From NCBI GenBank assembly GCA_947177395.1, contig CAMWUI010000027.1, positions 1-39,287 of the forward strand: a stretch of 39,287 nucleotides of DNA, given 5' to 3'. A program made the translations under genes and the position numbers. The notes beneath the pieces are model-generated. The model made no database searches. It was not told the origin of the DNA and saw nothing but the letters and a program-made list of their open reading frames with translations. How positions within the stretch are numbered: position 1 is the first letter of the stretch; every line of letters begins with the position of its first letter. This DNA comes from an uncultured Paraprevotella sp. (GTDB lineage Bacteria > Bacteroidota > Bacteroidia > Bacteroidales > Bacteroidaceae). This document shows positions 1 to 39,287 of this stretch, in pieces.

Positions 1-95
1 TGAAGATGCGGCCGCTGTCCCGGTCGCTGGTGGCGGCCGGCGTGAAGAAGGTGCATACGACGGAGGGGAACAGGTATCTGGTGGTGCAGAATTAG
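1..95 (+). CDS. C-terminal tail of an unidentified protein (partial)
   Basis: The frame beginning at base 3 stays open to the TAG at 93-95 and encodes about 30 residues, ending in the motif TTEGNRYLVVQN. The tail is basic and the DNA is clearly more GC-rich than the following 2 kb. The sequence vaguely recalls the winged-helix tails of VirE/primase-type Bacteroides proteins, but too little is present to name it. A 7-bp hairpin (124-130 with 139-145) follows 30 bases downstream and could end its transcript. Confidence 0.5.
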   Translation, partial: KMRPLSRSLVAAGVKKVHTTEGNRYLVVQN

Positions 96-123
96 GGGCG
101 GGCAACGGGTAGAATCCTCGCTC

Positions 124-145
124 TCCGCTCCGTCCGGCGAGCGGA
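124..145 (+). terminator. Possible terminator hairpin of the left-edge gene
   Basis: TCCGCTC (124-130) pairs perfectly with GAGCGGA (139-145) around an 8-base loop. There is no clear T-run after it, so termination is an inference from position. Confidence 0.3.
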
Positions 146-227
146 CAAATACGTGTATCTCTACTTGTTTGCTACTGAGCTCATTTTACATGGAGAAACG
201 GAGAAGAACGGATATTCAAAGCATTAC

Positions 228-350
228 CTACACTATGCGCCCTCTTATGTTGGTGATGAGTTTTTTGGCTTTGTCCTTGTTTGCTTTCTCCCACACCGCT
301 TTTCGCTCCTCATAAAGTTCACGTCGCTTTTCCAAATAGTTGTCTGCCAT
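228..350 (-). CDS. Small charged protein, 40 aa
   Basis: ATG at 350 and TAG at 228-230 on the minus strand give 40 residues starting MADNYLEKRRELYEERK and ending in a basic tail. It is very rich in Lys, Arg and Glu, probably all helical and cytoplasmic, with no signal peptide or membrane segment. Support for expression comes from a Bacteroides-type -7 box (TATCTTTG) at 371-378, about 20 bases upstream of the start, giving a very short leader. From memory, short Bacteroides proteins and some nitroreductase-like proteins begin with a similar MADNYLEK stretch, but I cannot verify this here. Function unknown. Overlapping longer frames on either strand lack such support. Confidence 0.6.
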   Translation of the reverse strand: MADNYLEKRRELYEERKAVWEKANKDKAKKLITNIRGRIV

Positions 351-370
351 AATGCTTTGTCATTTATCTG

Positions 371-378
371 CAAAGATA
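371..378 (-). promoter_or_regulatory. -7 promoter box for the 40-aa protein
   Basis: The minus strand reads TATCTTTG followed by C, matching the Bacteroides TAnnTTTG box. No clear TTTG -33 element is seen. Confidence 0.55.
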
Positions 379-474
379 CGTAATAAAAGGCTAATGACCG
401 TTGGGCCGACGGCAATATATAACTGTATATGTTAAACAACATAAAATACAATCAAAAATACATGTATTCTCTTC

Positions 475-502
475 TTGGTTTTCTGGAAAAGTTTTATATT
501 TG
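475..502 (+). promoter_or_regulatory. Promoter of the candidate small RNA
   Basis: TATATTTG at 495-502 matches TAnnTTTG. TTGG at 475-478 lies 17 bases upstream as a possible -33 element. Transcription would start near 508. Confidence 0.5.
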
Positions 503-507
503 CATCG

Positions 508-574
508 TGTTTTTCATGGTATTAGATTTAAGGTTAATAGAAGATTGGTTGTCGTGATGACAACCTTCTTTTTT
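508..574 (+). ncRNA. Candidate small RNA of about 67 nt
   Basis: Transcription starting about 6 bases after the -7 box at 495-502 would give a short RNA ending at a good intrinsic terminator: GGTTGTC (547-553), a 5-base loop, GACAACC (559-565), then TTCTTTTTT. AGAA (539-542) can also pair with TTCT (566-569). No ORF of useful length starts in it, and the next gene starts more than 300 bases later, so an sRNA or attenuated leader is likelier than an mRNA. The segment starting CATGGTATTAGATTTAAGG looks like a leader I associate with dispersed copies in Bacteroides genomes. That is recollection, not a search result. The start site is inferred. Confidence 0.5.
539..574 (+). terminator. Intrinsic terminator of the candidate small RNA
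   Basis: Seven perfect base pairs (547-553 with 559-565), a 5-base loop, and TTCTTTTTT directly after the stem. Confidence 0.65.
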
Positions 575-866
575 ATACAGGCTCCTCGTCCCAAAATCCT
601 TCATTCTTGTATATAATCCGTTGATTTATATGGAATCAAGAGCCTAACCATCTGTTAGTCAGCAAAACCGACTTTCAAATGTTAAATAGTTTTGGTAACT
701 TTGCATCTATGAAACGACACTTTAACTTACATCTCTAATCTATAAAATTAGCTTTTGTTGAGACGATTCTCGGTTTATTATTCGTTATCATCTATAGTTT
801 TTGAGTATCTTTACCGGAAGAATTTTTAGTTTGAAAATAATTCTGGCAAATATTCTGCGCGAAAAG
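575..866. other. AT-rich intergenic stretch with a possible decayed gene start
   Basis: No intact gene is seen. A promoter-like pair TTTC (673-676), 19-base spacer, TAACTTTG (696-703) precedes an ATG at 709 that opens only eight codons before TAA at 736-738. A hydrophobic stretch (VETILGLLFVIIYSF) is readable in another frame shortly after. This could be the frameshifted start of a lost membrane protein or sensor, but the evidence is weak. Confidence 0.3.
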
Positions 867-897
867 TTGAATACCTTCCGCAGATAAAATATACTTG
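867..897 (+). promoter_or_regulatory. Promoter of the TlpA-like gene
   Basis: TTG at 867-869, a spacer of exactly 20 bases, and TATACTTG at 890-897 (one mismatch to TAnnTTTG). The start codon lies 19 bases downstream. Confidence 0.5.
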
Positions 898-916
898 AAA
901 GCGAAACAAAATAGTT

Positions 917-2284
917 ATGACAAACAGAATTTTTACGATAATTGCATCCTTGATGCTGATTGCATCAATTCCATGCACGGCAAAAGGGTCAAATTCTTCG
1001 GCTGAAACATCAACACAAGACTCAATAACAGTCTCAGGACGCTTCAAGAATATCGCGGAAGGGATGCCTCGTAACACAGTGATAATAGAATGTGATCCAT
1101 CTTACAAGAGTGTGAGGGTTATATGTGAACTTGACAGCAATGGCTCTTTCTGCCATAAGTTTCCTTTTTCATACCCACATACCTTTACTGTTAACTATAA
1201 TAGATGGCATTTTATAAATGCATTTGCAGTTCCGGGAGATTCCATCTATCTTGATATAGATGCCTCCACCTCTCCACTTTCAGTATCTTTTTCCGGAGAC
1301 CATGCAGAAATAAATCAGCAATATAATCCTGCCTTTCAGCATATGAGCTCATTAAGGAATGCAGTGGTTTTGCCCTCTGATACTGTTACGTATGAAGAAT
1401 ATATGCATGTATTTAAAGATTTTGTCAGGCAGGGGCGTGACAGTATCGACAGTTATGCACGAAAGCACAATTTGTCTGACGAAGTTATCTCTATGCTGTA
1501 TTCAGATAATCTTTATACTCTAGCAAATTCTGCCATTGGCTATAGTGGAAGGAATATTGAAGAAATGCGTGCATTTTTCCTTGATCCGATCTTTGACATC
1601 TTTAATGAGGAAAATACAAAGGTAATGATCTTTCCCTATCACCTTTCTGCGATAATGACTCATTTTCCGGATGTCAGAGACAACGCCCCGAAAGGAACTG
1701 TCCGAGATATTATGTATGTCTGTGATGAGAAAGCTCCTGTTCCGGACAGGTCTGTGTTTTTCAATAACAACTATTATGACCGGCTTTATACGCATGATAA
1801 GACCGTCAACGAAATTTCAATTGACGGAATTAAGCCCGGCAGCATCATTGTCTATGATGATGGCGAAATCAAGGAACTTGCCGATGAAAATCCTGTGAAA
1901 TGGTTAATAAATGAGTATAAAGGACATCCAATATATCTTGACATTAGCGCGACTTGGTGCGGTCCATGTCGGGCAGGACTAAAGAGGAGTGAGTCTCTGA
2001 GGGAACATTTTAAAGACAGCGACATCAGATTTGCTGTAATTTGGCTTCGTTCAACCAAGGAAAACTGGATTAAATTTGCCCCTACTATATCAAACACTAT
2101 CCAGATTTTTATAGACGATGTTGCTATGACCGATCGGATCATGGGGCATCTTAATGTTCATGGCTTTCCGACTTACTTCATGATTGATAAAAACGGCAAC
2201 CTAACAAAAGAAGGCGTACCTCGTTATCAATCGCCGGAGCTCCCCGACTTCCTAAATTTCTATATACCCAAGACTGTGGAGTGA
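917..2284 (+). CDS. TlpA-family thiol-disulfide protein with N-terminal beta domain
   Basis: This 455-residue protein has an N-terminal hydrophobic export signal (residues 4-22). The Cys at residue 20 is preceded by Pro, so it does not fit a lipobox. A beta-rich domain covers roughly 30-120, with a D-x-N-G-S-F turn and a following YP typical of Bacteroidetes TlpA relatives. A helical middle region follows, and the thioredoxin fold lies at the C-terminus. The redox motif CGPC is at 348-351 within SATWCGPCRAG. The family reduces or isomerises periplasmic disulfides; the substrate here is unknown. The gene has its own promoter and no operon partner. A fragment of a related gene follows directly, overlapping its stop codon. 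Confidence 0.8.
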   Translation: MTNRIFTIIASLMLIASIPCTAKGSNSSAETSTQDSITVSGRFKNIAEGMPRNTVIIECDPSYKSVRVICELDSNGSFCHKFPFSYPHTFTVNYNRWHFINAFAVPGDSIYLDIDASTSPLSVSFSGDHAEINQQYNPAFQHMSSLRNAVVLPSDTVTYEEYMHVFKDFVRQGRDSIDSYARKHNLSDEVISMLYSDNLYTLANSAIGYSGRNIEEMRAFFLDPIFDIFNEENTKVMIFPYHLSAIMTHFPDVRDNAPKGTVRDIMYVCDEKAPVPDRSVFFNNNYYDRLYTHDKTVNEISIDGIKPGSIIVYDDGEIKELADENPVKWLINEYKGHPIYLDISATWCGPCRAGLKRSESLREHFKDSDIRFAVIWLRSTKENWIKFAPTISNTIQIFIDDVAMTDRIMGHLNVHGFPTYFMIDKNGNLTKEGVPRYQSPELPDFLNFYIPKTVE

Positions 2285-2517
2285 ATACAATATCCATAAG
2301 TAACAATGACGACATTGCTTTCAGCAAGAAAAATTATGTAGGAAATATAAATCCTGACGGTACATTCGAGCTGGATATACCGCTACATTATCCGCAGATA
2401 AATAAATTAGATTTAGGTACAGTTGAAATGGGCGATTCGATGAAAGCCAAGACCTATGCCAACAACGAGCGTCTTGCATGTATTCTTACTTCCTCTGCGC
2501 TAAACTTTCTTACGTAA
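2281..2517 (+). pseudogene. Remnant of a second TlpA-type gene (N-terminal domain only)
   Basis: An open stretch of 78 codons overlaps the stop of the preceding gene and has no credible start (GTG inside the upstream coding end). It reads GNINPDGTFELDIPLHYPQ, the same pattern as SVRVICELDSNGSFCHKFPF in the intact neighbour: an acidic/Asn-Gly turn, Phe, then a proline-tyrosine-proline strand. No signal peptide and no thioredoxin domain follow before the TAA at 2515-2517. I read it as the middle of a beta domain from a lost paralogue. A genuine short protein cannot be excluded. Confidence 0.5.
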
Positions 2518-2585
2518 ATTGTACTTTATGACCAAATCTGTTGCAATGGGAGGCAAAAAAGCACGATGAAGTCGAAAAAAGTTTT

Positions 2586-2593
2586 TAAATTTG
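2586..2593 (+). promoter_or_regulatory. -7 promoter box of the seven-gene operon
   Basis: TAAATTTG followed by CAC matches TAnnTTTG and lies 39 bases upstream of the first start codon. No clear -33 box was found. Confidence 0.5.
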
Positions 2594-2632
2594 CACAGAT
2601 ATGCTATGAATGATTAAAATAAAGATATTCTT

Positions 2633-3925
2633 ATGAATTTAAAGGTAAGATTGACGGTCATGAACTTTTTGGAGTTCGCCGTATGGGGAGCCTATCTGAC
2701 TTCCATGGGAACATATCTGGTCAATGCAGGAATGGCCGCCAATATCGGATGGTTCTATTTTATGCAGGGCGTCGTTTCGCTGTTTATGCCGACCCTGATG
2801 GGGATTTTGGCCGACAGGTGGATGCAGGGACAACGGGTGCTGAGTCTGTGTCATCTGCTGGCCGGTGCGTTTATGCTGGCTGCTTCCTACTACGGCTTGA
2901 CTGCCGGTGAAACGGTTGAATTTTCCACATTGTTCAGTTTGTATACGCTGAGTGTGGCATTTTTTATGCCTACGATAGCTTTGGCCAATTCCGTGGCTTA
3001 TTCAGGATTGGACGGTGCCGGTTTGGACACGGTGAAACATTTTCCGCCCATCCGGGTATTCGGAACCATCGGATTCATCTGTTCCATGTGGGTTGTGGAC
3101 TTGGGAGGCATGCAGGGCAATGCGCTTCAATTCGGTTTTTCCGGACTGCTGAGCCTGATACTGGCCGCCTATTCACTGACATTGCCGAGTTGTCCGGTCA
3201 GCGGAAAGGGGAGAGGGCAAACTTCTTTGGCCGAAGCGCTGGGATTGCGGGCTTTTGCACTTTTCAAGCAAAAGCGCATGGCTATCTTTTTTATCTTTTC
3301 CATGTTGCTGGGATGTTGCCTGCAAATCACCAATGGTTTTGCCAATCCCTTTATTTCAGCTTTCGAGGGTATTGAAGAGTATGCGGACACCTTTGGAGTG
3401 CAACACGCCAATATCCTTATTTCCTTGTCGCAAATCAGCGAAACGTGTTGTATCCTGTTGATTCCTTTTTTCTTGCAGAAATTCGGCATCAAGCGTGTGA
3501 TGCTCATTGCCATGTTGGGCTGGGTGCTTCGTTTCGGATTCTTCGCCATCGGAAATCCCGGATCTGGCGTATGGCTTTTCATACTTTCGATGATTGTCTA
3601 CGGAGTGGCATTCGACTTCTTCAATATTTCCGGTTCCCTGTTTGTGGACAAGGAAACGGATTTGAGCATGCGCAGCAGTGCCCAGGGACTGTTCATGACA
3701 ATGACAAACGGCTTTGGGGTCATCATCGGGACACTCTCGGCACAGGCCGTCATCAATCATTATGTGAACGATCTTCCCGCGACGGCCACAGCGACGGAAA
3801 CGATGCAGGGATGGGCGATGAGCTGGTATATATTCGCCGCATACGCATTGATCGTAGCCGTGGTTTTCGCCTTGGTGTTCCGTTACAAGCATGTGCCTGA
3901 GCAGGTAATGGAGAAAGCAAAATGA
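2633..3925 (+). CDS. MFS transporter, nucleoside:H+ symporter (NupG-like)
   Basis: A 430-residue inner-membrane protein with about 12 hydrophobic helices. It begins MNLKVRLTVMNFLEFAVWGA and carries the family-typical FLEF.VWGAYL first helix, the short loop LADRW after helix 2, and a helix-5 region with VRVFGTIGF-type sequence (IRVFGTIGF). These mark the nucleoside:H+ symporter branch of the MFS, which imports nucleosides with protons. Exact substrate is unproven. It heads a tightly packed operon, and its last four bases overlap the rsmE start (ATGA). Confidence 0.8.
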   Translation: MNLKVRLTVMNFLEFAVWGAYLTSMGTYLVNAGMAANIGWFYFMQGVVSLFMPTLMGILADRWMQGQRVLSLCHLLAGAFMLAASYYGLTAGETVEFSTLFSLYTLSVAFFMPTIALANSVAYSGLDGAGLDTVKHFPPIRVFGTIGFICSMWVVDLGGMQGNALQFGFSGLLSLILAAYSLTLPSCPVSGKGRGQTSLAEALGLRAFALFKQKRMAIFFIFSMLLGCCLQITNGFANPFISAFEGIEEYADTFGVQHANILISLSQISETCCILLIPFFLQKFGIKRVMLIAMLGWVLRFGFFAIGNPGSGVWLFILSMIVYGVAFDFFNISGSLFVDKETDLSMRSSAQGLFMTMTNGFGVIIGTLSAQAVINHYVNDLPATATATETMQGWAMSWYIFAAYALIVAVVFALVFRYKHVPEQVMEKAK

Positions 3926-4683
3926 AAGAACTGCATGTTTTTTACGCTCCCGACATTGATATCATACAGGAGCTTTCGCCGGAGGAGGCTGTCCATTGCG
4001 GACGGGTGTTGCGCATGAAGGCCGGAGATGAAATCCATCTGACCGACGGGAAAGGAGCGTTCTACAAAGCCGATATATTGGAAATCAACGGCAAGAAGTG
4101 TGCTTACCAGGTAACGGAAAAAACAGAGGTCCCCCGCTTATGGACCGGGCATCTGCATCTGGCGGTGGCTCCGACAAAGAATATCGACCGCATGGAATGG
4201 CTGGCCGAGAAAGCTACGGAAATCGGTTTCGACGAATTGTCTTTCCTGCGTTGCCAATATTCCGAACGCATCGTACTGAAGCATGAGCGTATCGATAAGA
4301 TTCTGGTAGCGGCGATGAAGCAGAGCCACAAGGCGGAAAAGCCCCGGCTCAACGAATTGACGAGTTTCCGGGAATTCGTGAATCAGCCGTTTGAGGGACT
4401 GAAATTCATCGCTCATTGCTATGATGAAGCGGATATCGCGGGAAGACCGAAACAAAGAAAGGAAGAGGCATCGGAAGAAGGAAAACCGTTTCTGGCCGAC
4501 GTACTCGCGAGAGGACAGGAATGCTTGGTGATGATTGGCCCGGAAGGAGACTTCAGTATAGACGAGGTGCGTCTGGCCATAGCCAAAGGATTTCAACCGA
4601 TCAGTTTAGGGAGCAGCCGCCTGCGTACGGAGACTGCGGCGTTGGTGGCTGTGCATCTGATGCATCTGGCCAACCGTATATAA
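3922..4683 (+). CDS. rsmE: 16S rRNA (uracil1498-N3)-methyltransferase RsmE
   Basis: RsmE methylates U1498 of 16S rRNA in the assembled 30S subunit, using S-adenosylmethionine. The 253-residue protein has the family layout: an N-terminal PUA-like RNA-binding domain (about 1-70) and a SPOUT methyltransferase domain with a trefoil-knot SAM site. The diagnostic motifs are MIGPEGDFS and LGSSRLRTETAAL near the C-terminus, plus KNIDRMEWLAEKATEIG in the middle. Its start overlaps the transporter stop by four bases, indicating translational coupling. A charged insertion (KQRKEEASEEGKP) before the SPOUT core is a minor oddity. Confidence 0.95.
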   Translation: MKELHVFYAPDIDIIQELSPEEAVHCGRVLRMKAGDEIHLTDGKGAFYKADILEINGKKCAYQVTEKTEVPRLWTGHLHLAVAPTKNIDRMEWLAEKATEIGFDELSFLRCQYSERIVLKHERIDKILVAAMKQSHKAEKPRLNELTSFREFVNQPFEGLKFIAHCYDEADIAGRPKQRKEEASEEGKPFLADVLARGQECLVMIGPEGDFSIDEVRLAIAKGFQPISLGSSRLRTETAALVAVHLMHLANRI

Positions 4684-4698
4684 ATAAAAGTATAAAAC

Positions 4699-6189
4699 AT
4701 GAAGATTATGATGAAGAAAGTAGGTATGGGAGCGGCCGCACTGGCAGCCTTGGTAGCCATCGGACTGGGTGTTTATTATTTTTTTTCAGCAGAACCGACT
4801 TACAAAAACGCTTTACCGGCGGATGCCACCGTATTGGTGTGTGCGGACGGTAAGGAAATCAACAAAGCAGTAAATCTGGAAGAACTGGCACTGCTCATCG
4901 GTCTGAACGAAGAGGAAAAACTGAAAGACTGCGGAGTGAATCTCACGGAGAAAATATACGCTTTCTATCGTTCTCCGGAGAGCATGGGGTTGCTGGCCTG
5001 CATGTCGGACGCCGACAAACTGACAGCCTATATTACGAAAAACGGACTGTTCCGGCAGAAAGTTTCTTCCATCGAAGAAAAGGACGGCTTCAACTGGCTG
5101 ACCATACAGGAAAATGAGGCTGTCCTGATAGGGTACGACAACGAGAAATTTCTGGCCGTAGGTCCCGTATCCGGTTATAATAAAGAGGAAGTACGGCAAC
5201 AGATGATAAAGTGGATGACACAGGGGCGAAAAGAGAGTGCCTTGAACACCATGCTTTATAAGAAACTTGAGGAAAAGGAGGGGCTACTGACATACGCCCT
5301 GTCGATGAAGGCCATACCGGAACAACAAATGACTGGGTATGACCGCCAGATAATGGAGGCATTGGGCGGCATAAAGGAACTGAACGTGGCAGGCGCAGTG
5401 CAGGTCGACCGGAAGAAACTGTCATGCCCGGTGGAATTCTTCACGGAGGACAATACAATCAATGGTTATTGGGACGAAACCGACAAACATTTGAAGAAGC
5501 TTACCGCCGTTTCTGCCGAACAAGCGCCCAAAGGATTGGTGACCTGGATGGGAATGCATCTCGAGGGCGAACCGTTGCTGAAGCAGCTCCGTGAGAATCC
5601 CGATATCCGTACCACGCTGATAGCTCTGAATCTGGTAGCTGACGTGGACAAAATTATCTCGAGTATAAACGGTGAGATAGCATTTGCCATCGATAGCAAC
5701 ACGAACATGCTGCTGACGGCCGATGTGAAGGACGAGACGGTGCTGAAAGACTTGCCGGAGTGGATGCAACCCTATAAACAGAATGGATGGACATGCAAGA
5801 CATTGTCCGACAAGGAATACCTGCTGGGCATTTCCGTCGGTTCCATGCCTTTCCCGATATCCGTAGGTATACGCGGGGGAAAACTCTATGGCGCTACGGG
5901 AAGTCTGCTGGCGGACGGAGTGGGGAAGAAGACAGACGGCAACGAATTGTCAGACTACAAGTCGCAGATAAAGGACAATGTTTTCTTCCTTTTGTTCTCG
6001 CTGCCCAACTTCATGAAAAGCGATGTGTATAAGTCACTGACACGGGAAGATATGCGTATGGCATTGAGCCTTGGCATGGTGAACCGCATCGTGAAAGATG
6101 TTGTCCTGACTGTGTCTGATGCACGTAACAGTGCTTTTGAAATATACTGGAATGAGGATTCCGATCTGTTGAAATCATACCTGAAATGA
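4699..6189 (+). CDS. Membrane-anchored DUF4836-like protein
   Basis: The 496-residue protein has one N-terminal hydrophobic segment (about 7-29) that acts as an anchor or uncleaved signal, followed by a large soluble domain probably in the periplasm. The first soluble stretch, NALPADATVLVCADGKEI, and the following GLNEEEKL resemble Bacteroidetes DUF4836 proteins, which begin with a PADA segment after the anchor. No catalytic motif is recognised. It sits 15 bases after rsmE and overlaps the ABC ATPase gene by four bases, so it is translated together with the transporter and may be its extracytoplasmic partner. That role is an inference. Confidence 0.65.
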   Translation: MKIMMKKVGMGAAALAALVAIGLGVYYFFSAEPTYKNALPADATVLVCADGKEINKAVNLEELALLIGLNEEEKLKDCGVNLTEKIYAFYRSPESMGLLACMSDADKLTAYITKNGLFRQKVSSIEEKDGFNWLTIQENEAVLIGYDNEKFLAVGPVSGYNKEEVRQQMIKWMTQGRKESALNTMLYKKLEEKEGLLTYALSMKAIPEQQMTGYDRQIMEALGGIKELNVAGAVQVDRKKLSCPVEFFTEDNTINGYWDETDKHLKKLTAVSAEQAPKGLVTWMGMHLEGEPLLKQLRENPDIRTTLIALNLVADVDKIISSINGEIAFAIDSNTNMLLTADVKDETVLKDLPEWMQPYKQNGWTCKTLSDKEYLLGISVGSMPFPISVGIRGGKLYGATGSLLADGVGKKTDGNELSDYKSQIKDNVFFLLFSLPNFMKSDVYKSLTREDMRMALSLGMVNRIVKDVVLTVSDARNSAFEIYWNEDSDLLKSYLK

Positions 6190-6830
6190 ATAAAATAGAA
6201 CTGAGGAACATGCTTCCGGCTGTCTTTGTCTCCCGTACAGACGTGGAAGGGGACATCTGGAAGCAGGACGTAACCTTTGAACGAGGCGGTCTTTATCTAA
6301 TAGAGGCCGCCTCGGGTACGGGTAAATCCTCTCTGTGCAGTTATATCTTGGGGCATCGCAGCGATTATGAGGGTACATTGCTGTTCGACGGACGGGATAC
6401 ACGTACCTTGAAGACAGCCGAATGGGTGAAGCTTCGGAGGCATTCGATCAGCCTGTTGTTTCAGGAACTGAGACTTTTTCCGGAATTGACAGCGTATGAA
6501 AATGTCGCCATAAAAAACAATCTTACCAAGCATAAAAGCCGGGAACAGATTCTGCATTGGTTCGACGAACTGGGTATTGCAGACAAGATGGGGGTGAAAG
6601 CCGGACGGATGAGCTACGGTCAGCAGCAGCGTGTAGCTTTGATGCGGGCGTTGGTGCAACCTTTTGATTTCCTGTTTGCCGACGAACCGGTCAGTCATCT
6701 TGATGATGAAAACAGCCGTATAATGGGGCGCATCCTCATGGAAGAGGCTCGGGCGCAGGGAGCCGGAGTCATTGTGACAAGTATCGGCCGGCATATCGAC
6801 CTGGCATACGACAAAATCTATCGGTTATGA
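6186..6830 (+). CDS. ABC transporter ATP-binding protein (LolD/FtsE-like)
   Basis: At 214 residues this is a single nucleotide-binding domain. Walker A is AASGTGKS (41-48), with the usual first glycine replaced by alanine. The signature is MSYGQQQRVALMRAL, with Tyr where LSGGQ has Gly. Walker B is FLFADEP, followed by the D-loop SHLDDEN. The switch region reads VIVTSIGRH, so the normal His after VT is Ser. It pairs with the permease encoded downstream, with a four-base ATGA overlap on both sides. Such pairs usually form mechanotransmission or lipoprotein-handling complexes in the inner membrane; the substrate is unknown. Confidence 0.85.
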   Translation: MNKIELRNMLPAVFVSRTDVEGDIWKQDVTFERGGLYLIEAASGTGKSSLCSYILGHRSDYEGTLLFDGRDTRTLKTAEWVKLRRHSISLLFQELRLFPELTAYENVAIKNNLTKHKSREQILHWFDELGIADKMGVKAGRMSYGQQQRVALMRALVQPFDFLFADEPVSHLDDENSRIMGRILMEEARAQGAGVIVTSIGRHIDLAYDKIYRL

Positions 6831-8029
6831 ATTTAGTTTGGAAACTGCTCAGACAGCATATCAGTATAGGCCAGTTGGGAGGATTCTTCATGGCCAATCT
6901 GTTCGGGATGCTCATCGTCCTGATAGGTTTTCAGTTCTATCAGGACGTAATACCCCTATTTACACAGAATGACGGTTTTATCCGGCAGGATTTCATCATC
7001 ATTTCCAAGAAAGTAAACACAACGGGACTGCTGGGCGGGGGGAGTGTCCGGGTCTTTACCCCGGAAGAGATGGACGAGTTACGGAGCCAGCCGTTTTGCA
7101 AGGAGGTGGGAGCATTTACCGGTAGCCTTTACAAAGTGGCCGCCGGTATGGGAATCGAGGATGTGGCCTCCTTTACTACGGAGATGTTTTTCGAATCGGT
7201 TCCGGACCGTTATATAGACGTTGAAACAGACAAGTGGCGCTATGCGCCCGGTGACCGGTTAATACCCATCATCCTGCCGCGCAGTTATCTCACACTCTAT
7301 AATTTTGGCTTTGCACAAAGCCGCTCTCTACCTCAATTGTCGGAAGGAGTTATCGGGTTGATAAACATGAATATCTACATTCGCGGTAACGGGCGCCAAG
7401 ACTTGTATGAAGGTCGGGTCGTGGGATTCAGTAACCGTCTCAACACAATACTTGTGCCTGAATCTTTTATGAAATGGAGCAACGGACAATACGCTCCGGC
7501 ACTCCCGGCCGTCCCCGCACGCCTGATTGTAGAAGTAGATAATCCGGCTGATGACCGTATCGCCCGCTTCATGCAGGAACGGGGTTATGAGACAGAAGAC
7601 AACAAACTGGATGCTGGGCGCATGACCTATTTCCTTAAAGTCATTTCCGGAATCGTCATGACGGTGGGACTTACTATCTGTCTCCTTTCTTTCTACATCC
7701 TGATGCTCAGCATTTTCCTTTTGGTCCAGAAAAATACGAAGAAGCTGCAAAACCTGTTGCTTATCGGTTACAGTCCCTTGCAGGTTAGTCTGCCTTACCA
7801 GTTGTTGACGGTCGGTATGAATTTGTTGGTGTTACTGCTTTCTTTCGGCATGCTGTGTATTGTGCGTAGCTGGTATATGGCAACGCTGACGGCCTTGTTT
7901 CCTAAAATAGGAGACAACGGTACCGGACTCTCTTTCTGCATCGGCCTGCTGCTTTTCGCGGCAGTCAGCATAGTTAATATGTACGCTGTGCACCGCAAGG
8001 TGATAAATATCTGGAGAAACAAATTGTAA
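6827..8029 (+). CDS. ABC transporter permease, FtsX/MacB-like
   Basis: The 400-residue protein has one membrane helix near the N-terminus (about 18-38), a large extracytoplasmic region of about 230 residues, then three helices in the last 130 residues (about 272-298, 325-345 and 365-387). This is the four-helix topology of FtsX/LolC/MacB permeases. The C-terminal helices and the LLLIGYSPLQV loop resemble the FtsX domain that contacts the ATPase. It overlaps the ATPase gene by four bases and is followed 8 bases later by the kinase-RapZ fusion. Function may concern cell-envelope material, given the MurU-like neighbour, but this is inferred. Confidence 0.8.
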   Translation: MNLVWKLLRQHISIGQLGGFFMANLFGMLIVLIGFQFYQDVIPLFTQNDGFIRQDFIIISKKVNTTGLLGGGSVRVFTPEEMDELRSQPFCKEVGAFTGSLYKVAAGMGIEDVASFTTEMFFESVPDRYIDVETDKWRYAPGDRLIPIILPRSYLTLYNFGFAQSRSLPQLSEGVIGLINMNIYIRGNGRQDLYEGRVVGFSNRLNTILVPESFMKWSNGQYAPALPAVPARLIVEVDNPADDRIARFMQERGYETEDNKLDAGRMTYFLKVISGIVMTVGLTICLLSFYILMLSIFLLVQKNTKKLQNLLLIGYSPLQVSLPYQLLTVGMNLLVLLLSFGMLCIVRSWYMATLTALFPKIGDNGTGLSFCIGLLLFAAVSIVNMYAVHRKVINIWRNKL

Positions 8030-8037
8030 AGCATATT

Positions 8038-9525
8038 ATGGAACGGCTTATTTCATTATATAAAGAAACTTTCGGTCACGCCCCTCTTCAAACGGAACTT
8101 CTGCCGGGAGCCGGCAGCAACCGGTGTTACTACCGCCTGTACGGAGAGGCGGAACCAGAAACCGTTATCGGTGTCATCGGGACTTCACCGGACGAGAATA
8201 AAACTTTCATCTATTTGTCTGAACATTTTTCCCGTTTGCAGTTGGCCGTCCCGCAGGTGTTGGCTTCGTCAACAGACAGCTTGTGCTATCTCCAGACCGA
8301 TTTGGGCTGCCGGTCTCTTTTCGATGCCGTAAGCCAGGGACGTAAATCAGGCGGGCATTATTCGGAGAACGAGAAAACCCTGTTGGGCCGTACTATTGCT
8401 GCACTACCAGAGATACAGATATGCGGTGCCCGCGGACTTGATTTTTCCCGTTGCTATCCTCAGCCGGAGATGGATGAGACAAGTGTTTTATTTGATCTCA
8501 ACTACTTTAAATATTGTTTTCTGAAAGCTACGGAAGTGGATTTTCATGAACTGAAGCTGGAAGCATCTTTCCGGAATATGGCTCGCGAACTGACAGCCGA
8601 ACGACAAGAGGCGTTTCTTTACCGCGACTTCCAGGCACGCAATGTCATGCTTGATGCCAAGGACAATCCTTTTTTCATCGATTTTCAGGGCGGGCGTCGT
8701 GGACCGGTGGAGTATGACGTGGCAAGTTTTCTGTGGCAGGCATCGGCACGTTATCCGTCTGATCTGCGCGAAGAACTTATTACGGTGTATATAGATTCGT
8801 TACGCCGGTACATAGATGTGGATGAACGGAAATTCCGGTCGAGACTCAGGAAGTTCGTCCTCTTTCGCACTCTCCAGGTGCTGGGGACATACGGTTTCCG
8901 TGGCTATTTTGAACGGAAGAAACATTTTCTCGACAGCATTCCTTCGGCCATCCGCAACCTGCGGGAATTGTTGGCGGAGGATGCCTGCTCCGATCTGTAT
9001 CTCCGGCAAGTACTGACACACCTGACGGAATGTCCTCAGTTTACGGAAACTTCACAGAAGAAATCCGGCACTCCCACGGCCTCACGTTATGATGGAAAAG
9101 GACCGTTGAAAGTGCGTATTTTCAGTTTCTCTTACCGTAAAGGCATCCCGGCAGACGAAAGCGGCAACGGTGGAGGATATGTGTTCGACTGTCGAAGCAC
9201 ACACAACCCCGGACGTTACGAACCATACAAGAAGCTTACAGGACTGGATGAACCTGTCATTCGTTTTCTGGAGGAAGACGGTGAGATATGTACTTTCTTG
9301 AAAAGTGTCTACCGACTGGCCGAAGCGCACGTGGAACGTTATATCGAGCGCGGTTTCACGGACTTGATGTTCTGTTTCGGATGTACGGGGGGGCAACACC
9401 GCAGTGTCTATTCCGCCCAGCATCTGGCTGAACACCTGCATGCCCGCTATGGTATAGAAGTGACCGTGCACCACCGTGAGCAGGATATTACGCAAACGTT
9501 TCCCGCCGTACCTGATAAAGTATAG
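8038..9525 (+). CDS. AmgK-like sugar kinase fused to RapZ C-terminal domain
   Basis: Residues 1 to about 340 form an aminoglycoside-phosphotransferase-type kinase: catalytic loop LYRDFQARNVML (D197, N202), then FIDFQGGRRGPVEYD with the metal-binding D215. This matches AmgK, the anomeric N-acetylmuramate/N-acetylglucosamine kinase. After a linker (about 335-355), residues 357-481 match the C-terminal half of RapZ: GIPAD, TGLDEPVIRFLE and CTGGQHRSVY (449-458). The P-loop half of RapZ is absent. In enterobacteria the RapZ C-terminal domain binds sRNA and senses glucosamine-6-phosphate; here it may sense an amino sugar. A MurU-like gene follows 25 bases on. The sugar specificity is inferred from that context. 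Confidence 0.8.
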   Translation: MERLISLYKETFGHAPLQTELLPGAGSNRCYYRLYGEAEPETVIGVIGTSPDENKTFIYLSEHFSRLQLAVPQVLASSTDSLCYLQTDLGCRSLFDAVSQGRKSGGHYSENEKTLLGRTIAALPEIQICGARGLDFSRCYPQPEMDETSVLFDLNYFKYCFLKATEVDFHELKLEASFRNMARELTAERQEAFLYRDFQARNVMLDAKDNPFFIDFQGGRRGPVEYDVASFLWQASARYPSDLREELITVYIDSLRRYIDVDERKFRSRLRKFVLFRTLQVLGTYGFRGYFERKKHFLDSIPSAIRNLRELLAEDACSDLYLRQVLTHLTECPQFTETSQKKSGTPTASRYDGKGPLKVRIFSFSYRKGIPADESGNGGGYVFDCRSTHNPGRYEPYKKLTGLDEPVIRFLEEDGEICTFLKSVYRLAEAHVERYIERGFTDLMFCFGCTGGQHRSVYSAQHLAEHLHARYGIEVTVHHREQDITQTFPAVPDKV

Positions 9526-9550
9526 AACCCGATTAATTATATATACCGAC

Positions 9551-10291
9551 ATGAAAGCCATGATTTTTGCTGCGGGGTTGGGTACCCGTCTGAAACCGCT
9601 TACGGACACGATGCCCAAGGCACTTGTACCCGTAAACGGACGTCCGTTGCTTGAGATACAGATACGCAGGCTGATGGAGGCAGGGGTGAGGGATATCGTT
9701 ATCAATATCCACCATTTTGCCGACCAGATACGGGACTTCATCGACCGGAATGACGGCTTTGGCGCCAATATCCGGTTCAGCGATGAAACGGAACGGTTGC
9801 TTGAGACGGGCGGAGGTATAAAGAAAGCGGCTCCCCTGTTGCAAGACGGGGATTCCTCTGTTCCATTTCTTGTACATAATGTGGATATATTGAGCGATGT
9901 GGATTTGCGTGCCTTTTGCGAAGCTGGACTGGACAAGGCGGCCGTGTTGCTGGTAAGCCCGCGTTCCACACAGCGCTATTTGCTTTTTGACAATGAAAAC
10001 CGTCTCGTAGGCTGGACAAATGTAAAGACGGGCGAGGTACGCACGCCCTATTCGCAACTGGATGTCAATAACTGCCGGAAGTATGCCTTTGCCGGCATTC
10101 ATCTCTTTTCTCCTTCGCTTTTTCCGGAGTTTGACGCTTGGGGAGAGGCGTTTTCCATCATTGATTTCTATCTCTCCGTGTGTGACCGTATTCCTGTTTA
10201 TGCTTATTGCAAGGAGAATCTCAAGTTGATAGACGTGGGAAAACTTGACACATTGGCTTGTGCCGAGGATTTTCTTCGTTCATGCTCTTAG
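9551..10291 (+). CDS. MurU-like sugar-1-phosphate nucleotidyltransferase
   Basis: The 246-residue protein starts MKAMIFAAGLGTRLKPLTD, the nucleotide-binding signature of sugar-phosphate nucleotidyltransferases, with KALVPVNGRPLLE next and the metal-site Asp in HNVDILSD. With an AmgK-like kinase upstream, the best reading is MurNAc-1-phosphate uridylyltransferase (MurU), making UDP-MurNAc. Such a route bypasses MurA and is known to lower fosfomycin sensitivity in other bacteria. Mannose- or glucose-1-phosphate transferases share the fold and cannot be excluded. I chose the ATG at 9551; an in-frame start at 9476 would add 25 residues inside the upstream gene. Confidence 0.8.
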   Translation: MKAMIFAAGLGTRLKPLTDTMPKALVPVNGRPLLEIQIRRLMEAGVRDIVINIHHFADQIRDFIDRNDGFGANIRFSDETERLLETGGGIKKAAPLLQDGDSSVPFLVHNVDILSDVDLRAFCEAGLDKAAVLLVSPRSTQRYLLFDNENRLVGWTNVKTGEVRTPYSQLDVNNCRKYAFAGIHLFSPSLFPEFDAWGEAFSIIDFYLSVCDRIPVYAYCKENLKLIDVGKLDTLACAEDFLRSCS

Positions 10292-10335
10292 AGCGATGGC
10301 AGGAAGCGTGAACATTGATGGACAACTTATTTTTC

Positions 10336-11073
10336 CTATTCCTCTTTGCGGAGGTATATAAATCGTGCCAATCCGTAGACATAGCGGCGGAATCCCGGCC
10401 GGTAGGCCAACAATTGCCGGAACCATCCCATTCGCAATCCCATAAAGCGTACAACAGCTCCAACCAAAAACATAGCCAGAAGCGTGCCTACTCCGATGAT
10501 GTGCCATTGCCATGCGCCAAAAAATCCATAGCATGCAACAATTCCGCATGCCACGAGTGTCACATCAACCACAATTTTCACTTTAGGAAATTCAATACCC
10601 GACACACGACTCACGGCTACAGGAAATCCTTCGCCGGGCATTGTCACACTGCCGCAGCAAACCTCCATTGCGATGCCAACACCAAGAATCATGCACCCAG
10701 CCAGTTGGGCTGCCACCTTTTGCCACAGAGTTGCAGGCACAAGCCAGGTCGTAAGTGACATACTCGCGTCAATGAGGGTACCGAAGACGAATCCTATGAC
10801 AAGCTGAAACAGTTGTACGAACTCAAAACGGCGGCGCAATACCAGTATTTGCCCGAAAACAAGCAGGAAATTCATTATGTAGGTGTATTGTCCGATGGTC
10901 AGTGCCGTTGTTTTACCATACGAACCGGCGGTTTCGAACACATAGGGCAACACACTGATTACACTTGACCCCAATTGGGAACGCACGCATACGGCTACCC
11001 CTAATGTCATCACGAACAATGAAAAAAGCAATAATAAATGCTGCCAGCAAAATGAAATGGCTTTTTCTTTCAT
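10336..11073 (-). CDS. YczE/DUF6198-type integral membrane protein
   Basis: A 245-residue protein with about six hydrophobic helices. It begins MKEKAISFCWQHLLLLFSLF and contains the GVAVCVRSQLGSSVISVLPY segment and a repeated GSVTMPGEGFPVAVS-type loop seen in the YczE/YyaS/YitT group of membrane proteins. Function is unknown; the group is sometimes suggested to be transport-related. It converges on the MurU-like gene, with only 44 bases between the two stops and no clear terminator. The last residues (LRKEE) are charged and cytoplasmic. Confidence 0.7.
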   Translation of the reverse strand: MKEKAISFCWQHLLLLFSLFVMTLGVAVCVRSQLGSSVISVLPYVFETAGSYGKTTALTIGQYTYIMNFLLVFGQILVLRRRFEFVQLFQLVIGFVFGTLIDASMSLTTWLVPATLWQKVAAQLAGCMILGVGIAMEVCCGSVTMPGEGFPVAVSRVSGIEFPKVKIVVDVTLVACGIVACYGFFGAWQWHIIGVGTLLAMFLVGAVVRFMGLRMGWFRQLLAYRPGFRRYVYGLARFIYLRKEE

Positions 11074-11142
11074 ATCTCTGTATCTTTTTACCTAAACTTC
11101 ACATAAATGCCCCTTTGCATGATAAGGGAAATTAATATAATG

Positions 11143-11150
11143 CAAAGATA
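11143..11150 (-). promoter_or_regulatory. -7 promoter box of the YczE-like gene
   Basis: The minus strand reads TATCTTTGC, matching TAnnTTTG, and would give a leader of about 65 bases. Confidence 0.55.
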
Positions 11151-11470
11151 CAAAAAAATAAGCATACACATGTCGATTGATTTTATCATGCACAATGATA
11201 CATTGTCTGTTTCTTGAAATGAGCGAGAAAAGATGACTTTTCACCTTTTTTACGTCTTTTGTTATATACCATATTTTAATATCTGCAAACCTTGTAATAA
11301 ATTGGCGTTTACCAAAACCTCAGACAAGGTTCATTCCGCAGAAGCCAGATTTTATGTGAATCCGGCTCTACGTTTAGGATGGGGGCTCTGATTTCGATGC
11401 GTCCTGTTTGTTTTTATTATATTTTATCTAACGGGAATTGCACATTTTAATAAAGTGCTTTTTGAGATAT
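11151..11470. other. Intergenic stretch with two stacked hairpins
   Basis: No gene is supported here. AACCTTGT (11288-11295) pairs perfectly with ACAAGGTT (11324-11331), enclosing a smaller TTGG/CCAA stem. AGCCAGATT (11343-11351) pairs with AATCCGGCT (11359-11367) with one mismatch. No TAnnTTTG box was found on either strand next to them, so a structured RNA is only a possibility. Confidence 0.3.
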
Positions 11471-11585
11471 TAACGAAGCACTGTTTCAGGGGTTAAAACA
11501 GTGCTTCGTTAGTAGCTCAATCAGTGCTTCATTACACCCTCAATCAGTGCTTCGTTGAGGTGTAATAAAGCACTGATTGAAGGTC
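11471..11585. repeat. Array 1: five 23-bp units with an invertible core
   Basis: Five consecutive units of exactly 23 bases start at 11471, 11494, 11517, 11540 and 11563. Units 2-4 carry the core CAGTGCTT at unit positions 6-13; units 1 and 5 carry its reverse complement AAGCACTG at the same positions. Flanks TNA at the start are kept in all units, and TT follows the core at position 16-17 or nearby. Because of the flips, adjacent units form long inverted repeats: a perfect 15-bp stem (arms begin AACGAAGC and end CTTCGTT) and a 22-bp stem with one mismatch. The array lies between the terminator of the DUF4270 gene and the YczE-like promoter. Twenty-three is not a multiple of three, so it is not coding. 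Confidence 0.85.
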
Positions 11586-11628
11586 AAAAAAAGTGGAGCG
11601 AAAAACATCGACAGTCTTCGACGCTTTT

Positions 11629-11649
11629 CGACAGGTTGCACTCCTGTCG
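11629..11649. repeat. Small perfect hairpin near array 1
   Basis: CGACAGG (11629-11635) pairs with CCTGTCG (11643-11649) around a 7-base loop. It lies in a stretch with repeated TCGAC words. Role unknown. Confidence 0.4.
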
Positions 11650-11732
11650 TGTTGTATCTTACAAAACTCTCAGATGCCTCAAGGCTATTTCCACTTAAAA
11701 ATATTTGCGGTGAAGTTTGTTTTCCTTTATAC

Positions 11733-11775
11733 AAAAAGCCATCTCTTGACCCGCGTTGAGTTTGAGATGGCTTTT
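11733..11775 (-). terminator. Terminator of the glycogen synthase-DUF4270 operon
   Basis: AAAAGCCATCTC (11734-11745) and GAGATGGCTTTT (11764-11775) form a perfect 12-bp stem with an 18-base loop, 16 bases past the DUF4270 stop. On the minus strand the stem ends in a T-run; it could work in both directions. Confidence 0.8.
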
Positions 11776-11790
11776 ATATAGTCGTGAAAG

Positions 11791-13236
11791 TTATTTGTTG
11801 AACTTGCTGTAAATAACCTGCAATGGAATGGGGACAACCGGTTTCTGGGTTTCCGGATCAGTACCTCCGACCAAACGGACACTGTTCAAACCTAAATTGT
11901 TTGTGACACTGACTTGATTGCCATAACTGTTACTTGTAACATTCACCGGAATCAGAACTACTTTATTCCAGTCCGGGTTTGCATCTTCCCACTGACTTTC
12001 ACTCAAACCGGATGCTTTCGATTCATTACGTCTTTCGTTCATGCAATAGGCTACAAGACGGCTGATATTGGAATATGTATAACCATTATATTGAGCATTA
12101 TAGGTGGTTATATAAGAGGTTTCGTTATCTGCCACTTTTTTATTTTCGAAGAAAGAATACATATCTTTCTTACGTACCATTAACAGGGTGGGGGGAATAC
12201 CTAACGAGAAATCGCTGTTTACCGTATTATTATAACGTGTGAACATTATTTCAGCCTTGTTGATACTGTCGTTTTCATGCCCCTGATAAATGTCATTCAC
12301 AGGCAAGGTAACTTCAGTATAGGCTCCGGCGGGCGTTTTCAGCAATGTAAAGTCGTTTCCGACGGCTTCTGACAACAGACGGTCGATACCGTTGTTCTCA
12401 AAACGGGTGTTCTGTATGACCTCTGGAGTGGCTGCAAATCTGCTTACACCGACCAGATTTTCTTCACTCGAATCCGTTTTATACGAAAAATATATGCTGA
12501 GCGTACTGATGTTCAGATAAAACATCGTGCCGTCTCCGTCGGTCAACCTGAAATAGAAACCGGGACAGACGTGATGAGCAAAACTATAGGAATCCTTGAA
12601 ATAGGCCGGATTCTCATAATATTTGTTCAAGATGAATGTACCGTATTCTTTAGGAAGCATGATACGGATGTTGTTATAGTAAGAGCTACTTGTCAGCGTA
12701 CCGTAGGGCACAGTGTAGTCATACGGGGAAATCATCTTCTGGGCTAAAGAGGTAGTCCGATGCGGATTGACGTATTTCTCCAGTTTGACATCCGTATAAT
12801 ACAGCGTGTCTTCACGAGGAACATTGAGTGTATCCAACTCGTAAACGCTCATTTTCATCGCATTGGTAGGATCACCATAGAAGTTTTCGTAATAAAGCCG
12901 TATTTCCACAGAATCCGCTTCAATCTCCCCCCGTCCATTTTTTACCATCTGTTCATAATCCGGCAATGTATAATTCTCGAAAGTGTGGAACAGAGCCAGG
13001 AATTCTGCTTTGATACGCGTCTGGGTCTCCGGATCCGTTACCTGACCGAAATAACATGTCGTGTTGTCGCCTAACACAGAGTCTGCTTTTATCGTTCGGG
13101 TGGATGCCTGAAATTCAGCAAAGGAAACGGCAATATCGTCGGTTTCCGTATAAATTCCCAAGGATGCCGTGTCTTCGTCACATGCAACCAAAGCAACGCC
13201 TACCGCCCACAGAAGCCAGATTCGCTTAAAACTCAT
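11791..13236 (-). CDS. DUF4270 surface lipoprotein
   Basis: The 481-residue protein begins with a lipoprotein signal, LLWAVGVALVAC, with the lipid-attachment Cys at 19. The residues after it, DED, resemble the acidic lipoprotein export signal that sends lipoproteins to the outer surface in Bacteroidetes, so surface exposure is likely. The first mature stretch (TASLGIYTETDDIAVSFAEF) and the following ADSVLGDNTTCYFGQVTDPETQT match the DUF4270 family, whose role is unknown. It lies 35 bases downstream of the GT5 gene on the same strand and ends at a strong terminator, so the two form an operon. The same neighbours (GT5, panC, panD) are common in Bacteroides as I recall. Confidence 0.85.
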   Translation of the reverse strand: MSFKRIWLLWAVGVALVACDEDTASLGIYTETDDIAVSFAEFQASTRTIKADSVLGDNTTCYFGQVTDPETQTRIKAEFLALFHTFENYTLPDYEQMVKNGRGEIEADSVEIRLYYENFYGDPTNAMKMSVYELDTLNVPREDTLYYTDVKLEKYVNPHRTTSLAQKMISPYDYTVPYGTLTSSSYYNNIRIMLPKEYGTFILNKYYENPAYFKDSYSFAHHVCPGFYFRLTDGDGTMFYLNISTLSIYFSYKTDSSEENLVGVSRFAATPEVIQNTRFENNGIDRLLSEAVGNDFTLLKTPAGAYTEVTLPVNDIYQGHENDSINKAEIMFTRYNNTVNSDFSLGIPPTLLMVRKKDMYSFFENKKVADNETSYITTYNAQYNGYTYSNISRLVAYCMNERRNESKASGLSESQWEDANPDWNKVVLIPVNVTSNSYGNQVSVTNNLGLNSVRLVGGTDPETQKPVVPIPLQVIYSKFNK

Positions 13237-13271
13237 ATTGTATAATAGTGAGAGTTAATAAATAGAATGAA

Positions 13272-14093
13272 TTATTCTTCTTTTCCGATATTCCATATTC
13301 TGTCGTAGAATTCGACATAAGAATCCGTATAGTTTTCTCCCGGATATTCTAATACGGGAATCTGACGTTCATTTGCATATTTGACAACATTGGCATCGGC
13401 ATCGGGAGAAGCCACAATAAGACCGTCCGAATAGTTGACCGCCAGTTTGCTCAGTTCCTCAAAAGTGCATTCCGGACTGAAACCCTCCAAAACACTGCTG
13501 TCTACATCTTTAAATTGCAGACAATTGCCAAAGTTTGTTCCCATCGGCTTCTTCAGTTCCTCCCCGTACAATGAGAATATGACCTTGGTGTCCCTGAACG
13601 AGGGCTCATCCTGATAGGCTTTCTTAATATAAAGAGGAGCCAAGGCGCTTATCCAGCCATGGCAATGGATGATATCCGGCACCCAACGCAACTTTTTCAC
13701 AGTCTCCAGCACCCCGCGTGCATAAAAAATAGCCCGCTCGCTGTTGTCCTCATATTCCTGTCCTTTTTCGTCGTTAGCCATCATCCTTTTCATGAAATAG
13801 TCATCGTTGTCAATAAAATAGACTTGCAGACGAGCTGCCTGAATGGATGCGACCTTTATAATAAGCGGATGATCCGTGTCATCAATAATCAGGTTCATCC
13901 CAGACAGACGTATCACTTCATGCAATTGGTTGCGGCGTTCGTTGATATTACCCCATTTGGGCATAAAAGTACGAATTTCACGACCTTTTTCCTGTATGGC
14001 CTGGGGTAGGTAACGCCCGATTTGTGATAAATGCGACTCCGGCACATACGGCACCATTTCCTGGTTTATGAATAAAATTTTCTTTGCCTCCAT
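13272..14093 (-). CDS. Glycogen/starch synthase-like GT5 protein, N-terminal domain only
   Basis: The 273-residue protein matches the N-terminal Rossmann domain of GT5 glycogen synthases: ILFINQEMVPYVPES at the start, then IIHCHGWISALAPLYIK, VIFSLYGEEL and the end of the catalytic cleft. Full enzymes have about 475 or more residues with a second GT1 domain binding ADP-glucose. That half is missing, with a normal stop and the next gene 35 bases on, so this looks like a stable short family and not a truncation. Glycosyl transfer on its own is doubtful. I chose ATG at 14093 because the promoter box at 14118-14125 leaves almost no leader for the upstream ATG at 14108. Confidence 0.75.
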   Translation of the reverse strand: MEAKKILFINQEMVPYVPESHLSQIGRYLPQAIQEKGREIRTFMPKWGNINERRNQLHEVIRLSGMNLIIDDTDHPLIIKVASIQAARLQVYFIDNDDYFMKRMMANDEKGQEYEDNSERAIFYARGVLETVKKLRWVPDIIHCHGWISALAPLYIKKAYQDEPSFRDTKVIFSLYGEELKKPMGTNFGNCLQFKDVDSSVLEGFSPECTFEELSKLAVNYSDGLIVASPDADANVVKYANERQIPVLEYPGENYTDSYVEFYDRIWNIGKEE

Positions 14094-14117
14094 TACGATG
14101 AATTTCATTTCATTTTG

Positions 14118-14125
14118 CAAAGATA
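14118..14125 (-). promoter_or_regulatory. -7 promoter box of the GT5-DUF4270 operon
   Basis: The minus strand reads TATCTTTGC. The predicted start site near 14110 supports the ATG at 14093 as the true start. Confidence 0.6.
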
Positions 14126-14239
14126 ACAAAAAAAACGGATAAAATTATGGATTATACCAAGTTCTTTCCTTTCCTTGCGTGCTTTTATGTTTATTTGATA
14201 TTTAACGGCGCAAAATTTCATTTTCTAATATTTTATGTG

Positions 14240-14247
14240 TTATTTTG
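14240..14247 (+). promoter_or_regulatory. Weak -7-like box upstream of panC
   Basis: TTATTTTG followed by C is one base from TAnnTTTG and lies 48 bases before the panC start. No better box is present in the divergent gap 14126-14295. Confidence 0.3.
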
Positions 14248-14295
14248 CAGCGCTTTTCTGGGTTTTGTTTGAATGAACAATAACAAATAAGGGAA

Positions 14296-15147
14296 ATGGA
14301 AGTATTATATACGAAGAAAGCTCTTCAGCTTGTTTTGCAGGATGCACGCAGTAAAGGAAAAAAGATAGGTCTTGTGCCTACGATGGGAGCGTTGCATGAG
14401 GGACACGCCTCGCTTGTACGCCGATGTGTCGGAGAAAACGATGTCACGGTCGTGAGTGTTTTTCTGAATCCCACTCAATTCAATGATAAAAGAGATCTGG
14501 AGAAATATCCGCGCACTTTGGAAGCTGATTGTGCTTTATTGGAAGCATGCGGAGCTACATATGTTTTTGCTCCTTCTGTCGAGGAGATGTATCCTGAACC
14601 GGACACGCGTGTATTTAGTTATCCCTCCGTAGACGATGTCATGGAAGGTGCTTTTCGTCCGGGCCACTTTAACGGTGTATGTCAGATTGTCAGCAAATTG
14701 TTTTATGCTGTCGAACCGGACCGGGCTTATTTCGGCGAAAAGGATTTTCAGCAAATAGCCGTCATACGGGCGATGGTGAAAGATTTGGGTATACGGGTGG
14801 AAATAGTGTCTTGTCCGGTGATACGCGAAGAGAGCGGACTGGCCATGAGTAGCCGTAACACCTTGCTTACGACGGAAGAAAAAAACACGGCGGCGGAAAT
14901 TTCCCATACTTTGTTCCAGAGCCGTGACTTTGCCGCCTCGCATACACTGGAAGAGACACGTGAGTTTGTGACGGAACAGATAAACAGGACTTCCGGACTT
15001 GAGGTGCAGTATTTTTCCATTGTTGACGGTGATACGCTCCAGGAAATTACTGAGTGGAAGGATGCTTCGTTTATTGTCGGTTGCATTACGGTATTTTGCG
15101 GTGCAACACCGATTCGTCTTATTGACCATATTAAATACAAAGGCTAA
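14296..15147 (+). CDS. panC: Pantothenate synthetase (pantoate-beta-alanine ligase)
   Basis: PanC joins pantoate and beta-alanine using ATP, through a pantoyl-adenylate, to make pantothenate for coenzyme A. At 283 residues it has normal length. The class motifs are present: [15 protein letters not shown] (the HIGH-like ATP site), [18 protein letters not shown], and [12 protein letters not shown] (KMSKS-like). panD, which supplies beta-alanine, follows 21 bases downstream, so substrate supply and use are coupled. It is divergent from the GT5 gene. Confidence 0.97.
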
Positions 15148-15168
15148 ATAATTAAAAGCAACTTGTTT

Positions 15169-15519
15169 ATGATGATTCAGGTATTGAAGTCCAAATTGCA
15201 TTGTGTCCGTGTTACGGAAGCCAATCTGAACTATATGGGCAGTATTACCATTGATGAAGATTTATTGGATGCCGCCAATATGATTGCCGGGGAAAAGGTT
15301 CAGATTGTAGATAATAACAACGGTGAACGTTTTGAGACATATATAATAAAAGGTGAACGCGGATCGGGGTGTATCTGTCTGAACGGAGCGGCAGCCCGAA
15401 AAGTACAGGTCGGAGATATTTGTATTATTATTTCATATGCCTTGGTGGATTTTGAAGAAGCCAAGACATTCAAACCAACAATCGTATTTCCGGATTCCAA
15501 CACGAATAAACTGGTATAG
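15169..15519 (+). CDS. panD: Aspartate 1-decarboxylase (pyruvoyl-dependent)
   Basis: PanD converts aspartate to beta-alanine. The 116-residue proenzyme cleaves itself between Gly24 and Ser25 (in NYMGSITID), and Ser25 becomes the pyruvoyl group. Other family motifs are LHCVRVTEA, the conserved loop [16 protein letters not shown], and [11 protein letters not shown]. With ATG at 15169 the cleavage site falls at exactly the family position; a TTG at 15163 would add two residues, and the next ATG at 15172 would remove one. It sits 21 bases after panC in one operon. A hairpin shared with the convergent gene (15552-15588) follows. Confidence 0.96.
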
Positions 15520-15551
15520 AAGACACCGGTTACTCTATATTTTATTACGAC

Positions 15552-15588
15552 ACGGACGGATATTTTCCTTAGGAGAATATCCGTCCGT
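15552..15588. terminator. Shared hairpin between panD and a convergent gene
   Basis: ACGGACGGATATT (15552-15564) and AATATCCGTCCGT (15576-15588) form a perfect 13-bp stem. The right arm is inside the coding end of the minus-strand membrane protein, and its stop codon (15569-15571) lies in the loop. No strong T-run follows, so bidirectional termination is inferred. Confidence 0.6.
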
Positions 15589-15976
15589 CGTATATTCTCT
15601 CAAAGACCGACTGTATGAAATAACATCCAGCCATCTGAATTGCGAAAAGACTCCCGTAAGCCGGAGAATGCAAAAGGACAACACAATATGTCAGCAGACA
15701 GAGCAATACTCTGAAGATTGGGTACAACGAATATAATCGTTGGAATAATCCTGTTTTATCGGAAGATCTGCGAATATACAATATGAAACGAAAAACTCCC
15801 GTCAAAAAGAACAATCCACACAAGTAATAATATTGCTGTTGCAGCAATCGCAGATGGGAGAAGAACACCAATTGGATAACGGCAAACAACAATACGCTGG
15901 TACTTGTCACAATGACCTGAAACAAGCAATAACGTCTTATTTCCTTTTCAAATGATTGCCTTTTCCGATTGCCCAT
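15569..15976 (-). CDS. Small membrane protein of unknown function
   Basis: From ATG at 15976 the protein has 135 residues: a basic start (MGNRKRQSFEKEIRR), then about four hydrophobic segments (roughly 17-40, 50-70, 82-100 and 103-122). No family is recognised. It begins 17 bases after the nhaD stop on the same strand, so it is probably co-transcribed. An in-frame extension to 16162 exists but lies inside nhaD and reads as shadow sequence. Its last codons overlap a terminator-like hairpin. Confidence 0.6.
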   Translation of the reverse strand: MGNRKRQSFEKEIRRYCLFQVIVTSTSVLLFAVIQLVFFSHLRLLQQQYYYLCGLFFLTGVFRFILYIRRSSDKTGLFQRLYSLYPIFRVLLCLLTYCVVLLHSPAYGSLFAIQMAGCYFIQSVFERIYDGRIFS

Positions 15977-15993
15977 GACATCACCTCCGACAT

Positions 15994-17403
15994 TCAACGC
16001 ATGAACATGTCTACCAAAAAATAAACACCTAATCCTATCAGCCAGCCGGCCAGCACTTTCCCGGTAATGTAACGGAAGAACCACCAGATGGTGACATTTT
16101 CTATTTTCATCAGGGCATAACCTGCCGTAGAACCAATGGGCAACAGACAACCGCCAACGCATCCGCTATAAGCGACCAGATGCCAGTATTGTCCGTTTGG
16201 CAAGAAAGCACGACCATATTCAGTAAGTGTACTTGGGTCGATAAGTTCCGGAGGTATGACGTCATAAATAGTGATGCCACTCAGTACAAGTGCTATGTTA
16301 TCGAGCATAGAGGAAAGAAGTCCCAGCAGAATGCTCAATATATATATGTTATGGATGTAAGTGTCACACCACCGGGCTACGACCTGCAAAGCTCCGGTTT
16401 CCTGTATGGCACCGACAGCAAGTGAAAGGCCGATGAAGAACAGAATAATCTGAAGATTCTCATACTGTAACTGACGGGGCAGCATTCGGGTTACAGGCTG
16501 TTCGCTACGTATCAGTTTGCGGTTGCACAATTCGTTGACCACCCAAAAGAGAGCCAGAACACACAATGCTCCTACAAAAGGAGGTAATTTAGTGAGATTG
16601 CGGAATGTTGGAATAAACCACAGTCCTCCGATACCGACGAATAACATAAGAATACGTTGCCAACGGGTAAGAGTTGTGTCGTCACCACGGTAGTGAATAC
16701 GGGGACTTTCCACTTCAATATGTTCCGGCAACTTACGTCCGACCAAATAAGCAGGAACGACAAGAGCTACCAAAGAGGGTAGGAATAAAGCCGCGGAAAA
16801 ACTGGAGGGTGTGACAGCGTCCTTATTCCACAACATCAGCGTGGTGACGTCGCCGATAACTGTAAAGGCACCTCCGCAATTGGCCGCCAGCACGACAATG
16901 GTACCATACAACATCCGATGACGAGAGTTCGTGACAATCTGCCTTATGATAACCAACATCATGACTGTCGTTGTCAGGTTGTCCAGATTGGCGGATATAA
17001 AGAACGTTGTGAAAGCCAGAGTCCACAGCAGGACACGGCTGTTGCGGGTACGTATCCATTCGATAATGAAATCAAAACATCCATTGATATTCAAAACCTC
17101 CACTATATACATCGTAGCCAGCAGAAACAAGACAATTTCCGCAAGTTGTGCCACATATTTGACAAAGATTTCATTGGCAATGAATTTCTTTATGTTGCCT
17201 GTTGTAGCAGCGGCTCCGTCAAGAAAAGCAGTCAATTGTTCCGGATAGAAGTGTTGGACATAGTTTTTACCGTACAGAATAAACAATATCCAGCCCACTG
17301 TCCCTAAAAACATGGCAATGGCGGCCTTGTTGATATTCGTTATGTGTTCTGTGGCTATTCCGATATAGCCGATAATCAGAATGGAAACGATAACTGGAGT
17401 CAT
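15994..17403 (-). CDS. nhaD: Na+/H+ antiporter NhaD
   Basis: NhaD exports sodium (and lithium) in exchange for protons at the inner membrane. The 469-residue protein has about 12 helices. It begins in the family manner: a first helix with LIIGYIGIATEH, then NINKAAIAMFLGTVGW. The conserved ion-transport region TTFFISANLDNLTTTVMMLV carries the acidic and polar residues, and LLSSMLDNIALV is the matching second repeat; both are typical of the ArsB/NhaD fold. It has its own near-consensus promoter and is followed by a small membrane protein gene. Confidence 0.92.
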   Translation of the reverse strand: MTPVIVSILIIGYIGIATEHITNINKAAIAMFLGTVGWILFILYGKNYVQHFYPEQLTAFLDGAAATTGNIKKFIANEIFVKYVAQLAEIVLFLLATMYIVEVLNINGCFDFIIEWIRTRNSRVLLWTLAFTTFFISANLDNLTTTVMMLVIIRQIVTNSRHRMLYGTIVVLAANCGGAFTVIGDVTTLMLWNKDAVTPSSFSAALFLPSLVALVVPAYLVGRKLPEHIEVESPRIHYRGDDTTLTRWQRILMLFVGIGGLWFIPTFRNLTKLPPFVGALCVLALFWVVNELCNRKLIRSEQPVTRMLPRQLQYENLQIILFFIGLSLAVGAIQETGALQVVARWCDTYIHNIYILSILLGLLSSMLDNIALVLSGITIYDVIPPELIDPSTLTEYGRAFLPNGQYWHLVAYSGCVGGCLLPIGSTAGYALMKIENVTIWWFFRYITGKVLAGWLIGLGVYFLVDMFMR

Positions 17404-17446
17404 ATATTAGCAGAGAACGAAAAAAATAATAATTGCAGGATTTCTA

Positions 17447-17477
17447 CAAAGTTAGTGAATAATCTTGTTCCCGCAAA
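17447..17477 (-). promoter_or_regulatory. Promoter of nhaD
   Basis: On the minus strand TTTG (17474-17477), a 19-base spacer and TAACTTTG (17447-17454) form an almost perfect Bacteroides promoter. Confidence 0.7.
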
Positions 17478-17505
17478 ACAAAAGGGATATAAAAGAAACA
17501 CCTGT

Positions 17506-18237
17506 TTATTCTTCTGTCAGTTTACTTTCATGATTCAATGCGTTCCACCAGGAATAACGTGCTTCTGGTGCAATCTTCTCAATCTGTTCAAACAAGTGGC
17601 GTATGGATGTGCGGTGTGAATCGGTTTCATATGGACAAAGTTTTTCCTGCCTTTCATACTGTTGAAGGACGGCCCATTGAGCCAGATCCGTTTCAGTTAC
17701 CTTGCACAAAGGGCGTATGATTGTTATTGGAAACTTTTTCATCCGAAGTCGGGCAGGCATCGTGGAAAACTGTCCCTGAAATGTGAGATTGAGCAAGGTG
17801 GTATGAAGGATGTCATCCTGGTGATGTCCCAATGCAATTTTATTACAATTTAATTCTTTGGCCGTTTCAAACAATATTTTCCTCCTGTTCCAAGAACAAA
17901 GAAAGCATGGATTTTTTCTATGGTCGGTGGAAAGATCAAACGAAGTTTCCTTAACCGTAAGACGGACATGATGGACGGCAGCAAAATGTTCTATATAAGA
18001 AGTATTTGTCTTATAAGGGATATTGCTCATACGGACATGCAACGCTTCCAGTTCTATATGCGGCTTGTAAATGGAGGCCCTGCGAGCCATAAATTCAAGC
18101 AAAGCCAATGAATCCTTTCCGCCGGATAATCCGATAAGGATGCGGTCTCCGTCTTCCAATAATTCATATTGAGCGATTCCCTGACTGAAATGCCGCCATA
18201 TACGGTGTTGCAGTATTTCTTCCTGTGTCGGTTTCAT
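17506..18237 (-). CDS. ttcA: tRNA 2-thiocytidine synthetase TtcA
   Basis: TtcA thiolates cytidine 32 in some tRNAs using ATP and an iron-sulfur cluster. The 243-residue protein has the PP-loop SGGKDS (38-43), which binds ATP, and the cluster cysteines CFLC (111 and 114) and C201 in KLCPYE, corresponding to the three Cys of E. coli TtcA. GHHQDD (137-142) is another family motif. It is slightly shorter than the E. coli protein. It lies 25 bases downstream of the DUF486 gene, and nhaD follows with its own promoter. Confidence 0.9.
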   Translation of the reverse strand: MKPTQEEILQHRIWRHFSQGIAQYELLEDGDRILIGLSGGKDSLALLEFMARRASIYKPHIELEALHVRMSNIPYKTNTSYIEHFAAVHHVRLTVKETSFDLSTDHRKNPCFLCSWNRRKILFETAKELNCNKIALGHHQDDILHTTLLNLTFQGQFSTMPARLRMKKFPITIIRPLCKVTETDLAQWAVLQQYERQEKLCPYETDSHRTSIRHLFEQIEKIAPEARYSWWNALNHESKLTEE

Positions 18238-18262
18238 TACCTGGTAAGGTTATTGGTCCGGA

Positions 18263-18631
18263 CTATTTCAGAAAAACGAAAAAGACAGCCAATATCAGCA
18301 GCACAAACGCAACAAGGTGATTCCAATGCAATGACTGTTGCTGAAACATCACGGAAGTAATAACCGTGAAGATTATCAGGGACAGGACTTCCTGAATTAC
18401 CTTTAGTTGCATCAGGTTAAAAGGTCCTCCGTTTTCTGAAAAACCTATGCGGTTGGCCGGAATGAGAAAACAATACTCCACCAACGCAATGGACCATGAA
18501 AAGACAATAACTCCGATAAGAGGCCAGTGTGTAGAAATATTAGCTTGTTGCAGTTTCAGGTGTCCATACCAGGCGAAAGTCATAAAAACATTACTGCATA
18601 TTAACAGCAAAACAGTATATAAGGCATTCAT
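18263..18631 (-). CDS. DUF486 family small membrane protein
   Basis: The 122-residue protein starts MNALYTVLLLICSNVFMTFAW and has four hydrophobic helices, with the YGHLKL and EYCFLIPANRIG segments typical of DUF486. This group resembles small drug/metabolite transporters in topology, but no substrate is known. I chose ATG at 18631; an upstream in-frame ATG at 18664 would extend into the hairpin region. It is probably the first gene of a two-gene unit with ttcA. Confidence 0.8.
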   Translation of the reverse strand: MNALYTVLLLICSNVFMTFAWYGHLKLQQANISTHWPLIGVIVFSWSIALVEYCFLIPANRIGFSENGGPFNLMQLKVIQEVLSLIIFTVITSVMFQQQSLHWNHLVAFVLLILAVFFVFLK

Positions 18632-18650
18632 TTCAATGATTATTATACGG

Positions 18651-18696
18651 AACAATCTTGCCAAAAAACAGATGTTTCCGTACTGGCAAGATTGTT
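18651..18696 (-). terminator. Hairpin after the Nfn-like gene
   Basis: AACAATCTTGCCA (18651-18663) and TGGCAAGATTGTT (18684-18696) form a perfect 13-bp stem with a 20-base loop, 33 bases beyond the stop of the Nfn-like gene. The T-run is poor on the minus strand, so it may instead protect the transcript end. Confidence 0.55.
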
Positions 18697-18728
18697 AAAT
18701 GTTTATTTCAAAATGTAGTTTCTATTGT

Positions 18729-21092
18729 TTATGATTTACGTTGATCCAAATATTCATGCATGTGGGCAGCAGCTTGTCGCCCGTCTCCCATGGCAAGGAT
18801 AACCGTTGCGCCACCGCGGACAATATCGCCCCCGGCAAATATAGTCGGAATGTTTGTCTGCATGCCTTCATTGACGACAATCGTGTTCTTGCGTCCCAAT
18901 TCCAGACCTTCTATCGAAGTCGGTACAATCGGGTTGGGGGAGACTCCTACAGCAACAATAGACATATCAATATCTATGGTTTCTGTTGCTCCCGGTATCG
19001 GTTCCGGACTGCGACGTCCACTTACATCCGGGGCGCCCAACTGCATCTTTTGCAAAACAACCTGCTTCACGGCTCCGTGTTCATCCGCAATATATTCAAT
19101 GGGGTTGTGCAGAGTGAGGAATTCAACACCTTCTTCTTTGGCATGCTTGACTTCCTCAAGTCGAGCCGGCATTTCAGCCTCCGAACGGCGGTAGACAATC
19201 ATTACCCGTTCGGCACCGAGACGCTTGGCCGTACGGCAAGAGTCCATTGCTGTATTTCCGCCACCGACCACCATAACATTTTTTGCTAGATGAATTGGCG
19301 TATCCGTATCCGGATTCGATGCATCCATCAGATTGACACGTGTCAAATATTCGTTGCTGGAGAGTATGTTGATGCTGTTTTCACCCGGTATTCCCATGAA
19401 ATTAGGCAGACCGGCACCGGAAGCGATGAAGATTCCCTGGAATCCTTTTTCTTCCAGATGCTTCACACTGATAGTCTTACCCACCAGGCAGTCTTTCTCA
19501 AACTTCACACCAATCTGTTCCAGATTGTGTATCTCCACATCTACAATCTTATTGGGAAGACGAAATTCCGGAATACCGTACTTCAGAACCCCACCTATTT
19601 CGTGCAGTGCCTCAAAAACCGTGACATCATATCCCAGTTTTGCCATATCGCCGGCAAAAGAGAGGCCGGCAGGTCCGGAACCGACTACAGCCACTTTTTT
19701 ACCATTGGACGGAGCACACACGGGGACACACATTCTGCCGCTTTCACGCTCAAAATCCGCTGCAAACCGCTCCAGATATCCGATAGCCACCGCCGGCTCA
19801 TTCATCTTCAAATGTATACAACGGCTTTCGCATTGTTTTTCCTGCGGACATACACGGCCGCATACGGCAGGTAGAGCGGAAGTGCTTTTCAGGACACGGG
19901 CGGCATTCAGGAATTCCCCTCGTTCGATATTCTTAATAAAAGATGGAATATTTATGCTGACGGGACATCCTTGCACACATGTAGGGTTGGCACAATCCAG
20001 ACAGCGTTTGGCTTCTATTATAGCCTGTTCGCGTGTCAGCCCGATATTCACTTCCTCGGTACGGGTCGTGGCACGGTATACGGGATCCAGTTCATTCATA
20101 GTTACCCGAGGAATAGCCGTGCGTTCCTTGGGCTTCATAGCTTTGCGTAGCTGTTGTCTCCATTCCGCATTGCGGTCGGCCAATTCTTCCAAAGGAGTCG
20201 TCGTATCCATAGTCTCGGCTTCCGCTGCTAAAGAAAGATCTGCCTGACAATTCGCCGTCCCGCATTCTGCATCGTTTTTTTCCAGCAAAGCCATTTCCTC
20301 CATTTCTTCTTTTTTGAAAGCCCCCATGCGTTTCAGCATCTCGTCGAAATCCACTTGATGTCCATCAAATTCCGGACCGTCCACACAGACAAAGCGGGTT
20401 TTTCCTCCGACGGAAATGCGACATGCACCGCACATCCCCGTGCCATCTACCATGATGGTATTCAAGGAAACATCCGTAGGTATGTCATATTTTTTAGTGA
20501 GCAGACAACAGAACTTCATCATGACGGCCGGACCGATGGCAAAACATTTGTCCACCGTCTCACGCTTGATAACGCTTTCTATGCCTTCTGTCACCAGTCC
20601 TTTGGTACCGTAACTGCCGTCATCCGTCATGATGATGACTTCGTCCGAACTCTTGCGAACCGCTTCTTCCAGAATTATCAATTCTTTGCTACGTCCGGCC
20701 AGTACGGAAATCACTCTGTTACCCGCGGATTTCAATGCTTGTATGATGGGCAACATCGGCGCTATTCCGACACCTCCTCCGGCGCAGACAACCGTACCGA
20801 AACGGTCTATGTGAGTTGCTTTACCCAAAGGACCGACAACATCCGTAATACAATCGCCCACATTCAGCTGACAAAGGCGCGTGGATGACAATCCCACTTT
20901 CTGAACGATCAGTGTAATAGTACCTTTCAGGGTATTCGCTTCGGCGATCGTCAAAGGCATTCGCTCACCCTTCTCTCCGACACGTACAATTACGAAGTGG
21001 CCGGCTTTCCGGGCCTTGGCAATCAAAGGAGCTTCGATCTCAAATTTAAAAACTTTTTCCGAGAATTGCTCCTTGGATACGATTCTATTCAT
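18729..21092 (-). CDS. Fused NfnA-NfnB-like NADH/ferredoxin:NADP+ oxidoreductase
   Basis: The 787-residue protein joins two proteins that are often separate. Residues 1 to about 255 are a PyrK/NfnA-type FAD and NAD(H) module with GHFVIVRVGEKGERMPLTI, an AGGGVGIAPM nucleotide site and a [2Fe-2S] site (D216, C221, C224, C236). After a linker (about 262-325), residues 330-787 match NfnB/glutamate synthase small subunit: cluster cysteines C364, C367, C372, C376 and C411, C415, C421, C425, FAD motif VGSGPAGLSFA (470-480) and NADPH motif VVGGGNTAMDS. Nfn uses NADH and ferredoxin to make NADPH by flavin electron bifurcation. Annotation pipelines often call this a DHODH/glutamate synthase fusion; no large glutamate synthase subunit is in the window. 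It lies 32 bases after serS. Confidence 0.88.
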   Translation of the reverse strand: MNRIVSKEQFSEKVFKFEIEAPLIAKARKAGHFVIVRVGEKGERMPLTIAEANTLKGTITLIVQKVGLSSTRLCQLNVGDCITDVVGPLGKATHIDRFGTVVCAGGGVGIAPMLPIIQALKSAGNRVISVLAGRSKELIILEEAVRKSSDEVIIMTDDGSYGTKGLVTEGIESVIKRETVDKCFAIGPAVMMKFCCLLTKKYDIPTDVSLNTIMVDGTGMCGACRISVGGKTRFVCVDGPEFDGHQVDFDEMLKRMGAFKKEEMEEMALLEKNDAECGTANCQADLSLAAEAETMDTTTPLEELADRNAEWRQQLRKAMKPKERTAIPRVTMNELDPVYRATTRTEEVNIGLTREQAIIEAKRCLDCANPTCVQGCPVSINIPSFIKNIERGEFLNAARVLKSTSALPAVCGRVCPQEKQCESRCIHLKMNEPAVAIGYLERFAADFERESGRMCVPVCAPSNGKKVAVVGSGPAGLSFAGDMAKLGYDVTVFEALHEIGGVLKYGIPEFRLPNKIVDVEIHNLEQIGVKFEKDCLVGKTISVKHLEEKGFQGIFIASGAGLPNFMGIPGENSINILSSNEYLTRVNLMDASNPDTDTPIHLAKNVMVVGGGNTAMDSCRTAKRLGAERVMIVYRRSEAEMPARLEEVKHAKEEGVEFLTLHNPIEYIADEHGAVKQVVLQKMQLGAPDVSGRRSPEPIPGATETIDIDMSIVAVGVSPNPIVPTSIEGLELGRKNTIVVNEGMQTNIPTIFAGGDIVRGGATVILAMGDGRQAAAHMHEYLDQRKS

Positions 21093-21124
21093 TCTTCCTT
21101 AATTATATTACTGTAGAAATCGGA

Positions 21125-22420
21125 TTACATAAAATTCTGATCATCCAGATATTCAAATCCACAATAGGGAACCAGGCACTTGGGTACACGTATGCCATTC
21201 GGTGTCTGGTTGTTTTCCATAATAGCCGCTACTATTCTAGGTAATGCCAGTGCGGAACCGTTCAGTGTGTGACACAATTCTGTCTTCTTGTCGGTGCTAC
21301 GGCGGTAACGGCATTTCAGACGGTTGGCCTGATAGCTTTCAAAATTGGAGGTAGAACTTACTTCCAGCCAACGTTTCTGCGCCGCACTCCACACTTCAAA
21401 GTCATAACAGATGGCACTGGTGAAACTCATATCTCCGCCGCACAGACGCAGGATGCGATAGGGAAGTTCCAACTTGATGAGCAAGCCTTCCACATGATCG
21501 AGCATTTCTTTCAGTGATTCGTAAGAGTGGGCCGGAGTGTCGATGCGCACGATTTCCACTTTGTCGAATTGATGCAGGCGATTCAGTCCCCGAACATCCT
21601 TTCCGTATGAACCGGCCTCCCTGCGGAAGCATCCCGAATAAGCACATCGTTTAACCGGCAGATCCCTCTCATCCAGAATGACATCCCGGAAAATGTTCGT
21701 AACGGGTACCTCTGCTGTCGGTATCAGATACAAATCATCTGCATTGCAATGATACATCTGTCCTTCCTTGTCGGGCAACTGACCTGTTCCGTAACCGGAA
21801 TCCTGATTGACAACATAAGGCGGCTGTACTTCCAAATATCCGCTTTTACGTGCCTCTTCCAGAAAGAACGCTTCCAATGCCCGTTGCAGGCGTGCCATTT
21901 TACCTATGTAAAAAGGAAAACCGGCTCCGGTTACCTTTACTCCCAACTCAAAGTCAATCAGGTTATACTTCTTCGCCAGTTCCCAGTGGGGAAGGGCGTC
22001 AGAGGTCAGATGCGGTTCGGGACCACCGGTTTTTACAACTACATTGTCTTCCGCTCCGCATCCCTCGGGAACGTCATCGTGCGGCAGGTTAGGGATAGCG
22101 CAAAGTTGAGCCGTTAGCTCCTGCTGGGCTTTATCCATCTCTTCCTGTAAGCTCTTGTTCTTTTCCTTAAGTTCGGCCACTCTAATCTTTATATTGTCTG
22201 CCTCTTCTTTTTTACCTTCCTTCATGAGAGCCCCGATCTGGGCTGCCAGTTTCTTGCTCTCGGACAAATTTACATCCAATTGCGTCTGGGCATCACGACG
22301 TTTCTTATCAGTGGAGATAACTTCTTCTATTGCCTGACGTGCATTATTGAAGTGCTTTTTCTCCAGTCCCTTAATAACTCTTTCGGTTTCTTCGGTAATG
22401 ACTTTTAGTGTAAGCATAAG
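21125..22420 (-). CDS. serS: Seryl-tRNA synthetase
   Basis: SerS charges tRNA-Ser in two steps through seryl-adenylate. From ATG at 22420 the protein has 431 residues, the usual length. The N-terminal coiled-coil arm (about 30-100, rich in Lys and Glu) binds the long variable arm of tRNA-Ser. Class II motif 2 is seen around FRREAGSYGKDVRGLNRLHQF and motif 3 in LNGSALALPRIVAAIMENNQ. The longer frame to 22540 adds a very hydrophobic, Phe-rich stretch; this is upstream non-coding DNA that includes the promoter. The Nfn-like gene follows in the same transcript. Confidence 0.96.
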   Translation of the reverse strand, partial: LMLTLKVITEETERVIKGLEKKHFNNARQAIEEVISTDKKRRDAQTQLDVNLSESKKLAAQIGALMKEGKKEEADNIKIRVAELKEKNKSLQEEMDKAQQELTAQLCAIPNLPHDDVPEGCGAEDNVVVKTGGPEPHLTSDALPHWELAKKYNLIDFELGVKVTGAGFPFYIGKMARLQRALEAFFLEEARKSGYLEVQPPYVVNQDSGYGTGQLPDKEGQMYHCNADDLYLIPTAEVPVTNIFRDVILDERDLPVKRCAYSGCFRREAGSYGKDVRGLNRLHQFDKVEIVRIDTPAHSYESLKEMLDHVEGLLIKLELPYRILRLCGGDMSFTSAICYDFEVWSAAQKRWLEVSSTSNFESYQANRLKCRYRRSTDKKTELCHTLNGSALALPRIVAAIMENNQTPNGIRVPKCLVPYCGFEYLDDQNFM

Positions 22421-22452
22421 AAATTCAATCTTAAATTCTTGATTTTGAAATG

Positions 22453-22460
22453 CAAAATTA
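22453..22460 (-). promoter_or_regulatory. -7 promoter box of serS
   Basis: The minus strand reads TAATTTTGC, matching TAnnTTTG, 32 bases before the ATG at 22420. This rules out the longer N-terminus. Confidence 0.6.
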
Positions 22461-22563
22461 AGAAAAAAAATCAAGGGAAGTATAAAAGAGAAGAAAAAAC
22501 AAGAAAATACGATGATTTCACGAAAAAAACAAGGGAACATATAAGCGGATAGTAATATTTAAT

Positions 22564-22571
22564 TAAATTTG
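22564..22571 (+). promoter_or_regulatory. -7 promoter box of the AAE transporter
   Basis: TAAATTTG, 36 bases before the start codon. No clear -33 box. Confidence 0.55.
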
Positions 22572-22607
22572 TAGCGGATTGTTTATTCTTATTAGATTTC
22601 GATTAAA

Positions 22608-24203
22608 ATGTTCGTAGAATTATTGCACTCTTCTTATTTCGCCCTGTTTCTTATCGTGGCGATTGGCTTTATGTTAGGTCGGGTTAAAGTAAAAGGTCTT
22701 TCACTGGATGTTTCTGCCGTGATATTCATTGCTTTATTATTCGGACATTTTGGTGTTGTGATTCCGAAAGAATTGGGAAACTTCGGTTTGGTCTTATTCA
22801 TATTCACTATAGGCATCCAAGCCGGCCCCGGTTTTTTCGACTCATTCAGGAGCAAAGGGAAAACTTTAATTCTCATTACGCTGTTGATAATCCTTTCAGC
22901 CTCTTTGACGGCTGTAGGATTTAAGTATCTTTTCAATATAGAAACCCCGAGCGTGGTCGGAATCATTGCGGGCGCTCTAACAAGTACACCGGGATTGGCC
23001 GTGGCCATAGACAGTACCAATTCTCCGTTGGCTTCGATTGCATACGGTATCGCATATCCGTTTGGTGTTATCGGTGTTATATTATTTGTCAAACTTCTGC
23101 CACGTATTCTGCATGTGGACTTGGAAGAAGAGGCTCGACGATTGGAAACTGAGCGTATGGGGCAATATCCTTCTCTTTCCACTTGTCTGTTCCATGTGAC
23201 AAATCCGATGGTCTACAACCGTACGCTGGCCGAATTGAACGTGAGGGGCATGACAGGTGCCGTCATATCCCGTCTGCGCACCGACGGTAAGATTCTCATC
23301 CCTTCGGCACAGACCATTCTCCATGAAGGGGATTGCCTGCAGGCCGTAGGCAGCGAGGATATGCTGGAACAACTGACAGTTCTAATCGGCCGTCGGGAAG
23401 AAGGCGAGTTGCCCTTAGGAGATGAACAGGAAATAGAATCCCTGTTGCTTACTAAAAAGGACATGATAGGCAAACAGCTCGGACATTTGAATCTGCAAAG
23501 AATTTATGGTTGCACGGTGACACGTGTCCGTCGTAGCGGTATTGATTTGGCACCGTCCCCAGAACTGGAATTGAAGTTTGGTGATAAATTGATGGTGGTA
23601 GGAGAGAAAAAAGGTCTAAAGGGTGTGGCTACTCTGCTCGGTAACAATGAAAAACAACTTTCAGACACAGATTTCCTTCCTATTGCGTTGGGAATTGTTC
23701 TGGGGGTTATATTCGGTAAGTTGAATATATCTTTTCCCGGGGGAGCTTCTTTTTCACCCGGTCTTACAGGTGGAGTGCTGATAATGGCTTTGATATTAAG
23801 CGCTGTAGGAAAAACCGGTTCGATATTGTGGTCCATGTCCGGTTCTGCCAACCAGTTGTTGCGCCAGTTGGGCCTGTTGTTGTTTTTGGCCGAAGTTGGT
23901 ACATCGGCGGGTGTTAAACTTGTCTCGACATTCCAGGACAGCGGTTTGCTGCTGTTCGGAGTCGGAATTGCCGTCACGCTTGTACCTATGATTATAGCCG
24001 TTTTGTTCGGTCTGTTCATTTTTAAAATATCCTTATTGGATTTGTTGGGTACGATTACGGGTGGAATGACCAGTACTCCAGGCTTGGCTGCAGCGGATTC
24101 AATGGTGGACAGCAATATTCCCAGCGTGGCCTATGCCACCGTTTATCCGATAGCGATGGTCTTTTTAATACTTTTCATTCAGTTCATTGCAATGTTCCTT
24201 TAG
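22608..24203 (+). CDS. Aspartate:alanine exchanger-family transporter (YidE/AspT-like)
   Basis: The 531-residue protein has two membrane halves, each with four to six helices, and a central soluble region (about 185-345) with two TrkA-C-like regulatory domains, as in the AAE family. The repeated motif GIIAGALTSTPGLAVA in the first half and TITGGMTSTPGLAAADS in the second marks the inverted repeat and substrate site. The family exchanges aspartate for alanine or other amino and dicarboxylic acids; the substrate here is unknown. It is a single gene divergent from serS. Confidence 0.85.
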   Translation: MFVELLHSSYFALFLIVAIGFMLGRVKVKGLSLDVSAVIFIALLFGHFGVVIPKELGNFGLVLFIFTIGIQAGPGFFDSFRSKGKTLILITLLIILSASLTAVGFKYLFNIETPSVVGIIAGALTSTPGLAVAIDSTNSPLASIAYGIAYPFGVIGVILFVKLLPRILHVDLEEEARRLETERMGQYPSLSTCLFHVTNPMVYNRTLAELNVRGMTGAVISRLRTDGKILIPSAQTILHEGDCLQAVGSEDMLEQLTVLIGRREEGELPLGDEQEIESLLLTKKDMIGKQLGHLNLQRIYGCTVTRVRRSGIDLAPSPELELKFGDKLMVVGEKKGLKGVATLLGNNEKQLSDTDFLPIALGIVLGVIFGKLNISFPGGASFSPGLTGGVLIMALILSAVGKTGSILWSMSGSANQLLRQLGLLLFLAEVGTSAGVKLVSTFQDSGLLLFGVGIAVTLVPMIIAVLFGLFIFKISLLDLLGTITGGMTSTPGLAAADSMVDSNIPSVAYATVYPIAMVFLILFIQFIAMFL

Positions 24204-24323
24204 GATAAAATATTTGATTCCCGTTTGTAAAAATCAGAATTGTTCATTATTGTTCTTTGTTGGGAGTGAATAACCTTCGCTCCGGAGTATTTTTGAAAGA
24301 CAAAAACATAATGAAATAAATGC

Positions 24324-24355
24324 TTTGGCTTATTGTTTAAAAAGCCCTATCTTTG
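24324..24355 (+). promoter_or_regulatory. Near-consensus promoter of the O-acetylation cassette
   Basis: TTTG (24324-24327), a 20-base spacer and TATCTTTG (24348-24355) match both Bacteroides boxes and spacing. It drives a leader of about 140 bases. Confidence 0.75.
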
Positions 24356-24361
24356 TACGAA

Positions 24362-24502
24362 GAAATGCGGTTGACACCTGCTTCGCAAAGCAAAAAGGTG
24401 GCAGGATTCTTCCAAGCATAATAAAAATTGAGGCAACAGATTAATAAATGATTAATTAAGGTATACGTTGGTGCACAAATTATGCACCAGCGTTTATAGA
24501 GT
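24362..24502 (+). promoter_or_regulatory. Structured 5' leader of the O-acetylation cassette
   Basis: CACCTGCTT (24375-24383) can pair with AAGC (24388-24391) and AGGTG (24396-24400) with an A4 bulge. Alternatively CCTGC (24377-24381) can pair with GCAGG (24401-24405); the two cannot form together. Near the start, CGTTGGTGCA (24466-24475) pairs with TGCACCAGCG (24483-24492) with one wobble, ending 10 bases before the ATG. This could control ribosome access. It does not match a riboswitch class I can name. Confidence 0.45.
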
Positions 24503-25987
24503 ATGAAAGCATATAAGACCGTTCTGTTCATTTTCTGCGTGTTGGCCGGTTTGGCTGTGATTTGTCTGTTCTTCCCCAAAGGAGGAATACCGGTCGGAAA
24601 CATACGTTTAGACTTTCCGGCACTGAAGGATGTCTTGGAAAACAAAACGCTGGCGAATGACGAAGATTCAGCGTCCGATGAACCGGTACTTACCCCGGAA
24701 CAATTAATGCAGCAACGGCTGGAGGCTCTGCAACTGGCCAAAGAAAACGAATTCATGGAATTTTGTAGGAAAGCACCCGCCCGTTTTTATCTGCCTCATG
24801 ACAGTATTCCATATCTGGATTGCCTCTTTGAAGCTTTGGAAAACGCAGATAACAGACATGTCCGTATCATGCATTACGGAGATTCGCAGCTGGAATGCGA
24901 CCGGATAAGCAGCAATCTGCGTGAGGAATTTCAGGAACGTTTCGGTGGTATCGGAGTAGGATTAATACCTGCCGTCCAGACCGTACCGACTTATACGCTG
25001 GGGCAGACCGCCTCACCGGAAGGATTGCACCGTTACTTGGCATACGGACCATCCAACATGCGGGTTTCCCACAACCGCTACGGTGTCATGGCGCAGATGA
25101 CACGGGTGGACGGAAATGCGAACCTGGCATTCCGTACCCGAGGAGGCAAGGATTATGCCCACGCCCAAACATTTTCAGAAGTAACGGTATTGGCACAAGG
25201 ACATGGTACGATTAAAGTGACGGCATCAGATTCCACTACGACGTTGACATCCGACACCACGAACAAAGGTCTTTGTTTCCATACGGTCCGCCTGCCGCAT
25301 GCTACAGACCGGGCTTCTGTAAGCATAAACGGGCAATGGGAAGTGTACGGAATAAAACTCGAGGGAGCAAAAGGTATTTCCATTGACAATATCCCCATGC
25401 GCGGTTCGTCGGGTACGATGTTTACCAAGATAGAACGTTCAAGCATGGAACCGTTTTTCAGAAAAGAAAATGTCGGTTTGATAATCCTTCAGTACGGTGG
25501 TAATTCCGTCCCTTATCTAAAGACAGACAAGGCTATCGAGACATATAAGGAAGGACTGAAAAAACAGATTGCTTTATTCCGCTCCATGTCTCCCCGTTCA
25601 TGTATCCTGTTTATCGGACCATCGGATATGGCGACAAGCATTCAAGGGACGATGCAGACATATCCCCAATTGGAAAAGGTGGTACAAGCGATCCGGGAAG
25701 CCGCCGATGAATCGGGGGTAGCGTTCTGGAACCTGTATGACGCAATGGGTGGAAAAGGCTCGATGGTCAGATGGGTGAATGCCCGTCCTCAGTTGGCCGG
25801 CTCCGATTATGTGCATTTCACGCCGAAGGGAGCGCGCGAAGTGGCACACATGCTGTTCGAGACGTTCCAACTGTATTATAAATTCTATCGCTTCCGTACA
25901 GGAAAAGACAAAGTTACCTTGCCGGAAGACACGCTGTCTGTCGCTGATTCTGTCATTTCAGTAGCAGATACCGCGGCAGTTCATTAA
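24503..25987 (+). CDS. SGNH/GDSL-type acyltransferase or esterase, membrane-anchored
   Basis: The 494-residue protein has an N-terminal anchor (about 5-25) and a linker rich in charged residues, then an SGNH domain facing the periplasm. Block I is HYGDSQLE with the catalytic Ser128; block V is DYVHF with D435 and H438. Block III, usually GxND, reads GGNS (332-335). A beta-sandwich-like insert lies between blocks I and III. It is followed 12 bases later by a second SGNH gene and then an MBOAT gene, as in alginate-type O-acetylation systems, where SGNH proteins move acetyl groups from the membrane acyltransferase to a polysaccharide. The target here is unknown. Confidence 0.8.
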   Translation: MKAYKTVLFIFCVLAGLAVICLFFPKGGIPVGNIRLDFPALKDVLENKTLANDEDSASDEPVLTPEQLMQQRLEALQLAKENEFMEFCRKAPARFYLPHDSIPYLDCLFEALENADNRHVRIMHYGDSQLECDRISSNLREEFQERFGGIGVGLIPAVQTVPTYTLGQTASPEGLHRYLAYGPSNMRVSHNRYGVMAQMTRVDGNANLAFRTRGGKDYAHAQTFSEVTVLAQGHGTIKVTASDSTTTLTSDTTNKGLCFHTVRLPHATDRASVSINGQWEVYGIKLEGAKGISIDNIPMRGSSGTMFTKIERSSMEPFFRKENVGLIILQYGGNSVPYLKTDKAIETYKEGLKKQIALFRSMSPRSCILFIGPSDMATSIQGTMQTYPQLEKVVQAIREAADESGVAFWNLYDAMGGKGSMVRWVNARPQLAGSDYVHFTPKGAREVAHMLFETFQLYYKFYRFRTGKDKVTLPEDTLSVADSVISVADTAAVH

Positions 25988-25999
25988 AGTACAATCTCT

Positions 26000-27265
26000 A
26001 TGAAACGAATCCTCCTATATATAATAATGTATATGGCATTGGTCGGCAATGCCTATGTCCGTGCACAGAGATTGCAGGACATATCCGTAAAGGAACTGCC
26101 CCGGTATTCCTGTGTTTCATACGACAAAGACACGCTCGAATTCCCGGCTGGGAAGCAGGTGTTCAAACATTTGTATCAAACATTAAACACCATGCTGTAC
26201 GAGGGGGGCGCGCAGTTGTCCGTGCTTCATATAGGAGGCAGCCATGTGCAAGCCGGACACTTCAGCAACAGGTTACGTTGCAACCTGAATTCCATGTCTC
26301 CTGCCGCACGGGGCAACCGGGGATGTCTGTTCCCGTTCGGCGCTTTGCATACAAATGCCCCGGCCGGTTATACAATCAGTTATGCCGGAGTATGGAACGG
26401 AGCCCGGTGTGTGGAAAAAGCTCCGGTTCTGACATTGGGAATCACCGGTGCCGCTGTCCAGACCACGGACACATTGGCTTCGCTGACACTGGATCTGGCC
26501 ACAGATGATTCACTGGACTGGTCTTTCAACCGGCTCCGGGTACTCGGAACGGGGACATCCGAATGTGTGTCCCCCTTGTTAGTATGGAACGGTGACACAT
26601 TGCCTCCGGCCGAATACGTCAAAAACGACAGTTACTTGTTCAACTTACCGTCAGACACCACATCCTGCCACCTTGTTTTTCGGGGATTGGAGCAGGGAAG
26701 CTTTGAATTGCGGGGATTGATTCCGGAACGAGAACATGCCGGAGGAATTACTTATCATGAAGCAGGAATAAACGGGGCAGCTGTTCCGTCATGGCTGAAA
26801 TGCGACAAATTTGAACAAGAGTTGAAATATATACATCCGGATTTGGTTATCTTCGGCATAGGCATCAATGACGCGAACGTACCGGCCTACCTGTTCAACC
26901 CGGAAACATTCAAAGAGAATTACCGCAGACTGATGGAACGCATACGTACCGTCAGTCCAGACTGCGCTTTCCTTTTCGTCACGAACAACGACTGTTTCCT
27001 GCGGGTGAAAAAATACCGTCGCACTTACAACCCGAATACGATGAAGGTAGAGAAAGCTTTCCGGGAACTGGCGGCGGAATGCGGCGGAGCCGTATGGAAC
27101 CAGTTCCGGATAATGGGAGGATTCCGTTCGTCCGCTTCGTGGCAGTATGCCGGTTTGATGCGGACAGACCGGATTCACTTCACACGCGAAGGCTATGAAC
27201 TATTAGGGGATTTACTATACAATGCACTAATTACAGATTATTTGAGATTCAATGGAAATCAGTGA
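26000..27265 (+). CDS. Second SGNH-like protein with altered block I
   Basis: The 421-residue protein has a short signal peptide (about 1-22, ending VRAQ). Block I reads HIGGSHVQ (77-84), so the Asp of GDS is Gly although Ser81 remains. Block III is GIND (288-291), and block V is DRIHF with D390 and H393. Thus the catalytic Ser, Asp and His are all still present. Together with the upstream protein the pair show complementary changes: one keeps GDS and lacks GxND, the other keeps GxND and lacks GDS. The stop overlaps the MBOAT start by 14 bases, indicating coupling. Probably periplasmic. Confidence 0.75.
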   Translation: MKRILLYIIMYMALVGNAYVRAQRLQDISVKELPRYSCVSYDKDTLEFPAGKQVFKHLYQTLNTMLYEGGAQLSVLHIGGSHVQAGHFSNRLRCNLNSMSPAARGNRGCLFPFGALHTNAPAGYTISYAGVWNGARCVEKAPVLTLGITGAAVQTTDTLASLTLDLATDDSLDWSFNRLRVLGTGTSECVSPLLVWNGDTLPPAEYVKNDSYLFNLPSDTTSCHLVFRGLEQGSFELRGLIPEREHAGGITYHEAGINGAAVPSWLKCDKFEQELKYIHPDLVIFGIGINDANVPAYLFNPETFKENYRRLMERIRTVSPDCAFLFVTNNDCFLRVKKYRRTYNPNTMKVEKAFRELAAECGGAVWNQFRIMGGFRSSASWQYAGLMRTDRIHFTREGYELLGDLLYNALITDYLRFNGNQ

Positions 27266-29120
27266 AATATTTATTATTTGCAGGGACTATCTGAAAGCAG
27301 TTTTCTCTTTCAATCCGAACAGTCCCTTGTTATTTACGCAGTTTCAGTTCTGGGCGTTCTTTGCCATTGTCTTCGCTTTTTTCGCCCTGTTCAAGAACAA
27401 GCGCCTGTTGCGCAACAGTTATCTGTTCTTTATCAGCCTGCTATTCTATTATAAGACGAGCGGTCTGTTTGTCGGCCTGCTGATGCTGGTTACATGCACC
27501 GACTTTTTCATAGCCCGCGGCATCGCTGCAAGCCCAGTTCAGTGGAAGCGCCGTTCATTACTGATACTCAGCGTATGTATAGACCTATCCATATTGTGTT
27601 ACTTCAAGTATGCCTACTTCTTCACGGACATGGTCAATTCCCTCTTCGGGACTGCCTTTACGGTGACGAATGTGGCAGCCGAAGAAGTCAACCGATTGTT
27701 AGGTACGCCTTTCTTCAACGTAGAACGCATCATACTCCCTGTGGGCATTTCATTCTATACATTCCAGGTCATCAGCTATACGGCGGATGTCTACAAGGGG
27801 CTGATAAAACCGGTTCGTAACCTGCTCGACTTCGGCTTCTACGTAAGTTTCTTCCCTCAGCTGGTGGCCGGTCCTATCGTCAAAGCCAGCGATTTCATAC
27901 CCCAGCTTTACCGCAGATACAACCTGAGCCGCCTGCAATTCGGCATGGCCGTTTTCTGGATACTGAACGGATTGGTAAAAAAAATAGTGCTGAGCGACTA
28001 TCTGGCCGTCAACTTTATAGACCGTGTATTCGACAACCCGCTGCTTTTCTCTGGTTTCGAGAATCTAATGGCACTGTTTCTGTACTCATTGCAAGTGTAT
28101 GCTGACTTTTCCGGATATACAGACATAGCCATTGGGCTGTCCCTCCTGATGGGATTCCATCTGCCGCTTAACTTCAACTCCCCTTACAAGGCACAAAACT
28201 GCGGAAACTTCTGGAAAAGGTGGCACATATCCTTGTCCCGCTGGTTGCAAACTTATTTGTACATCCCCCTCGGAGGTAATCGGAACGTGACGTTCGGCAC
28301 ATTTTTCTGGCTGGGCACGATAACGTTGGCCGCCCTCATCCTGTCGGGAAACATGTGGATTGCCGCCGCTGTGCTTCTTCTGGCCGCCGCTGTCATACTC
28401 ACGGCATTGCGCCATCCTGAAAAGCGCCGGCATATCTGGGCTAACTTGAACTCCATGATAACGATGTTGCTCGGAGGCTTGTGGCACGGGGCCAGTTGCA
28501 ACTTCATGATATGGGGCGGATTGAACGGTGCTGGAATGATTGTCTTTAAATTCTGGCGAGACATGCAGACAGGCATTCGTCTGCTGACATCGGCCGCCGT
28601 CACAGCCGTTCTAATACTTCTGGCCGCCTTTTACTCCATGCCGTTATGGAATCTTCTGCTCGTTTTCGCCGCTTTCATCACGGTCAGCACCGGCATACGC
28701 TGGCTGTACAACCGTTTCGGAGGTGCAGGCGGTTTCGGCTGGCTGGAGCGGGGGTGGGCTGTTGCAGTCACGTTTACCTTCATTACTTTCACCCGTCTGT
28801 TCTTCCGGTCCGGCTCCAATCTGGATCCGGCTGTAGCCAACGAAACGGCCTGGCAGATAGCCCGTGATATGGTAACGCAGATAGGCAGCGCATGGAATGC
28901 CGACGCCTGGGAAGTAATCGCAGCCTACAGGAACGTATTCCTGCTGTTTGTGCTGGGCATGCTCATACACTGGCTGCCGGAGCGCCTGAAACGCCGTTAC
29001 CGGATTGTGTTTGCCCGGTTGCCCCTTCCGCTGATATGGGCTTCCGTCGTTGTCACGGTCTTCGTCGTATACCAGTTCGTGACAGCCGAGATGCAGCCAT
29101 TCATCTATTTCCAGTTCTGA
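27252..29120 (+). CDS. MBOAT-family membrane O-acyltransferase (AlgI/DltB-like)
   Basis: The 622-residue inner-membrane protein has more than ten helices. The MBOAT core is clear: PVGISFYTFQVISYTADVYKG, FFPQLVAGPI, FWKRWHISLSRWL and the catalytic His412 in LLGGLWHGAS. The family transfers acyl groups, usually acetyl, across the membrane to a partner protein or polysaccharide. With two SGNH proteins before it, it forms a three-gene O-acetylation cassette. The last roughly 200 residues add further helices beyond the usual core. A terminator hairpin follows at 29155-29197. Confidence 0.88.
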   Translation: MEISEIFIICRDYLKAVFSFNPNSPLLFTQFQFWAFFAIVFAFFALFKNKRLLRNSYLFFISLLFYYKTSGLFVGLLMLVTCTDFFIARGIAASPVQWKRRSLLILSVCIDLSILCYFKYAYFFTDMVNSLFGTAFTVTNVAAEEVNRLLGTPFFNVERIILPVGISFYTFQVISYTADVYKGLIKPVRNLLDFGFYVSFFPQLVAGPIVKASDFIPQLYRRYNLSRLQFGMAVFWILNGLVKKIVLSDYLAVNFIDRVFDNPLLFSGFENLMALFLYSLQVYADFSGYTDIAIGLSLLMGFHLPLNFNSPYKAQNCGNFWKRWHISLSRWLQTYLYIPLGGNRNVTFGTFFWLGTITLAALILSGNMWIAAAVLLLAAAVILTALRHPEKRRHIWANLNSMITMLLGGLWHGASCNFMIWGGLNGAGMIVFKFWRDMQTGIRLLTSAAVTAVLILLAAFYSMPLWNLLLVFAAFITVSTGIRWLYNRFGGAGGFGWLERGWAVAVTFTFITFTRLFFRSGSNLDPAVANETAWQIARDMVTQIGSAWNADAWEVIAAYRNVFLLFVLGMLIHWLPERLKRRYRIVFARLPLPLIWASVVVTVFVVYQFVTAEMQPFIYFQF

Positions 29121-29154
29121 AAAAAGGGTGGGGGAAGACCACCGGATACAGAAA

Positions 29155-29197
29155 GATGCCCGCGGACTTCCGAAATGGAAATCTGCGGGCATCCTTC
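29155..29197 (+). terminator. Terminator of the O-acetylation cassette
   Basis: GATGCCCGCGGA (29155-29166) pairs with TCTGCGGGCATC (29182-29193), with one mismatch or wobble near the loop, followed by CTTCT. It also lies downstream of the convergent mscL stop and may serve both. Confidence 0.65.
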
Positions 29198-29258
29198 TAT
29201 AACGCTTCCCGGTGTTGCCGCAATCCGTCACGATGCGGTCGCTCCGTGACAAATCCTG

Positions 29259-29690
29259 TCACTTCCGCTCTTTCAGCAAGTCCCGGATTTCAGTCAGCAA
29301 CAGTTCTTCTTTGGAAGGAGCCGGAGGAGTAGGGGGAGTCGCTGTTTCCTCTTCCTTTTTCCGTGTGAAACGCATAATAACTTTCAGAATAAGGAATATA
29401 CAAAAAGCGACAATGATAAAGTCCAGTGTGTTCTGCAAGAAATTACCGTATGCAATCGTGGCCGCTTCCGTCCCTTCGGGTGCAAGCGGATTGGCCGGTA
29501 ACGTATATTTCAAATCCGTAAAGTTAACCCCGTTAATCAGATAGCCGATCGGAGGCATAATCACGTCGTTCACCAGCGAAGAGACAATCTTGCCGAAAGC
29601 CCCGCCGATGATGACACCGACCGCCATGTCCACCACATTGCCTTTCATCGCAAAGGCCTTGAATTCCTGTAAGAAGCTGCTTTTTCCCAT
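29259..29690 (-). CDS. mscL: Large-conductance mechanosensitive channel MscL
   Basis: MscL opens under membrane tension to release solutes on hypo-osmotic shock. The 143-residue protein has the N-terminal helix [19 protein letters not shown], a pore-lining first membrane helix ([20 protein letters not shown]), a periplasmic loop, a second helix and a charged C-terminal bundle ([16 protein letters not shown]). A proline-rich linker (TPPTPPAPS) before the bundle is a little longer than usual. It is a single gene; its weak -7-like sequence overlaps the inverted repeat at 29720-29740. Confidence 0.96.
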
Positions 29691-29712
29691 TTTTTTTGAT
29701 ATTTGTTATATG

Positions 29713-29748
29713 TTTGAGCGCGAAATTAAAAAGAATTTCGTAATTTTG
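29713..29748 (+). promoter_or_regulatory. Promoter and inverted repeat upstream of the small lipoprotein and gap
   Basis: TAATTTTG (29741-29748) is a good -7 box. TTTG at 29713-29716 is 24 bases upstream, longer than usual. Between them CGAAATT and AATTTCG (within 29720-29740) form an inverted repeat with 7-bp arms and a 6-base spacer, placed like an operator. Confidence 0.5.
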
Positions 29749-29768
29749 CATTGCAATAAAGCAAAAAA

Positions 29769-29858
29769 ATGAGAACGTGTAGCATATTTGTCATAGGGAT
29801 TGCCATACTGTTTCTATTGATGGCATGCAGGACGGGAGATTATTGCAATTGCGGATAA
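29769..29858 (+). CDS. Very small lipoprotein, 29 aa
   Basis: ATG at 29769 to TAA at 29856-29858. The product is almost all lipoprotein signal: a short polar start (MRTC), a hydrophobic core (SIFVIGIAILF), and the lipobox LLMAC with the lipid Cys at 20. The mature part would be only ten residues, including three cysteines (lipid Cys20, C26 and C28), ending CNCG. A good -7 box lies 20 bases upstream, and gap starts 63 bases downstream, so it probably travels in the gap leader. Small lipoproteins of this kind occur in Bacteroidetes; function unknown. Confidence 0.6.
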   Translation: MRTCSIFVIGIAILFLLMACRTGDYCNCG

Positions 29859-29912
29859 GAGACATAAAGAACTGAGATTTAATAAACTTATATTCAAAAC
29901 CTTTAATTTTAA

Positions 29913-30932
<1,020 letters not shown>

Positions 30933-30962
30933 TTTCTTAACTTGTCTTATATTCCATTTTTT

Positions 30963-30994
30963 AAGGCTGCTTCCATCCGGAAGCGGCCTTTTTT
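30963..30994 (+). terminator. Intrinsic terminator of gap
   Basis: AAGGCTGCTTCC pairs with GGAAGCGGCCTT (one mismatch), followed by a run of six T. Confidence 0.85.
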
Positions 30995-31094
30995 GTATCG
31001 CTGCATTTTTTCCGGGACACCGCACGTTCTCATATATGACAGCCATACAACAGCATACATAAGTATCCCTGAACCCTTATCGCCGTAACAAGTG

Positions 31095-31278
31095 GATAAC
31101 TGATGCTACAGTCGTATGATAACTGATGCTACGGTCGTATGATGACTGATGCTACAGTCGTATGATGACTGATGCTACAGTCGTATGATGACTATTGTCA
31201 CAGTCTTATCATAACTGTTGGTACAACCTCATCATTGCACTCGGCACACTAATAGCATAACTGTTAAGACGGTCATAT
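31095..31278. repeat. Array 2: eight 23-bp units decaying toward padR
   Basis: Eight consecutive windows of exactly 23 bases start at 31095, 31118, 31141, 31164, 31187, 31210, 31233 and 31256. The first four are nearly identical, sharing the core CTGATGCTAC(A/G)GTCGTAT. Units 5, 6 and 8 keep the frame (ACT near the start, often AGT or GGT later, TAT or CAT at the end) but diverge, and unit 7 is weak. In the best units ACTG and CAGT form a small inverted repeat around six bases. The array lies between the gap terminator and the padR promoter, is not coding (period not divisible by three), and has the same period as array 1. Confidence 0.85.
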
Positions 31279-31292
31279 TATAATAAAAACAG

Positions 31293-31311
31293 TACTATGT
31301 ATTGCATAGTA
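31293..31311 (+). promoter_or_regulatory. Palindromic operator, probably for PadR
   Basis: TACTATG (31293-31299) and CATAGTA (31305-31311) form a perfect palindrome with a 5-base spacer. The spacer carries the -33 box, so a bound regulator would block RNA polymerase. Confidence 0.6.
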
Positions 31312-31332
31312 TAATAATAATGCATATATTTG
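31301..31332 (+). promoter_or_regulatory. Promoter of the padR-pspC operon
   Basis: ATTG (31301-31304), a 20-base spacer and TATATTTG (31325-31332) match the Bacteroides promoter. The -33 box lies in the spacer of the palindrome at 31293-31311. Confidence 0.7.
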
Positions 31333-31390
31333 CAGTACAACAAGGGAAGTTACTGGCCAGAACGATTCCCTATTAAAAAAGTAAAAGACT

Positions 31391-31738
31391 ATGAATGTGG
31401 ACAATGCAAAATCACAAATGCGGAAAGGGATGCTGGAATATTGCGTCATGCTGTTGCTGCGCAAAGAACCGTCCTATGCCTCCGACATCATCACTCAACT
31501 GAAGAAAGCTGAATTGATAGTGGTGGAAGGTACGCTGTATCCGTTGCTCACGCGCCTGAAAAAAGACGGGTTGCTGAGTTACGAATGGCGGGAATCCACC
31601 CAAGGGCCTCCCCGCAAGTATTATGCGCTGACCGTCGGCGGAGAACGTTTTCTCGCCGAACTGGACTGTGCCTGGAACGAACTTGCCAAAACAGTCAACC
31701 ATCTGAAAGCGGATATCCATCCGGCTTCTGTTGAATGA
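31391..31738 (+). CDS. PadR-family transcriptional regulator
   Basis: The 115-residue protein is a winged-helix repressor of the short PadR-s2 type. Family motifs are QMRKGMLEYCVMLLL at the start, YASDIITQLKKA, the recognition region VVEGTLYPLLTRLKKDGLLS, and the wing STQGPPRKYYALT. A short C-terminal helix mediates dimer contacts. It precedes a PspC gene by 36 bases, a common pairing in Bacteroidetes. The palindrome over its promoter suggests it represses its own operon. The inducing signal, perhaps envelope stress, is inferred from PspC. Confidence 0.92.
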   Translation: MNVDNAKSQMRKGMLEYCVMLLLRKEPSYASDIITQLKKAELIVVEGTLYPLLTRLKKDGLLSYEWRESTQGPPRKYYALTVGGERFLAELDCAWNELAKTVNHLKADIHPASVE

Positions 31739-31774
31739 CAGTATCCTATAAACCAACATCAAAAAGACCACAAC

Positions 31775-33415
31775 ATGAAAAAGAATATCACCATGAATCT
31801 TTTCGGTACATTGTATGCCATTGATGAGGATGCATACGAGTTGCTGAATACATACTTGAACAACATGAAACGGTACTTCTCGCACAAGGAGGGCGGAGAA
31901 GAAATAGCCGATGACATAGAACACCGGATGGCTGAACTGCTCAATGATTTGAGAACGACCGGCGTGGCGGCAATCAACATCGACCATGTGAAAGGAATCG
32001 TCGAACGCATCGGGAATCCGGAGGAAATGGAAGGGTTTGAAAAACAGGAGACTCCGTCGGACGAGGAAGCGCCCAAAGGGCACAGAGGCTTTGAATGGTT
32101 CAGGAAAAACTTCGGCATCGAGAGCCGTAAGAAACTGTTCCGTAATCCCGATGACAAGATTATCGGCGGCGTGCTTTCCGGCATAGCCTATTATTTCAAC
32201 ATCGATGCGATATGGATGCGCCTGCTTGCCATCCTCGTCTTTTTCTTCTCATACGGCAGTCCGGTGATAGCCTACCTGATACTCTGGTTGGTGATGCCCG
32301 TGGCATGTACTCCCGAAGACCGGCTCATGATGAAAGGCATACCCGTGAATATGGAAAACATTCATGATGAAATACTCGGTGAGGCCAGATGCCAGACAGA
32401 AAAACCTGTGGTTCAAAGGCATTCCATCATGAATCTGTTTTTCAAAGCAGTCGTCATATCATGCCTGTGTGTAATGTTCCTGCCTTTCATCGCCATACTG
32501 CTCTTGTTGTTTTTTGTATTCAGCCTCGTTATAGTCGGTCTCATTAATCACAGCGAGAACATGCTCATCGGCTTTCTCGGATCGGATTTCGAGTGGATTG
32601 GATGGGTGGCACAAGAGCAAAACATGTTTATGTTCCTGGCAACGGCCATCTCTGTCACCCTGTTGCTCATCCTGACCATCTGTCTGTTCGTCCGCGCCAT
32701 CCGCCACATTCTCGGACACGCATCCCCCCTCACGGTATCGCAGCGCACGGTTTACCTCGTGAGCTGGATACTCCTGCTGATTGCAAGCGGAGCTTTCCTC
32801 GTATGCGGCATAGCGCAATACGCAGCCCATAGCAGGAAAATACAGGAAGAGGTGATAACCAGCCAGGACTCCATTGTCCGGAGCAAAGACTCCCTTTACC
32901 TGGCACAGCGGGGGTGGCACATCGCAAAAAGCCGGAACTGCAGATTCTATGTCCATAGCGGCAATTATTACACCGGTGAGAGAGACAAGCGGTATATAGC
33001 CGGACAGGGCGCCAAGGGATTTGTGTATGAAGTGGAAAAGGTCGCCAAAGTCGCTCCGGGAAAATATCGTCTGAAAGCCATGGCCAGAACCGACGGAAAC
33101 GGTTGTCAGATATTCCTGTCGGACGGTAAGGAGCGGTATGCGGCGAAAGTACCCGTATGTTACAATAGCGGTGGCAATCTGTGGGAAAATGCCGTCAGTC
33201 GCGTGAAAGAGGAAGGCGAAGCGGTGGACTCCGTGTGGAAACAGATTGCCGGTGCCCACTATGGAAGAGGCTATGGATGGAATGAGGTTGTCATTGAACC
33301 GGTCCTTGTCAAAGGCTCTTCCGTGCGTTACGGCATCACCAACGATTGCCCCGACGAGGCATGGACCGGTACATGGTTTACCGCCACGGAATTCGTATTG
33401 GAAAAAATCAAATAA
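31775..33415 (+). CDS. PspC domain membrane protein
   Basis: The 546-residue protein begins with a cytoplasmic helical domain (about 1-100; MNLFGTLYAIDEDAYELLNTYL) found in many Bacteroidetes PspC proteins. The PspC domain follows (about 120-187): FRNPDDKIIGGVLSGIAYYF, then IWMRLLAILV and a second helix. Three more membrane segments (about 228-255, 283-305 and 325-347) lead to a C-terminal extracytoplasmic domain rich in beta structure. PspC proteins sense or respond to membrane damage in the phage-shock response. It is the second gene of the PadR operon. Confidence 0.85.
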   Translation: MKKNITMNLFGTLYAIDEDAYELLNTYLNNMKRYFSHKEGGEEIADDIEHRMAELLNDLRTTGVAAINIDHVKGIVERIGNPEEMEGFEKQETPSDEEAPKGHRGFEWFRKNFGIESRKKLFRNPDDKIIGGVLSGIAYYFNIDAIWMRLLAILVFFFSYGSPVIAYLILWLVMPVACTPEDRLMMKGIPVNMENIHDEILGEARCQTEKPVVQRHSIMNLFFKAVVISCLCVMFLPFIAILLLLFFVFSLVIVGLINHSENMLIGFLGSDFEWIGWVAQEQNMFMFLATAISVTLLLILTICLFVRAIRHILGHASPLTVSQRTVYLVSWILLLIASGAFLVCGIAQYAAHSRKIQEEVITSQDSIVRSKDSLYLAQRGWHIAKSRNCRFYVHSGNYYTGERDKRYIAGQGAKGFVYEVEKVAKVAPGKYRLKAMARTDGNGCQIFLSDGKERYAAKVPVCYNSGGNLWENAVSRVKEEGEAVDSVWKQIAGAHYGRGYGWNEVVIEPVLVKGSSVRYGITNDCPDEAWTGTWFTATEFVLEKIK

Positions 33416-33477
33416 GACTCCGGCTGTAAGCGAGAGAACCCGCAGGGATTTCCGCAACCGAAACTTACTTATAATAT

Positions 33478-36400
33478 ATGAAAAAGACTATTTTGAACAG
33501 CATTCTCGCGGGGGCAGGCATCCTGCTGCCCGCCGTATGGCCTGCATCCGCCACATACGGACAGACCGCAACGACGTCCGAACGTCCCGACCATGTAAAC
33601 AATGCCGAAAGCCACTTCTTCCCGCCCGTTTTCAGTCAGGACGGGGGGGCATGTGGCTCCGCCTCGCGCATAGGCTACATGTTCACCCACGAAATAAACG
33701 CCTTCAGAGGGACGGATGCTTCCCGTCCCGAACACATCTATCCGACACACTTCACCTGGTTGCTCACCAACAGCCACTCCGGAAAAGAGGGCATGGCCAT
33801 GGCTAATGGTGTGCCCGACGCTGCGGTATACGGCGGTACTACCTATTCCCGCATTTTCGGCAACCAAGACTGTGCCCACGAGGACTTTGGATGGATGCAA
33901 GGGTACGACAAATGGTATTCGGCCATGTTCAACCGTATCTCCCGCAATTCGTTCTCACCCTACGGGGTTGACACGGAACAGGGCCGCGAGTTTGTCAAGA
34001 ACTGGCTGTGGAACCATCAGGGCGACACAGACTTTCACGTCGGAGGCATCTGTGGTATCGGTGTGGCCAGCGCCTGCCGTCAGGCTCCCATCGGAGAAGA
34101 CCCCGAAGGACGCAACGCTGCCGCCGGTGTGGTGGGGCAGAAGTACGTCACCCGATGGGGAGACGGTGTAGACCACGCGCTCACGATTGTCGGCTATGAC
34201 GACCGCATCGTGTTCGATCTCGACAGCAACCGTGTGTACGGAGAAAAGGACAAAGACGAATGCGGCGCCTGGATTATAGTCAATTCCTGGGGAAGCGGCT
34301 GGGCTAACGGAGGATTCATCTACTGTCCCTACAAGTACGGCTTCCCCGTGCGTCAGCAGGAGGGCGGTGCCTGGCGGCCTGAGTTCTACCACGTGCGGAA
34401 AAACTACCGTCCGTTGCGCACGCTGAAAGTGCGCATGGACTACCTGCGCCGCAGCGAACTGAAACTGCTGGCGGGCGTTTCTGCCGATCCGGAGGCCGAG
34501 GAACCGGACATAACTGTCGAGATGGAACACTTCAAATACGCGGGCGACGGGCGTTCCGACAAGGCAAAGATGGGTATAGAAGCCCGCACACCCATGCTGG
34601 GCAAATGGGCTGACGGACGCCTGCATGACGAACCGATGGAGTTTGGTTACGACCTGACAGACCTGGCCGCCGGTTTCGATACACGACGCCCGTTGAAATA
34701 CTTCTTCATCATCGAGACACAACCGACAGCCATCAGCTCCGGACGGCTGTATGAGTGCTCGCTCCTCGACTACGAGTTCGACCGCCTGGGCATCGAAACT
34801 CCCTTGTTGACAAAACCTGTCCTGAAGATAAAGAGCGGGGGAGAGCGCACGGTGGTTTCCGCCGTGGTGCAGGGAGAACCGTTCTTTGCTCCCCTGAACA
34901 TGCGTCTGTCCGGCACGGAAGAAGTGCAGTGGGATGCTCCCCAGCCCACACATTACGACCTGGCTTCATACGTGGTATATAAGGACGGGGAACCGGTGGA
35001 CACACTGTCTCCTGCCGTTCACACGTACGCCATCCGCGACCGGAAGGCTGCTTATGCCGTGGCGGCCCTTTATACCTACAAGACAGCCACGGACTCTTTA
35101 TGTACGGCTCTTTCCGTGAAGACATCCGAAGTACAAGCGGGCGGTGAGCCGGCGGAGCATTTCCGTTCCTTGGAGCTGAAGCGCAGCGGTTTTGTGATTC
35201 CGGATGTTTTCCGCACCAGCTACAAGCAGGCCACCATAGAGTATTGGTTGAAGCCCCGCACGTGGCGCAGCTGGAACCAGTCTGCCGGAGCCGGATGGGG
35301 CAACTTCCTGATTCACGCCAACGACAATGGTTCGCTGACCGTGGGGTGGGACGGCGGTAACCGCATCGACACACGCGGGGGACTCATTACGCCCGGACAG
35401 TGGTACCACCTGGCATTCGTCGTATCGGAAGATACGCTTACGGCCTATGTCAACGGATTGCCGGTGGACACGCTCATCAGCAAGACCCGTAAAGGAATGG
35501 GCGGATTCGGCAACTTTAGTTTCTCGACGGATGAAAAGGGAGCTTTCGACGGTGAACTGGCGGAATTGCGCGTCTGGAAGGAAGCACGCACGCAGCAACA
35601 GATAAACCGGATGATGCGCTCTCGCTTTGAGGAGGCGGGTATTCCATCTGCCTTGTTGGCCTATTACAAGGGGCAAATCATCATGAGGGACAGCACGGCC
35701 TTGTGGCGCGACTTCGCAGGCGGACATCATGCACCGCTGCATGTCTATGGCAGATATAAGGAAAAAAACAGCGAACTGACATTTACGGTTCCCGAGGGGG
35801 CGGAGGTGGATTACCGTCTGCCGGCTTCCACGCTCTATGCCGGTCAAGCTTTTGAACTGCAGGCCGTGGCATCTCCGTCCATAGTCCGCGTGAGCTGGGA
35901 TGCGCCCGGAGCCGGTGTAAGCGGTCTGCCTCTGAAGAAAGCCTCGCTTATGTTCACTTCTCCCGGAAAGCATCGGGTAAGATTGCTGGGAGAAACGGCG
36001 GACGGCCGTACAGTGGCCACGGAAAAGGAAGTGGACATACAGCCTGTATGCCGGAATGCCGCTTTCCGGCCAGTCCACGATGTAGCCCGTGCCGGCGAAC
36101 CTGTTACCTTTCGGCCGCTTTCTCCCGTGCCGGGCTATCGTTATGAATGGACATTGACCGGAGCGGACAAGCAGAAGGCGGCTACGCAGCAAGCCACGGC
36201 AACTTACGCCGCGGCCGGTAACTACAAGGTGAAGCTGAGGGTGACGGATGCGGAAGGCAAGAAAATCCGGAGAAGCACCTATAAGTTATATGTGAGGAAT
36301 GTGGCGCCAAAGGTCAGTTTCGACTTGTCGTCCCGCATCGTGCAGAAGGGAACGAAGGTAACGCTTACCGACCGTAGCCGTTATGTGCCCACCCGGTGGC

Positions 36401-37230
36401 AGTGGCAACTCGACAGCCGGCGCCTGTCCCTGAAAGCCGAAGGGAGCAATCCTACATTGCAGATGGATGCTCCCGGCGTGTATGACGTGGCTCTGACAGC
36501 CTCTAATGCGGAAGGAAGCACAACAGAAGTCCGAAAACAAATGCTGACAGTGTGCAATGCCGACAGCAAGAACGGTTTGAACTTCAGCCGCAAAGAAGCC
36601 TCCGTGACCACGGAACGTCCGCTGTGGGAGGGCACGGCCACGCAGATGACCGTCGAATGGTGGATGAATGCTTCGGCACAGGACAAGACAAGCGGTATGG
36701 GAGATACACTGACCACTACCTGGTGTATGGGTGCAGACAAACGGGGGAAACTGATCTTCGTCGCCGACAGTGCCGGCGTGCATTCGGGCGACGGTTTCAT
36801 ACAACCCGGTCACTGGCATCATTATGCTGTCACATTCAACCGTGGTGAGGTACGTTTCCTGCGCGACGGGGAATTATATCGTTCGGCAAAGCTGCAACGC
36901 GACAAACAGACCGTGACAGCTATTCCGGCATGCTCCACGTTCTGCATAGGAGGAGAGCGCTACCCGATGAATGCCGCCATCGACGAACTGCGCGTATGGC
37001 GCACCGCTCTGTCGGACACCGACCTGCAGGCCCGTTGCAACGCCCCTCTGGCTGACATACCCACTGCCGTACAACGAGACTCACTCGTCCTTTACTACGA
37101 CTTTAATCAAAGCGGCGGCGACGTGCTCGACCGGACGCCGTACACCAACAACGGTCACCGCAGCCACTTCGGTCCCGACGGCGACGCATGGGGGCTCTCT
37201 TCCGGTGTCTTCTGCCTCGAATTCGAGTAA
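33478..37230 (+). CDS. Secreted papain-like (C1) protease with LamG and PKD-like modules
   Basis: A 1250-residue protein with a signal peptide (about 1-27). The C1 peptidase domain (about 40-310) has a complete active site: Q54 and C59 in SQDGGACGSA, H233 in GVDHALTIVGYDD, N269 in NSWGSGW. It is followed by a beta-rich region, an Fn3-like stretch (about 440-545), a LamG-type domain (about 557-711), three PKD/Ig-like domains (about 778-857, 858-940 and 943-1025) and a second LamG domain (about 1031-1190). No propeptide typical of papains, no lipobox and no type IX sorting tail is visible, so it may be periplasmic or exported another way. The modules suggest glycan or protein binding. A terminator follows. 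Confidence 0.85.
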   Translation: MKKTILNSILAGAGILLPAVWPASATYGQTATTSERPDHVNNAESHFFPPVFSQDGGACGSASRIGYMFTHEINAFRGTDASRPEHIYPTHFTWLLTNSHSGKEGMAMANGVPDAAVYGGTTYSRIFGNQDCAHEDFGWMQGYDKWYSAMFNRISRNSFSPYGVDTEQGREFVKNWLWNHQGDTDFHVGGICGIGVASACRQAPIGEDPEGRNAAAGVVGQKYVTRWGDGVDHALTIVGYDDRIVFDLDSNRVYGEKDKDECGAWIIVNSWGSGWANGGFIYCPYKYGFPVRQQEGGAWRPEFYHVRKNYRPLRTLKVRMDYLRRSELKLLAGVSADPEAEEPDITVEMEHFKYAGDGRSDKAKMGIEARTPMLGKWADGRLHDEPMEFGYDLTDLAAGFDTRRPLKYFFIIETQPTAISSGRLYECSLLDYEFDRLGIETPLLTKPVLKIKSGGERTVVSAVVQGEPFFAPLNMRLSGTEEVQWDAPQPTHYDLASYVVYKDGEPVDTLSPAVHTYAIRDRKAAYAVAALYTYKTATDSLCTALSVKTSEVQAGGEPAEHFRSLELKRSGFVIPDVFRTSYKQATIEYWLKPRTWRSWNQSAGAGWGNFLIHANDNGSLTVGWDGGNRIDTRGGLITPGQWYHLAFVVSEDTLTAYVNGLPVDTLISKTRKGMGGFGNFSFSTDEKGAFDGELAELRVWKEARTQQQINRMMRSRFEEAGIPSALLAYYKGQIIMRDSTALWRDFAGGHHAPLHVYGRYKEKNSELTFTVPEGAEVDYRLPASTLYAGQAFELQAVASPSIVRVSWDAPGAGVSGLPLKKASLMFTSPGKHRVRLLGETADGRTVATEKEVDIQPVCRNAAFRPVHDVARAGEPVTFRPLSPVPGYRYEWTLTGADKQKAATQQATATYAAAGNYKVKLRVTDAEGKKIRRSTYKLYVRNVAPKVSFDLSSRIVQKGTKVTLTDRSRYVPTRWQWQLDSRRLSLKAEGSNPTLQMDAPGVYDVALTASNAEGSTTEVRKQMLTVCNADSKNGLNFSRKEASVTTERPLWEGTATQMTVEWWMNASAQDKTSGMGDTLTTTWCMGADKRGKLIFVADSAGVHSGDGFIQPGHWHHYAVTFNRGEVRFLRDGELYRSAKLQRDKQTVTAIPACSTFCIGGERYPMNAAIDELRVWRTALSDTDLQARCNAPLADIPTAVQRDSLVLYYDFNQSGGDVLDRTPYTNNGHRSHFGPDGDAWGLSSGVFCLEFE

Positions 37231-37240
37231 GTTCACAAGA

Positions 37241-37305
37241 GTGCATACAGAGAGATTTTTACCGCTCAAATCTCGCGGAAAGTCTCTCCGTATGCACTTT
37301 TTTTT
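37241..37305 (+). terminator. Terminator of the C1 protease gene
   Basis: A 15-bp stem (37241-37255 with 37283-37297, one G-U pair) encloses a 27-base loop with its own CCGC/GCGG mini-stem, followed by eight T. Confidence 0.8.
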
Positions 37306-37306
37306 G

Positions 37307-37314
37307 TATTTTTG
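37307..37314 (+). promoter_or_regulatory. -7 promoter box of the Gate-domain gene
   Basis: TATTTTTG matches TAnnTTTG and begins one base after the preceding terminator T-run, so the two signals are packed together. Confidence 0.5.
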
Positions 37315-37341
37315 CCCCACTTTTAATTAACCGTTATTCTC

Positions 37342-38523
37342 ATGAAAAGCAAATGGCAACAAGCGCTGCTCCAGCGTCAGACCGTGGAAGGCGTCGTGTT
37401 CATCCTCCTCTTCTTCACCGTCTTCACTTATATCGGCCATATAATGGGGCTGTCCAACATGCTGAACACCATCATGAACACTGCTCACGACCTTCTTCTC
37501 CAGACCGTCTTCTACCTTATGGGAGTCGTCGTCCTGTCCGGTGCCTTGAGCAAGCTCTTTACCGAATTCGGCGTCGTACGCATCCTCCAGTTCCTTTTCG
37601 GTCCCCTTATGCGCCCTCTCTTCCGCCTGCCCGGCGTGGCCGTACTCGGTTCCATCATGGCCTTTCTGTCCGACAACCCCGCCGTGCTGACCTTGGCGCG
37701 CGACCCCAATTACAACAAATATTTCCGTAAATACGAACTGCTCTCTTTCGTCAACTACGGCACCGCCTTCGGCATGGGGCTTATCGTCTTTATGTTTATG
37801 CTCGGCAAGGGCTATGCCGCCGAACCTTTCATCGGTCTGCTCGGCGCCTTGGGTGGTTGCGTCGTGTCCACCCGCCTGTTCCAGTACATGCTCCTGCGCG
37901 ACGATCCCGCCTACGGCGACATGATGCCCCGACCCGAACAGCCCGCCGCGCCCGCCGGAAGCCATGAATCCCGCCGCACCCAGATGATACAGGCCCGCGA
38001 AAGCATCTTCATCCGCTTTCTCAACGCCCTTCTCGACGGCGGCAAGAGCGGCGTCGAGCTAGGTCTGGCCATCATCCCCGGCGTCATCATCATCTCCACC
38101 GCCGTCTTCCTGCTCACCTTCGGACCCGGCGAAGGCAGTGTCTACGACGGCTCCGCTTACCAGGGCATCCAGTTGCTGCCCCGCATGGCCGGCAAAATCA
38201 ACTTTATCTTCGACTGGCTCTTCGGTTTCAAGAACGCCGAGCTCGTCGCTTTCCCCATCACCTCGCTCGGAGCCGTGGGCGCCGCCTTGGGCCAGGTGCC
38301 CCGGTTCATCGCCGAAGGTCTGCTCGACGGCAATGCCGTGGCCGTCTTCACCGCCATGGGCATCAGCTGGAGCGGCTTCTTCTCCACCTATTCCGCCATC
38401 TTCGACGCCATCGGCTACCGCCAGCTCACCTCCAAGGCCATCACCGTCCATCTCCTGTGCGGTCTTCTGGCCGGCGTCTTCGCTCATCTGCTCCATCTCC
38501 TCTACACCCTCCTCACAGCCTGA
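37342..38523 (+). CDS. Gate-domain (nucleoside recognition/SpmA-SpmB-like) membrane protein
   Basis: The 393-residue protein has about nine hydrophobic helices in two halves. The second half carries Gate-domain features: the conserved helix start LDGGKSGVELGLAIIPGVIII, then AFPITSLGAVGAALG. The first half has SDNPAVLTLARDPNYNKYF. Such domains occur in spore-maturation proteins A and B and in nucleoside or ion transporters; in non-sporulating Bacteroidales the function is unknown. Codon use is very C-rich at third positions, in contrast with the left end of the window. It converges on the biotin carrier gene. Confidence 0.7.
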   Translation: MKSKWQQALLQRQTVEGVVFILLFFTVFTYIGHIMGLSNMLNTIMNTAHDLLLQTVFYLMGVVVLSGALSKLFTEFGVVRILQFLFGPLMRPLFRLPGVAVLGSIMAFLSDNPAVLTLARDPNYNKYFRKYELLSFVNYGTAFGMGLIVFMFMLGKGYAAEPFIGLLGALGGCVVSTRLFQYMLLRDDPAYGDMMPRPEQPAAPAGSHESRRTQMIQARESIFIRFLNALLDGGKSGVELGLAIIPGVIIISTAVFLLTFGPGEGSVYDGSAYQGIQLLPRMAGKINFIFDWLFGFKNAELVAFPITSLGAVGAALGQVPRFIAEGLLDGNAVAVFTAMGISWSGFFSTYSAIFDAIGYRQLTSKAITVHLLCGLLAGVFAHLLHLLYTLLTA

Positions 38524-38533
38524 CCGCAGGGGG

Positions 38534-38581
38534 CTATATATAATAAGGTACGCGCACGCGCGCGTACCTTATTATATATAG
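38534..38581. terminator. Perfect 22-bp palindrome between convergent genes
   Basis: Arms 38534-38555 and 38560-38581 are perfect reverse complements with a 4-base loop (ACGC). The outer half is AT-rich (CTATATATAATAAGG) and the inner half alternates C and G. It lies 10 bases after one stop codon and 22 before the other gene end. There is no T-run; it may stop both transcripts or protect their ends. Confidence 0.65.
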
Positions 38582-38583
38582 GG

Positions 38584-38603
38584 GCGGGGGCAGAGCCTCC
38601 CGC
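38584..38603 (-). terminator. GC-rich hairpin after the biotin carrier gene
   Basis: GCGGGGG (38584-38590) pairs with CTCCCGC (38597-38603) with one wobble and a 6-base loop. It directly abuts the stop codon of the biotin carrier gene. Confidence 0.45.
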
Positions 38604-39005
38604 TTATTCAAACACAACGAGGTCGGTGCCCTCCATGACGGACTGGCCCGGTTCCACGCACACCTGCGCCACACGGCCGGCACGCTCGGAAGCAATGTTG
38701 TTCTCCATCTTCATGGCATCCAGCACCACCACCGTGTCGCCGCGCTTCACCTCGTCGCCCACCTTCACCGTCACCTCCACGATGACGCCGGGCAGGGGAG
38801 CCTTCACACCGTACTTCTTCGCCGTGGGAGCGGCTGCCGTTGCCGCCGGCTTCACCACCGTCGGACGGGGAGCCGGAGCCTCTTCGGCAGGCAGTTTCAC
38901 CTGATAGGCAATACCGTTCACGCTGACGGCGGCCACGTTGTTCTCGATTCCCTCCACGCTCACCCGATAGTCGGTGCCGTTGATGTTGTATGTATACTCT
39001 TTCAT
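38604..39005 (-). CDS. Biotin carboxyl carrier subunit of an acyl-CoA carboxylase/decarboxylase
   Basis: The 133-residue protein has an N-terminal beta region (about 1-40), a flexible Ala/Pro/Lys linker (about 41-68) and a C-terminal biotinyl domain. The biotin lysine is in DAMKMENN. The carrier shuttles CO2 to or from the carboxyltransferase encoded just upstream in the operon. In Bacteroides this operon belongs to the propionate pathway, interconverting methylmalonyl-CoA and propionyl-CoA. No membrane beta subunit gene follows; the neighbouring gene is convergent. Confidence 0.9.
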   Translation of the reverse strand: MKEYTYNINGTDYRVSVEGIENNVAAVSVNGIAYQVKLPAEEAPAPRPTVVKPAATAAAPTAKKYGVKAPLPGVIVEVTVKVGDEVKRGDTVVVLDAMKMENNIASERAGRVAQVCVEPGQSVMEGTDLVVFE

Positions 39006-39024
39006 TGTCTACGTTCTATTTAGA

Positions 39025-39201
39025 TTAGAATTTACGATTCGGAAGCCCGCGCAAGGTGCACAGCTTCGAGTTCCAGTCACTATGGTCGCGGCCGACGGTC
39101 AGGCATCCGCTCTCGCCGTCGTGCGCCGTATAGCCGCAGTATTCGTGCAGTGCCATCGTAATGGCGGCCAGCACTTCTCCGTTTATTTCCTTGTTGTCCA
39201 T
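39025..39201 (-). CDS. Small OadG/MmdD-like subunit, 58 aa
   Basis: ATG at 39201 to TAA at 39025-39027 gives 58 residues beginning MDNKEINGEVLAAITMALHE and ending SKLCTLRGLPNRKF. The pattern (an E-V-x-A-A-I helix, a mid segment with HDGES, then DWNSKLCTLRGLPNR) resembles the cytoplasmic C-terminal tail of gamma/delta subunits of sodium-pumping decarboxylases, where it links carboxyltransferase and beta subunit. The membrane anchor is missing. It lies between the carboxyltransferase and biotin carrier genes on the same strand. Two cysteines near the ends (C33 and C48) are not a recognisable metal motif. Confidence 0.7.
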   Translation of the reverse strand: MDNKEINGEVLAAITMALHEYCGYTAHDGESGCLTVGRDHSDWNSKLCTLRGLPNRKF

Positions 39202-39231
39202 AACTGTATATGTTCTTAAGCTGTGGAATCG

Positions 39232-39287
39232 CTACAAAGGAATATTTCCGTGCTTCTTCGCGGGGTTGGCCAGCTTCTTCGTCTGCA
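39232..39287 (-). CDS. Carboxyltransferase subunit (MmdA/PccB-like), C-terminal end only
   Basis: The partial minus-strand frame ends LANPAKKHGNIPL, the highly conserved tail of methylmalonyl-CoA decarboxylase alpha and propionyl-CoA carboxylase beta subunits. The stop is at 39232-39234 and the rest of the gene lies beyond the window. It transfers the carboxyl group between the acyl-CoA and biotin and heads the small operon with the OadG-like and biotin carrier genes. Confidence 0.85.
   Translation of the reverse strand, partial: QTKKLANPAKKHGNIPL

Follow-up and report, generated by a model that had tools for sequence, protein, structure and literature searches.

The window, that is, the whole stretch of 39,287 nucleotides analysed here, carries between a DUF6198 gene and a DUF4270 gene an array of 23-bp units that is followed by a tail (Table 1). 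Relatives of the DUF4270 protein were from Bacteroidaceae in 12 of 13 records, at 36-42% identity, and the host is probably a member of that family from the herbivore gut. Seen from the DUF4270 gene, the element lies beyond a hairpin that is a possible terminator of that gene; the terminator scan did not list this hairpin, the loop of which is too long for that scan. The tail contains CGAC motifs about 10 bp apart, a conserved ..CGTATCTTGCAA-like end and a terminator-like hairpin reported by the terminator scan at 11629-11649 (+).

Table 1. Features of the array locus and its neighbouring genes, in window coordinates.
Feature	Position	Strand	Remark
DUF6198 gene	10336..11073	-	element upstream of its start
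Array gap	11074-11790		between DUF6198 and DUF4270 genes, 717 bp
Slot 0, degenerate unit	11448..11470	+	core AAGTGCTT at 11453-11460
Slot 1, 16-bp block reversed (AACGAAGCACTGTTTC)	11472..11487	-	paralogue L025 forward at same slot
Slot-1 spacer AGGGGTT	11488..11494	.	identical in copies of both orientations
Slot 2, forward block	11495..11510	+	
Slot 3, forward block	11518..11533	+	
Slot 4, forward block	11541..11556	+	
Slot 5 and its spacer	11559..11580	-	inverted copy (22 bp, 95%) of 11517-11538
Tail	11586..11666	+	common, whole or partial, to dispersed copies
Hairpin 3' of DUF4270 gene	11734..11775	-	12-bp perfect arms, 18-nt loop
DUF4270 gene	11791..13236	-	3' end towards element

The array in the window

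An earlier, sequence-only reading of this locus had described five units in a 23-bp register, three with the core forward and two with its reverse complement, and this arrangement was confirmed. The core CAGTGCTT starts at 11499, 11522 and 11545 and the core AAGCACTG at 11476 and 11568, all in one common 23-bp register. A sixth, degenerate slot had been missed; its core starts at 11453, and the pitch is 23 bp irrespective of orientation. The spacing also held against shuffling: none of 2000 shuffles contained any 23-bp core pair, compared with four pairs observed in the gap, and the dinucleotide-shuffled gap held two cores at most per shuffle. The alternative hairpins expected from such units are present, with 15-bp perfect arms at 11472-11486 and 11496-11510 and with 22-nt arms that are 95% complementary.

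At gathering score, Rfam gave no match at the array locus, and the only match in the whole window was the FopS small RNA (RF04319, 507-577, 84.8 bits). A CRISPR array was rejected, as unique spacers are absent and the array spacers are 7 bp long and recur between copies. A coding array was rejected as well, the period of 23 bp not being a multiple of 3.

A dispersed family in the genome of the window

The window array belongs to a dispersed family and is not a lone locus. The window's own genome (G000; 2.65 Mb, 72 contigs, 87.7% complete) contains at least 14 arrays, on contigs C1, C4, C5, C6, C13, C21, C23, C24, C25, C26, C27, C31, C53 and C54, together with a tail-only copy (L034) on C5. A 711-bp query gave no match in 17 other genomes of the genus. 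The copies were divided into subfamily i (L021-L026) and subfamily ii (L027-L033), with ungapped array identities of 0.77-0.89 within i, 0.95-0.99 within ii and 0.61-0.68 between i and ii. The tail is present, whole or partial (L029), in 13 of 13 aligned copies and, by eye, beside the C13 array, and a short leader is common to some subfamily-ii copies only. No left-side partner of the conserved tail end was detected (17-mer, up to four mismatches, left boundary undefined), that is, no terminal inverted repeat was found.

Ten copies, selected through BLAST matches, which favour ungapped relatives, align across 218 columns without a gap when the truncated L029, L032 and L033 are left out. The tail is also free of indels in this alignment, so indel-free evolution is not peculiar to the array; possible reasons are constraint on the element as a whole and a recent origin of the copies. 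Left-end units are missing from L032 (two) and L033 (three). Fifty of the 62 distances between neighbouring cores in clusters are 23 bp, while 46 occurs five times and 69 once; one core (C6:28134) lies 62 away and off register, and the five other distances pertain to other clusters.

By a simple ORF caller, the copies of this family (family A) are dispersed and intergenic, with the exception of L025, where a 139-aa ORF overlaps the tail. All six subfamily-i copies have their tail side towards a gene 3' end, once that of a tmRNA and once that of tRNA genes.

Two CAGTGCTT cores in the same orientation, separated by a gap of 5..35, were searched for in 201 genomes of the taxonomic family. All 18 matches in G000 were at 23 bp; outside G000 there were 24 matches in 17 genomes, seven of them at 23 bp (two each in G134 and G115, one each in G100, G091 and G068). 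Pairs with the second core inverted occurred at two places in G000 and one in G134, all at 23 bp, and eight other genomes matched this pattern at other spacings. G134, which belongs to another genus, has a single copy of a six-unit 23-bp array with five forward units and one terminal inverted unit. A stricter pattern applied to 295 genomes of the order found the family in G000 only. A 23-bp repeat of genus g22, CAGTGCTTGATGAATATATGTGT (G115:C58:1128-1181 and G100:C109:8470-8500), has only the octamer in common with it.

The sequence-only reading had proposed comparing the orthologous locus in close strains, where missing periodicity would count against the array. TRF found no such array in the 1.5-kb DUF4270 3' flank of 14 genus relatives, the nearest relative's flank containing a run of N, and the window's neighbouring gene was not found in these flanks either. 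Formally this outcome goes against the array, but it does not refute it, because the neighbouring gene was not found there and the array belongs to a dispersed element limited to one species. The 3' flank of one DUF4270 orthologue (L179, genome G001) holds a different 22-bp array, TTCTCCTGAGATTCGAAAACCG.

Unit-by-unit comparison

Ninety units were stacked, six each from 13 loci, G134 and C13, and 12 were dropped as too weak. The 78 scored units comprised 51 that were all-forward, 12 all-reverse, seven palindromic and eight mixed. Slot 1 is reverse in L021-L024, forward in L025 and intermediate in L026, and L021 and L022 match L025 there at 6 of 16 positions directly and at 15 of 16 as the reverse complement. 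The spacer AGGGGTT follows slot 1 in L021, L022, L023, L025 and L027-L030 and is one or two bases off in L024 (AGGGGGT), L026 and L031; among the paralogues, opposite block orientations at one slot adjoin an identical spacer. Forward and reverse pairs are never mixed within a unit in subfamily i and G134, except in slot 0 and in slot 1 of L026, which indicates that the 16-bp block flips whole.

The inversion had been assigned to an 8-base core between flanking bases that keep their orientation. The flipping block is instead a 16-bp quasi-palindrome, not the 8-bp core alone, and the statement on the flanks holds in part. At close range the four bases on either side of the core flip too, and in the last unit the inversion takes in the spacer as well (22-bp arm), whereas the 7-bp slot-1 spacer does keep its orientation among paralogues and, in the second family described below, a 14-bp core flips between similar flanks.

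Subfamily ii has a slot-3 core that is partly inverted between unflipped arms, a slot 5 that is the perfect palindrome CATTCAGTACTGAATG, and spacers 3-4 and 4-5 that by eye appear inverted relative to subfamily i. None of the family-A arrays showed a core of two Y halves (AAGCGCTT). The mixed units indicate that half-blocks exchange too and that clean inversion does not explain every difference.

A second, unrelated family in a third genus

An array at 8987-9118 of locus L131 is a 132-bp element of exactly six 22-bp units. Its genome, G020, belongs to a third genus and contains at least 40 copies of this element (63 candidates, 40 scored), which is confined to G020 among 121 genomes of the taxonomic family. 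Thirty copies were fetched, and the 28 that keep the frame were compared, L212 and L227 being dropped for one indel each. Slot 2 reads AACTTCCGTTAGTT in 10 of the 28 and its exact reverse complement in nine; the left flank is mostly CCAT or CAAT and the right flank ATTG, ACTG or TCTG. A tree built without slot 2 requires at least three orientation changes, with modest supports. Slot 3 is AACTAACGGAAGTT in 20 of the 28 copies, which makes conversion from slot 3 an alternative for one direction of change. The slot-2 inversions reproduce in an independent family the core observation of the sequence-only reading: in each of the two unrelated families, blocks of 14-16 bp flip coherently around a dyad axis that stays in place.

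Whole G020 elements are 64-80% self-complementary, and five copies, taken on both strands, had folding energies of -44 to -67 kcal/mol compared with shuffle means of -21 to -27. Among 30 elements, 15 lie between convergent genes, 11 between codirectional and one between divergent genes, with three unclear; convergent gaps thus make up 15 of 27 classifiable contexts compared with 18 of 80 in the background (p 0.003), which was drawn from other genomes of the taxonomic family with a slightly different ORF cut-off. The convergent or 3' bias may reflect a function at transcript ends or in DNA topology, or just tolerance at these sites.

A rival reading is an RNA element, a transcribed array that would fold into hairpins with inverted units as stems and serve as a 3'-end stabiliser or bidirectional terminator. 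Arrays are placed past gene 3' ends, many G020 copies open with an A run and close with a T run, copy L213 folds into a single long hairpin, and the window tail has its terminator-like hairpin. Consensus folds of the minus and plus strands have nine and six pairs, respectively, that changed on both sides, but seven of the nine lie between slots 3 and 5 and amount to a single contrast of two subfamilies, which arm homogenisation predicts as well. The low folding energy of inverted repeats arises by construction, flips at slots 1 and 2 rearrange stem pairing, and the window array ends without a T run. Overall, we consider an RNA element distinctly unlikely.

Arrays of 22-24 bp in the wider group

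The proportion of TRF arrays with a period of 22-24 bp was 19 of 36 in the sample from the window's own genome, eight of 19 in the genus, 17 of 35 in the family and eight of 26 in the order (1.43 Mb in total), compared with two of seven in shuffled sequence and none of four in E. coli (200 kb only). This excess indicates that a pitch of 22-24 bp occurs frequently in these Bacteroidales. Palindromy as a property of the whole class is not supported. A dyad test on consensus units of 22-24-bp arrays was not significant (5 of 51 at p<0.05); a scan of the 1.43 Mb for three dyads in a row gave three places at 22-23 bp and one at 33 bp, compared with five of assorted periods in three shuffles, numbers too small for use. 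In the spectrum of inverted-repeat distances, multiples of 22 did not stand out clearly, and a small excess near 65-69 (19 places) was set aside, being mostly unrelated hairpins.

An inversion-tolerant period search, of the kind that the sequence-only reading had suggested for relatives, flagged in-register inverted units in eight of 55 arrays compared with five of 1100 shuffled regions. With the period at 22-24 or double that, the flagged arrays were one of 22 in the own-genome sample, none of eight in the genus, six of 17 in the family and one of eight in the order. By eye, clear unit-level inversions were confined to both L131 arrays and one L146 array (inside an ORF by the simple caller), and the remaining flagged arrays were flanking inverted segments. 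A 22-bp array of the GTACTTTGCGGCAAGTACTCGA type in G012 (L081, 4198-4263), with a sister array at 12903-12968, appears by eye to have one core inverted in place; the detector did not flag it.

Gene contexts throughout rest on the simple ORF caller. Since 32 of the 55 arrays had to be dropped from the orientation count, an intergenic location is not established for the wider class; 15 of the dropped arrays lay at stretch ends and 17 within an ORF, and in the family sample the latter applied to 10 of 17 arrays. None of the 17 classifiable arrays in the own-genome, genus and family samples lay in a divergent gap, compared with 59 of 238 in the background (p 0.015); in the order sample two of six classifiable arrays did.

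Relation to known repeats

The sequence-only reading knew of no described repeat class with this behaviour, which proved too strong, as BIMEs and BrickBuilt come close. Porphyromonas gingivalis, the host of BrickBuilt, is of the same order as the window's organism, and REP/BIME elements often lie 3' of genes. According to the available portion of its description, BrickBuilt is a minisatellite MITE that shares with the window family a 23-nt tandem unit and a dispersed, intergenic, species-limited distribution, with 19 copies in one strain compared with at least 14 in G000 (PMC4596501). Compared by description, both also have a tail beside the repeats, a predicted fold-back and a variable unit number. 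In the same portion, BrickBuilt repeats are direct, whereas window-family blocks flip in register; indels amount to 0-6% within elements, whereas the ten aligned copies have none; and 12-nt terminal inverted repeats are given, whereas the search here, in which the left boundary of the copies was undefined, found none.

BIMEs consist, in the text available to us, of regularly spaced REPs in alternating orientation (PMC2817692), and excerpts on BIME, REP and REPIN elements describe palindromic units, regular spacing, alternating orientation and an extragenic location, as in the window family (PMC2817692, PMC3733652, PMC3116915). Unlike BIME/REP, the window and G020 families have an uninterrupted 22-23-bp pitch and no consistent GTAG/CGTC tag, these motifs occurring in 5 and 2 of 90 family-A unit windows and in 10 and 14 of 180 G020 units. 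A BIME/REPIN-like element mobilised by a Y1 (RAYT) transposase would account for dispersed, regularly spaced quasi-palindromic units in both orientations, but no Y1_Tnp was found in G000 (87.7% complete) or in G020, and the one in G134 occurs where the DNA query gave one array only. Such mobilisation is highly improbable.

Template-switch inversions of spacers in yeast are likewise in place, length-neutral, about a dyad and accompanied by arm homogenisation; in the part of that report available, however, they concern isolated inverted repeats in genes, whereas here they concern slots of a dispersed bacterial array (PMC8604942). The available parts of the BIME and BrickBuilt accounts contain no in-place block inversion on a fixed 22-23-bp register across paralogue slots (PMC2817692, PMC4596501), and no description of a 22-24-bp Bacteroidetes array with flipped units was found in the open-access literature searched. 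The flipped-unit arrays are a variant of known minisatellite MITE/BIME-like repeats, seen in two unrelated families, and the mechanism behind the flips is inferred.

Origin and possible role of the flipped blocks

The element is most likely non-coding and scattered mostly through 3' intergenic space. We favour, with a probability of roughly 55%, a MITE-like fold-back minisatellite that consists of some six quasi-palindromic blocks, spaced at 23 bp, and a tail; its blocks would flip through template switching about fixed dyads. Since every block forms a short inverted repeat by itself and adjacent blocks match each other as inverted repeats, single strands could fold back. A replicating polymerase could then switch template at the fold or onto the sister strand, copy a block off the opposite strand and switch back. 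The block would be inverted about its own axis, which would leave length and register unchanged, and the same process, or exchange from slot to slot, could homogenise the arms and yield perfectly palindromic blocks. With blocks that are short dyads and inverted neighbours that form longer fold-backs, constant-length flips about fixed axes would be expected. In yeast, the available part of the report describes template switching between inverted-repeat arms that homogenises the arms and inverts the spacer in place (PMC8604942). Some flips could stem from conversion between slots, as the flipped allele exists in another slot in both families, and the direction and timing of flips, read here from paralogues rather than from a comparison of strains, are provisional.

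Of the mechanisms offered by the sequence-only reading, template switching at quasi-palindromes thus fits best, and a two-sided protein site remains its rival. The fixed pitch and the absence of indels suggest, more weakly, selection for a structure or protein array readable from either side. An array of protein sites would place a two-fold symmetric (dimeric) protein on each block, about two helical turns apart, with spacing selected and orientation neutral. The centre spacing of exactly 23 (or 22) bp in either orientation, the half-site-like composition with blocks built from interchangeable halves, and the ten aligned copies without indels all agree with this, and a plasmid centromere study reportedly offers a precedent in heptads repeated in either orientation. 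However, 23 bp does not divide evenly by 10.5, the binding protein is putative, and the sequence differs wholly between species while the pitch is kept, so a conserved reader would need sequence laxity. We regard protein sites as a rather unlikely explanation, albeit one to be weighed seriously.

Extension of the in-place inverting blocks to a general class in Bacteroidales is tentative, and we would sooner doubt it than accept it. The members of such a class would be species-specific and lie beyond gene 3' ends, each with about six dyad blocks spaced at a constant 22-23 bp. In-place inverting would persist because the reader, whether an array of two-fold symmetric proteins or a fold-back of DNA or RNA, heeds pitch and dyad axis rather than orientation, and the sequence would turn over completely between species while the architecture stays. 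If spacing is selected and orientation free, this would suggest that major gut bacteria have an unknown protein or structure that reads such arrays. The matching slots of many paralogues provide a natural record of in-place inversion. With such copies, template-switching events, which as a rule are deduced one at a time, could be tallied across a bacterial genome.

Other repeats

An unrelated 23-bp array (GATAACTGATGCTACAGTCGTAT, 5.7 copies) lies at 31095-31225 of the window, with the GAPDH gene on one side and the PspC-domain gene on the other; this type is probably dispersed too, as locus L069 has a similar array at 237-333. Beside the family-A element, loci L024, L028-L031 and L033 carry a MITE-like mosaic of several hundred bp. 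Its components are one array of 23-bp period (AATACTATCC type), one of 24-bp period (AGTGAACAGC type) and a unit, about 400 bp long, that has inverted ends of about 35 bp and 11-bp AATGGTTCAGC repeats. Locus L147 has two long imperfect hairpins about 250 bp apart (84-165 and 337-418) with nested inverted arms, a pair that we take to resemble recombination sites.
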